Shown: one piece after another, positions 1-51,683 of the stretch
How the letters are laid out: every line of letters starts with the position of its first letter
How positions within the stretch are numbered: position 1 is the first letter of the stretch
Notes under the pieces: model-generated
The model's database searches: none
What the model was told of the DNA's origin: nothing
The model's input: only the letters and a program-made list of their open reading frames with translations
Assembly (NCBI RefSeq): GCF_014836555.1
Contig: NZ_JACSQQ010000012.1
Location: 3,181-54,863, forward strand
Reading direction: 5' to 3'
DNA length: 51,683 nt
DNA from: Oerskovia rustica
Lineage (GTDB): Bacteria > Actinomycetota > Actinomycetes > Actinomycetales > Cellulomonadaceae
Translations under genes and position numbers: made by a program

Positions 1-58
1 CCCGGAGGGGAGAGGCGCCCTTCGTGCGTCGCGGGCCGCGTCGTGGGAGGGCGGAGGG

Positions 59-1159
59 TCAGGCGCTCGGCGCGGGCCCGGTCGTGGTGCCGGGCACGAG
101 CTCGACGTCGAGCATGACGGTCTCCGGCTCCTTCCCGGCGAGGAGTGCGACGACCGCGTTCCCCAGCTGCGCGCCCTTCTCGGCGAGGGGCTGATGGACG
201 CTCGTGAGGGTGTCGGGGCTGAGCCAGGGGAGGTCGAGCCCGTCGAAGCCGGCGACCGACAGGTCCTCGGGCACGCGCAGCCCGAGCTCCTTGGCGCCGA
301 GGATCGCGCCCGCGGCGAGCAGGTCCGAGTGGGCGATGATCGCGGTCGGGCGCTCGTCGGCGGGGACCCACGTGCCGAGGATCTCGACGGCGGCCGCGTG
401 CCCGTGCTCGACGAGCGACGCCTCGGTCTCCCAGGAGATGAGAGGCTCGACGACGTCGCGCACCCCGGTGAGCCGGTTGAGGGTGGGGGTGCGGTCTGCC
501 TGGGCGAGGCGCTCGGCGTCGATGACTCCGCTGCGCCGCGAGTTGTCGAGGGGGAGCGAGATCTCGGCGATGCGCGTGTGGCCGAGGTCGACGAGGTGGC
601 GGACGACCTCGGCGGTGCCGCGCCGGTCCTCGATGCCGACGAGCGGCGTGCCGGGGACGGGGCGTCCTTCGCCGATCACGACGGGCACGCCGCGGCGCTG
701 GAGGGCGGCGAGGGTCGCGTCGTCGGTGCCGACCCCCCACACGAGGACCGCGACGTCCATCGCTGCGCTCTCGATGAGGGGGTCAACCGCGCGGGACGGG
801 TCGTCCGAGGGGATGCCGGGGATGAGGAGCACGCCGAGGCCGCTGGTACCGAGCGTGGAGACCAGCCCGTCGAGCACCTGGACGGCGACGGGGTCGCGGA
901 ACGCGCGCTTGAGCTGGTCGCCGATCACGACGCCGACGATCCCGGACTTCCCGGAGCGCAGCTGGCGTCCGAGCGGGTTGGGGCCGGTGTAGCCGAGCTC
1001 GTCGGCCGCGGCCATGACGCGGTCGCGGGTCTCGGGGGTGATGGGGCCCGCGCCGGAGAAGGCGAGGGACGCGGTGGAGACGGACACCCCGGCGAGCGCG
1101 GCGACGCGGGCGAGGGTCGGGCGGCCTGGTGGCCTGGGTGCCTGCTCGGTCTCGGTCAT
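59..1159 (-). CDS. LacI-family transcriptional repressor
   Basis: This 366-residue protein has the LacI layout. A helix-turn-helix lies at about residues 14-36 (TLARVAALAGVSVSTASLAF), followed by a hinge helix (PLGRQLRSGKSG) and a periplasmic-binding-protein-like core with the typical endings SVAGFDGLDLPWLSPDTLTSV and QPLAEKGAQLGNAVVALL. It should bind an operator and release it on binding a small ligand, usually a sugar. It is divergent from the first MFS transporter gene. Two related palindromes at the start of that gene are the obvious operator candidates, so local control of the MFS pair is inferred. An AGAGGGG ribosome-binding site supports the start. The ligand cannot be told from the sequence. 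Confidence 0.93.
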   Translation of the reverse strand: MTETEQAPRPPGRPTLARVAALAGVSVSTASLAFSGAGPITPETRDRVMAAADELGYTGPNPLGRQLRSGKSGIVGVVIGDQLKRAFRDPVAVQVLDGLVSTLGTSGLGVLLIPGIPSDDPSRAVDPLIESAAMDVAVLVWGVGTDDATLAALQRRGVPVVIGEGRPVPGTPLVGIEDRRGTAEVVRHLVDLGHTRIAEISLPLDNSRRSGVIDAERLAQADRTPTLNRLTGVRDVVEPLISWETEASLVEHGHAAAVEILGTWVPADERPTAIIAHSDLLAAGAILGAKELGLRVPEDLSVAGFDGLDLPWLSPDTLTSVHQPLAEKGAQLGNAVVALLAGKEPETVMLDVELVPGTTTGPAPSA

Positions 1160-1220
1160 CGTTGCCCCTCTGCCGGTCTTCTGGACGTTCTCGGATCCGG
1201 CGTGGCGCGCGGAAAGGTGT

Positions 1221-1250
1221 TTGACGGCGCGGCCAGACTACCCGCAGAAT
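1221..1250 (+). promoter_or_regulatory. Predicted promoter of MFS transporter pair
   Basis: TTGACG (1221-1226) and CAGAAT (1245-1250) are separated by 18 bp. The -10 ends 7 nt before the ATG at 1258, so the transcript would begin at or next to the start codon. No Shine-Dalgarno sequence precedes that ATG, in line with a leaderless mRNA. Confidence 0.5.
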
Positions 1251-1257
1251 TGACCCC

Positions 1258-2814
1258 ATGTCTCGAATCGTTTCGAAGGCCACCCCCGACGCAGGAATCG
1301 AATCGATTCGACCCGTGCTCGACCCCGGCCTCTCCCGTGCCCGTTGGTCCCTCCTGGGGATCTTCCTGCTCAACGGCATCACCATGTCGAGCTGGCTCGC
1401 CCGCATCCCGTCCGTCCGCGACGCGCTCGACATGACGCCCAAGGACCTGGGCTTCGTGCTGCTCGCCGGCGCGATCGGCGCCCTGATGACCGTCACGCTG
1501 GCCGGCCCGATCGTCAACCGCTTCGGCGGCAAGGCGACCATGCTCGCCTCGACGGCCTTCTTCGCCGCGGCGCTCGTGCTGCTCGGCGTCGGCCCGGCGA
1601 CGGGCTCGGTCGCGCTGCTCGCCGCGGGCATCTTCCTCAACGGGGTGGCCTTCTCGCTCGGCAACGTCCCCATGAACGTCGAGAGCGCGAGCGTCGAGCG
1701 CCGCACGGGGCGCACGATCCTGCCCCAGTTCCACGCGGCCTTCAGCATCGGCGCGGTCGTCGGGTCGCTCGTCGGTGCGGCGTGCGCCGCGGGCGACGTC
1801 CCGGTCCTCGTGCAGTTCGTGGGCACGGCGGTCGTCGCGACGGTCTGGCGCCTGGTGAGCATCCCGCTGTTCATCCACGCGACGCCGCCGCGCCCCCGCG
1901 TCGACGGCCGCCTGGGCGACGCGAGCCCCGACGGCGTCGAGGCCGCCGCCGCCCTGCACCCGCGCTCGCGGCGCGTGCGCCTGGGCGCCGCGCTGAGTGC
2001 TTGGCGCGAGCCGCGCACCCTGCTGATCGGCCTGGTCATCATGGCCGCGGCGCTCTCCGAGGGCTCCGCGAACGACTGGCTGTCCCTCGCGGTCGTCGAC
2101 GGGTTCGACCAGACCGAGGCCGTCGGCGCCGTGGTGTTCGGCGCGTTCGTCGGGGCCATGACGGTCATGCGACTGCTGGGGACGCGCCTCATCGACCGCT
2201 ACGGGCGCGTCGTCGTGCTGCGCTTCTCGGGTGTGGCCTCGATCGGCGGCCTGCTGCTCTTCGGTTTTGCCCCCAACCTGCCGCTGGCCGGGGTCGGCGT
2301 GCTCGCGTGGGGCCTGGGGGCGGCCCTCGCGGTCCCGATCGGCATCGCCGCGGCGTCCGACGAGCCGCTCCAGGCTGCGAGCCGCGTCTCGGTCGTCTCG
2401 GCGTTCTCGTCGATGGCCTCGCTCGCCGCGCCGCCGCTGCTCGGCATCGCCGCGGAGACCATGGGGGCGCGGCACGCGCTCGTGCTCATCGTGGTCGCGA
2501 TGGTCGTCAGCGTGCTCCTCTCGACCAAGGTCGCGCCGCTCTCCCCGAGCGCCTCGTCGCACCCCCTGCCCGACGACGGCGCGCCCGTACCCGGGCCGGG
2601 TCGCGTCGTGCGGACGGTCGGCGAGGGCGGCCACACCTCCGACGTCCAGCGAGCGGAGTCTGACCGCGTGGTAAGCAATCACCCGGTACCGTCGACCGTG
2701 CGCGCCCGCCGGCGCCGGTCGGTCCGACGGCACACCGCTGCCGACCCCGCTCCGACGGCTCCGCCCGCACCGACCAGCCCGACCTCCCACCGACGCGAGG
2801 AGACCTCCGCATGA
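1258..2814 (+). CDS. MFS transporter, first of a tandem pair
   Basis: A major facilitator superfamily protein of 518 residues with about twelve hydrophobic segments. The first starts near residue 27 (RWSLLGIFLLNGITMSSWLARIP), and a DRYGRVVVLR loop lies between helices. It closely resembles its downstream neighbour over the whole transporter core, for example AWREPRTLLIGLVIMAAAL followed by SEGSANDWLSLAVVDGF, so the two arose by duplication. The type recalls YbjJ-like sugar or metabolite transporters, but the substrate is unknown. The core ends near residue 425. The last 90 or so residues are rich in Pro, Arg and Ser, look like translated spacer, and run to a 4-bp overlap with the next gene. 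A downstream GTG (1315) is an alternative start that would place both operators upstream. Confidence 0.85.
   Translation: MSRIVSKATPDAGIESIRPVLDPGLSRARWSLLGIFLLNGITMSSWLARIPSVRDALDMTPKDLGFVLLAGAIGALMTVTLAGPIVNRFGGKATMLASTAFFAAALVLLGVGPATGSVALLAAGIFLNGVAFSLGNVPMNVESASVERRTGRTILPQFHAAFSIGAVVGSLVGAACAAGDVPVLVQFVGTAVVATVWRLVSIPLFIHATPPRPRVDGRLGDASPDGVEAAAALHPRSRRVRLGAALSAWREPRTLLIGLVIMAAALSEGSANDWLSLAVVDGFDQTEAVGAVVFGAFVGAMTVMRLLGTRLIDRYGRVVVLRFSGVASIGGLLLFGFAPNLPLAGVGVLAWGLGAALAVPIGIAAASDEPLQAASRVSVVSAFSSMASLAAPPLLGIAAETMGARHALVLIVVAMVVSVLLSTKVAPLSPSASSHPLPDDGAPVPGPGRVVRTVGEGGHTSDVQRAESDRVVSNHPVPSTVRARRRRSVRRHTAADPAPTAPPAPTSPTSHRREETSA
1263..1311. promoter_or_regulatory. Tandem LacI-type operator candidates
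   Basis: Two related 14-bp elements are centred 35 bp apart. TCGAATCGTTTCGA (1263-1276) is an imperfect palindrome and TCGAATCGATTCGA (1298-1311) is a perfect one. Both share TCGAA/TTCGA half-sites around a central CG, as LacI-family operators usually do. They sit immediately downstream of the predicted transcription start and inside the first 18 codons of the MFS gene, where a bound repressor would block transcription. Binding by the adjacent LacI protein is inferred. Confidence 0.5.
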
Positions 2815-4109
2815 CCACCCCGCCCTCGCCGCTCCCCGGCCAGAGCACCGTGAGCGCTGCCCGAGCCGTCCAGGCGGCCACCTGGTCCGTCTTCGCGGTG
2901 TTCTTCCTCAACGGGTTCAACTTCGCGAGCTGGGCCTCGCGCCTGCCGGCGGTCCGCGACGCGCTCGGGCTCAGCGAGGGCAGCATGGGCCTCCTGCTGC
3001 TCTTCGCCGCCGTCGGGTCGCTCCTCGCGCTGCCGCTCGCGGGCATGGTCGTGCAACGCATCGGCGCGTCGCGTGCGGTCCTGCTCTTCGCCGCGGTCAA
3101 CGTGGCCGGTCTCGTCGTCGCCGTGACCGGGGTGTCCCAGGGCTCGGTCGACGTCGTGCGAGCCGGACTGTTCCTCTTCGGGATCGGGACCGGCGTCTGG
3201 GACGCCGCCATGAACATCGAGGGAGCGGCGGTCGAGCAGCGTCTCGGCAAGGCGATCATGCCCCGCTTCCACGCGGGCTTCTCGTTCGGCACCATGGCGG
3301 GAGCCGGCGTCGGCGCCCTGGCCGCGTTGGCGGGCGTGCCCGTCCAGTGGCACCTCGCAGCCGCGCTCGCGCTCAGCCTCCTGGGCGTCGTGTGGTGCGT
3401 GCGTTCCTTCCTGCCCGCAGGCGACGTCCAGACCGACGCGCCGCCGTCGGGCGCTGAGGACGCCGCGGGCGAGGACCCGGCGACCGCCGTCCACTCGTCG
3501 AAGGGCGCGCGGAGCGCCCTCGCGGCCTGGCGCGAGCCGCGGACCCTGCTGATCGGCCTCGTCGTCCTGGCCGCGGCCCTGACCGAGGGCGCGGCGAACG
3601 ACTGGGTCGGGCTCGCGGTCGTCGACGGCTTCGGCACGTCGGACGCGATGGGCGCCGTGGGGCTCGGGATCTTCCTGACGGCCATGACGGGCATGCGACT
3701 GCTCGGCACGGGCCTGCTCGACCGCTTCGGACGCGTGGCCGTGCTGCGCATCTCCGCGGGCCTCGCGTTCGTGGGCCTGCTCGTGTTCACGCTCGTGCCC
3801 ACCCTGTGGGTCGCGCTCGTCGGCGTGGTCCTGTGGGGCATGGGCGCGGCGCTCGGCTTCCCCGTCGGGATGAGCGCGGCCTCGGACGACCCCGCGCACG
3901 CCGCGGTCCGGGTCAGCGTCGTCTCGACGATCGGCTACTCGGCCTTCTTCGTCGGGCCCCCGCTCATCGGGTTCCTCGCCGAGCACATCGGCGGCTACCG
4001 TCCGGCGCTGCTGGTCATCGCGGTGCCGCTCGTGATCGGGCTGCTCGTCGTCAACGCGGCCAAGCCGCTGCCGACGGCCGCGGGCGGCGGGGGCGCAGCG
4101 GCGCACTGA
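2811..4109 (+). CDS. MFS transporter, second of a tandem pair
   Basis: A 432-residue major facilitator superfamily transporter with about twelve membrane spans and a hydrophilic central loop (about residues 205-235) between the two halves. It is a clear paralogue of the preceding gene: both share AWREPRTLLIGLV, ANDW, AVVDGF and the MRLLGT...LDRFGRV motif. The ATGA overlap with the upstream gene indicates translational coupling, and GAGGAG precedes the ATG. Unlike its partner it ends right after the last helix (LVVNAAKPLPTA), the usual family length. Control by the divergent LacI protein is inferred from the shared promoter. The transported compound is unknown. Confidence 0.88.
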   Translation: MTTPPSPLPGQSTVSAARAVQAATWSVFAVFFLNGFNFASWASRLPAVRDALGLSEGSMGLLLLFAAVGSLLALPLAGMVVQRIGASRAVLLFAAVNVAGLVVAVTGVSQGSVDVVRAGLFLFGIGTGVWDAAMNIEGAAVEQRLGKAIMPRFHAGFSFGTMAGAGVGALAALAGVPVQWHLAAALALSLLGVVWCVRSFLPAGDVQTDAPPSGAEDAAGEDPATAVHSSKGARSALAAWREPRTLLIGLVVLAAALTEGAANDWVGLAVVDGFGTSDAMGAVGLGIFLTAMTGMRLLGTGLLDRFGRVAVLRISAGLAFVGLLVFTLVPTLWVALVGVVLWGMGAALGFPVGMSAASDDPAHAAVRVSVVSTIGYSAFFVGPPLIGFLAEHIGGYRPALLVIAVPLVIGLLVVNAAKPLPTAAGGGGAAAH

Positions 4110-4151
4110 GCACCCCGGGTCCTGCCCGCCGGACGGCGAGACCCGGCGAAC

Positions 4152-4157
4152 TAGGCT
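4152..4157 (+). promoter_or_regulatory. -10 box of murB, leaderless
   Basis: TAGGCT lies exactly 6 nt before the murB ATG, which puts the transcription start on the start codon. The -35 region (CCGGAC, 4129-4134) is poor. No ribosome-binding site is visible. Confidence 0.45.
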
Positions 4158-4163
4158 GGACCC

Positions 4164-5381
4164 ATGACCGCCACCCCTGCACGCCGCGTGTCCGCCGTCG
4201 AAGCCGTCGCCGAGGGCGGCGCCTCCGGGGCAGGTGAGGTGCTCGACCAACCGGCGCTCGCCGAGCTCACGACCCTGCGCGTCGGCGGCCCGGCGGACGC
4301 CTACGTCGAGGCCACGACCGAGGCAGAGCTCGTCGACGCCGTGCGCGCGGCCGACGACGCGGGCGAGCCGCTCCTCGTGATCGGCGGCGGGTCCAACCTG
4401 CTCGTGAGCGACGAGGGCTTCGGCGGCGTCGTGGTGCGGGACGTGCGCGCCGAGATCCGCATCGACGCCGAGGACACGTGCGGCGGCGGGAGCATGACCG
4501 TCACCGCGGGCCAGGACTGGGACCAGCTCGTGGAGCGGGCAGTGGCCCAGGAGTGGGTCGGGATCGAGGCGCTGTCCGGCATCCCCGGCACGGTCGGGGC
4601 GGCCCCGGTCCAGAACATCGGCGCGTACGGCCAGGAGGTCGCCGGGGTCGTGGCCTCGGTGCGGGTGTGGGACCGCGCGGAGTCGAGGATCCGGAACCTC
4701 CCGCTGATCGACCTCGCCTTCGGCTACCGCACCTCGCTGCTCAAGCGGAGCATGCACGCCTCGCCCGAGGGCGGCGACATCTGGTACCCGTCCCCGCGCT
4801 ACGTCGTGCTCGAGGTCAACCTCCAGATGCGGCTCGGGACCCTGTCCGCCCCGATCGCCTACCCCGAGCTTGCGCGCCGCCTGGGCGTCCAGGTGGGCGA
4901 GCGGGCGCCGAGCGCCGAGGTGCGCGCCGCGGTGCTCGAGCTGCGCGGGGGCAAGGGCATGCTGCTCGACGACCCGACGGCCCCCGACCACGACCGCTGG
5001 AGCGCGGGCTCGTTCTTCACCAACCCGGTCGTCGCCGCGGACCAGGCCGACCTGCTGCCGGCCGACGCGCCACGCTTCCCGGTCCGCTCCGCGCTCCCGT
5101 CCCGCACGACCGGCCCGAGCCTGGGCGAGATCGACCCGACGCTCGTCAAGACGTCGGCGGCCTGGCTCATCGAGCACGCCGGTTTCACGAAGGGCTTCGG
5201 GGTGCACGGCCCGGCGAGCGCTGCGACGCTCTCGACCAAGCACACGCTCGCGCTCACCAACCGTGGCGGGGCGAGCGCGGCGGAGATCGTCGAGCTCGCG
5301 CGGGCAGTGCGCGACGGCGTGCTCGACACCTTCGGGATCGAGCTCGTCCCCGAGCCCGTGCTGGTGGGCGTCGCGCTCTGA
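4164..5381 (+). CDS. murB: UDP-N-acetylenolpyruvoylglucosamine reductase
   Basis: MurB reduces UDP-GlcNAc-enolpyruvate to UDP-N-acetylmuramate with NADPH and FAD, the second committed step of cytoplasmic peptidoglycan precursor synthesis. The FAD-binding half shows LLVIGGGSNLLVSDEGFGG and ALSGIPGTVGAAPVQNIGAYGQEV. The C-terminal half carries the YRTS segment, WSAGSFFTNPVV with the proton-donating serine region, and the closing SAAWLIEHAGFTKGF motif with LALTNRGGASAAEIV. The 405-residue length is somewhat longer than the usual 300-350, partly from a segment around residues 200-215 (SMHASPEGGDIWYPSPRY). The gene appears monocistronic and leaderless. Confidence 0.96.
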   Translation: MTATPARRVSAVEAVAEGGASGAGEVLDQPALAELTTLRVGGPADAYVEATTEAELVDAVRAADDAGEPLLVIGGGSNLLVSDEGFGGVVVRDVRAEIRIDAEDTCGGGSMTVTAGQDWDQLVERAVAQEWVGIEALSGIPGTVGAAPVQNIGAYGQEVAGVVASVRVWDRAESRIRNLPLIDLAFGYRTSLLKRSMHASPEGGDIWYPSPRYVVLEVNLQMRLGTLSAPIAYPELARRLGVQVGERAPSAEVRAAVLELRGGKGMLLDDPTAPDHDRWSAGSFFTNPVVAADQADLLPADAPRFPVRSALPSRTTGPSLGEIDPTLVKTSAAWLIEHAGFTKGFGVHGPASAATLSTKHTLALTNRGGASAAEIVELARAVRDGVLDTFGIELVPEPVLVGVAL

Positions 5382-5383
5382 GG

Positions 5384-5404
5384 CCTCGCGCGGACACCGC
5401 GAGG
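5384..5404. terminator. Weak hairpin between murB and L,D-transpeptidase
   Basis: CCTCGCG and CGCGAGG form a 7-bp stem with a 7-nt loop directly after the murB stop and before the convergent transpeptidase gene. There is no T-tract, so termination is only plausible. Confidence 0.3.
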
Positions 5405-5479
5405 TAGCGGGAGCCCGTCGAGAGTGAGGGCCATGACCTCCTCCCTCGGCGCCGACCCTCTACCTGGCGGACCGCGGTC

Positions 5480-6388
5480 TCAGTAGACGAGCACCGTCGT
5501 GCCCTGCGGCGCGCCCCACGAGTCCCAGATCCAGTTCATCGCGCCGTTCGTGACGCGCACGCACCCGTGCGACGCGGGGCTCGGCGGCACCGAGCCGGAG
5601 CCGTGCACCGCGATGCCGCCCGTGAAGAACTTCGGCCGCCACATGCTGCCGAGCTCGAGCGACGACTCGTAGTTCGCGTCGACCTGCCGCCCCACCTGGA
5701 ACGTGCCGCTGGGCGTCCGGGCCGTGTACGTCCTGCCCTTGGCCTCGTACCGCTCACCGTTGCCCGAGGATGCGTTGAAGACCTTGGTGACGTGCCCGTC
5801 GTCGACCGCGAGGACGAGCTGGCGGTCGATGTCGATCTCGATGACGTGGCCCGACGTGCTCTGCGCCGAGGGCCGGACGCCCTGGTCGAGCGCGGCCTGT
5901 GTCGCGGGGCCCACACGGCCGTCCCGGCTGATGCCCGCGGCCTTCTGCAGCGCCCACACGGCCTGCTGGGTGCCGGGGCCGAAGTCGCCGTCCGGGGTGG
6001 CGCCCCAGTAGCCCAGGTCGACGAGCCGCTGCTGGAGCGCCGTCACCCGTTCCCCCGTGCTCCCGCGGACGAGCTCGACGGTCGCCGGGTCCGGCGCGGG
6101 CTCGACCGGGGGCGGCTCGACGGGCGGTGGCTCGACCGCGGGAGGGGCAGGCTCGACCGTCGGGGTGGGGGTCGGAGCGAGGACCTCGGGGGACGGCGAG
6201 GGCGGCGCGCTCGGTGTCGTGGTGGGCCGTGGAGTCGCGCGGGGGGAGGCTTCCGGGGAAACCGACCCTGCCGCGCCCGGCCCGCCGTCGACCCGCGGTC
6301 CGAGCGCGTCGCACCCGCTGACGAGCAGCATCGCGAGCAGCGCGGCCGTCGCGGCTGCCCAGGTCTTCCGGGTCGATCGATCCCTCAT
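5480..6388 (-). CDS. L,D-transpeptidase lipoprotein with peptidoglycan-binding domain
   Basis: This 302-residue protein starts with a lipoprotein signal (MRDRSTRKTW then a hydrophobic stretch and LVSGC, lipid-modified Cys26). A long Pro/Thr/Glu-rich linker (about residues 40-105) includes repeated VEPPP units. A PG_binding_1 domain follows (about 108-168; RVTALQQRLVDLGYWG...DGDFGPGTQQAV), then a YkuD catalytic domain (about 180-302). The active-site signature is intact: His262 in IAVHGSG and the nucleophile Cys276 in SHGCVRV. It should make 3-3 cross-links or attach proteins to peptidoglycan on the outer face of the membrane. The ATG at 6388 is chosen because AGGGGGA precedes it and the lipoprotein signal begins there; longer in-frame starts would bury the signal. 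Confidence 0.93.
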   Translation of the reverse strand: MRDRSTRKTWAAATAALLAMLLVSGCDALGPRVDGGPGAAGSVSPEASPRATPRPTTTPSAPPSPSPEVLAPTPTPTVEPAPPAVEPPPVEPPPVEPAPDPATVELVRGSTGERVTALQQRLVDLGYWGATPDGDFGPGTQQAVWALQKAAGISRDGRVGPATQAALDQGVRPSAQSTSGHVIEIDIDRQLVLAVDDGHVTKVFNASSGNGERYEAKGRTYTARTPSGTFQVGRQVDANYESSLELGSMWRPKFFTGGIAVHGSGSVPPSPASHGCVRVTNGAMNWIWDSWGAPQGTTVLVY

Positions 6389-6579
6389 GCACGTTCCCCC
6401 TCGACGTGGGGTCCTCCGCGAACCCGCTGTGACCACGGTCCCACGGCGTCGCGGGGCGTGGCGTGCCCAGGGAGCAGGGGTTGCGGAATCGTTGTGAACC
6501 CGGCCCGGGGTGCGGTGCGGCGGACCCGGGCCCGCTGCCGGGCCGCCCGGCACGCGGGCGTCGCCGGGACCCGCGCGAC

Positions 6580-6984
6580 TCAGTCGCCGTGCCGGTGCAG
6601 GAGCTCCCCGCGCACGAGGTCGAGGATCGCGTCGTCGTCCAGACCTGCCTCGCGCACGGACACCACGAAAGCCCGCGCGGCCTGCCGGGTGACGACGTCG
6701 GCGGGCGCCACGCCGTCGGACACGACCGTTCCCGCGCGCCGGTTCGTCGTGGTGACGCCCGCCGCCTCGAGCTCGCGATAGGCGCGCGCGACGGTGCCCG
6801 CCGCGAGCCCGAGGTCGGCCGCGAGCGCACGGATCGTCGGGAGGCGGTCGCCGACGAGGAGGCGCTCGGAGGCGACGTGCGCGACGATCTGCGACCGGAT
6901 CTGCTCGTACGGCGGCACGCCCGAGGCGAGGTCGATCTCGAGGTGCAGCCCGCCGCCCACGGGCGGGCGCTCGGTGGAGGACAC
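6580..6984 (-). CDS. GntR-family regulator, short YtrA-like type
   Basis: A 134-residue protein with an N-terminal GntR winged helix (about residues 17-85; PPYEQIRSQIVAHVASERL, LPTIRALAADLGLAAGTVARAYRELEAAG). Only a short C-terminal helical tail follows, which is the size of the YtrA subfamily. Such proteins usually repress an operon encoding membrane or ABC proteins beside them. Here the GTG start follows the stop codon of the membrane-protein gene by two bases, so the two are cotranscribed. The inverted repeat over the operon promoter (8031-8054) suggests autorepression. The effector is unknown. Confidence 0.9.
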   Translation of the reverse strand: MSSTERPPVGGGLHLEIDLASGVPPYEQIRSQIVAHVASERLLVGDRLPTIRALAADLGLAAGTVARAYRELEAAGVTTTNRRAGTVVSDGVAPADVVTRQAARAFVVSVREAGLDDDAILDLVRGELLHRHGD

Positions 6985-6986
6985 GT

Positions 6987-8006
6987 TCAGGCCTCCTGGG
7001 GGGCCCGGGCCGGGCGAGGCACGGGGAGGGCGTCCGGAGCGACCCGGGGCAGGGGGCGCCCGGGGACCACGGCGAGGGCGAGGGCGACCACGCCGGCCGT
7101 CGAGCCCAGGACGACCAGCGACCACCCGGTCACGGGCTCCTCGACGGTCACGAAGGAGCTCCCCAGCCAGAGGAGGACGAGGCAGAGCGTGAGTCCTGCG
7201 ACGAGCTGGGGCAGGCGTAGGACCCGACGGGCGGTCAGCCGCCGCAGTGCGAGGTCCCAGGTGGCGTCGACGCCCTCGACGGCTGGGCGGTTCGTGACAC
7301 GGCGCAGCACGATCTCGACGGCAAGCACCAGGACGAGCGCTCCCGCCGCGAGCGGCACGGCCGCCTGCCAAGAGGGGTAGGGCGTCGCGGTGACCAGCTC
7401 GACGAGGTTCTCGCGGCCGGGACGGGGAGCCGCGACGCTGCGCTGCAAGGTCCCGGGACGGGTGGCTGTGAGGCCGCCCGTCAGGGCTGCGGCGACGAGG
7501 AGCGCGGACCAGGCCCACGTCACGGTCCGAAGCGCCGCCGGGGCGATCGAGCCCGTGGTGCGGGCGGCGAGCCCGGCTCGTCTGACCGTGCCGTCCGACG
7601 AGGGCCACGTGGCTTCCCCGACGAGCAGGACGGCGAGGTAGGCGAACGCGATCCCTGCCGGGGCGAGCGCGAGCGGGACGGGGTTCCAGCCGGTTGCCCA
7701 GTAGTCCGCGTCGGGTGCGTAGTCGGCGAACCGGGGCATCAGCAGGGGGCCGAGGGCGATGCCGCCGACCGTCAGGAGGGCCACCGTGGTCAGGAGGGCG
7801 ACCAGCCAGGCGACGACGTGCGCGGTGGTCGCACGCGCCGCCGCCAGGATCGTGGCGGCGGCGAGCGGCGAACTGGCGGCAGCGGCCCGGCGGCGCGTCG
7901 CGCGTGTCGCGAGCGCGAGGGCCAGCGCGAACGTCCCCCCGAGCACGACGAGGAGGGGCCCGAGCATGAAGACGACGGACCAGGCGATGTCGTAGGCGGG
8001 CGGCAT
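6987..8006 (-). CDS. Seven-helix membrane protein of unknown function
   Basis: A 339-residue protein with seven hydrophobic segments (roughly residues 8-35, 60-90, 108-130, 155-180, 207-230, 258-282 and 288-312) and no signature I recognise. It is the first gene of a two-gene operon with a YtrA-like GntR regulator, a context in which membrane proteins of cell-envelope stress or export systems are common. The ATG at 8006 is chosen because GGAG lies 6 nt upstream. An earlier in-frame ATG (8039) falls inside the predicted operator and lacks a ribosome-binding site. No ATPase partner is present, so it is not a complete ABC transporter. Confidence 0.8.
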   Translation of the reverse strand: MPPAYDIAWSVVFMLGPLLVVLGGTFALALALATRATRRRAAAASSPLAAATILAAARATTAHVVAWLVALLTTVALLTVGGIALGPLLMPRFADYAPDADYWATGWNPVPLALAPAGIAFAYLAVLLVGEATWPSSDGTVRRAGLAARTTGSIAPAALRTVTWAWSALLVAAALTGGLTATRPGTLQRSVAAPRPGRENLVELVTATPYPSWQAAVPLAAGALVLVLAVEIVLRRVTNRPAVEGVDATWDLALRRLTARRVLRLPQLVAGLTLCLVLLWLGSSFVTVEEPVTGWSLVVLGSTAGVVALALAVVPGRPLPRVAPDALPVPRPARAPQEA

Positions 8007-8030
8007 GAACGACTCCGAGAGAATGGTTTG

Positions 8031-8075
8031 TGTCACCATGTCGATACAATGACAGGATGCTGCGGCCGGTGTCAA
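8031..8075 (-). promoter_or_regulatory. Promoter and GntR operator of membrane protein/GntR operon
   Basis: On the minus strand TTGACA (8075-8070) is followed after 18 bp by CATTGT (8051-8046). An inverted repeat, TGTCA-N14-TGACA (8031-8054), covers the -10 and the likely start site, a normal position for autorepression by the GntR protein encoded downstream. A smaller dyad, TGT-N4-ACA, lies inside it. Confidence 0.45.
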
Positions 8076-8080
8076 CGGTT

Positions 8081-8100
8081 GCGTGAGAGGACTCTCACGC
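8081..8100. promoter_or_regulatory. 20-bp palindrome upstream of phosphotransferase gene
   Basis: GCGTGAGAG-GA-CTCTCACGC is a perfect inverted repeat ending 7 nt before the ATG at 8108 and just upstream of the -35 of the divergent operon. Its TGAGAG/CTCTCA half-sites recur at 9405-9441 and 12712-12729, next to genes likely controlled by the OmpR-type regulator. It could be a control site for either flanking gene. Confidence 0.45.
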
Positions 8101-8107
8101 AGTCCTC

Positions 8108-9496
8108 ATGTGGGCATCACTCCCGGCCGATGTCCTTGCTCCCATGGACACCGCCGCGCAGCTCCTCACCGGCCCCCGGGCGGGTGACCTCCTGGAGGCG
8201 GCGCTCGCGATCGACCACGTGACCCTCGGGTCGTGGCGGGTGCACCAGGTGCACGCCCGCCCTGGCGCGGAGGTGAGCGTGGGGTACGAGGTCACGGTCC
8301 GTGGCGAGACCGACGGCGCCCGCACACCGCCCGGGCGCCCCGAGTACCTCGTGGCCACCACCGCGGACCTCCCTCCGGACGTCGTCGAGCGGCGCGGGAT
8401 CCTGCGCCTCGTGGACGGCGAGCAGACCGTCCACGTGTGGCGTCACCCCGTGGACCCGCTGCTCCCCGGTCTGGCGACGGCCTGCGACCCCGCGGTGCTC
8501 ACCGACCGGTGGCGCTCGCTCGACCCGCACGCGCCCCTCGTCCTGGGGCTCGACCTCGTGACCTACCGTCCGCTGCGACGCGCGGTGCTCCGGGCACACA
8601 CCACCGACGGTGACGTCTACCTCAAGGTGGTCCGCCCGGACCGGGTGACGGACCTCCGCATCCGCCACGACCTCTTCCTCGTCGCGGAGGCGGCCCCCAT
8701 GGGCTACACGCTGTCGGCGCCGCCCGCGGCCCCGCGCGTGCTCGCCTCGCTCGGCGAGGGGATCCTCGTGCTCGCCGCACGGCCCGAGGAGACGCTGGCC
8801 TCCGCGATCGCATCCACCCCGCGGCACGAGCAGCCGCTGACGATCGACCCGCACGAGCTCCTTCGCGCCCTCGTCGCTCTCCCGCAGGACGCGGCCCTGC
8901 TCGAGCGCCGGGTCGCGTGGGCCGAACGGTCCGAGCACTACGCGCGCGCCGCCGTCGGGCGACTTCCTGGCCATGCCGGGCGCATCGAGGCCCTCGAACG
9001 CTCCCTGCGCCGGATCGTGGCCGACCGCGACCCCGGACCCGTGGTCGCGACGCACGGCGACTTCTACGAGGCCAACGTCCTGCTCGTCGGCGGAGCCGGG
9101 TGCCGTCGTGTCGCCGCAGTCCTGGACGTCGACACCCTGGGCCCCGGCCACCGCATCGACGACCTGGCGTGCATGACGGGCCACCTCGCGGTCCTGGAGA
9201 CCCTCGCACCCCAGGTCTACCCGGGCGTCCAGGGCCTGGTCGACCGCTGCCTCGCGGTGTTCGGCGAGGCCACCGACCCGATCGGGCTGCGTGCGCGCAG
9301 CGCCGGCGTCGTCCTGTCGCTCCTGCCGGGCGCTCCCCGCGAGGCGCTCGCGGAGGCCTGGCTCGGTGTGGCCGAGGAGCTCCTCGCGGGAGCAGAGACG
9401 CGTCTGAGAGTCCTCTCACGTCCGGCTCCTGCTCCTCTCACGTCGGGCAGCGACTGTCGTGACGACGGGGCGGCAGCTCGGCCGCTCATCGTCTGA
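8108..9496 (+). CDS. Aminoglycoside phosphotransferase-fold kinase
   Basis: A 462-residue protein with the APH/choline-kinase fold. The catalytic loop is VVATHGDFYEANVLL (His316, Asp318, Asn323) and the metal-binding segment is VLDVDTLGPGHRIDDLA (Asp340, Asp342), both intact. The N-terminal part contains DGDVYLKVVRPDR, where the lysine probably contacts ATP. Such enzymes phosphorylate small hydroxylated compounds or drugs, and the substrate cannot be predicted. It starts at an ATG without a clear ribosome-binding site, 7 nt after a 20-bp palindrome. An internal ATG at 8144 is an alternative. Its 3' end contains CTCTCAC boxes that probably serve the next gene. Confidence 0.82.
   Translation: MWASLPADVLAPMDTAAQLLTGPRAGDLLEAALAIDHVTLGSWRVHQVHARPGAEVSVGYEVTVRGETDGARTPPGRPEYLVATTADLPPDVVERRGILRLVDGEQTVHVWRHPVDPLLPGLATACDPAVLTDRWRSLDPHAPLVLGLDLVTYRPLRRAVLRAHTTDGDVYLKVVRPDRVTDLRIRHDLFLVAEAAPMGYTLSAPPAAPRVLASLGEGILVLAARPEETLASAIASTPRHEQPLTIDPHELLRALVALPQDAALLERRVAWAERSEHYARAAVGRLPGHAGRIEALERSLRRIVADRDPGPVVATHGDFYEANVLLVGGAGCRRVAAVLDVDTLGPGHRIDDLACMTGHLAVLETLAPQVYPGVQGLVDRCLAVFGEATDPIGLRARSAGVVLSLLPGAPREALAEAWLGVAEELLAGAETRLRVLSRPAPAPLTSGSDCRDDGAAARPLIV
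9405..9457 (+). promoter_or_regulatory. Response-regulator boxes and promoter of small exported protein gene
   Basis: A 12-bp direct repeat, TCCTCTCACGTC, starts at 9411 and 9433, exactly 22 bp or two helical turns apart. The first copy is half of a TGAGAG-TC-CTCTCA dyad (9405-9418). The second CTCTCAC ends 10 bp before a candidate -10 (GACTGT, 9452-9457). The same 10-bp distance is seen at the 12712-12729 boxes, so both are probably bound by the OmpR-type regulator encoded nearby. Confidence 0.5.
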
Positions 9497-9510
9497 GGAG
9501 GTTGGAAGAC

Positions 9511-9825
9511 ATGGACGCACGCAGGATCTGGATCGCCACGGGAACGCTCGGAGTGCTCGGCGTCGGACTCGGCGCGACGATGGCCGCAGCGGAAGCGCGC
9601 GCCGACGTCGACGCCCCGGCGGTCGTCGAGTCCGGTGACGACGCGACGACGGCGCCAGGCGCAAGCCCGAGCCCGAGCCCTTCGGACCTGGACCCGTCGA
9701 GCTCCACGACGACGGTGTCCACCAGCACCGCGGTCTCCGCACAGACCGCGAACACGCCACCGAGCCCGGTGAGCGCGCAGAGCCCGGTCTCGGCACAGAC
9801 GTCCCCGTCGGCGCCGACCCCCTAG
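9511..9825 (+). CDS. Small exported Ser/Thr/Pro-rich protein
   Basis: A 104-residue protein. An N-terminal hydrophobic segment (about residues 7-26; IWIATGTLGVLGVGLGATMA) with a possible AEA cleavage site is followed by a disordered tail rich in Ser, Thr, Pro and Asp, with repeated VSAQ(S/T) units near the end. I recognise no family. AGGAGG sits 9 nt before the ATG at 9511, which is preferred over the TTG at 9502. Its promoter carries boxes matching those of the kinase operon on the other side, so it may be an output of that two-component system. A strong bidirectional terminator follows. Confidence 0.65.
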   Translation: MDARRIWIATGTLGVLGVGLGATMAAAEARADVDAPAVVESGDDATTAPGASPSPSPSDLDPSSSTTTVSTSTAVSAQTANTPPSPVSAQSPVSAQTSPSAPTP

Positions 9826-9879
9826 GGGGAGGCGCCCTGACGGGGCGACTCGGCGGTCGGCGCGTCACCGACCGTACGT

Positions 9880-9913
9880 GAGAGGGCGGAGGCACACGGG
9901 CCTCCGCCCTCTC
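9880..9913. terminator. Bidirectional terminator
   Basis: A perfect 14-bp stem (GAGAGGGCGGAGGC with its complement) with a 6-nt loop lies between the convergent small exported protein gene and the OmpR-type regulator gene. It should end transcripts from both sides. Confidence 0.8.
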
Positions 9914-9921
9914 GTCGTCCT

Positions 9922-9953
9922 GTGCTCCGGTGCTCCGGTGCTCCGGTGCTCCC
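9922..9953. repeat. 8-bp tandem repeat, four units
   Basis: GTGCTCCG is present three times in tandem, followed by a GTGCTCCC variant, between the terminator and the regulator stop codon. No coding role is seen. It is short enough to vary in copy number by slippage. Confidence 0.7.
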
Positions 9954-9982
9954 GCCAGGCCGACCACGCGACCCCGCAGGGC

Positions 9983-10651
9983 TCAGGCCGCGGGGTCCGC
10001 CAGCCGGTAGCCCATGCCACGCACCGTGACCACGCGCTCGGCACCGAGCTTGTTGCGCAGGTACCGCACGTACACGTCCACGACGTTGGAACCGGGGTCG
10101 AAGTCGTAGCCCCACACGCGCGACAGCAGCTGCTCACGGCTCAGGACCTGACCGGGGTTCCGCAGGAACGTCTCGGCCAGCGCGAACTCGCGGGCGGACA
10201 GGTCGACCTCGCGATCCTCGGTGCGGGCCCGGCGGGTGCGCAGGTCGAGGCTGAGCGAACCGTGCGAGAGCACCGTGACCTCCCCGGCGGGTTCCGTGCG
10301 CAGACGCAGCCGGATGCGGGCCAGGAGCTCCTCGAAGCGGAACGGCTTGACCATGTAGTCGTCGGCGCCCCCCTCGAGACCGGCGACGGTGTCCGTCACG
10401 GACGAGCGGGCCGTGAGGATGATGACCGGGATGGTGCTGCGGGACGCGCGCAGGCGGCGCAGGACGGTGAAGCCGTCCTGGTCGGGCAGGCCCAGGTCGA
10501 GGATCATCAGGTCGTACTCCCCGGTCTGGGCCAGGTCGTACCCCTCCCGACCGGTGGTCACGGCCGCGCTCGCGTAGCCGGCGGCACGCAGCCCCTTGGT
10601 CACGAACGACGAGATCCGGGTCTCGTCCTCGACGACGAGGATCTGGCTCAC
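9983..10651 (-). CDS. OmpR/PhoB-family response regulator
   Basis: A 222-residue regulator. The receiver domain (1-118) has acidic residues Glu8/Asp9, the phosphorylated Asp52 (LMILDLGLPD), and the TAR and VKPF motifs. The C-terminal winged helix (about 125-220) ends VVDVYVRYLRNKLGAERVVTVRGMGYRL, as in PhoB-type DNA-binding domains. It overlaps the kinase gene upstream by 4 bp. Such proteins bind direct repeats one or two helical turns apart, and CTCTCAY repeats with 11-bp and 22-bp spacing are found at two promoters here, including that of its own operon. Positive autoregulation is inferred. Confidence 0.96.
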   Translation of the reverse strand: MSQILVVEDETRISSFVTKGLRAAGYASAAVTTGREGYDLAQTGEYDLMILDLGLPDQDGFTVLRRLRASRSTIPVIILTARSSVTDTVAGLEGGADDYMVKPFRFEELLARIRLRLRTEPAGEVTVLSHGSLSLDLRTRRARTEDREVDLSAREFALAETFLRNPGQVLSREQLLSRVWGYDFDPGSNVVDVYVRYLRNKLGAERVVTVRGMGYRLADPAA

Positions 10652-12255
10652 AACGATGTCCTTTCACCCTGACGTGCCCGAGAGGTGACCGGGATCTCCA
10701 TGGTGAGAGGGGTCTCGGTCGTGGTGGCGAGCGGCGGCCTCGGGACGACGGGGGCTCCCCCCGTGCTGCCGTGGTCGGCCGGTTCGGGGACCGGAGGAGC
10801 GTGCCCGGGGTCGAGCGGGAGGTCGAGCGTGAAGGTCGAACCGAACCCCCGGGTCGAGGAGACCTCGACCCGTCCCTCGTGCCCTCCGGCGATCGCGCTG
10901 ACGATCGCGAGGCCGAGCCCCGCGCCGTCGCGGAACGCCGGCTCACGCTCGGCCTGCGCGAAGCGGACGAAGATGCGTTCGAGCTGGTCGGGGGAGACGC
11001 CGATGCCCTCGTCGCGCACCCAGAGGCGGATCCGACCGTCGCGGACCGAGGACCCCAGGGTGATCCTGGTGCCGGGCGCGGAGAACTTCACGGCGTTGGA
11101 CGCGAGCTGCAACCAGGCCTGCGTGAGGCGCTGCTCGTCGACGTGGGCCGTGGCCCCGGTGCGCGCGTCGACGGTCCACCGGCGGTCGCCCAGGAGGCGC
11201 GCCTTGTCGAGGATGTCGTCCGTGAGCCGACCGAGGTCGGTCTCCTCGAGCCGCACGAACCCGGGGCTGCCCGCCGTGGCGAGGGTCATGAGGTCGTCGA
11301 CGAGCCGGTGCATCCGGTCGAGCTCGTCGAGAGCGAGGTCGCGCGTGCTCGCGGCGTCCTCCGGGTCGTCGGGGTCCATGAGCTCGAGGTGCCCCCGCAC
11401 GATCGTCAGGGGAGTGCGCAGCTCGTGCCCGACGTCGTCGAGGAGCTCGTGCTCGGCGTCGAAGGCCGCGGCCAGGCGGTCCAGCATCTCGTTGAAGGCG
11501 TGCGTGAGCTCCGAGACGTCGTCGTTGCCCGTGACGGGGATGCGCTCGGACGTGTGGGTGTCGCTGATGCGCCGGGCGGTCTGGCCCAGGAGCCGCACGG
11601 GGCGCAGGAGGCGGCCTGCGACGAGCCAGCCCACCCCGGCGATCAGCAGCAGTGCCACGACGGCGATGACCGCGTAGGTGCGGAAGACCTGGTCGAACTC
11701 GGCGTGCTCGGCGCTGCGGTCGAACGCCAGGACGAGCGCGGACGGGACGTCGCCGTCGGTCACGGGCACGACGAGGACGCGGTAGCTCGAGCGCGGGGTC
11801 GTGATCTCGCGCAGCACCACCTTCTGCCCGGTCGTGAGGGGTTCGAGCGCGTCCATGAGGACCTCGTCGTCCTCGAGCCGCAGCGGCACGGGCGACGCCG
11901 CGATCCACTGGGCGCGTCCCGCGCGGAAGCCCACCATGCCCTCGTGCGGGGCGGGGACGGTCTGTCGCATCGCGGTGTTCACGAGGTCGTCCGACGACGT
12001 GAAGCGCTCACCGGTCGCGGGGTGCACGCCTTCGTGGGCGAGCGCCTCGAACTCCTCGAGGGAGCGCATGAGCGACTGGTCCATGCGGTCGTCCACGTGC
12101 GCGCGCTGGGCCGTGTAGGCGACCCCGCCCGCGATGATCAGGCCGAGCGCGGCCAGGGCCAGGACCGCCCCGAGGATCCGGGCGCGGACCGTCTGGAGCC
12201 TGGACGGCGCCCGGCGGGGCGCGGGCTCGGTGCCCTGGGTGTGCTGCGCCATCAT
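10648..12255 (-). CDS. Membrane sensor histidine kinase
   Basis: A 535-residue kinase. TM1 lies at about 27-48, an extracytoplasmic sensor at about 49-192, TM2 at about 193-214, and HAMP at about 215-265. The HisKA box is LLDDVGHELRTPLTIV with phosphoacceptor His277. The HATPase domain carries the N-box LASNAVKFS and G-boxes DEGIGV and GAGLGLAIV. A Pro/Thr-rich tail of about 60 residues follows. The ATG at 12255 overlaps the stop of the preceding gene (ATGA) and has AGGGA upstream, so it is favoured over the start 24 bases earlier. It should phosphorylate the regulator encoded immediately downstream. The signal is unknown; the small YDDGM-repeat membrane protein of the same operon may take part in sensing. 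Confidence 0.95.
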   Translation of the reverse strand: MMAQHTQGTEPAPRRAPSRLQTVRARILGAVLALAALGLIIAGGVAYTAQRAHVDDRMDQSLMRSLEEFEALAHEGVHPATGERFTSSDDLVNTAMRQTVPAPHEGMVGFRAGRAQWIAASPVPLRLEDDEVLMDALEPLTTGQKVVLREITTPRSSYRVLVVPVTDGDVPSALVLAFDRSAEHAEFDQVFRTYAVIAVVALLLIAGVGWLVAGRLLRPVRLLGQTARRISDTHTSERIPVTGNDDVSELTHAFNEMLDRLAAAFDAEHELLDDVGHELRTPLTIVRGHLELMDPDDPEDAASTRDLALDELDRMHRLVDDLMTLATAGSPGFVRLEETDLGRLTDDILDKARLLGDRRWTVDARTGATAHVDEQRLTQAWLQLASNAVKFSAPGTRITLGSSVRDGRIRLWVRDEGIGVSPDQLERIFVRFAQAEREPAFRDGAGLGLAIVSAIAGGHEGRVEVSSTRGFGSTFTLDLPLDPGHAPPVPEPADHGSTGGAPVVPRPPLATTTETPLTMEIPVTSRARQGERTSL

Positions 12256-12689
12256 CCGTTCCCTGTGTCTGGGGTCCACATGCCGTCGTCGTACTCGTCG
12301 GACGGGCGGTACATGCCGTCGTCGTACTGGTCGCCCGGGTGGTACATGCCGTCGTCGTAGGGCTGTTCGGGGGTCTTGCCGACCGTGTCCGCCCCGCTGC
12401 GGGGCGGCGCGGGCTGCACGGGGACGAGCGGCGAGCTCGGGGTCACCGGCTCGTCCTCGCCACCGCCGTCGTTGTCGTCGTCGTCCGGCTCGTCGTCGGT
12501 CTCGTCGGGCGGCGGCGTAGGGGTCGGAGACGGCAGGGTGGTCTCCTGGGGGGTGGGTGCGGGAGCGAGGACGACGAGCCCCCGCAGGTCACGGTCCGGG
12601 GGGCTCGCGGAGACGATGGCGACGGCGCCCGCACCCGCACCGAGTGCGACCAGCACGAGCGTGATCACCCACACCGTCGTCCGTCGCAT
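12252..12689 (-). CDS. Small membrane-anchored protein with YDDGM repeats
   Basis: A 145-residue protein with an N-terminal hydrophobic anchor or signal (about residues 5-28), a Pro/Thr-rich stretch (41-62) and a strongly acidic run (63-80). The C-terminus has three 11-residue repeats of YDDGM(Y/W)xPxD (111-143). It matches no family I know. It is first in an operon with the histidine kinase (ATGA overlap) and the response regulator, so a role as accessory sensor, substrate or output of that system is likely. The repeats, dense in Asp and Tyr, could bind cations such as calcium. That is speculation. The transcript appears leaderless from a promoter carrying regulator boxes. Confidence 0.75.
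   Translation of the reverse strand: MRRTTVWVITLVLVALGAGAGAVAIVSASPPDRDLRGLVVLAPAPTPQETTLPSPTPTPPPDETDDEPDDDDNDGGGEDEPVTPSSPLVPVQPAPPRSGADTVGKTPEQPYDDGMYHPGDQYDDGMYRPSDEYDDGMWTPDTGNG
12261..12359 (-). repeat. 33-bp tandem repeat encoding YDDGM units
   Basis: Three in-frame 33-bp units encode the 11-residue repeats at the C-terminus of the small membrane protein. The plus strand shows three copies of ATGCCGTCGTCGTA at regular 33-bp intervals. Confidence 0.85.
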
Positions 12690-12695
12690 GGCGCG

Positions 12696-12729
12696 AGTAT
12701 CTCGGGTACGCATGAGAGACGGATGAGAG
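12696..12729 (-). promoter_or_regulatory. Promoter and response-regulator boxes of two-component operon
   Basis: On the minus strand two CTCTCAT units (12729-12723 and 12718-12712) start 11 bp apart, one helical turn. A -10 box GATACT (12701-12696) follows 10 bp later, and the ATG at 12689 comes 6 nt after that, implying a leaderless message. The boxes occupy the -35 region, the usual place for activation by an OmpR-family regulator. Confidence 0.6.
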
Positions 12730-12778
12730 CGTGTGTCACCCGGGGCCGCGCCGTCCGCCCCGTCGCCGGCCCCTCGTG

Positions 12779-13849
12779 TCACCGCACCGACCGCCCGTCA
12801 CCTGAGGCGGGGACGCCCGCCGGCGCTGCGGGATCCTGCGCGAGCCAGGAGTCGACGCCCGCGAGCAGCCGGGCCCGCGTGGCAGCGCCGGCGCGGCTCG
12901 CGCGGATCGAGGACCGGGCCAGGTCTGCGAGGTCCTCGTCGGAGAACCCGTGCTCGGTCCGCGCGGACTCGTACTGCGCCACGAGGCGCGAGCCGAAGAG
13001 CAACGGGTCGTCGGCGCCGAGCGCGACCTGGGCGCCCGCGTCGACGAGCGCCCCGAGCGGGACCTGCGCGCCGTCGTCGTACACCCCGAGGGACACGTTC
13101 GAGGCGGGGCACACCTCGAGCGCGACCCCGCGCTCGACGACCTGCTCGAGGACCCGCGGGTCCTCGACCGAACGCACCCCGTGCCCGATCCGGTCGGGGT
13201 CGAGGTCCGTGAGCACCTCGGTCACGTGGTCGGGGCCGAGCAGCTCGCCCCCGTGCGGGACGAGCGCGAGTCCCGCACGACGTGCGATCGCGAACGCCGG
13301 GGCGAAGGCAGCGGTGTCCCCGCGCCGCTCGTCGTTGCTCAGCCCGAAGCCCAGGACCTCGCCCGGGCCGTCGCCCACGTACTGGGCCGCGAGACGTGCG
13401 AGGGTCCGCGCGTCGAGCGGGTGGCGCATGCGCGACGCCGCGACGATCACGCCCACCTCCGTCCCGGTCGCCGCGCTGGCCTCCCGCGCCGCGTCGAGCA
13501 CGATCTCCACGGCGGGCGAGATGCCGCCCACGAAGGGTGCGTACGACGTCGGGTCGACCTGGATCTCGAGACGACCCGACCCCTCGGCGGCGTCGTCCTG
13601 CGCGGCCTCGAGCACGATCCGGCGCATGTCGGCCTCGGAGCGGACGCACGCGCGCGCCGCGTCGTACAGGCGCTGGAACCGGAACCAGCCGCGCTCGGTC
13701 GCGGGCAGGCGCAACGGGTCTCCGTCGAGCAGGGCCGACGGGAGCCGTACGCCGTACTGCGCGGCGAGGTCGTGCAGCGTCGCCGGTCGAATGGAACCGG
13801 TGAAGTGCAGGTGGAGGTGGGCCTTGGGGAGCTTCGCCAGATCACGCAC
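12779..13849 (-). CDS. Adenosine deaminase-family protein
   Basis: A 356-residue amidohydrolase of the adenosine/adenine deaminase family, which converts adenosine (or a related purine) to the 6-oxo compound with release of ammonia. The metal site motif is KAHLHLHFTGS (His13, His15), followed by LVPHGGE, DRIGHGVRSVEDP, the CPASN substrate motif and LGADDPLLF with the metal-binding aspartate. Length is normal for the family. The GTG start at 13849 is chosen because the protein begins MRDLAKLPKAHLHLH, as family members do. A GAGACT -10-like box 6 nt upstream suggests a leaderless transcript. Substrate (adenosine, adenine or a modified nucleoside) is uncertain. Confidence 0.9.
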   Translation of the reverse strand: MRDLAKLPKAHLHLHFTGSIRPATLHDLAAQYGVRLPSALLDGDPLRLPATERGWFRFQRLYDAARACVRSEADMRRIVLEAAQDDAAEGSGRLEIQVDPTSYAPFVGGISPAVEIVLDAAREASAATGTEVGVIVAASRMRHPLDARTLARLAAQYVGDGPGEVLGFGLSNDERRGDTAAFAPAFAIARRAGLALVPHGGELLGPDHVTEVLTDLDPDRIGHGVRSVEDPRVLEQVVERGVALEVCPASNVSLGVYDDGAQVPLGALVDAGAQVALGADDPLLFGSRLVAQYESARTEHGFSDEDLADLARSSIRASRAGAATRARLLAGVDSWLAQDPAAPAGVPASGDGRSVR

Positions 13850-13923
13850 AGAGGCAGTCTCGCACCCTGCAGTCACCGGCCGAGGGCCCGGTCCGGCCGT
13901 CGGTCGGCCCTGACCGGGTGAGA

Positions 13924-14652
13924 TCACGCCCCCGGCAGGATGCCCCGTTCGATCGCGACCGTGACGGCGCGCGTGCGGTCGTCGACCCCGAGCTTGGCGA
14001 ACGCCCGCAGCAGGTGCGTCTTGACCGTGGCCTCGGAGATGAAGAGCTCGCGCCCGATCGCCGGGTTGCTCAGACCACGCGCGACGAGGGCCAGGACCTG
14101 GGCCTCGCGCGCCGTCAGGCGCTCGCCCGCGCCCCGCACGGTCGTGACGAGCCGCGTCGCGACCGTGGGTGCGAGGACCGTCTCGCCGCGGGCCGCGGCG
14201 CGGATGCCCGCGACGAGCGTCTCGCGCGGCGTGTCCTTGAGCAGGTAGCCCGTCGCGCCGGCCTCGACGGCCCGCAGGATGTCGGTGTCGGTCTCGTACG
14301 TCGTGAGCACGACGACGCGCGGGCGCCTCGCCCCCGCCGCGGAGGAGGCGAGGATCTCGGTCGTCGCGCCCACGCCGTCGAGCACGGGCATGCGCAGGTC
14401 CATGAGCACGACGTCGGGACCCAGCTCGTGCGCGAGGGTCACGCCCTCGCGGCCGTCGCCCGCCTCGCCGACGACGACGAGGTCCGGCTCGGCCATGAGC
14501 ATCCCGACGAGCCCCGAGCGCACCACGGGATGGTCGTCGACGACGAGGACGCGGACCGTGGGAGCCGACGAGGGCGCCCCGGTCCCGGTCGCCGAGACGG
14601 TCGTCCTGGGGCGGGTGGGCGACGAGGACGGACGGTCGGCGGTCGAGGTCAC
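13924..14652 (-). CDS. NarL/LuxR-family response regulator
   Basis: A 242-residue regulator. A disordered Ser/Thr/Pro-rich lead (1-31) precedes the receiver domain (about 33-155; VVDDH, phosphorylated Asp85 in VVLMDLRMPV, LLKD), and a C-terminal LuxR helix-turn-helix (about 175-238; LTAREAQVLALVARGLSN, SEATVKTHL) completes it. It overlaps the kinase gene by 4 bp and closes the ABC transporter operon. It should activate or repress the upstream ABC genes in response to the partner kinase. An 18-bp palindrome and repeats ahead of the operon are candidate binding sites. Confidence 0.96.
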   Translation of the reverse strand: MTSTADRPSSSPTRPRTTVSATGTGAPSSAPTVRVLVVDDHPVVRSGLVGMLMAEPDLVVVGEAGDGREGVTLAHELGPDVVLMDLRMPVLDGVGATTEILASSAAGARRPRVVVLTTYETDTDILRAVEAGATGYLLKDTPRETLVAGIRAAARGETVLAPTVATRLVTTVRGAGERLTAREAQVLALVARGLSNPAIGRELFISEATVKTHLLRAFAKLGVDDRTRAVTVAIERGILPGA

Positions 14653-16019
14653 GGGTGGCTCCGGGGGAGAGGGGCGGGATGGGGCGGGGCACCGGCGGGG
14701 TGGTCGGCGGGCACGGGCAGCTCGACCCGGACGCTCGTCCCACCACCCGGGGGCGACAGGACGCGCACCGTGCCCTCACCCTCGGCGACGCGTTCACGCA
14801 TGCCGCGCAGACCGAACCCTTCCACGACGCCCGGTCCGAGCCCCCGACCGTCGTCCGTGACCTCGAGGACGACCGTGGCGCCGTCGGGTGCCGACCCCTC
14901 CCGGCCGCCCGGCCCCGCCCCCTCGCCCAGGGAGACGACGACGGAGCTCGCCTGCGCGTGCCGGCGCACGTTGGCCAGGGCCTCCTGCGCGGACCGCAGC
15001 AGGACGACGTCCTCGGCGCTGCCCAGCCCCGGGACGACCGACAGCCGCAGCGTCACCGCGACCCCCGACTCGTCCTCGAAGCGGCCGGCCAGGCGCTCGA
15101 TCGCCTCGACGAGCGTCGCGCCCTGCAACGGCACGGGGGAGAACGCCGTGACGAGGGACCGGGCATCGGCCAGGTTGTCGCGCGCCGTCGTCTCGACGAG
15201 TGCGAGCCGGTCCCGGGCCGCACCCACGTCGTCGCGGTCGAGGTCGGCGCTCGCGGCCTGGGCGAGCATGACGATGCTCGTGAACCCCTGTGCCAGGGTG
15301 TCGTGGATCTCGCGGGCCATGCGCTCGCGCTCGGCCGCGACCCCCGCCGCGTGGTGCACCGCACCGAGCTCTGCCTGCGCGGCGTTGAGATCGTCGACGA
15401 GCTGGGCATGGCGTGCGGTCTGGAGCATCGTCTGGCCGACCCAGATCCCGAGCAGGATCGAGAAGGCGAGCGCGACCCCCATCTGCGGTGCGGCCCTCGT
15501 GAGGGCCTCGCGGGAGAACCCGGACGCGGCCGTGAGCGCGAGGGTCGTGCCGACCGCGAGCAGGGTCGAGAGCGCGAGGCTGACCCACCGGCGCTCCGAG
15601 AGCATCCAGATCTGGGTGAACGCGACGAACAGCAGGAACGTCCCGAGCTGGTTCTGGATCACGGCGACGTCGGTCGCGACGATCAGGATCAGCAGGTAGG
15701 AGACCGCCAGACGCTGGTCGCGGTTCCGCGCCGCCGGCCTGCCGAGGAACGTGTACGCGAGCAGGATCACGCCGATCGCACCCAGGGCCAGGGCGAGCCG
15801 GTCAGGCTCGATCCCGGCCAGGAGCAGCGCGACCGCGCTCAGGAGCACGACGACGTAGAAGCCCACGTCCCACCACACGACCACGTGGTCCCACGAGGAC
15901 TCGAAGCTGTCCAGCGCAGAGCCGGTCGACGGGCCCTGGCCCGCGGCGGGGTGCACGGGGCGACCGCCCGCCGCGCGCTCCGTCGCCGGCCGGTCCACCG
16001 GGCTCTCAGCCGTCGTCAC
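14649..16019 (-). CDS. NarL-type sensor histidine kinase (HisKA_3)
   Basis: A 456-residue kinase with about five or six membrane helices in the first half (about residues 48-215) and no large extracytoplasmic domain. A linker is followed by the HisKA_3 dimerisation domain with the phosphoacceptor in ERMAREIHDTLAQGFTSI. An HATPase_c domain contains EALANVRRHAQA (N-box) and DDGRGLGPG. The GTG start at 16019 lies 14 bp inside the permease gene, and the stop overlaps the regulator start by ATGA. Kinases of this kind coupled to ABC exporters commonly sense membrane-active compounds through the membrane itself; that is family knowledge, and the signal here is unknown. Confidence 0.93.
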   Translation of the reverse strand: MTTAESPVDRPATERAAGGRPVHPAAGQGPSTGSALDSFESSWDHVVVWWDVGFYVVVLLSAVALLLAGIEPDRLALALGAIGVILLAYTFLGRPAARNRDQRLAVSYLLILIVATDVAVIQNQLGTFLLFVAFTQIWMLSERRWVSLALSTLLAVGTTLALTAASGFSREALTRAAPQMGVALAFSILLGIWVGQTMLQTARHAQLVDDLNAAQAELGAVHHAAGVAAERERMAREIHDTLAQGFTSIVMLAQAASADLDRDDVGAARDRLALVETTARDNLADARSLVTAFSPVPLQGATLVEAIERLAGRFEDESGVAVTLRLSVVPGLGSAEDVVLLRSAQEALANVRRHAQASSVVVSLGEGAGPGGREGSAPDGATVVLEVTDDGRGLGPGVVEGFGLRGMRERVAEGEGTVRVLSPPGGGTSVRVELPVPADHPAGAPPHPAPLPRSHP

Positions 16020-16860
16020 GCCGCCTCCACCTGAACGTCCGGACCCCCACCACGAGGCCCACGACGAGCCACGCCACCAGTACAGCAGCCGTCGCCCCGT
16101 GCTGCCACGACCCGCCCGTCTCGAGGGCCGCGGCCTCGGGCGGCAGGAACACCGAGCGCATGCCCTGCGCGAGCCACTTGAGGGGGAACACCGAGGCGAT
16201 CTGCTGCATCCAGGACGGGAGGGCGAAGAACGCGAAGAACACACCCGAGATGAACTGCAGCACCAGCACGATCGGGGCCACGACGGCGCTCACGGACTTC
16301 CCGGAGCGGGGGACCGAGGAGAACGCGACGCCCAGCACCGAGCCGGTCGCGGTGCCGAGCACGAACACCCACGCGAACGTCGTCCAGGCCGCGGCGGTGG
16401 TCGGCATCGGGACGTCGAACGCCGTGGTGGCGAGCAGCAGCAGGGCGGCGGTCTGGACGGTCGTGACGAGCAGGACCTGCCCGATCTTCCCCAGGAAGTA
16501 GGAGGTCGCGGGCAGGGGCGTCGCCCGCAGGCGCTTGAGCGTGCCGTCGTCGCGCTCGACCGCGATCGAGATCGCGAGGTTCTGGAAGCTCGTGAGCATG
16601 ACGCCCGTGGCGACCATGCCCGGCAGGAAGTACTGCGCGTACGGCACGGATCCTGCGGCACTGCCCTGTTCCTCCTGCCCGAACACCGTCGCGAAGATCG
16701 CCATCATGATGAGCGGGTAGGCCAGGATGAAGACGACCGCGTCGCGCTCGCGCAGGAACGCGAGCATCTCGATCCAGGTCCGCCGCAGGCCAGTGCCGAG
16801 GACGCCGGGAAGGGGTCGCCCGGCGGGCAGCGCACGGGTGGGCGACGTCTGGGTGCTCAT
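16006..16860 (-). CDS. ABC-2 type transporter permease
   Basis: A 284-residue permease with six hydrophobic segments and the ABC-2 signature region (LPGMVATGVMLTSFQNLAISIAVER, then DDGTLKRLRATPLP). A cluster of conserved features follows between helices (VPRSGKSVSAVVAPIVLVLQFISGVFF). It pairs with the ATPase encoded just upstream (ATGA overlap) to form an exporter, probably of a drug, lipid or peptide. It is third from last in the operon ATPase, permease, kinase, regulator. Substrate is unknown. Confidence 0.94.
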   Translation of the reverse strand: MSTQTSPTRALPAGRPLPGVLGTGLRRTWIEMLAFLRERDAVVFILAYPLIMMAIFATVFGQEEQGSAAGSVPYAQYFLPGMVATGVMLTSFQNLAISIAVERDDGTLKRLRATPLPATSYFLGKIGQVLLVTTVQTAALLLLATTAFDVPMPTTAAAWTTFAWVFVLGTATGSVLGVAFSSVPRSGKSVSAVVAPIVLVLQFISGVFFAFFALPSWMQQIASVFPLKWLAQGMRSVFLPPEAAALETGGSWQHGATAAVLVAWLVVGLVVGVRTFRWRRRDDG

Positions 16861-17879
16861 CGGGAGGCCTCCTCGGCGACGGGAGCGGACAGGACGGCAG
16901 AGGTCGGGGCGTCGTGCGGGGCTCCGGGCGGCGCTGCGGCGGACGGGGCCGAGCCGGAGGGGGAACCGGACGGGGCGACGGGCGCGGCTCCGATGAGCTC
17001 GAGGTACACGTCCTCGAGGCTCGGCTGGAGCACGCGCAGGCCGGGCACCTCGCCGTCGGGTCCGGCCAGGGTGGCCGCGAGCGAGGTGACCAGCGCGGTC
17101 GGGTGGTCGGTCCGCTCGGCGCGCGCGACGCCGTCGGACACCCACCGCACGACGGGGCGCAGCGCACCTGGCCCGCCCAGGTCGGCCGGCGCCCCGAGGG
17201 CGACGACCTTCCCGTCGCGCACGACGGCGGCGCGGTCGGCCAGGTGCGCGGCCTCGTCGAGGTAGTGGGTCGTCAGGAGGATCGTGGTGCCGCCCTCGCG
17301 CAGGGCCAGGACGAGGTCCCAGAAGCTGCGACGCGCCTGCGGGTCGAACCCGGTCGTGGGCTCGTCGAGGAACAGCAGCTCGGGGTCGCCCATGATCCCG
17401 AGGGCGACGTCGAGGCGGCGGCGCTGACCGCCCGAGAGCTGGCGGGCACGCGTGGACGCCTTCTCCAGCAGCCCGACGGCGGCGATCACCTCCTCGGGGT
17501 CCCGCGGGGCCGGGTAGAAGGTCGCGAAGTGGTGCACGAGCTCGCGCACCGTGAGCTCGGCCTGGTCGCGCGAGTCCTGCAGGACGACGCCGATCCGGCT
17601 GCGCCATGCGCGCCCTGCGAGCGCGGGGTCCTCGCCCAGGACCTGGATCTCGCCGCCGTCGCGCTTGCGGAAGCCCTCGAGGATCTCGACCGTCGTGGTC
17701 TTGCCCGCACCGTTGGGTCCCAGGACCGCGAAGATCTCGCCGCGCTCGACCGTGAGGTCCAGGCCGTCGACGGCCTGCTTCACGACGCCGCCGCGCTGCA
17801 CGTACCGCTTGGTGAGCCCCCGGACCTCGATGGCTGGGGTGCCCGTTCCTGCTCGGGGAGGTGTCGTGTCTCTGCTCAT
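16857..17879 (-). CDS. ABC transporter ATP-binding protein
   Basis: A 340-residue ATPase of the DrrA/CcmA-like export group. Walker A is GPNGAGKTT (54-62), the Q-loop is VVLQD, the signature is LSGGQ (148-152), Walker B is LLFLDE (168-173) and the H-loop is TTHYLDEA. The C-terminal 55 residues are rich in Ala, Pro and Ser and lie outside the catalytic domain. It is the first gene of the four-gene operon with the permease and a NarL-type two-component system. A CAGGCT box ends 6 nt before the ATG, so the message may be leaderless. Confidence 0.95.
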   Translation of the reverse strand: MSRDTTPPRAGTGTPAIEVRGLTKRYVQRGGVVKQAVDGLDLTVERGEIFAVLGPNGAGKTTTVEILEGFRKRDGGEIQVLGEDPALAGRAWRSRIGVVLQDSRDQAELTVRELVHHFATFYPAPRDPEEVIAAVGLLEKASTRARQLSGGQRRRLDVALGIMGDPELLFLDEPTTGFDPQARRSFWDLVLALREGGTTILLTTHYLDEAAHLADRAAVVRDGKVVALGAPADLGGPGALRPVVRWVSDGVARAERTDHPTALVTSLAATLAGPDGEVPGLRVLQPSLEDVYLELIGAAPVAPSGSPSGSAPSAAAPPGAPHDAPTSAVLSAPVAEEASR

Positions 17880-18130
17880 GGCTCCAGCCTGGTCGGCGAG
17901 GTCCCTGCGGCGCGACGACCGGTCGGGGGGACGTGGGGTCCACCGACCGGTGGACGCCGAGGGTGACGCTCCCGCCTGCCGAGGGCGACGCTCCCGCCCG
18001 CCGAGAGTGACGGCGGGCCCGAACCGTGGACGCCGGGGGTGACAGGACAGGAGGGTCCTCTACGCTGGGGGTGAAGGAACAGCGACGAAGGTCGCTGGAC
18101 GCGGCGCCGGGAGGTGCACGCCGAGGCCGG
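17880..18130. promoter_or_regulatory. Control region of ABC exporter operon with palindrome and 22-bp repeats
   Basis: No gene is seen here. On the minus strand CAGGCT (17891-17886) ends 6 nt before the ATPase ATG. Upstream lies a perfect dyad, GTCCACCG-AC-CGGTGGAC (17938-17955). Beyond it are three tandem units of about 22 bp (17957-18021) beginning CCGAGGGTGAC, CCGAGGGCGAC and CCGAGAGTGAC. Related phrases (GGACGCCGGGGGTGA, ACGCTGGGGGTGA) continue to about 18075. These are plausible binding sites for the NarL-type regulator of the operon. Confidence 0.5.
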
Positions 18131-18160
18131 TTCGACCACGGCGCTCGGTTCGCGTACAGT
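18131..18160 (+). promoter_or_regulatory. Predicted promoter of tRNA-Trp
   Basis: TTCGAC (18131-18136) and TACAGT (18155-18160) with an 18-bp spacer lie about 70 bp before the tRNA. They may also drive secE and nusG. Confidence 0.45.
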
Positions 18161-18233
18161 ATTCCTTCGGTGGCAGGTGTCCACCCGATGTTCTCTGCCT
18201 TCACGGCAGGTGCACGGGCGGTGCCGATCACGA

Positions 18234-18306
18234 AGGGCAGTGGCGCAATTGGTAGCGCAGCGGTCTCCAAAACCGCAGGTTGCAGGTTCGAGCCCTGTCT
18301 GCCCTG
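18234..18306 (+). tRNA. tRNA-Trp (CCA anticodon)
   Basis: A complete cloverleaf of 73 nt. The acceptor stem is AGGGCAG/CTGCCCT with discriminator G, and the D-arm contains AATTGGTAG. The anticodon stem GCGGT/ACCGC holds a CTCCAAA loop with anticodon CCA at 18267-18269. The T-arm contains GGTTCGAGCCC. The 3' CCA is not encoded and must be added. Its place just before secE and nusG is the usual actinobacterial order. Confidence 0.96.
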
Positions 18307-18410
18307 CAAGGCGTCGTCCCTCCCGGGACGTGCGCGTAGTCCGGTAACGGGTTACACCACGAGAGGTCAGCATCGGTTTCGGTTTCAACGTCACGTAGTG
18401 GGGATGAACA

Positions 18411-18686
18411 GTGAGCGAATCGCCATCAGAGGCGCTGGGTGCTGAAGGCGTGCGCGCCGGCGGTGACAAGAAGAAGGGCGACGCGAAGAAGGGCAACATC
18501 TTCTCGCGCATCGCGCTCTTCGTCCGCCAGGTGATCGCCGAGCTCAAGAAGGTCGTCACCCCCACTCGTTCCGAGCTGATCACCTACACCACCGTCGTCC
18601 TCGTCTTCGTGGCCGTGGTCATGGCGTTCGTGACGGTGCTCGACTTCGGGATCGGCAAGGCCGTCCTGTGGGTCTTCGGGGGCTGA
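18411..18686 (+). CDS. secE: Preprotein translocase subunit SecE
   Basis: A 91-residue single-span SecE. A hydrophilic lead rich in Lys and Gly is followed by the conserved amphipathic segment FVRQVIAELKKVVTPTRSEL (about 37-56) and one membrane helix (about 57-80). With SecY and SecG it forms the protein-conducting channel in the cytoplasmic membrane. The GTG start follows GGGGATG. It lies between tRNA-Trp and nusG, as expected. Confidence 0.97.
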   Translation: MSESPSEALGAEGVRAGGDKKKGDAKKGNIFSRIALFVRQVIAELKKVVTPTRSELITYTTVVLVFVAVVMAFVTVLDFGIGKAVLWVFGG

Positions 18687-18752
18687 TCCCCGGAGGGCGC
18701 CCCGTGCCGCGAGCTTCTCGCAGCACCGGAGCAGTTCGCGCCCGGAGCGTAT

Positions 18753-18768
18753 GGACCGGTACCGGTCC
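18753..18768. repeat. 16-bp palindrome between secE and nusG
   Basis: GGACCGGT-ACCGGTCC is a perfect dyad in the 126-bp spacer. It could form a small hairpin in the transcript or serve as an operator; no T-tract follows. Confidence 0.4.
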
Positions 18769-18812
18769 CGTCAGTTGCATGTTCGCGTAGTCAGCAGAAA
18801 GCAGGTTCGTTC

Positions 18813-19628
18813 GTGTCCCAGGAGTCGCTGGACCAGGCGGAGAACGTCGATCCCACCGAGCCCGTCGCCGAAGGCGCCGAGGCCGAGCTCGACGCGCCCG
18901 AGGCTGCCATCGACGAGGTCGAGGCGGACGCAGAGGCGCAGGACACCCCGGACGTCGAGGTGGAGGACGAGGAGTCGGCCGAGGCTGACGACGAGTCCCG
19001 CGTCGACGAGGACGGCGACGTCCTCGACGACCTGGACCCGGTCGAGGAGTTCAAGAAGGACCTGCGCACCAAGCCTGGCGACTGGTTCGTCATCCACTCC
19101 TACGCGGGCTACGAGAACCGTGTGAAGGCCAACCTGGAGAACCGCATCCAGAGCCTGAACATGGAGGACTTCATCTTCCAGATCGAGGTCCCCATGGAAG
19201 AGGTCGCGGAGATCAAGAACGCGCAGAAGAAGATCGTCCGTCGCGTCCGCATCCCCGGCTACGTCCTGGTACGCATGGACCTGACCGACGAGTCGTGGGG
19301 CGCGGTGCGCCACACGCCTGGTGTCACCGGCTTCGTGGGCCACACCCACCAGCCCGTGCCGCTGACGCACGACGAGGTCTTCTCCATGCTGGCCCCGACG
19401 ATCGAGCCCAAGGCCGAGGCGGGCAAGCCTGCCGCGACGGCCAAGGCACCCTTCGAGGTCGACTTCCAGGTCGGCGAGTCGGTCACCGTCACGGACGGTC
19501 CGTTCGACACGCTCCCCGCGACGATCTCCGAGATCAACGCCGAGGGCCAGAAGCTCAAGGTCCTCGTCTCCATCTTCGGCCGGGAGACCCCGGTCGAGCT
19601 GTCGTTCAACCAGGTCGCCAAGATCTGA
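18813..19628 (+). CDS. nusG: Transcription termination/antitermination protein NusG
   Basis: A 271-residue NusG. An acidic, Glu/Asp/Ala-rich N-terminal extension of about 85 residues, typical of actinobacteria, precedes the NGN domain ([35 protein letters not shown]). The NGN domain contacts the RNA polymerase clamp. The C-terminal KOW domain ([25 protein letters not shown]) binds Rho or ribosomal S10. The GTG start has AGCAGG upstream. The insert before KOW (about 195-215) is rich in Ala and Glu. Confidence 0.97.
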
Positions 19629-19701
19629 TCCTGCTCGACAGCACCTGCAACCGGGTCATCGCCCACGGCGTCGGCCCAGACACAGAAAGCACGGAACACT
19701 C

Positions 19702-20133
19702 ATGCCTCCCAAGAAGAAGGTCTCTGGGCTGATCAAGCTCCAGATCCAGGCCGGTGCTGCAACTCCCGCCCCGCCGATCGGCCCCGCGCTCGGTCAGCAC
19801 GGCGTCAACATCATGGAGTTCTGCAAGGCCTACAACGCGGCGACCGAGTCGCAGCGCGGCAACGTCATCCCCGTGGAGATCACGGTCTACGAGGACCGTT
19901 CCTTCACCTTCATCACGAAGACGCCGCCGGCCGCCGAGCTCATCAAGAAGGCTGCGGGCGTCGACAAGGGTTCGCCCACGCCGCACACGGTCAAGGTCGC
20001 GAAGCTGACCTCTGCGCAGGTGCGCGAGATCGCTCAGACCAAGCTCGAGGACCTCAACGCGAACGACCTCGACGCTGCGTCGCTCATCATCGCGGGCACC
20101 GCCCGTTCGATGGGCATCACGGTCGAGGGCTGA
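19702..20133 (+). CDS. rplK: 50S ribosomal protein L11
   Basis: A 143-residue L11. The N-terminal domain begins [31 protein letters not shown], with the proline pair contacted by thiopeptide antibiotics, and the C-terminal RNA-binding domain ends with [16 protein letters not shown]. It binds the GTPase-associated centre of 23S rRNA with L10 and L7/L12. It lies 73 bp after nusG and is probably cotranscribed with rplA. Confidence 0.98.
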
Positions 20134-20206
20134 GCACCACCCCCTCCGGACCGGTCCTGACCGGTCCTCCGGTCGGCCTCCTGGCCGGCCAGTCATGAAT
20201 CATCAG

Positions 20207-20254
20207 GTCCCGGCGGGTTCGCCCGCCGGGACAGTGGCAGGGTCCGCGCGGACC
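20207..20254 (+). promoter_or_regulatory. Paired RNA hairpins between rplK and rplA
   Basis: GTCCCGGCGGG and its complement form a perfect 11-bp stem closed by a TTCG loop (20207-20232). It is followed closely by the palindrome GGGTCCGC-GCGGACCC (20239-20254). No T-tract follows and rplA begins 33 bp later, so these are more likely processing, stability or autoregulation elements than terminators. Confidence 0.55.
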
Positions 20255-20287
20255 CGTAGACCACGACTGCTCGAGAAGGAGAAGCAG

Positions 20288-21004
20288 ATGGCAACGCGCA
20301 GCAAGGCGTACCGCGCCGCAGCGGAGAAGATCGACCGCGACGAGCTCTACACGCCGCTCGAGGCGGTTCGTCTCGCCAAGGAGACCTCGCCCACCAAGTA
20401 CGACGCAACCGTCGAGGTCGCGTTCCGTCTCGGTGTCGACCCCCGCAAGGCGGACCAGATGGTCCGTGGCACGGTCAACCTCCCCCACGGCACGGGCAAG
20501 ACCGCTCGCGTCCTGGTCTTCGCGAACGGCGAGAAGGCGGAGCAGGCTCGTGCAGCCGGCGCCGACATCGTCGGTGGCGACGAGCTCATCGAGAAGGTGG
20601 CCGCTGGCTTCACGGACTTCGACTCCGCTGTCGCGACCCCGGACCTCATGGGCAAGGTCGGTCGTCTCGGTAAGGTCCTCGGCCCCCGTGGTCTGATGCC
20701 GAACCCGAAGACCGGCACCGTCACGATGGACGTCGCGAAGGCCGTCGAGGACATCAAGGGCGGAAAGATCGAGTTCCGCGTCGACAAGCACGCGAACCTC
20801 CACTTCATCATCGGCAAGGTCTCGTTCGACGAGAAGGCGCTCGTGGAGAACTACGCCGCAGCGATCGAAGAGGTCCTGCGTCTGAAGCCGTCCTCCTCGA
20901 AGGGCCGCTACATCACCAAGGCGACGCTCTCGACCACGATGGGCCCCGGCATCCCGCTGGACCAGTCCAAGGTCTCGAAGCTCCTCGAGGACGACGCGGC
21001 CTGA
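20288..21004 (+). CDS. rplA: 50S ribosomal protein L1
   Basis: A 238-residue L1. It carries the family signature [21 protein letters not shown] and [23 protein letters not shown], and ends [21 protein letters not shown]. It binds the L1 stalk of 23S rRNA and in many bacteria represses its own operon by binding the mRNA. The ATG at 20288 has AAGGAGAAG directly upstream. A terminator follows, so the rplK-rplA unit ends here. Confidence 0.98.
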
Positions 21005-21023
21005 TCGCCTCGCTCTTCTGCCC

Positions 21024-21068
21024 GACGGCGTCTCTCCCCTTCACGGGGAGGGGCGCCGTCGGTCTTTT
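21024..21068 (+). terminator. Rho-independent terminator after rplA
   Basis: GACGGCG and CTCCCC pair with GGGGAG and CGCCGTC around a short loop (21024-21060), followed by GGTCTTTT. This is the clearest T-tract terminator in the window. Confidence 0.85.
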
Positions 21069-21320
21069 GTCGTCCTGGTGCCTGCAGGTGGTCTGCCGGG
21101 CGCGGTGACCTGGGCACCGGAGGATCGATATGCCGGGTCTGTCCCTCCGGTGACGCGATCTGCAGGGTGTCGGCCGGAGACGTTCACTGTCCCGATCGTC
21201 CCGGTTCATCACCGGTCTGCTTGGTGCGGTCAGAGTGATGCCTGTCTGGACAAGTGAGTCTCGCGACGCCGTCCGGACATCACATCCATGACGTGCACCA
21301 TGACGACTGAAGGGTTGGAC
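21069..21320. other. Intergenic region before the secreted phosphodiesterase gene
   Basis: No gene is seen. It contains one long-range inverted repeat, CACCGGAGG (21115-21123) with CCTCCGGTG (21144-21152), around a 20-nt spacer. No convincing -35/-10 pair was found, though GAAGGG precedes the ATG at 21321. Confidence 0.5.
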
Positions 21321-23363
21321 ATGCGCAAGATCGCACACCTGGCACTCGCCGGGAGCCTGGCGGCAGGGACGTTCCTCGTGCCGGCGGCCGCGTTCGCGGC
21401 CGAGGGAGACGCCCCCGTCCTGCAGGGAACTCGTACGGACAAGACGCTCGTGATCGGCCTGGACGGGGCCAGACTCGACAAGATCGAGGCCGCGTCGACC
21501 CCGAACCTGCACGCGCTCATGCAGCGCGGGACGTACGGGCACAGCCTCCTGTACGCCACGAGCGACGCACCAGAGGTGAGCCAGCGCGGGGCCCAGACGG
21601 TGTCGGGCGCGGGCTGGTCGACGATCCTGACGGGCGTGTGGACGGACAAGCACAATGTCCGTGACAACTCGTTCGCGGGCAAGAACTACGCGCAGTACCC
21701 GAGCTTCCTCGACCGTCTCGAGCAGGTCGACCCGAGCATCGCGACCTTCGCGGCCTCGACCTGGGCGCCGATCACGTCGTCGGCGAGCAACGGGGACATC
21801 GTCTCGGCCGGGATCGACCTTCGCCTCGCGACAGGCTCGGACGTCAAGACCGAGCAGGCCGCGATCACGCACCTCGGGACGCAGAACCCGGACGTGAGCT
21901 TCATCCACCTCGACGACATCGACGGCGCGGGCCACAGCCACGGCGCTGACGCGGCGCAGTACACGGCCGAGCTCGAGGTGCAGGACGCTCGCATCGGGCG
22001 GATCCTCGCCGCCATCGAGGCTCGCCCCTCCCGCGCGGCGGAGAACTGGAACGTCATCGTGACGGCCGACCACGGGCACCTTCCCACGGGTGGTCACGGC
22101 GGCCGGGCCCAGACCGAGCGCGCGACGTTCGTCATCGCGGCGGGTGACGGCATCGAGGCGCGGGGCAGGCAGGAGAACCTCGCGATCACCGACATCGCCC
22201 CGACCGTGATGCGTCAGGCAGGCGTGACCGTGGACCCCGCATGGGGCCTCGACGGCACCTCCATCGGCGACGACGTCACGGACGACTTCGACAGCCTGCG
22301 CCCCGCACTCTCGGGACGCGTCGACGAGACGGGCGTCCCCGCGGGGACGCTCGGCTTCACGACCACGCCGCCGTCCGGCTGGAGCGTGGACAACTCGGCC
22401 ATGCCGTCAGGTGGTGTGACCGAGTGGCGCGGCTGGTCGTTCACGACGCAGCCCTTCTGGTCCGCGGCGGAGCCGGGTCAGGCGCGCGAGAACTTCACGC
22501 GCGGACGTGACGTGATCGCGGTCGCGGACTCCGACGAGTGGGACGACAAGAGCCACGGTGCGGGAAAGTTCGACTCGACGCTCGTGACGCCGGCGTACTC
22601 GGTGGCGGGCAAGGAGCAGGCCGTGCTGAGCTTCGAGCACTCCTACCGTCACGACCGTGTGCAGGTCGCCGAGGTCCTCGTGAGCTTCGACGGCGGTGCA
22701 CCGGTCCAGGTGGCGGCGTTCCCTGCGAGCGACAACGGGCAGCGCACGATCGTGACGGACGTCCCGGCCGGGACGAGGACCGCGCAGTACCGGTTCCACT
22801 ACAGCGGGACGAACGACTGGTTCTGGGCCCTCGACCAGGTGCGTTTCGCGGCGCAGGGCGAGACCGACCCAGCCGGTTCGGAGGGCGTCGCGCTCCAGGC
22901 GGTCGTCGAGGAGCCCGTCGCCGAGGGCAGGCTCTCGATGACGGTGGCGAGCGACGGCGCACCCGTGACGCTCGAAGGCGGCCTCGACGGTGACCACCTG
23001 ACCTACACCGCGGCCCTGCCCGTGGTGAGCGTCTCCGACACCCGCCTCGAGGCCGCGGGCTGGGCGGTGTCCGGGCAGTCGACCGCGTTCTCCACGGGGA
23101 CGACGACGTTCGGTGCCGAGCAGCTCGGCTGGACGCCTCGCCTGGTGCTGGGCAAGCCGGGTGTCGTCGTCGGGCAGCGTGTCTCCTCGGTGCTGGGCGG
23201 GGGAGCGGGGCTGTCGGTCCCGCAGACCCTCGTCGGCGCCGACGCGATCGGTCGCAAGGGCACGTCCGACGTCACGGCCGACCTCGCTCTCGAGCTCCCG
23301 GCCGACACGGCGCCGGGTGCGTACGGTGCGACGCTGACGATGTCGCTCTTCCCCGTCGACTGA
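21321..23363 (+). CDS. Secreted alkaline phosphatase-superfamily phosphodiesterase/pyrophosphatase
   Basis: A 680-residue exported protein. The signal peptide covers about residues 1-27 (cleavage near AFAA). The catalytic domain (about 40-345) belongs to the type I phosphodiesterase/nucleotide pyrophosphatase group. The metal ligand is in LVIGLDGAR (Asp48), the nucleophile region is SGAGWSTILTGVWTDKHNV (Ser100/Thr101), and further metal ligands lie in HLDDIDGAGHSHG, TADHGHLPTGGHGG. A jelly-roll-like segment (about 355-515; FSFEHSYRHDR, FWALDQVRF) and a C-terminal beta-rich domain of about 150 residues follow. The latter ends in a DLALELPADTAPGAYGATLTMSL strand pattern like secreted or WxL-type domains. 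Substrate is unknown (nucleotide, phosphodiester lipid or glycan phosphate). Confidence 0.85.
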   Translation: MRKIAHLALAGSLAAGTFLVPAAAFAAEGDAPVLQGTRTDKTLVIGLDGARLDKIEAASTPNLHALMQRGTYGHSLLYATSDAPEVSQRGAQTVSGAGWSTILTGVWTDKHNVRDNSFAGKNYAQYPSFLDRLEQVDPSIATFAASTWAPITSSASNGDIVSAGIDLRLATGSDVKTEQAAITHLGTQNPDVSFIHLDDIDGAGHSHGADAAQYTAELEVQDARIGRILAAIEARPSRAAENWNVIVTADHGHLPTGGHGGRAQTERATFVIAAGDGIEARGRQENLAITDIAPTVMRQAGVTVDPAWGLDGTSIGDDVTDDFDSLRPALSGRVDETGVPAGTLGFTTTPPSGWSVDNSAMPSGGVTEWRGWSFTTQPFWSAAEPGQARENFTRGRDVIAVADSDEWDDKSHGAGKFDSTLVTPAYSVAGKEQAVLSFEHSYRHDRVQVAEVLVSFDGGAPVQVAAFPASDNGQRTIVTDVPAGTRTAQYRFHYSGTNDWFWALDQVRFAAQGETDPAGSEGVALQAVVEEPVAEGRLSMTVASDGAPVTLEGGLDGDHLTYTAALPVVSVSDTRLEAAGWAVSGQSTAFSTGTTTFGAEQLGWTPRLVLGKPGVVVGQRVSSVLGGGAGLSVPQTLVGADAIGRKGTSDVTADLALELPADTAPGAYGATLTMSLFPVD

Positions 23364-23414
23364 CCTGCTGTTCGCGGGGTCCCGGCTCACTGGCCACGGG
23401 TCGGCGAACAAGCA

Positions 23415-23469
23415 CCGAGCCGTTCGGCTCTCCACTCCCTGGGCGAGGGTGGAGAGCCGAACGGCTCGG
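23415..23469. terminator. Long bidirectional terminator hairpin
   Basis: A perfect 20-bp inverted repeat (23415-23434 with 23450-23469) around a 15-nt loop lies between the convergent phosphodiesterase and chitinase genes. It should terminate transcription from both sides. No T-tract is present on the plus strand. Confidence 0.75.
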
Positions 23470-23503
23470 GTCGTACGAGGGGCCGTCGGCCTCGCGAGGG
23501 GCC

Positions 23504-24913
23504 TCAGCAGGCGCCGAGGTCCTTCCACACGCCCCAGTCGCTGGGGGCGGGAGCGTCGCCGCGGGTCCACCACTTGGCCTGCCACGTGCGGCCGTTGTGG
23601 GAGACGGTGTTGCCGCCCGTGTAGATGGTCGTCGCGCTCCAGGGGGCGGCCGAGCAGGTGGCGCCGGTCGTGCCGCCGGTGGTGCCGCCGGTCGTTCCGC
23701 CCGTGGTCCCGCCGGTCGTGCCACCGGTGGTGCCGCCGGTGGTGCCGCCGGTCGTTCCGCCCGTGGTCCCGCCCGTGGTGCCGCCGGTGGTGCCGCCGGT
23801 CGTTCCGCCCGTGGTCCCACCCGTGGTGCCGCCGGTCGTTCCGCCCGTCGTGCCCCCGCCGGAGCCCGTGCCGAGGCGCGCACCGACGGCCGTCGCGAGC
23901 GCGTAGTTGTTCTTCTTGTCCCAGTTGATCGACCAGGTCATGACACCGCCGATCTTGCCGTACGGCGTCGCGGGCTTGAAGGCGCCACAGTTCGTCCCCG
24001 TCTCGAGGCAGTCGACGGCCTTGATGACGTTCGCGACGGGCTGGTAGCCGCCGCCGGCCGCGGCCTGGACGGCGGGGACACCGATGCCGACCTGGTCGGG
24101 CCGCAGGCCCATCTCGAGCTGGATGCAGGAGAGCGAGGTGAGGAAGTCGATGCTGCCCTGGCTGTAGACCTGCTGGTTGCAGCCCATCATCGCGCCCGAG
24201 TTGTAGTACTGGGTGTTGACGATCGTGAGGATGTCCTTGATGGCGAGCGTGAGCTGGTAGTAGCCCATCGAGGTGGCCTGGTAGTCGATGGTCTGGGGGG
24301 CCATCGCGATGATGAGGTTCGGGCCCGCCTTGGCCGAGAGCTGGTGCAGCGCGCTCGACATGTACGTGGCGTTGATGCCGTGCTCGAGGTCGATGTCGAC
24401 GCCGTCGAAGCCGTACTCCTGCATGAGGGCGTACGCGGTGTCGGCGAAGTTCTTCGCCTCGGTCGCGTTGGAGACGATGACGTTCCCCTTCTCGCCGCCG
24501 ACCGACAGGATGACCTTGCGGCCCTGGGCCCGGATCGCGGCGATGTCGGCCTTGAACTGGGGCACGGTGTACCCGTTCAGCTCGGCGGTCGAGAGGTTGA
24601 AGGTGATCCCGCCGGGCGTGCCGGTCAGGTTGTCGGCGAACGCGACGGCGACCAGGTTGTAGGCGGGCGGGATGTCGCTCAGCGGCATGACGACCGAGCC
24701 GTTGTTGAAGTTGTGCCAGTAGCCCGTGAGCCACTGGTGGCCCGGGGCGGCGGCTGCTGCGACGGTCGCGGGCTGGGCGGCGGGCTGCGGGGCGGCCTGA
24801 GCGCTCGTGCCGGCGAGCGCGAGCCCGCCGAGGGCGACCGTGGCGGCGGTCAGTGCCGCGAGCAGGCGGGCCGGACGGCGGGCGCCGTCGGCGGGGTGGC
24901 GATGGGTTCTCAC
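23504..24913 (-). CDS. Secreted GH18 chitinase with C-terminal CBM5/12
   Basis: A 469-residue extracellular enzyme. Its signal peptide is cleaved near SAQA-AP (residue 40). The GH18 domain (about 58-350) contains the SVGG motif (137-140) and the catalytic DGVDIDLEHG with proton donor Glu177, followed by the MAPQ and MTWSINWD motifs. A Gly/Thr linker of about 16 TTGG units is followed by a CBM5/12-type module (about 419-469; APWSATTIYTGGNTVSHNG, WQAKWWTRGDAP). It should hydrolyse chitin beta-1,4 bonds outside the cell. GTG at 24913 is chosen because GAGGAG lies 6 nt upstream; a TTG 18 bp earlier lacks a site. Confidence 0.95.
   Translation of the reverse strand: MRTHRHPADGARRPARLLAALTAATVALGGLALAGTSAQAAPQPAAQPATVAAAAAPGHQWLTGYWHNFNNGSVVMPLSDIPPAYNLVAVAFADNLTGTPGGITFNLSTAELNGYTVPQFKADIAAIRAQGRKVILSVGGEKGNVIVSNATEAKNFADTAYALMQEYGFDGVDIDLEHGINATYMSSALHQLSAKAGPNLIIAMAPQTIDYQATSMGYYQLTLAIKDILTIVNTQYYNSGAMMGCNQQVYSQGSIDFLTSLSCIQLEMGLRPDQVGIGVPAVQAAAGGGYQPVANVIKAVDCLETGTNCGAFKPATPYGKIGGVMTWSINWDKKNNYALATAVGARLGTGSGGGTTGGTTGGTTGGTTGGTTGGTTGGTTGGTTGGTTGGTTGGTTGGTTGGTTGGTTGGTTGGTTGATCSAAPWSATTIYTGGNTVSHNGRTWQAKWWTRGDAPAPSDWGVWKDLGAC
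23661..23852 (-). repeat. 12-bp tandem repeat encoding the TTGG linker
   Basis: About sixteen degenerate 12-bp units (type GCCGCCGGTGGT on the plus strand) encode the Thr-Thr-Gly-Gly linker of the chitinase. Blocks of several units are themselves duplicated, indicating recent slippage or unequal exchange. Confidence 0.85.
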
Positions 24914-25306
24914 GTGGTGCTCCTCTAGCAAGGGGTCCGGGACGTCGTCGTCTCACCGGGACCGTCCGAGTGGCCGATCTGGGTCGGCCATGCCGACGCT
25001 ACGTGAGCCGCGTCACGCCTGTGATGAGGGGTTTCACCACTCTCTGCCTACGGACGGTACGGGGATCCCCCTACGTGTCGCGTACCCGTACGTGCGGGTT
25101 CCCGTCGCCCGACGTCGTCGCGCGGGTCGCGTGGTGCGGGTCGCCGAAGCACACGACGGACGTCCGGGAAGAACCTCCGGACGCGTGTATCAAACGCGGC
25201 GCCCGTTCCTCTCTCCCGGCAGGAAGGGGTCCGGTGCACCACCGGCCCGGTGCGTCGAGCGTGCGTGAGCACGGGCCGGAGGGAGGTCCTGCGGTGGCGG
25301 AAATGC
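24914..25306. other. Intergenic region between chitinase and sigma factor genes
   Basis: No credible gene. It separates two divergent units and must hold the chitinase promoter on the minus strand, but no strong -35/-10 pair could be picked. A loose dyad, GTGATG-N8-CACCAC (about 25020-25040), is present. I saw no match to the TGGTCTAGACCA-type DasR site expected for chitin regulation. Confidence 0.4.
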
Positions 25307-25336
25307 TTGTCCCACCTGGGCAGACGCCCCTAGACT
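25307..25336 (+). promoter_or_regulatory. Predicted promoter of the sigma/subtilisin/CHAT cassette
   Basis: TTGTCC (25307-25312) and TAGACT (25331-25336) are separated by 18 bp. The start site would fall near 25343, giving a leader of about 47 nt before the sigma factor ATG. This resembles a housekeeping promoter, so the sigma factor is probably made at a basal level. Autoregulation cannot be excluded. Confidence 0.5.
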
Positions 25337-25389
25337 CGGGTTCCCCCGAAGTACCCGAGCACGACCGAGAGCAGACGGCGCACCCAGCC

Positions 25390-26034
25390 ATGACACGGAT
25401 CACCGAGGACGTCCCGGAAGTCGACGAGCCGGAGGTGAGCCTCGGGGATCGTGCCGCGGCCGCCCTGCTCGACTACCGCGAGGGCAAGCACCAGGCACTG
25501 GCCGACTTCGTGAGAGAGGCCACGCCGTTGCTGTGGCACACGGTCAGGGCCCAGGGAGTCGTCCGCGAGCAGGCGGACGACATCGTCCAGAACACCTGGA
25601 TGGCCCTCGTACGCAACGCTCACACCATCCAGGAGCCGCACGCCGTGCTCAAGTGGCTCCTCGTGACCGCCAAGCGCGGCGCGTGGGAGGCCGTCCGCAA
25701 GCACCGTGACGACCAGAAGCGCCGGACCGAGCTGCCCGACGACATGCTCGACGGGCCCACGGGCACCCTTCCCTCTTCCGACCCCACCCCCGAGACCCAG
25801 GTCCTCGAGGTGGAGCGCGACCGCTACCTGTGGCGCGCTGTCCTCCAGCTGCCGGACCGCTGTCAGCAGCTCCTCCGGCTGATCTCGTTGGCGGACCGAC
25901 CCGACTACAAGTACATCTCGAGCGCCATCGGCATGCCGGTGGGCAGCATCGGGTCCAACCGTGGGCGGTGCTTGGCAAAGCTCCGCGACATCATCGAGAG
26001 CGAGCAGGGGGACAGGACATGGGAAACATCATGA
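25390..26034 (+). CDS. ECF-like RNA polymerase sigma factor
   Basis: A 214-residue protein with sigma-70 region 2 (about 35-107; ADFVREATPLLWHTVRAQGV, ADDIVQNTWMALVRN, VLKWLLVTAKRGAWEAVRKHR) and region 4 (about 148-205; LQLPDRCQQLLRLISL, YKYISSAIGMPVGSIGSNRGRCLAKLR). The two are joined by an acidic, Pro-rich linker with no region 3. The ATG at 25390 is chosen because the predicted promoter lies upstream of it and inside the longer reading frame. It is first in a four-gene unit with a small soluble protein, a subtilisin and a TPR-CHAT protease. It could direct transcription of this unit or of unlinked target genes. No membrane anti-sigma factor is adjacent. Confidence 0.92.
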   Translation: MTRITEDVPEVDEPEVSLGDRAAAALLDYREGKHQALADFVREATPLLWHTVRAQGVVREQADDIVQNTWMALVRNAHTIQEPHAVLKWLLVTAKRGAWEAVRKHRDDQKRRTELPDDMLDGPTGTLPSSDPTPETQVLEVERDRYLWRAVLQLPDRCQQLLRLISLADRPDYKYISSAIGMPVGSIGSNRGRCLAKLRDIIESEQGDRTWETS

Positions 26035-26528
26035 GCGCACCGTCGGGGTACAGCCCCGAGGAACCACTGGACGCCGTCGACCTCGAGATCCTGGCGGATC
26101 TCGCCCGTATCCACACGATGCTCGACCCGGTACCGGACGGGCTCGTCGAGCGGTCGCTGTTCGCGATCACGCTCGCAGGCCTGGAGGCCGAGGTCATGGA
26201 GCTCGAGTACGTCCGTGTGCCGGAGATGTCGGTCCGGGGCGAGGCGCCGCCGATCGAGGCGCGCACCATCACCTTCACGGCCGAGTCCCTGACCGTCATG
26301 ATCACGCTGTCCGCTCGTGACGACGGCCGGATCCGCATCGACGGATGGGCCGCCCCGGCCGGCGAGCTGACGGTCGAGCTGCACCGCCCGGACGGGATGG
26401 TCTCGACCGTCGCCGACGAGGACGGCCGGTTCGTGTTCGACGCCGTCGGGCCTGGTCCGGCGAGCCTGCTGCTGCGAGCCCCGGGTGCTGGCGGCGACGC
26501 CGTGACGACACCGATCATCGAGCTCTAG
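26019..26528 (+). CDS. Small soluble protein, helical N-terminus and Ig-like C-terminus
   Basis: A 169-residue protein with no signal, no membrane helix and no cysteine. An acidic helical part (about 15-62; DLEILADLARIHTMLDPVPDGLVERSLFAITLAGLEAEVMELEY, described here in pieces) precedes a beta-rich part. The last 65 residues (RIRIDGW, LTVELHRPDG, DEDGRFVFDAV, PASLLLR) resemble carboxypeptidase-regulatory or other Ig-like sandwiches. It overlaps the sigma factor gene by 16 bp and AGGGGG precedes the ATG at 26019. A second ATG (26031) would give an ATGA junction. Its place is that of an anti-sigma factor, yet it lacks a zinc-binding HxxxCxxC motif. A regulator or protease partner is inferred. 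Confidence 0.75.
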   Translation: MGNIMSAPSGYSPEEPLDAVDLEILADLARIHTMLDPVPDGLVERSLFAITLAGLEAEVMELEYVRVPEMSVRGEAPPIEARTITFTAESLTVMITLSARDDGRIRIDGWAAPAGELTVELHRPDGMVSTVADEDGRFVFDAVGPGPASLLLRAPGAGGDAVTTPIIEL

Positions 26529-26605
26529 CCGCCCCGCCCCTTCGTCATCTCGGCACGCCGGGCCGATCGACCCGACGGTAGTCCCCTTCGTGCATTGGAG
26601 CACCG

Positions 26606-28411
26606 ATGAGTGAGACCCCTGAGCAGTCGGCCACGCCGCCTGTCCCGCCGGGCGGGCGGCCCTTCGGAGACCGACCGAACCGGCTGCAGTGGCGGACGCG
26701 GACCCTCGACCCGATCACCGCACCGCGTCGGGCCGGGCAGTCCTCGCCGCACCCCACCTGGTACGTGGGGGACCGGGTCCTGGTTCCCGAGTCTCCGGAC
26801 GACCTGACCGGCAACCGCTCGCTGCGCTGGCTCGAGGAGGCCGCGGCGAAGTTCGACCTGACGGTCGAGGTCGAGGAGGCCAGCAGGAGTGACGCGGAGC
26901 TCATCACCCGGGCGGGGCTGGACCGCGAGACGACCCGTGACCTGCGACGCGTCTTCGGGCTGTCGGCGCGCCTGCGGCAGAAGGGCGGCAGCGAGGGGGA
27001 GCTCCCCGACGCCTGGAAGGTCATCGAGAAGCTCGGTGGACGCCTGTGTCCCGATGACAGGTGCAGCCCGCGGGTGGGCCTCGACCACATGATCGCGCCC
27101 GCGGCGGGGCCCGCCATCGGTGGCCAGCCGTACACGCAGCCGTTCCCGTACACGCAGCCCTTCCCGTACACGCAGCCGTTCCCGTACACGCAGCCGTTCC
27201 CCTACACCCAGCCGTTCCCCTACACCCAGCCCTTCCCCGTCACGGGAACCGCGGAGTACGCGACACCCGGCTCGGGCGGGCGGACCCCCGTGAACTGGGT
27301 CGGTCCCGTCCCCGCACGGCGGCTCGCCGTCGGTGCCGACGACTTCACCGCCGCGGACGGGACCCGCCGACCCGTCGTGGCGGTCCTGGACACCGGGGTG
27401 GGCGCGCACCCCTGGTTCGACGCCGCCCCGGAGACTCGAGGGACGATCGTCGTGCGAGACCCCGAGCTCCTCGGAGAGCCGCTGTCCGTCCTCCCGGAGA
27501 CGGAGTACGAGTACGAGGACCCCGAGATCGGAGGGGTGTCGATCTCTCCCTTGACGGGCCCGCTCGACCCGGTCGCCGGGCACGGCACGTTCATCGCCGG
27601 GCTCGTCCACCAGAAGTGCCCCGACGCGGTCATCCTGGCTCCTCGTCTCTACGGCGGTGCCGGGGTCATCCCCGAACGAGACCTCCTGCGCTCCCTGCGT
27701 CGTGTGCTTCTGTGGCACGTGCTGGGACTCGTCGGGCGGGACGGCTACGCGCCGATCGACGTCCTGGTCCTCTCGCTCGGGTACTACCACGAGCGCCCCG
27801 AGGACGCGGACTTCGACGCTCCCTTCGGCACCGTCCTGCGGGCGCTCCGGCGCTACGGGGTGCTGGTCGTCGTCTCGTCCGGGAACGACGGGCAGACCAG
27901 GCCGAGCTACCCTGCGGCGTTCGCGCCGCGCATCGACCGTCGGCAGACGCCGCCCGTGCCGCTGCAGGGTGTCACGCTCCTGCGCGACGAGCCGCCGGTG
28001 CTCACGGTCGGGGCGCAGAACCCGGACGGGACCACCGCCCTGTTCAGCAACGACGGGCCATGGGTCACGTGCGTGCGTCCCGGCGCCGCTCTCGTCTCGA
28101 CGGCGCCGACGACGATGGACGGCGCGGTGGCCCCCAGCCGATGGCTCAAGGAGCTCTGGTCGGACGGCAACCGGGCCACGATCGACCCCGAGGGGTTTCA
28201 GGGCGGGTTCGCTACCTGGAGCGGTACGTCCTTCGCAGGGCCCGTGCTGGCCGGCGAGCTCGCGTCCTACCTGCTCGACGACGCCGCGGCCGACCCGACG
28301 TCGCCGAGCGCCGTGGTACCGGGTGAAGGAGCGCCCGGACGCTGCGCATGGCTGTGGCAGTCCATTACCCTGGCCACTGGACTGGTCCCCACGGAGGTGA
28401 CCGCGGAATGA
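26606..28411 (+). CDS. Cytoplasmic subtilisin-like (S8) protease with PYTQPF repeats
   Basis: A 601-residue S8 peptidase with no signal peptide or membrane helix. The N-terminal domain (about 50-165) is alpha-rich and ends in SPRVGLDHMIAP. Six hexapeptide PYTQPF units (175-210) form a proline-rich linker to the catalytic domain (about 236-580). The triad is complete: Asp262 (VLDTGVG), His326 (AGHGTFIAG) and Ser542 (SGTSFAGP), with oxyanion Asn427 (SSGNDG). The catalytic domain carries a GPL...HGT region like secreted subtilisins but acts inside the cell. GGAG lies 5 nt before the ATG. It sits between the small soluble protein and the TPR-CHAT gene, 9 bp from the latter, so the two proteases are probably made together. 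A protease cascade is inferred. Confidence 0.92.
   Translation: MSETPEQSATPPVPPGGRPFGDRPNRLQWRTRTLDPITAPRRAGQSSPHPTWYVGDRVLVPESPDDLTGNRSLRWLEEAAAKFDLTVEVEEASRSDAELITRAGLDRETTRDLRRVFGLSARLRQKGGSEGELPDAWKVIEKLGGRLCPDDRCSPRVGLDHMIAPAAGPAIGGQPYTQPFPYTQPFPYTQPFPYTQPFPYTQPFPYTQPFPVTGTAEYATPGSGGRTPVNWVGPVPARRLAVGADDFTAADGTRRPVVAVLDTGVGAHPWFDAAPETRGTIVVRDPELLGEPLSVLPETEYEYEDPEIGGVSISPLTGPLDPVAGHGTFIAGLVHQKCPDAVILAPRLYGGAGVIPERDLLRSLRRVLLWHVLGLVGRDGYAPIDVLVLSLGYYHERPEDADFDAPFGTVLRALRRYGVLVVVSSGNDGQTRPSYPAAFAPRIDRRQTPPVPLQGVTLLRDEPPVLTVGAQNPDGTTALFSNDGPWVTCVRPGAALVSTAPTTMDGAVAPSRWLKELWSDGNRATIDPEGFQGGFATWSGTSFAGPVLAGELASYLLDDAAADPTSPSAVVPGEGAPGRCAWLWQSITLATGLVPTEVTAE
27128..27235 (+). repeat. 18-bp tandem repeat encoding six PYTQPF units
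   Basis: Six consecutive 18-bp units with third-base differences (CCG/CCC, ACG/ACC) encode PYTQPF exactly six times between the N-terminal and protease domains of the S8 gene. Amino-acid identity is kept while codons vary, which points to selection on the peptide. Confidence 0.95.
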
Positions 28412-28420
28412 GGTGACGGC

Positions 28421-30991
28421 GTGGCGCGCAGCGGTGGCCGGACCCTGCGCGCACGCCTCGAGTTCGCGTCGGGGACCAACGCGCGGGGGCGTCATGCCCG
28501 GGCCGCCCAGCTCTTCCGCACCATCCTCGCGGATCTCGAGGAACCGACCTTCGCGGACGACCCGGACAACAGCTACGCCCACGTCCGTGCGCTGATCGGT
28601 CTGGCGATCTCCAGGTTCGAGTACGAGGGTGACGTCGATCGCTCGCTCGAGCTGCTCGAGCAGGCCCAGGCGTGGGTAGAGGCCCATGGGCCCGAGGACC
28701 TGCAGCTCGTGGTCGGCGGACAGCGTGGCCTGCTCCGGCTGCGCACCGGCCGGGTCGTCGAGGCGGTCGAGGAGATGGACGCTGCCGCTCGGTTCATCGA
28801 CGTGGCGACGCCGCTCGACGCCGCCGTCCTCCTCCTGAACCGGGGGTCGCTGCACCTCGAGCTGGGCAACCTCGATCGGGCCGAGGCGGACCTTGCCGAG
28901 GTGGTGCGGCGCGCGGAGGACATGGGGGACGCGCTGCTCGCGTCCAAGGCGCAGCACAACCTCGGCTACGCGAAGTACCTCGGCGGCGACCTGCCGACAG
29001 CCCTGCGCGCCATGGAGGAGGCGGAGCGCGGTGCTCCCGAACGGCACGCCTCCGTGGGCCTCATCGACAAGGCGCAGGTTCTTCTCGAGGCCGGACTGCT
29101 CTCGGACGCCGACTCGACGCTCGCCGAGGCGCGCGAGCACCTCGTCCGCAACCGGATGGTCAGGGACGTCGCCGAGGTCGAGCTGCTGCGTGCACAGTGC
29201 CTCGTGGGGCTCCGCCGCTACACCGAGGCGCAGCGTCAGGCCCGCGCGGCCGCGGCCAGGTTCGACCGGATCGGCAACGACCCCTGGGCTGCCCGGGCTC
29301 GGGTCGCCGAGCTCCAGGCGCGGCTCGCCGAGGACCGTTCGGCGGGCCTCTCGGTCGGCGTGGCACGCCGTCGGGCGGCCCGTGCGCTCGCTCTCGCGGA
29401 CGTGGGGGCCGCGCTCGGTGAGGCCGGTGGGCGTGGGGTGACCGTCCCCGCACAGCTCCTCGCGGCAGAGTGGCTCCTGGCGGCGAAGGACCCGGCGGGC
29501 GCGCGCGAGGTCCTCTCGCGGGTCCCGGGGCACCTCGGGCGGGTGGCGCTGCCGCTGCGTCTGCAGCACCAGGCAGTGGCGGCCCAGCTGGCGTTCGCCA
29601 CCGGGGAGCGTGGCGCTGCGCTCCGTGCCGTGCGCAAGGGGCAGCGCATGCTGGCGGAGCACCGCGAAGGGCTGGGGTCGGTCGACGCCGTGACGGCTTC
29701 CGCGGTCCACGGGGTGCGCCTGGGGCACGTGGACGTGGCCGCGGCCCTGCGTACCGGCCGCGCCGCGGCGCTGCTCGACGCCGTCGAGCGTGGACGTGCG
29801 ACCGTCGCCGGCAGCGGGAGGGTCGTGCCGCCGTCCGACGCCGAGTCCGCCGAGCTCCTCACCCGTGCGCGCCAGGAGATCGAGTCTGCGAGGCTCCTGG
29901 GGGCGAACCCCTCGGGTGAACGTCTCGAGCGCCGGCGTGCGCACCTGAGCGAGGCGCGACGGCTGCAGGAGGCTGCTCGGCGTCGGGCCTGGCAGGACGG
30001 AGGGGGAGCGCAGACGCCGACCGCGGTCACCGCACGCCGCCTGCGCCGCGCGCTGTCGACGGCGAGCGCGTCGACGGTCGTCGCGGACTTCGTCGTCGCG
30101 GACGAGACGCTCCGCGTCCTGCGGGCGGACGCCTCGGGGCTGAGCATGATCCGGCTGGCCCCGATGGTGGAGGTCGGCGAGCGCATCCGGCGTGCGCGTG
30201 CGGACCTCGACGTCCTGTCGAACGGGCTGATCCCGGCGCCCATGCGGGCCGCCGCCCGGGCGTCGCTCGACCGGAGCCTGGCGTGGCTCGACCGCGAGGT
30301 CCTCGCGCCGATCGACGCGCAGGGCGACCTGCACATCGCCGCGCGCGACCTGCTGCTCGCCGTGCCGTGGTCCTCGTTGCCCTCACGCGCGGGACGCCGG
30401 ACGTGGGTCAACTCGTGGATCGACCTGCAGGAGTCGACGGTCGAGCAGACCAAGCCCGACGTCGTGGTCGTGGCGGGACCGGGACTACGGGCGGCGGAGG
30501 CCGAGGCCGAGGCCGTGGCGAGGACGTGGGAGAGCGCCACGGTCCTGACCGGCGAGGAGGCCACCTGCTCGGCCACGGTCGAGAGGCTCCCGTCGGCCGC
30601 GGTCGTCCACCTCGCGACGCACGGCCGGCACGAGACCGACAACCCGTTGTTCTCCTCGCTGCGGCTCGCGGACGGCCCCCTGTTCGCGCACGAGCTCGAC
30701 GGCGTGGACCTCCGAGGCGCCGTGGTCGTCCTCTCGGCCTGCGAGGCGGGGCTGTCGACGGTCCGGATCGGTGGTGAGCCGCTGGGGCTCACGAGCGTCC
30801 TGCTCCGGCTGGGGGCAGCGGCCGTCGTGTCGAGCGTCGCCCCGCTGCGGGACGACGTCGCCGCGCGGGTCATGCCCGAGTTTCACGGCGAGCTGCGGGC
30901 GGGGGCCACGCCGGGGGACGCGCTCGCGGCCGCGGTCGCGAGCGAGGAGGAACCGGTTCCCCTGGTCTGCTTCGGGCCGCTCGCGGTCTGA
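28421..30991 (+). CDS. TPR protein with C-terminal CHAT (caspase-like) protease domain
   Basis: An 856-residue soluble protein. Residues about 15-450 form TPR-like helical repeats (for example LLNRGSLHLELGNLDRAEADLAEVVRRAEDMGDALLASKAQHNLGYAKYLGG, quoted only by its ends elsewhere). A helical connector (about 450-545) leads to a CHAT domain (about 635-856). The cysteine-protease dyad is intact: His734 in HLATHG and Cys774 in LSACEAG. CHAT peptidases belong to clan CD with caspases, and TPR-CHAT proteins include the Csx29 protease of type III-E CRISPR systems. The GTG start has AGGTGA upstream and follows the subtilisin gene by 9 bp. It probably senses a signal through the TPRs and cleaves a target, perhaps after processing by the subtilisin. 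Confidence 0.93.
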   Translation: MARSGGRTLRARLEFASGTNARGRHARAAQLFRTILADLEEPTFADDPDNSYAHVRALIGLAISRFEYEGDVDRSLELLEQAQAWVEAHGPEDLQLVVGGQRGLLRLRTGRVVEAVEEMDAAARFIDVATPLDAAVLLLNRGSLHLELGNLDRAEADLAEVVRRAEDMGDALLASKAQHNLGYAKYLGGDLPTALRAMEEAERGAPERHASVGLIDKAQVLLEAGLLSDADSTLAEAREHLVRNRMVRDVAEVELLRAQCLVGLRRYTEAQRQARAAAARFDRIGNDPWAARARVAELQARLAEDRSAGLSVGVARRRAARALALADVGAALGEAGGRGVTVPAQLLAAEWLLAAKDPAGAREVLSRVPGHLGRVALPLRLQHQAVAAQLAFATGERGAALRAVRKGQRMLAEHREGLGSVDAVTASAVHGVRLGHVDVAAALRTGRAAALLDAVERGRATVAGSGRVVPPSDAESAELLTRARQEIESARLLGANPSGERLERRRAHLSEARRLQEAARRRAWQDGGGAQTPTAVTARRLRRALSTASASTVVADFVVADETLRVLRADASGLSMIRLAPMVEVGERIRRARADLDVLSNGLIPAPMRAAARASLDRSLAWLDREVLAPIDAQGDLHIAARDLLLAVPWSSLPSRAGRRTWVNSWIDLQESTVEQTKPDVVVVAGPGLRAAEAEAEAVARTWESATVLTGEEATCSATVERLPSAAVVHLATHGRHETDNPLFSSLRLADGPLFAHELDGVDLRGAVVVLSACEAGLSTVRIGGEPLGLTSVLLRLGAAAVVSSVAPLRDDVAARVMPEFHGELRAGATPGDALAAAVASEEEPVPLVCFGPLAV

Positions 30992-31081
30992 GGGGGCCTG
31001 CGCGGAGGCGTGTCCTTCGGCGCCCCGACTGCGGGCGCTGCGCCGCACAGCGCGGCGCCCTGCGGCGCTGTCGGACCGGAT

Positions 31082-31110
31082 TTGGACCAGGCGCCGACCT
31101 CACGTACCCT
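31082..31110 (+). promoter_or_regulatory. Predicted rplJ-rplL promoter
   Basis: TTGGAC (31082-31087) and TACCCT (31105-31110) have a 17-bp spacer. Transcription would start near 31117 and give a leader of about 230 nt, long for this genome and typical for an L10-regulated mRNA. The rest of the interval from 30992 holds no gene. Confidence 0.6.
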
Positions 31111-31244
31111 GTTCCAGTACCCAAGACCGCCGGTCGTACCGTCCTGCCCACTGACTCGTCAGTTGCAGTCCGGACCGAAGTCCCGCAGAAGTGCGGAGGC
31201 CAGCGCAGGTGAGAGTTCACGGAGCGGGCGAGAGCCTGCACTTC

Positions 31245-31268
31245 GAGCCCCGCGCCTGCGCGGGGCTC
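31245..31268 (+). terminator. Terminator-like hairpin in the rplJ leader
   Basis: GAGCCCCGCGC and its exact complement surround a 2-nt gap, giving a very stable stem followed by TTCTCGTCTC. It lies about 80 nt before the rplJ start codon inside the predicted leader. It may be an attenuator controlled by L10 or L10(L12)4, or mark a readthrough barrier. Confidence 0.55.
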
Positions 31269-31346
31269 TTCTCGTCTCCGCAGGACCTCACCCCCCAGGG
31301 CCCCCGCCCTGCGGAGACCGGTGGCACCACCACCGGAAGGATTGCC

Positions 31347-31874
31347 ATGGCGAGGCCGGACAAGGCAGCCGCAGTCGCAGAGCTCACGGAGAACTTCCGC
31401 GAGTCGAACGCGGCCGTGCTGACCGAGTACCGCGGGCTCACCGTCGCGCAGCTCAAGCAGCTGCGTCGGTCGCTCAGCGGCAACGCAACCTACGCCGTGG
31501 TGAAGAACACGCTGACCGCCATCGCGGCCAAGGAAGCCGGCATCGAGATCGACGCCGACTTCAAGGGCCCCTCGGCCATCGCCTTCGTGACCGGTGACCC
31601 GGTCGAGGCGGCCAAGGGCCTGCGTGACTTCGCCAAGGCGAACCCCGCACTGGTCATCAAGGGCGGTGTCCTCGACGGACGCTCCCTGACCGCTGCGGAC
31701 ATCACCAAGCTCGCGGACCTCGAGTCCCGCGAGGTCCTGCTGGCCAAGCTGGCCGGCGCGTTCAAGCAGCCGCTCTACCAGGCGGCATACCTGTTCAACG
31801 CGCCCGCTTCGCAGGCCGTCCGCACCATCGATGCCCTGCGCCTCAAGCAGGAATCGGAGAGCGCTGCCGCCTGA
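31347..31874 (+). CDS. rplJ: 50S ribosomal protein L10
   Basis: A 175-residue L10. The N-terminal rRNA-binding domain begins [16 protein letters not shown] and shows [17 protein letters not shown] and VVKNTL. The C-terminal helix that carries L7/L12 dimers is present (about 135-170). The ATG at 31347 has GGAAGG 6 nt upstream. It is followed by rplL after 108 bp, and both should be cotranscribed from the predicted promoter with the structured leader. Confidence 0.97.
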
Positions 31875-31982
31875 CCCTCCTCGGAGGATCACGCAGCACG
31901 CACCCACCCCCTCTGCTTCCAGCAGGGCTCTGTGGATCGTTGACAGGGCTGCTGCCGAGCACCAACCGAAAGGACCGCCATC

Positions 31983-32366
31983 ATGGCGAAGCTCAGCACC
32001 GAAGAGCTCATCGAGCAGTTCAAGGGCCTCTCCCTCATCGAGCTCTCCGAGTTCGTGAAGGCGTTCGAGGACGCTTTTGAGGTCACCGCGGCCGCTCCGG
32101 CCGCCGTCGCCGTTGCAGGCCCCGCGGCCGCTGCCGCCGAGGAGGTCGAGGAGAAGACGGAGTTCGACGTCATCCTCGAGGCTGCCGGCGACAAGAAGAT
32201 CCAGGTCATCAAGGAGGTGCGTGCCCTCACGAGCCTCGGCCTGAAGGAGGCCAAGGACCTCGTTGACGGCGCCCCCAAGCCCGTCCTGGAGAACGTTGCC
32301 AAGGACGCTGCTGACAAGGCCAAGGCTGCCCTCGAGGGCGCCGGCGCAACCGTCACCGTCAAGTGA
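31983..32366 (+). CDS. rplL: 50S ribosomal protein L7/L12
   Basis: A 127-residue L7/L12. The N-terminal dimerisation helices ([28 protein letters not shown]) are joined by an Ala-rich hinge to the C-terminal factor-binding domain ([38 protein letters not shown]). It recruits translation GTPases such as EF-G and EF-Tu to the ribosome. AAAGGA precedes the ATG. A strong terminator follows, before the rpoB promoter. Confidence 0.98.
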
Positions 32367-32420
32367 TCACTGCCCTTCGGGGCGGTATCGCATGACAGGT
32401 CGCCTCGCGCGGCCTGACAG

Positions 32421-32464
32421 GTAGCACAGGCGACGAGGCCCGTACCCCCCGGGGTGCGGGCCTC
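32421..32464 (+). terminator. Terminator after rplL, with GTAGCACAGG lead
   Basis: A 14-bp stem with one G-T pair (32435-32448 with 32451-32464; GAGGCCCGTACCCC arm) is followed by a pyrimidine-rich stretch. The decamer GTAGCACAGG (32421-32430) immediately precedes it and recurs at the terminator after rpoC. Confidence 0.75.
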
Positions 32465-32485
32465 TCGTCGCCTCTTCGTCTCCCG

Positions 32486-32536
32486 GCCCGACGCCGGAGC
32501 TCACCTTCCACGGGAAGGTGGCGGACGCCGTCGGGC
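32486..32536 (+). promoter_or_regulatory. Second stem-loop in the rplL-rpoB spacer
   Basis: CACCTTCC-ACG-GGAAGGTG (32502-32520) forms a perfect 8-bp hairpin, enclosed by a CCCGACG/CGTCGGG pairing. It lies upstream of the predicted rpoB promoter. It may act as a back-up terminator or a processing site for readthrough RNA. Confidence 0.45.
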
Positions 32537-32657
32537 AGGGAGTTTCTTCGTGTTCTTGGGCGGCATATGGCGGCCACCGAGAAGATGTCCTCACCGGCCC
32601 GGTGGGGGAGTGCAGTGGGCGTGACGACGGTCTTGACAGGCCGCGATTTCGCGTCGC

Positions 32658-32686
32658 TGGACACGCTTGACTGGGCCGGGTATGCT
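32658..32686 (+). promoter_or_regulatory. Predicted rpoB-rpoC promoter
   Basis: TGGACA (32658-32663) and TATGCT (32681-32686) are separated by 17 bp, the best -35/-10 pair in the spacer. TTGACA at 32633-32638 lacks a good -10 at proper distance. The leader to the rpoB start would be about 148 nt. Confidence 0.65.
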
Positions 32687-32840
32687 AGCGCTTTGCGCTC
32701 GCGTGTGCCCTCGGCACCCTCTGAACTGCCCGGACCGTCTTCGGTGTGCGTCCATCGTGCACCACGGCAGCCTCAGGGGGAAGAGGTCCTCCAGCCACGC
32801 AGCGTACAGCGTGCAATCGATCTGCAGGGAAGGACCCCTC

Positions 32841-35800
32841 TTGGCTGCCTCGCGCACCCCTTCTGCTCCGTCCGCCGACGCTATCGCGAACCGCACCGCT
32901 TCCCGGCGCGTATCTTTCGCCAAGATCTACGAGCCTCTCGAGGTGCCCGACCTGCTCGGGCTCCAGACCGAGAGCTTCGACTGGCTGCTGGGCAACCCGG
33001 CGTGGCGCGCACGCGTCGACGCCGCGGCCGCCGCCGGTCGCCAGGACGTCCCCGCGACGTCGGGTCTCGAGGAGATCTTCGAGGAGATCTCCCCGATCGA
33101 GGACTTCGGCTCCTCCATGTCTCTCTCCTTCTCCAACCACCGCTTCGAGCCCCCGAAGTACTCGGCCGAGGAGTGCAAGGAGAAGGACTTCACCTTCGCC
33201 GCGCCGCTCTTCGTCACCGCGGAGTTCGTGAACTACAACACCGGTGAGATCAAGAGCCAGACGGTCTTCATGGGCGACTTCCCGCTCATGACCGCACGCG
33301 GCACCTTCATCATCAACGGCACCGAGCGCGTCGTCGTCTCGCAGCTCGTCCGTTCGCCCGGTGTGTACTTCGAGCGCCAGGCCGACAAGACCAGCGACAA
33401 GGACATCTACTCCGCGAAGATCATCCCGTCGCGCGGTGCGTGGCTGGAGTTCGAGATCGACAAGCGCGACGCCGTCGGCGTCCGCGTCGACCGCAAGCGC
33501 AAGCAGTCCGTCACGGTCCTGCTCAAGGCCCTCGGCCTGACCGAGTCGCAGATCCGCGAGGAGTTCGCTGACTTCCCGTCGGTGCTCGACACGCTCGAGA
33601 AGGACCATGTCCACACCGAGGAAGAGGCGCTCGTCGACCTCTACCGCAAGATCCGTCCGGGCGAGCCGCCCACGGTCGAGGCCGGTCGCTCGCTCCTCGA
33701 GAACTTCTACTTCAACCCCAAGCGCTACGACTTCGCGAAGGTCGGCCGCTACAAGGCGAACAAGAAGCTCGGCGTCGACGCGCCCCTGGGTGACTCCACG
33801 CTGTCCGTCACGGACATCGTCGCGACGATCAAGTACCTCGCGGCCCTGCACGCCGAGGTCACGACCCTCCCCGGCACGCGTGCCGGCGAGCCCGTCGAGA
33901 TCCGCGTCGAGACCGACGACATCGACCACTTCGGCAACCGTCGTATCCGCGCCGTGGGCGAGCTCATCCAGAACCAGGTCCGTACCGGCCTGTCCCGCAT
34001 GGAGCGCGTCGTGCGTGAGCGCATGACGACCCAGGACGTCGAGGCGATCACGCCGCAGACCCTGATCAACATCCGCCCCGTGGTGGCGTCGATCAAGGAG
34101 TTCTTCGGCACCTCGCAGCTCTCGCAGTTCATGGACCAGAACAACCCGCTCGCCGGCCTGACGCACAAGCGTCGTCTGTCCGCGCTGGGCCCGGGTGGTC
34201 TGTCCCGTGACCGTGCCGGCATGGAGGTCCGTGACGTCCACCCGTCGCACTACGGCCGCATGTGCCCCATCGAGACCCCTGAGGGCCCGAACATCGGTCT
34301 GATCGGCTCGCTCGCCTCCTACGGGCGCATCAACCCGTTCGGGTTCATCGAGACGCCGTACCGCAAGGTCGAGGCGGGCAAGGTCTCCGACGAGGTCGTC
34401 TACCTGACGGCCGACGACGAGGACCGCTACGTCATCGCCCAGGCGAACACCGAGCTCAACGCCGACGGCTCGTTCCGTGCCGAGCGCGTCCTGGTCCGCA
34501 CCAAGGGTGGCGAGACGGCTGACGTCCTCGGCACCGAGGTCGACTACATGGACGTCTCGCCGCGCCAGATGGTGTCGGTCGCGACCGCCCTCATCCCGTT
34601 CCTCGAGCACGACGACGCGAACCGCGCACTCATGGGTGCCAACATGCAGCGTCAGGCCGTGCCCCTGGTCCGTTCCGAGGCCCCGCTCGTGGGTACCGGC
34701 ATGGAGCGTCGTGCAGCCATCGACGCCGGTGACGTCATCGTCGCCACCAAGCCCGGTGTCGTCACCGAGGTCTCCGCGGACCTGATCGTCGTCGCGAACG
34801 ACGACGCGACCACGACGAGCTACCGCGCGGCGAAGTTCCGCCGCTCGAACCAGGGCACGTCGTACAACCAGCGCGTCGTCGTCGACGAGGGCGCTCGCGT
34901 CGAGGTCGGCTCCGTGCTGGCCGACGGCCCCGCGACGGACGAGGGCGAGCTCTCGCTCGGCCGCAACCTGCTCGTCGCGTTCATGTCCTGGGAAGGCCAC
35001 AACTACGAGGACGCGATCATCCTGTCGCAGCGCCTCGTGCAGGACGACGTCCTGTCCTCGATCCACATCGAGGAGCACGAGGTCGACGCCCGCGACACGA
35101 AGCTCGGCCCCGAGGAGATCACGCGGGACATCCCGAACGTCTCCGAGGACGTCCTGGCGGACCTCGACGAGCGCGGTGTCATCCGCATCGGTGCAGAGGT
35201 CGGCGCGGGCGACGTGCTCGTCGGCAAGGTCACGCCCAAGGGCGAGACCGAGCTGACCCCCGAGGAGCGCCTCCTGCGCGCCATCTTCGGTGAGAAGGCC
35301 CGCGAGGTCCGCGACACGTCGCTCAAGGTTCCCCACGGCGAGTCCGGCACCGTCATCGGCGTCCGCGAGTTCAACCGCGAGGACGGCGACGAGCTGCCCG
35401 CCGGCGTGAACCAGCTGGTCCGCGTGTACATCGCGCAGCGACGCAAGATCACGGACGGCGACAAGCTCGCCGGCCGTCACGGCAACAAGGGTGTCATCTC
35501 GAAGATCCTCCCCGTCGAGGACATGCCCTTCCTCGAGGACGGCACCCCGGTGGACGTCATCCTCAACCCGCTGGGTGTCCCCGGTCGTATGAACGTCGGC
35601 CAGGTCCTCGAGACCCACCTCGGGTGGGTCGCGAAGCAGGGCTGGGACATCTCGCAGACCGACGGCGCAGCCGGCGAGGGCGACCTGTCCTGGAAGGAGC
35701 ACGTCCCTGCGGTCGCTGCTTCGTCCGAGCCGGGCCGCCCCGTGGCGACGCCGGTCTTCGACGGGCTCGAGGAGGAGGCCCTCACGGGTCTGCTCTCCAC

Positions 35801-36365
35801 GACGCTCCCGAACCGTGACGGCAACCGCATGGTCGGCCGCGACGGCAAGGCACGTCTGTTCGACGGCCGCTCCGGCGAGCCGTTCCCGGAGCCGGTCTCC
35901 GTGGGCTACATGTACATCCTGAAGCTCCACCACCTGGTGGACGACAAGATCCACGCCCGCTCGACCGGCCCGTACTCGATGATCACGCAGCAGCCGCTGG
36001 GTGGTAAGGCACAGTTCGGTGGACAGCGTTTCGGCGAGATGGAGGTGTGGGCGCTCGAGGCATACGGCGCGGCGTACACCCTCCAGGAGCTGCTGACGAT
36101 CAAGTCCGACGACGTCCCGGGCCGCGTGAAGGTCTACGAGGCGATCGTCAAGGGCGAGAACATCCCCGACTCGGGCATCCCGGAGTCCTTCAAGGTTCTC
36201 CTGAAGGAGATGCAGTCGCTGTGCCTGAACGTCGAGGTGCTCTCGAGCGACGGTGTCTCCATCGAGATGCGTGAGTCCGACGACGACGTGTACCGCGCTG
36301 CCGAGGAGCTCGGCATCGACCTGTCGCGTCGCCCCAACGCAGCATCCACGATCGACGAGATCTGA
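32841..36365 (+). CDS. rpoB: DNA-directed RNA polymerase subunit beta
   Basis: A full-length 1174-residue beta subunit. The TTG start at 32841 gives an N-terminus [20 protein letters not shown] then [30 protein letters not shown], as in actinobacteria, and GGGAAGGA lies 6 nt upstream. The rifampicin pocket (about residues 421-455; [20 protein letters not shown] then RLSALGPGG) has the sensitive residues Asp, His and Ser at the usual resistance positions. The C-terminus has [22 protein letters not shown] and [27 protein letters not shown] in order. It forms the catalytic core with beta-prime, encoded downstream. Confidence 0.99.
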
Positions 36366-36375
36366 TCTCGGAAGC

Positions 36376-36406
36376 GGGGGGGGGGGGCGGGCGTGAACGA
36401 ACGCCC
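36376..36406 (+). repeat. G12 homopolymer and hairpin between rpoB and rpoC
   Basis: Twelve consecutive G (36376-36387) start 11 bp after the rpoB stop. They are followed by a 6-bp hairpin (GGGCGT-GAACGA-ACGCCC, 36389-36406). A G run this long is unusual outside phase-variable tracts and is prone to slippage and sequencing error. The heptamer GTAGCAC follows at 36427-36433. Confidence 0.7.
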
Positions 36407-36495
36407 CCACCGCCACCCGACACTCTGTAGCACCTCCACCGCGCCGGCCGGGACGAACCCCGGACAGGCCGGCAGACGAAGGAAGTAGGACCACC

Positions 36496-40365
<3,870 letters not shown>

Positions 40366-40416
40366 TCCCGGTGCCATGACCCGGCGACCCTGCGTCGTCG
40401 GGTCACGGCGGACCGA

Positions 40417-40466
40417 GTAGCACAGGGGGTGGTTCCGGCGCGCAGGACGCGCCGGGATCACCCCCT
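40417..40466 (+). terminator. Terminator after rpoC, with GTAGCACAGG lead
   Basis: AGGGGGTG and CGGCGCG pair with CGCGCCG and CACCCCCT (40424-40466), followed by CGCTCTTT. The decamer GTAGCACAGG (40417-40426) overlaps the 5' base of the stem, as at the rplL terminator. Confidence 0.8.
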
Positions 40467-40472
40467 CGCTCT

Positions 40473-40501
40473 TTGACTACCTGCCACGTGGCAGGTAACG
40501 T
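40473..40501 (+). promoter_or_regulatory. Predicted str operon promoter with palindromic spacer
   Basis: TTGACT (40473-40478) and TAACGT (40496-40501) are exactly 17 bp apart. The spacer is filled by a perfect 20-bp palindrome (40478-40497), half-site TACCTGCCAC, with a CCACGTGG core. A protein bound there would block RNA polymerase. Transcription would start near 40508, leaving a 250-nt leader before rpsL. Confidence 0.65.
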
Positions 40502-40755
40502 AGTAAACCGTGCCCGCGCCGTCGTGCACGCTGTGTCGATTCCAGCGTGCCGATGTGAGTGCGCGAGCATTCCGGAGCTGATCTCTTCGGCCGATCCTCG
40601 GATCGGTCGCGAGCCCAGCCCGGACCATCGAGCCGGTGGTACGTGGCGATTGCGACGCTCTGCGTCGCAGGTGCCGTTTGCCGTCGGCGCCCACAGCCCG
40701 TTGAGACCACCGCCGGGGATCACCCCGGTCCAGCTCGAGAAGACACGGAGACGTA
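40502..40755 (+). promoter_or_regulatory. Structured leader of the rpsL operon
   Basis: No gene is seen. Three perfect hairpins are present: GCACGCTG/CAGCGTGC (40526-40550, 9-nt loop), CCGATC/GATCGG (40591-40606, CTCG loop) and TGCGACGC/GCGTCGCA (40651-40669, TCT loop). The length and structure suggest post-transcriptional control of the operon, possibly by a ribosomal protein. None has a T-tract. Confidence 0.5.
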
Positions 40756-41130
40756 GTGCCTACGATCCAGCAGCTCGTCCGCAAGGGGCGGACCTCGAAG
40801 GCAGGGAAGTCCAAGACTCCCGCCCTCAAGGGTTCCCCGCAGCGGCGTGGTGTGTGCACGCGTGTGTACACCACCACCCCCAAGAAGCCGAACTCCGCAC
40901 TGCGCAAGGTCGCACGCGTGAAGCTCTCGTCCCAGATCGAGGTCACCGCGTACATCCCCGGTGTCGGCCACAACCTCCAGGAGCACTCCATCGTGCTCGT
41001 CCGCGGCGGTCGTGTGAAGGACCTCCCCGGTGTCCGCTACAAGATCGTCCGTGGCGCACTCGACACCCAGGGCGTCAAGAACCGCAAGCAGGCTCGCAGC
41101 CGCTACGGTGCCAAGAAGGAGAAGAGCTAA
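40756..41130 (+). CDS. rpsL: 30S ribosomal protein S12
   Basis: A 124-residue S12 at the decoding centre. The conserved [21 protein letters not shown] and [17 protein letters not shown] segments are intact, including both lysines whose change gives streptomycin resistance, so a sensitive genotype is predicted. The GTG start has GGAG upstream. The stop overlaps the rpsG start by one base (TAATG). Confidence 0.98.
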
Positions 41131-41600
41131 TGCCTCGTAAGGGCCCCGCCCCGAAGCGGCCGCTCATCGTCGACCCTGTCTACGGTTCCCCGGTCGTCAC
41201 CCAGCTCATCAACAAGGTCCTCCTGGACGGCAAGAAGTCGACCGCCGAGGCGATCGTCTACGGTGCCCTCGAGGGTGTCCGCGCGAAGACCGACGGCGAC
41301 CCCGTCGTCGTCCTCAAGCGTGCTCTCGAGAACGTGCGCCCGGCCCTCGAGGTCCGTTCGCGCCGTGTCGGTGGCGCGACCTACCAGGTCCCCGTCGAGG
41401 TGCGCCCCACGCGTTCCACGACGCTGGCGCTGCGCTGGCTCACGGACTACTCGCGCGCTCGTCGCGAGAAGACCATGACCGAGCGCCTCATGAACGAGAT
41501 CCTCGACGCCAGCAACGGCCTCGGTGCCGCGGTCAAGCGTCGTGAGGACATGCACAAGATGGCCGAGTCCAACAAGGCCTTCGCGCACTACCGCTGGTAG
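41130..41600 (+). CDS. rpsG: 30S ribosomal protein S7
   Basis: A 156-residue S7 that nucleates the 30S head and contacts the E-site tRNA. Typical features are [29 protein letters not shown] and [23 protein letters not shown], ending NKAFAHYRW. Its start overlaps the rpsL stop, and AAGGAG lies within the end of rpsL. In other bacteria S7 represses this operon by binding the rpsL-rpsG junction, but the junction here leaves no spacer for that structure. Confidence 0.98.
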
Positions 41601-41611
41601 TCCGCCCGACC

Positions 41612-41637
41612 GGCCCTGGGGGTTCACCCCCGGGGCC
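41612..41637 (+). promoter_or_regulatory. Intra-operon hairpin between rpsG and fusA
   Basis: GGCCCTGGGGG and CCCCCGGGGCC form an 11-bp stem with one G-T pair and a TTCA loop, 12 nt after rpsG. There is no T-tract. It could limit readthrough or protect the 3' end of the rpsL-rpsG message. Confidence 0.55.
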
Positions 41638-41706
41638 GTCGGCGGGTCCGGCCGGCTTCGGTAGAAGCAGCGCCCCCGACTCAACCCACACAAAGGGGAA
41701 GTACCC

Positions 41707-43812
41707 GTGGCACTTGACGTGCTGACCGACCTGAACAAGGTCCGCAACATCGGCATCATGGCCCACATCGATGCCGGTAAGACCACGACCACCGAGCGCA
41801 TCCTGTTCTACACCGGGGTGAACTACAAGATCGGTGAGACGCACGACGGCGCATCGACGACCGACTGGATGGAGCAGGAGAAGGAGCGCGGCATCACGAT
41901 CACGTCTGCCGCCGTGACCTGCTTCTGGAACAAGAACCAGATCAACATCATCGACACCCCCGGCCACGTGGACTTCACGGTCGAGGTCGAGCGCTCCCTG
42001 CGTGTGCTCGACGGCGCTGTTGCTGTCTTCGACGGCAAGGAGGGCGTCGAGCCCCAGTCCGAGACCGTCTGGCGCCAGGCCGACAAGTACAACGTCCCGC
42101 GCATCTGCTTCGTCAACAAGATGGACAAGCTCGGCGCGGACTTCTACTTCACGGTCGACACCATCGTGAACCGCCTCAAGGCCAAGCCGCTGGTCATCCA
42201 GCTGCCGATCGGCTCCGAGAGCGAGTTCACGGGCGTCGTCGACCTGCTCGAGATGCGCGCACTCGTGTGGCGCGGCGAGACGAAGATGGGCGAGGCCTAC
42301 GAGATCGAGGAGATCCCCGCGGACCTCCTCGAGAAGGCGCAGACCTACCGTGCCGAGCTCGTCGAGAACGTCGCCGAGGCCGACGAGGAGCTCCTCGAGA
42401 AGTACCTCAACGGCGAAGAGCTGACGGTCGCGGAGATCAAGTCCGCGATCCGCAAGCTCACCGTCTCGGGCGAGGCCTTCCCGGTGCTCTGCGGCTCCGC
42501 GTTCAAGAACAAGGGCGTCCAGCCCATGCTCGACGCGGTCATCGACTTCCTGCCGTCGCCCCTCGACGTCCCGGCCATCAACGGCCACGACGTCAAGGAC
42601 GAGGAGAAGGTCGTCGAGCGCCACCCCGACGCCACGGAGCCGTTCTCGGCCCTCGCGTTCAAGGTCGCCTCGCACCCGTTCTTCGGCAAGCTGACGTACG
42701 TCCGCGTCTACTCCGGCCAGGTCACGCCGGGCACCCAGGTGCTCAACGCGACCAAGGGCAAGAAGGAGCGTCTGGGCAAGATCTTCCAGATGCACTCCAA
42801 CAAGGAGAACGCGGTCGAGCTCGGCAGCGCCGGCCACATCTACGCGTTCATCGGCCTCAAGGACACGACGACCGGTGACACCCTGTGTGACATCGCGAAC
42901 CCCGTCGTCCTCGAGTCGATGACCTTCCCGGAGCCCGTCATCGACGTGGCCATCGAGCCCAAGACGAAGGCCGACCAGGAGAAGCTCTCGGTCGCCATCC
43001 AGAAGCTCGCCGAGGAGGACCCGACCTTCCGCGTCAAGCTCGACGAGGAGACCGGCCAGACCGTCATCGGCGGCATGGGCGAGCTCCACCTCGACATCCT
43101 CGTCGACCGCATGCGTCGCGAGTTCAACGTCGAGGCCAACGTCGGCAAGCCGCAGGTCGCGTACCGCGAGACCATCCGCCGTACCGCGGAGAAGATCGAC
43201 TACACGCACAAGAAGCAGACCGGTGGTTCGGGTCAGTTCGCCAAGGTGCAGGTCACCTTCGAGCCTCTCGACCTGACCGAGGGCGGCGAGCTCTACGAGT
43301 TCAAGAACGCCGTCACCGGTGGTCGCATCCCGCGTGAGTACATCCCGTCGGTCGACGCCGGTATCCAGGCCGCCCTCCAGCTGGGTGTCCTCGCCGGCTT
43401 CCCGCTCGTGGGCGTGAAGGCTACGCTCATCGACGGCGCGTACCATGATGTCGACTCTTCGGAGATGGCGTTCAAGATTGCCGGCTCGATGGTCCTCAAG
43501 GAGGGCGTCAAGCGGGCGGACCCGGTTCTGCTGGAGCCGGTCATGGCGGTCGAGGTGCGTACGCCCGAGGAGTACATGGGCGACGTGATCGGCGACCTCA
43601 ACTCTCGTCGCGGCATGATCCAGTCCATGGAGGACGCGACGGGTGTCAAGGTCGTCCGTGCTCAAGTACCGTTGTCCGAGATGTTCGGGTACATCGGTGA
43701 CCTGCGGTCGAAGACCCAGGGTCGCGCTGTGTACTCGATGTCATTCGACAGCTACGCCGAGGTCCCTCGGAACGTTGCCGAAGAGATCATCAAGAAGACC
43801 CGGGGCGAGTGA
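41707..43812 (+). CDS. fusA: Translation elongation factor G
   Basis: A 701-residue EF-G that drives ribosome translocation and, with ribosome recycling factor, subunit splitting. GTP-binding motifs are [15 protein letters not shown] (P-loop), DTPGHVDF and NKMDKLG. Domains II-V follow at normal length, with [35 protein letters not shown] in domain III/IV given here by its ends only. The GTG start is preceded by AAAGGGGAAG. Confidence 0.98.
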
Positions 43813-43930
43813 GTCCCCACAGGTCGAAGACCCTGTAACAACCATCAACCTGTAGCGACCCGCACGCCCCGCAGATGTCTTGCGCATCTGCATCGTTCGG
43901 CACAACTACCCAAGTCCCAGGAGGACCCCA

Positions 43931-45121
43931 GTGGCGAAGGCCAAGTTCGAGCGGACCAAGCCGCACGTCAACGTCGGAACCATCGGTCACGTCGACCACG
44001 GTAAGACCACGCTGACGGCAGCGATCTCCAAGGTGCTGCACGACAAGTACCCGGACGTGAACCCCGAGTTCAAGTTCGACGAGATCGACAAGGCTCCGGA
44101 AGAGAAGCAGCGCGGTATCACGATCAACATCGCGCACATCGAGTACGAGACGGAGAAGCGTCACTACGCTCACGTCGACGCTCCCGGTCACGCCGACTAC
44201 ATCAAGAACATGATCACCGGTGCTGCTCAGATGGACGGCGCGATCCTCGTGGTCGCCGCCACCGACGGCCCGATGGCTCAGACGCGTGAGCACGTTCTGC
44301 TCGCCCGCCAGGTGGGTGTCCCCTACCTGCTGGTCGCGCTGAACAAGTCCGACATGGTCGAGGACGAGGAAATCCTCGAGCTCGTCGAGATGGAGGTGCG
44401 CGAGCTCCTCTCCTCGCAGGGCTTCGACGGTGACGAGGCCCCCGTGGTCCGCGTCTCCGGTCTGAAGGCTCTCGAGGGCGACCCCGAGTGGGTCAAGTCC
44501 GTCGAGGCGCTCATGGAGGCCGTGGACGAGAACGTCCCCGAGCCCGTCCGTGAGCTCGACAAGCCCTTCCTCATGCCCGTCGAGGACGTCTTCACGATCA
44601 CCGGTCGTGGAACCGTCGTCACCGGCAAGGTCGAGCGCGGCACCCTCGCGGTCAACTCCGAGGTCGAGATCGTCGGCATCCGCAACCCGCAGAAGACCAC
44701 GGTCACGGGTATCGAGACGTTCCACAAGCAGATGGACGAGGCTCAGGCCGGCGACAACACCGGTCTGCTGCTCCGCGGCATCAAGCGCGAGGACGTCGAG
44801 CGCGGCCAGGTCGTCGTCAAGCCGGGTTCGATCACCCCGCACACCGACTTCGAGGCTCAGGTCTACATCCTGGGCAAGGACGAGGGTGGGCGTCACAACC
44901 CGTTCTTCTCGAACTACCGCCCGCAGTTCTACTTCCGCACCACGGACGTCACCGGCGTCATCACGCTGCCCGAGGGCACCGAGATGGTCATGCCCGGCGA
45001 CAACACCGAGATGACGGTCGAGCTGATCCAGCCGATCGCCATGGAGGAGGGCCTCGGCTTCGCCATCCGTGAGGGCGGCCGTACGGTCGGATCGGGCCGT
45101 GTCACGAAGATCATCAAGTGA
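43931..45121 (+). CDS. tuf: Translation elongation factor Tu
   Basis: A 396-residue EF-Tu that delivers aminoacyl-tRNA to the ribosome. Motifs are [21 protein letters not shown], the RGITIN switch I end, DAPGHADY and NKSDMVED. Domain II and III follow with [21 protein letters not shown] and the C-terminal [19 protein letters not shown]. The GTG start at 43931 has CAGGAGG upstream and gives the canonical [14 protein letters not shown]-terminus. Longer in-frame starts into the fusA spacer are unlikely. Confidence 0.98.
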
Positions 45122-45188
45122 TCTTCTGATCTCCTGATCCATCCCGGCAGCACCTGAGCCTCGCGCTCGGGGGCCCGGGGAGGATGGA

Positions 45189-45228
45189 CCGAAGGGCCCG
45201 GGTATCGCAAGGTACCCGGGCCCTTCGG
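45189..45228 (+). terminator. Terminator after tuf
   Basis: A perfect 16-bp stem (45189-45204 with 45213-45228; arm CCGAAGGGCCCGGGTA) with an 8-nt loop ends the str operon. No T-tract follows. Confidence 0.8.
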
Positions 45229-46221
45229 CGTACCCGGGGGAGCAGGACGCGGTCGGGGCGGGGGCTCCCGCGGGGTCGCCCCGCACGGGAGGCGCGGCAG
45301 CGAGGGCGCGGGGCCGCTCGTCGCCCCGGGGAGTGCCCTCGTGGTGCACGGACGCCGCGCGTCTCGTGGCCTGCCCTGCCCTGCCGGGCAGCGGCACGGA
45401 GGGCTGCGGGGGAGTGGCGCCCGTTCCGGGGCGGATGCGTGCCCGACGGCGCCGCTCGCCGAGGTCTTCGGGTGCGCCCGCGGCGGTCGCAGGGTCGAGC
45501 GGCGCACGGGGCTCGCTCGGTGCTCGCCAGATCGGGCGCCTTCCGGGCGGAGGAGCGAGCGGAGCGAAGTCCGGTCGAGCCGAGAATCTGTGATCGGCGA
45601 AGTGCTTCAGCGTGGTGATGCCCGGAAAGCGCCCGAGCGGGCATCCGTGCTGGTGAGGGGTGTGCGGACCGCCGTGCCGGAGTGAGCCGGCAGGTCTTGC
45701 CGCGTCCCGTCGGCCGGTGGTTCTGGTCACAGAGTTCGGCGAGAGCGCCACGTGCGGTTACCCTGGATGAACGACGTGCCCCGCTCGACGCGTGAGCACG
45801 TCGGTCGCCGCGTGACGGTCGGCCCGAGCGGCTGGTGCCTCACGCACGACGATTGGTCTTCCACGGATTCCTGTGGCAGACTGTTCAGGTTGCCTGTTAC
45901 GGGTGCGCTCTTTCATGTGTCGAACAGTGTGTTGAACCGCTAAGCATGCGGACCTCGGTGTTCCGAGGTTGCCGCGGGTTGAACTCTCTGTCGACACAGA
46001 TCGAGGACCCCGCGGAGCTCAGGTTCTGCACAGGCTCGACAACGTTGTGAACGGCGGTGACGCCGTCGGGCGCCAGCAGTTGGCCCGATGTGTCAGCGGT
46101 TCACATATCCAACGGCCCTGCACCGTTCTCGGTGCGTGCGCTCGGTAGGTCGCGATAGGCGACACGCCCGAGCGCGGGGGTCGGACAGCTAGCGGTTCGA
46201 GAGAGAGAGTCAGACGACGCC
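45229..46221. other. Long intergenic region and S10 operon leader
   Basis: About 1 kb without a credible gene. Reading frames from 45229 to about 45750 are Arg/Ala/Gly-rich on both strands with no recognisable domain. The sequence becomes less GC-rich from about 45840, as a promoter region would. A candidate -10 TAAGCA (45941-45946) has a weak -35 TGTCGA (45918-45923, 17-bp spacer), giving a leader of about 270 nt. A nested stem, CGCTCGG/CCGAGCG (46139-46174) around GTCGC/GCGAC, lies about 50 nt before rpsJ and may be an autoregulatory element. Confidence 0.45.
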
Positions 46222-46530
46222 ATGGCGGGACAGAAGATCCGCATCCGGCTCAAGTCCTACGACCACGAGGTGATTGACAGCTCGGCGCGCAAGATCGTCG
46301 ACACTGTCACCCGCGCTGGTGCAACGGTCGTGGGCCCGGTGCCGCTGCCGACGGAGAAGAACGTCTTCTGCGTCATCCGGTCGCCTCACAAGTACAAGGA
46401 CAGCCGCGAGCACTTCGAGATGCGCACGCACAAGCGGCTTATCGACATCATCGATCCCACGCCGAAGGCCGTCGACTCGCTCATGCGTCTCGACCTGCCT
46501 GCGGACGTGAACATCGAGATCAAGCTCTGA
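46222..46530 (+). CDS. rpsJ: 30S ribosomal protein S10
   Basis: A 102-residue S10, first gene of the S10 operon. It begins [18 protein letters not shown] and carries the conserved [20 protein letters not shown] segment. S10 also serves as NusE in antitermination and binds the KOW domain of NusG. The upstream ribosome-binding site is weak, with a GAGAGAGAG run too distant to be ideal. Confidence 0.98.
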
Positions 46531-46544
46531 GGCGGGAGGACAAC

Positions 46545-47207
46545 ATGACTACGCCCCAGCAGAACGAGCGGCCCGTCACGGCCGTGCTCGGCACGAAGCT
46601 CGGCATGACCCAGCTCTGGGACGAGGCAGGCCGCCTGGTCCCCGTCACGGTCGTCGCCGTGGGCACGAACGTCGTGACCCAGGTCCGCACCGCGGAGACC
46701 GACGGTTACGCCGCGGTCCAGCTGGCCGCAGGCCAGATCGACCCGCGCAAGGTCACGAAGCCCCTCAAGGGCCACTTCGAGAAGGCCGGCGTCACGCCGC
46801 GCCGTCACGTGACCGAGATCCGCACCACCGATGCCGGTGAGTACACCCTCGGCCAGGAGATCACCGCGGAGGCCTTCGAGGCCGGCGCGAAGGTCGACGT
46901 CGTGGGCACCACCAAGGGCAAGGGCACCGCCGGTGTCATGAAGCGTCACGGCTTCCACGGCGTGGGTGCCTCCCACGGTGCGCACCGCAACCACCGCAAG
47001 CCTGGTTCGATCGGTGGGGCCTCGACCCCGTCGCGAGTCTTCAAGGGCGTGCGCATGGCTGGTCGGATGGGCTTCGACCGTCAGACCACGCAGAACCTGA
47101 CCGTCCACGCGGTCGACGCAGAGAAGGGTCTGCTGCTCGTCAAGGGCGCAGTGCCCGGCCCCAAGGGCGGCGTCGTCCTCGTGCGTAGCGCCGTGAAGGG
47201 AGCATGA
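46545..47207 (+). CDS. rplC: 50S ribosomal protein L3
   Basis: A 220-residue L3. It begins [20 protein letters not shown] and contains the peptidyl-transferase-proximal loop around [25 protein letters not shown] (quoted by its ends) and [19 protein letters not shown] lies before the ATG, 15 bp after rpsJ. It is one of the two proteins that start 50S assembly. Confidence 0.98.
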
Positions 47208-47212
47208 CACTC

Positions 47213-47914
47213 ATGGCAGCTCTCACTGTCGACGTCCTCGACGCCACGGGCAAGAAGGCCGGCACCACCGACCTTCCCGCCGAGGTGTTCGACGTCCAGA
47301 CGAACGTCCCGCTGATCCACCAGGTTGTCGTCGCGCAGCTCGCTGCAGCCCGTCAGGGCACGCACGACACCAAGAGCCGCGGCGAGGTCCGCGGTGGTGG
47401 ACGCAAGCCGTACAAGCAGAAGGGCACCGGCCGCGCCCGTCAGGGTTCGACCCGTGCACCTCAGTTCGCCGGTGGTGGGGTCGTTCACGGCCCGACGCCG
47501 CGCGACTACAGCCAGCGCACCCCCAAGAAGATGAAGGCTGCTGCACTGCGCGGCGCCCTCTCCGACCGGGCTCGTGCCGGCCGTGTCCACGTCGTGACCG
47601 GCTTCGGGATCGACGGCCAGCCGTCGACCAAGGCCGCGATCAACTCGCTCGCCAACCTCTCTCCCCGCAAGCACGTGCTCGTGGTGCTGGAGCGCGGCGA
47701 CGAGCTGACGAGCAAGTCCCTCCGCAACGCGGAGCAGGTGCACCTCCTGGTCGCTGACCAGCTGAACACCTACGACGTGCTCGTCTCCGACGACGTGGTC
47801 TTCACCGAGGGCGCACTTGCTGCGTTCCTCGCCGGACCCGCCACGGGCTCTTCGGTCAAGGCCGTCGCGTCCGAGTCGGAAGCAGCTGACGAGGCCGAGG
47901 AGGCCGCGAAGTGA
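47213..47914 (+). CDS. rplD: 50S ribosomal protein L4
   Basis: A 233-residue L4. The extended loop that lines the exit tunnel is [23 protein letters not shown], and the [17 protein letters not shown] segment follows. The ATG at 47213 gives the usual [12 protein letters not shown] start and has AAGGGAG 10 nt upstream. An earlier ATG (47204) overlaps the rplC stop but is too close to that site. The C-terminus carries an Ala/Glu-rich tail. The stop overlaps the rplW GTG by 4 bp. Confidence 0.97.
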
Positions 47915-48213
47915 CCGCCGTGACGAAGGACCCCCGCGACATCCTGCTCGCGCCGGTGGTCTCCGAGAAGAGCTACGGGCTCCTCGACGAGGGTAAGTAC
48001 ACCTTCCTCGTGGACCCGCGGGCCAACAAGACCGAGATCAAGATCGCCGTCGAGCAGATCTTCTCGGTCAAGGTTGCCTCCGTGAACACGATCAACCGCA
48101 AGGGCAAGACCCGGCGGACGCGTTTCGGGCTGGGCAAGCGCAAGGACACCAAGCGTGCGATCGTCACCCTCCGCGAGGGCACGATCGACATCTTCGGCGG
48201 GCCGGTCGGCTGA
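47911..48213 (+). CDS. rplW: 50S ribosomal protein L23
   Basis: A 100-residue L23 located at the tunnel exit, where it docks trigger factor and the signal recognition particle. The sequence [26 protein letters not shown] is typical, as is the [19 protein letters not shown] loop. The GTG start overlaps the rplD stop (GTGA). Confidence 0.98.
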
Positions 48214-48246
48214 GGCCGGACGAGAGCAGATTGAGGACAGATCCCC

Positions 48247-49083
<837 letters not shown>

Positions 49084-49097
49084 TAGGAGCCTGACAG

Positions 49098-49379
49098 ATG
49101 CCACGCAGCCTGAAGAAGGGCCCCTTCGTCGACGGACACCTTCAGAAGAAGGTGGACGTCCAGAACGAGAAGGGGACCAAGAACGTCATCAAGACCTGGT
49201 CCCGTCGGTCGGTCATCACGCCCGACTTCCTCGGTCACACTTTTGCCGTGCACGACGGGCGCAAGCACACTCCGGTGTTCGTCACCGAGTCGATGGTTGG
49301 CCACAAGCTCGGCGAGTTCGCACCCACCCGGACCTTCCGCGGCCACGTGAAGGACGACAAGAAGGGCCGTCGTCGCTGA
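49098..49379 (+). CDS. rpsS: 30S ribosomal protein S19
   Basis: A 93-residue S19 of the 30S head. It begins [19 protein letters not shown] and contains [19 protein letters not shown] and the conserved [13 protein letters not shown] end. AGGAGCC precedes the ATG. Confidence 0.98.
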
Positions 49380-49449
49380 TCTGCGTGCAGACGCAGATCA
49401 CGAGACGACGACTCCGAACGTCATGACGAGACAAGAAGGCAGGACAGCA

Positions 49450-49821
49450 ATGGAAGCCAAGGCGCAGGCGCGGTTCGTCCGTGTCACGCCCCAGAAGGCC
49501 CGGCGCGTCGTGGACCTCATCCGTGGCAAGCAGGCCACCGAGGCCGTCGCGGTGCTGAAGTTCGCACCGCAGGCCGCGAGTGAGCCGATCCGCAAGGTCG
49601 TGGAGAGCGCGATCGCGAACGCACGGGTGAAGGCCGACCGCGCGAGCGTGGCATTCGACGAGCAGGAGCTCGTCGTTGCCCAGGCGTTCGTGGACGAGGG
49701 CCCGACCCTCAAGCGGTTCCGGCCTCGCGCTCAGGGGCGCGCGAGCCAGATCCTCAAGCGGACGAGCCACATCACCGTGGTTCTCGTTCCGCGCGAAGAC
49801 ACGAAGGGAAGGGCCCGATAG
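49450..49821 (+). CDS. rplV: 50S ribosomal protein L22
   Basis: A 123-residue L22 whose long loop reaches into the exit tunnel. It starts [26 protein letters not shown] and carries the [18 protein letters not shown] loop. The ATG at 49450 has AGGACA upstream and gives the canonical N-terminus; an upstream in-frame ATG is not supported. The TAG stop shares its G with the rpsC GTG start. Confidence 0.97.
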
Positions 49822-50663
49822 TGGGACAGAAGGTTCACCCGCACGGGTACCGCCTCGGCATCACCACCGACCACCGGTCGCGTTGGTTCGCCGACAGCAC
49901 CAAGCCCGGACAGCGGTACCGCGACTACGTCCGTGAGGACGTGCAGATCCGCAAGCTCATGGCCACCGGCCTCGAGCGTGCCGGCATCTCCAAGGTCGAG
50001 ATCGAGCGCACCCGTGACCGTGTGCGTGTGGACATCCACACGGCACGCCCGGGCATCGTCATCGGCCGCCGTGGCGCAGAGGCAGACCGCATCCGCGGCG
50101 AGCTCGAGAAGCTCACGGGCAAGCAGGTCCAGCTCAACATCCTCGAGGTCAAGAACGCTGAGATCGATGCTCAGCTCGTGGCCCAGGGGATCGCCGAGCA
50201 GCTCGCGAGCCGCGTGTCCTTCCGCCGTGCGATGCGCAAGGGCATGCAGTCCGCGCAGCGCGCCGGCGCCAAGGGCATCCGTGTCCAGTGCTCGGGCCGT
50301 CTCGGCGGCGCCGAGATGAGCCGCTCCGAGTTCTACCGCGAAGGCCGTGTGCCGCTGCACACGCTCCGCGCGAACATCGACTACGGCTTCTTCGAGGCCC
50401 GCACCACGTTCGGCCGTATCGGCGTCAAGGTGTGGATCTACAAGGGCGACATGACCGAGAAGGAGTTCGCTGCGCAGCAGGCGACCGCCGCTCCCCGCCA
50501 GGGCCGTGGTGGCCCCCGCGGTGGCGACCGTCCTGACCGTGGTGGAGACCGTCGTGGCGCCGGCCGTCGCAACGAGCGTCCGGCACAGTCCGAGGCACCT
50601 GCAGCTGCAGGGGCGGAGGCACCTGTCGCCGAGAAGGCTCCTGAGTCCGGAACGGAGGCCTGA
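49821..50663 (+). CDS. rpsC: 30S ribosomal protein S3
   Basis: A 280-residue S3 at the mRNA entry site. The KH domain has [20 protein letters not shown], and the C-terminal domain shows [27 protein letters not shown] by its ends. A tail of about 60 residues beyond the core is first Gly/Arg-rich ([18 protein letters not shown]) and then Ala/Glu-rich, a pattern common in actinobacterial S3. GTG start. Confidence 0.98.
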
Positions 50664-50665
50664 GC

Positions 50666-51085
50666 ATGCTGATCCCGCGCAGGCTGAAGCACCGTAAGCA
50701 GCACCACCCCTCGCGCTCCGGCGCCTCGAAGGGTGGCAACCAGATCGCGTTCGGCGAGTTCGGCATCCAGGCTCTCGAGCCTGCGTACGTCACGAACCGC
50801 CAGATCGAGGCTGCTCGTATCGCGATGACCCGTCACATCAAGCGAGGCGGAAAGGTCTGGATCAACATCTACCCGGACCGCCCGCTGACCAAGAAGCCGG
50901 CGGAGACCCGCATGGGTTCTGGTAAGGGTTCGCCCGAGTGGTGGATCGCCAACGTCAAGCCCGGCCGCATCGTCTTCGAGCTGGCCGGTGTCCCGGAGCC
51001 CCTGGCTCGCGAGGCCATGCGCCGCGCGATCCACAAGCTCCCGATGAAGTGCCGTTTCGTGGTGCGCGAGGGTGGTGGCAACTGA
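50666..51085 (+). CDS. rplP: 50S ribosomal protein L16
   Basis: A 139-residue L16 near the A-site tRNA elbow. It starts [18 protein letters not shown] and contains [20 protein letters not shown] and the [19 protein letters not shown] loop. The rpmC ATG overlaps its stop by one base (TGATG). Confidence 0.98.
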
Positions 51086-51324
51086 TGGCTATCGGAACCA
51101 AGGAACTGGCTTCGAGCGAGCTTGACACGTTCGACGACGAGAAGCTCGTCGCCGAGCTGAAGAAGGCCAAGGAGGAGCTTTTCAACCTCCGCTTCCAGTC
51201 GGCCACCGGCCAGCTGGAGAGCCACGGTCGCCTGAAGGCCGTGCGCCGCGACATCGCGCGGATCTACACGATCCTGCGCGAGCGCGAGCTCGGTATCCGT
51301 ACCGCACCGAGCGTGAGTGAGTGA
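51085..51324 (+). CDS. rpmC: 50S ribosomal protein L29
   Basis: A 79-residue L29 at the tunnel exit beside L23. The core is [18 protein letters not shown] and [23 protein letters not shown]. The start overlaps the rplP stop. Confidence 0.96.
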
Positions 51325-51331
51325 GGCTGGA

Positions 51332-51634
51332 ATGAGCGAGAACGCAACGAACGCCGCACCGGTGACCGAGACGGCCGCTGAGCAGCGCGCCAACCGCAAG
51401 ACGCGGCGCGGCTACGTGGTGAGCGACAAGATGGACAAGACCGTCGTGATCGAGGTCGAGGACCGGGTCAAGCACCCGCTCTACGGCAAGGTCATCCGAC
51501 GCACGAGCAAGGTCAAGGTCCACGACGAGCAGAACGCTGCTGGTGTCGGTGACCTCGTCCTTATCATGGAGACCCGCCCGCTGTCCGCGACCAAGCGGTG
51601 GCGCCTGGTGGAGATCCTCGAGAAGGCCAAGTAG
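51332..51634 (+). CDS. rpsQ: 30S ribosomal protein S17
   Basis: A 100-residue S17. After an Ala/Thr-rich lead it has the OB-fold core [43 protein letters not shown] and [21 protein letters not shown]. The ATG at 51332 has GAGG 5 nt upstream. A GTG at 51317 inside rpmC is possible but poorer. rplN would be expected next but the window ends in a poly-G run. Confidence 0.96.
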
Positions 51635-51654
51635 GCCCTGCGGCCTACCAGGTC

Positions 51655-51683
51655 GGGGGGGGGGGGGGGGGGGGGGGGGGGGG
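51655..51683. repeat. Terminal G29 homopolymer
   Basis: The last 29 bases are all G, starting 20 bp after rpsQ. It is most simply an assembly or sequencing end at a G-rich homopolymer. It resembles the G12 tract after rpoB, so a real G tract may seed it. Confidence 0.8.

Follow-up and report, generated by a model that had tools for sequence, protein, structure and literature searches.

The window, the whole 51,683-nucleotide stretch of Oerskovia rustica DNA analysed here, contains a four-gene cassette that is a conserved actinobacterial unit encoding an ECF sigma factor (SIG), a small soluble protein (SML), an S8 subtilase and a TPR-CHAT protein. Sequence comparison indicates that S8, the tandem peptide array within it and the TPR start of the CHAT protein are a single hypervariable allelic block, and we tentatively propose that the cassette may be an ECF54-type switch that works by proteolysis in the cytoplasm and amplifies itself. 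All four genes are intact and lie on the plus strand, as an earlier sequence-only reading had it, and Pfam recognises Sigma70_r2, Peptidase_S8 and CHAT together with weak TPR matches. Two gene boundaries given by that reading are revised. It opened the cassette at 25307, which falls in the -35 element of a SigA-like promoter, so that the most likely start of the sigma gene is ATG 25390 (214 aa); and its 16-bp overlap between SIG and a 169-residue SML is most likely a 4-base ATGA overlap (26031-26034) giving an SML of 165 aa, the start being placed at a type of overlap present in 52 of 71 non-duplicate loci. The features are:

25186..25211, plus strand: ECF-type promoter motif TGTATCA-N15-CCTC, predicted to be autoregulatory from spacing and position counts in 91 loci
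25307..25336, plus strand: SigA-like promoter TTGTCC-N18-TAGACT, conserved in Oerskovia and Cellulosimicrobium loci
25390..26034, plus strand: SIG, ECF sigma factor, 214 aa (Sigma70_r2 in Pfam; TIGR02937)
26031..26528, plus strand: SML, soluble small protein and probable anti-sigma factor, with two helices and a beta-sandwich, adjoining SIG
26606..28411, plus strand: S8 subtilase zymogen, 601 aa (Peptidase_S8; invariant triad; aligns to pro-subtilisins)
26747..27100, plus strand: propeptide-like N-domain of S8, about residues 48-165, ordered in the model and within the pro-subtilisin alignments
27128..27235, plus strand: six tandem PYTQPF units in the S8 linker, from repeat analysis, disordered in the model
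28421..30991, plus strand: TPR-CHAT protein, 856 aa (CHAT at residues 619-839, TPR matches; His734 and Cys774 conserved)
28421..29410, plus strand: hypervariable N-terminal part of the CHAT protein, residues 1-330, co-segregating with S8 and the array

Of 31 loci from named organisms, 28 have the same four genes in the same order. Among the three exceptions, one lies on a contig that begins inside S8 and two are ordered S8-sigma-small-CHAT. The cassette adjoins rplJ in 26 of these 31 loci (Cellulomonadaceae/Promicromonosporaceae), while three of the remaining contigs end short of the rplJ site and two loci (L060 and L061) lie elsewhere. It is present in 106 of 150 genomes of the host's family and spread over many actinobacterial families. 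Within the host's class, 24 of 394 genomes have S8 matches scoring 300 bits or more, and all 24 also carry SML, in 23 cases within about 3 kb of S8 on one contig, which bears out the co-localisation that the sequence-only reading had put up for checking. In distant regions, SML adjoins SIG in 40 of the 40 examined. In 12 retrieved regions, S8 and CHAT are separate from the SIG-SML pair. A mobile defence island is not favoured for the host's family, given the position beside rplJ; the plasmid collection yielded a single SML match, on an 11.8 Mb record.

The catalytic residues named from the sequence were correctly numbered and proved conserved. In alignments that excluded duplicates, S8 proteins below 360 aa and CHAT proteins below 650 aa, Asp262, His326 and Ser542 of S8 are invariant (69/69), as is Asn427; CHAT His734 is likewise present in 69 of 69 proteins and Cys774 in 68, the remaining protein being a marginal sequence with a gap there. 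The structural model gives S8 a pro-subtilisin fold with a propeptide-like domain ahead of the protease, so that both hallmarks of pro-subtilisins, an S8 domain with the Asp-His-Ser triad and a propeptide fold preceding it, were found. It differs from pro-subtilisins and intracellular subtilisins, with which it shares the N-domain, the S8 domain and the intact triad, in having an array of tandem peptides, specific to the lineage, where propeptide and mature protease join, and in lacking a signal peptide by hydropathy. This array of PYTQPF repeats, a feature that the sequence-only reading did not mention, lies between prodomain and protease and is disordered in the model. Its unit differs between lineages, with PYTQGL and PYSTPL among the units of other alleles, and is near-uniform within one protein: units differ at 44% of synonymous versus 0.9% of nonsynonymous sites, the latter figure being lowered by the choice of arrays by protein identity. 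A script-based count found the array absent from 15 of 67 high-scoring S8 entries. Subtilisins favour Pro-aromatic sites, and the array units have such sites.

Across the cassette, SIG, SML and the catalytic end of CHAT follow the species backbone. Among 13 Cellulosimicrobium loci the medians are 0.91 for SIG and 0.99 for rplJ, as against 0.34 for the N-terminal part of S8 (S8N) and 0.36 for the CHAT N-terminus. S8 and the N-terminal TPR part of CHAT segregate together, a pattern that fits contact between the two proteases; since S8, array and CHAT start are chromosomal neighbours, one-block DNA exchange can also explain it. Taking the majority unit per locus, agreement between array and class at the best thresholds (AMI) was 0.91 for the CHAT N-terminus, 0.84 and 0.79 for S8, 0.69 for CHAT residues 116-330 and 0.53-0.56 for the remainder, so that array and S8 agree almost as closely as array and CHAT N-terminus. 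The array-to-CHAT contrast at the chosen thresholds (0.88 versus 0.38-0.57) is larger than at the best thresholds; L036, with a broken frame and an unaligned CHAT N-terminus, forms its own class in the former comparison and is omitted from the latter. The unit PYTQPH was found with two CHAT classes. A steadily fast rate of evolution in S8 and CHAT was rejected, as pN is low relative to pS within the allele class L092-L094 and the divergence lies between allele classes.

Genes for recognition or immunity often diverge strongly among closely related organisms. In the 13 Cellulosimicrobium loci, the S8 and CHAT starts are very different on backbones that are nearly identical, and the CHAT end has a weak similarity to Csx29. 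Both observations would suit a module for recognition or immunity whose hypervariable parts, S8 and the CHAT N-terminus, directly detect something foreign or non-self, such as a protein of a phage or competitor that the array mimics or baits, with cell death as the outcome. We consider this unlikely, because the cassette holds a fixed core position beside rplJ in the host's family and the PADLOC defence models gave only weak matches to it.

For transcription, the SigA-like element is conserved in Oerskovia and Cellulosimicrobium loci, and a generic consensus scan found no sigma-70 promoter at the locus; a second promoter-like motif lies ahead of that element at 25186-25211. This motif, TGTATCA-N15-[C/G]CTC, stands upstream of the first operon gene, whichever gene that is, in about half of the loci: 49 of 91 loci have it no more than 450 bases upstream of SIG or S8, and 42 lack an exact copy within that distance (script). 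Exact copies in the 91 loci number 62 at a spacing of 15 and between 0 and 9 at each other spacing from 10 to 21. Genome-wide, the motif is nearly confined to the cassette locus, and it is entirely absent from 2 of 12 genomes scanned. Genome-wide motif scans detected no regulon beyond the cassette locus, and a larger regulon was rejected after a one-mismatch scan of the host's own genome gave 6 matches against 8 control matches; a second exact match (L153) falls between the ends of peroxidase-like and LacI-like genes with no evident gene downstream. The motif is thus predicted to mediate autoregulation without a visible wider regulon. A literature search for TGTATCA with sigma factor and promoter returned a Listeria paper only.

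SML is modelled as a helical hairpin with a beta-sandwich, and neither Pfam nor the model shows a peptidase domain, a CarboxypepD_reg match being sub-threshold. As SML lacks a peptidase domain and is retained next to the sigma factor also in loci whose proteases are located elsewhere, an anti-sigma-type partner appears to be present, and SML is a probable anti-sigma factor. Its candidacy derives from position and co-retention and not from fold: no anti-sigma Pfam family was among the SML matches listed, and the structure search returned no anti-sigma fold, its matching rows spanning the beta-sandwich alone.

The gene context has been published as ECF54, so the cassette itself is not new. ECF54, described mainly from Actinobacteria, combines an ECF sigma factor with carboxypeptidase-type, subtilase and CHAT proteins, and proteolytic control has been proposed for it (Huang 2015; Casas-Pastor 2021, as cited in PMC8999054); compared by this published description, the cassette has the same context. 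Among the papers searched, none mentions a CHAT domain together with an ECF sigma factor and subtilisin. In contrast to the ECF54 passages of PMC8999054, which propose no anti-sigma factor, we find a soluble partner that is conserved, a motif predicted to be autoregulatory, a peptide array in the zymogen and a block of linked alleles. Those passages suggest, from the same context, that the peptidases degrade the sigma factor until a signal halts degradation, and proteases and sigma factor do share one operon here. This nevertheless seems quite unlikely to us in view of the nature and retention of SML; moreover, if the operon induced itself and also destroyed its activator, the result would be negative feedback, which is possible but would make a poor switch. 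An ordinary protein-quality or envelope-stress operon, with variability from relaxed constraint and the array as a flexible linker that expands and contracts, would agree with the core site beside ribosomal genes, the frequency in the host's family, the predicted disorder and the ease with which tandem repeats turn over, but is the least probable explanation given the synonymous excess among array units, the low pN/pS within an allele class and the lack of a detected regulon outside the locus.

For the self-amplifying switch that we tentatively favour, we propose the following hypothetical sequence, in which (i) the array peptides would be docking or cleavage sites for mutual recognition of S8 and the CHAT TPR domain; (ii) this recognition would let one protease activate the other; (iii) the active CHAT domain would cut SML, the putative anti-sigma factor; (iv) the sigma factor, once free, would transcribe the operon that encodes it, and the resulting rise in protease levels would be a positive feedback; and (v) this feedback would culminate in arrested growth, in death or in defence. 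The interplay of proteases and sigma factor envisaged by the sequence-only reading draws support from the co-segregation and from the promoter motif, which ties the sigma factor to the locus, and is weakened by the 12 regions in which the S8-CHAT and SIG-SML pairs lie apart. These regions also count against our scheme, as do the negative search for an anti-sigma fold in SML, the pairing of PYTQPH with two CHAT classes, the S8 entries without an array and the loci and genomes without the motif. The scheme would resemble the Csx29-Csx30-CASP-sigma system of type III-E CRISPR without the CRISPR part. As described in PMC10028731, that system likewise has a TPR-CHAT protease, a cleaved inhibitor, an ECF-like sigma factor and autoregulation; here, however, there is no Cas7-11 or crRNA among the four genes or their annotated neighbours, SML is far smaller than Csx30, S8 is a second protease, and the CHAT protein falls outside the Csx29 family (NCBIfam, 22.1 bits versus a cut-off of 300). 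Proteolysis also frees an ECF sigma factor where DegS and RseP act on anti-sigma factors (RpoE, in the account of PMC8103513); in contrast, hydropathy indicates no membrane segment in any of the four proteins here, so the signal would be cytoplasmic.

More speculatively, and with a good deal of doubt, array and CHAT TPR domain could be a diversified lock and key. Each allele would have its own peptide, repeated to recruit several CHAT molecules that are activated by proximity, and strains would swap the pair as one unit of specificity, in the manner of genes for self/non-self or immune recognition, while the conserved anti-sigma factor, sigma factor and CHAT catalytic core would turn recognition into a self-amplifying response. 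The uniform yet lineage-specific array would then be a natural code for protease-partner specificity. If the proposed switch is correct, the cassette would represent a CRISPR-independent counterpart of a caspase-like protease freeing a sigma factor, to which a second protease and an inbuilt amplifier are added, and ECF54 loci would gain a concrete mechanism with an anti-sigma candidate, a promoter motif and natural matched and mismatched allele pairs.

The cassette of the window comprises four intact genes on one strand, as the sequence-only reading had described them:

25390-26034, same strand as the other three: SIG, ECF sigma factor, intact gene
26031-26528, same strand as the other three: SML, small soluble protein and probable anti-sigma factor, intact gene
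26606-28411, same strand as the other three: S8, subtilase, intact gene
28421-30991, same strand as the other three: CHAT, TPR-CHAT protein, intact gene

Position 25307, previously taken as the cassette start, is that of a promoter element (TTGTCC-N18-TAGACT) rather than of a gene; SIG most likely begins with the ATG at 25390, and the element 5' of it is kept across Oerskovia and Cellulosimicrobium. The catalytic residues claimed for both proteases are confirmed by alignment, with D, H, N and S in 69/69 S8 proteins, and H in 69/69 and C in 68/69 CHAT proteins, the single exception being a gap. Hydropathy indicated no membrane segment in any of the four proteins. The window S8 is 96% identical to those of two named Oerskovia, and an SML start codon with a four-base overlap of the SIG stop is available in 52 of 71 non-duplicate loci.

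By gene context, the cassette belongs to ECF54, for which section 3.3 of PMC8999054 describes carboxypeptidase, subtilase and CHAT domains in the neighbourhood and proposes control by proteolysis, with no anti-sigma factor involved. The SML model (pLDDT 76.5) consists of two helices (19-35 and 42-66) and, after a region of poor prediction, a beta-sandwich (81-163). In 18 of 22 members this sandwich is similar to CarboxypepD_reg (E up to 1), the match of the window SML falling under the Pfam cut-off. Since no peptidase domain was found in SML, the published 'carboxypeptidase' next to such sigma factors is probably this regulatory-like fold.

A CHAT relative was found in 106 of 150 family genomes, and the order SIG-SML-S8-CHAT in 28 of 31 named loci; of the other three, one contig begins within S8 and two read S8-SIG-SML-CHAT (Phytomonospora, Actinopolymorpha). 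The ribosomal gene rplJ lies downstream in 26 of the 31, three contigs stopping short of it and two loci being sited elsewhere. Across 394 class genomes, SML profile matches occur in 90 and CHAT matches in 95. In 40 regions sampled from 39 SML-positive genomes, some on contigs that end nearby, SIG always adjoins SML (40/40), S8 is present in 28 and CHAT in 32. SML is present in all 24 class genomes whose S8 match scores 300 bits or more: in 23 the two genes share a contig at a distance of some 3 kb or less, and in the 24th they are split over two contigs; for weaker S8 matches, SML occurs in 6 of 11 genomes. Among 20 regions from the CHAT-positive genomes chosen for having no previously seen nearby SML, 12 have a weak, divergent S8 match adjoining CHAT and lack SIG and SML, SML being present elsewhere in all 12 genomes; the remaining eight combine S8, SIG, SML and a divergent CHAT, some by weak matches. 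These counts therefore indicate two modules, SIG-SML and S8-CHAT, usually joined and sometimes separate. At a different site, SIG-SML is repeatedly found with neither S8 nor CHAT (L125, L127, L130, L137, L139, L140, L141), next to DUF3071, phosphodiesterase and DUF5998 genes. Many genomes of one genus (g7) carry a tandem pair of CHAT matches (for example G031, contig C6, 39274-44516).

A motif resembling an ECF-type promoter, TGTATCA-N15-[C/G]CTC (25186-25211 in the window), lies upstream of SIG in most motif-bearing loci and precedes S8 where S8 is the first gene (L113, L114, L126, L142, L147, L150). In 91 loci, including some duplicates of one assembly, spacing 15 yields 62 exact copies and the remaining spacings between 10 and 21 yield 0-9 apiece. 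The motif occurs no more than 450 bases ahead of SIG or S8 in 49 of the 91 (38 distinct sequence contexts), with L121 added by another scan; the rest lack an exact copy in that interval, some having near matches. In 12 whole genomes, 25 exact matches were found (controls, 11), 15 of them at the cassette locus, and two genomes had none; with one mismatch allowed, the window's own genome gave 6 matches, no excess over 8 control matches. We read this pattern as autoregulation by SIG, the putative user of the motif, without a visible wider regulon. In other families, a regulator gene of AAA_16-LuxR type is a likely second target: five loci carry a further copy ahead of it, and in four of them exactly 34 bases separate motif start and start codon, a distance that would suit a leaderless transcript. 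The Pfam scan behind these assignments covered the loci other than L204.

Regulator genes of AAA_16-LuxR type with their own motif copy:
L201, 8416-10353
L202, 8354-10324
L147, 14834-17041
L142, 10097-12775

The motif also stands about 400-480 bases upstream of SIG in three of the loci with a separate SIG-SML pair (L137, L140 and L141). Extra copies just past the CHAT end (L120, 9139; L121, 5243; L122, 4884; L124, 18339), with no clear gene behind them, perhaps serve a small gene or RNA.

S8, its array and the CHAT start form an allelic block. Between the S8 prodomain and protease lies this array of peptide repeats (PYTQPF, six copies, in the window). Against O. turbata (L096), whose assembly has a disrupted CHAT reading frame around codon 112, DNA windows are 92-99% identical in SIG-SML, 61-89% in S8 and 54-61% at the CHAT start, climbing again further along CHAT; against L097, S8 and CHAT reach 47-85% and rplJ-rplL 95-100%. 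In 13 Cellulosimicrobium loci (g8), median protein identity is 0.91 for SIG, 0.90 for SML, 0.85 for the CHAT C-terminus and 0.99 for rplJ, and 0.34 for the S8 N-domain, 0.57 for the S8 protease and 0.36 for CHAT 8-115. SIG, SML and CHAT 331-856 track the rplJ backbone (rho 0.55-0.69; 36 loci, 595 pairs), a relation that S8 and CHAT 8-330 fail to show (0.07-0.29). Once SIG and rplJ are partialled out, the S8 protease part correlates with the CHAT N-terminal segments (0.41, 0.43) and not with the C-terminus (0.03), and SML with the CHAT C-terminus (0.43) and not with S8 (0.09, -0.02). Array unit and CHAT N-terminal class correspond one-to-one in 21 Oerskovia and Cellulosimicrobium loci, apart from PYTQPL and PYTQPH, which fall into a single class; two array-less loci among them have one further class in common, and across 29 array-bearing loci PYTQPH is split over two classes. 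At best thresholds, AMI with the array unit is 0.91 for CHAT 8-115, 0.84 and 0.79 for the S8 protease and N-domain, 0.69 for CHAT 116-330 and 0.53-0.56 for the rest; when units were shuffled inside each S8 class, none of 20000 trials attained the observed value, and partial Mantel r is 0.51 for CHAT 8-115, 0.73 for CHAT 116-330 and 0.34 for the C-terminus. Because relatives are non-independent and the genes adjacent, this co-segregation supports, but does not prove, putative contact between S8 with its array and the CHAT N-terminus. Within one allele class, pN is low relative to pS, and the pattern is thus one of exchange of old alleles.

A piece like the last 28 CHAT residues lies between CHAT and rplJ in L031 (12841-12924) and L005 (957-1040), as if a remnant of exchange or duplication. 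The contig of L034 and L100, labelled Sphaerisporangium cinnabarinum, clusters with Cellulosimicrobium at this locus, and its public label may be wrong. Upstream of the window cassette, a chitinase-like gene (23504-24931, minus strand) contains a 12/36-base repeat (23657-23858) encoding a Gly-Thr-rich linker; the run of 29 G closing the window (51655-51683) is probably an assembly or sequencing artefact.

Motif, zymogen array and allelic block were not found in the literature examined; two primary ECF papers fell outside its scope, and we therefore do not claim these three features as unpublished. Anatomy, linkage, motif and co-segregation support the corresponding parts of the following mechanism, whose biochemical steps, trigger and output we infer and for which PMC10028731 provides a precedent in TPR-CHAT, Csx30 and CASP-sigma. 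Most likely, (i) the S8 zymogen and CHAT would recognise each other via the array; (ii) CHAT would then act on SML; and (iii) SIG would be released, amplifying the operon.
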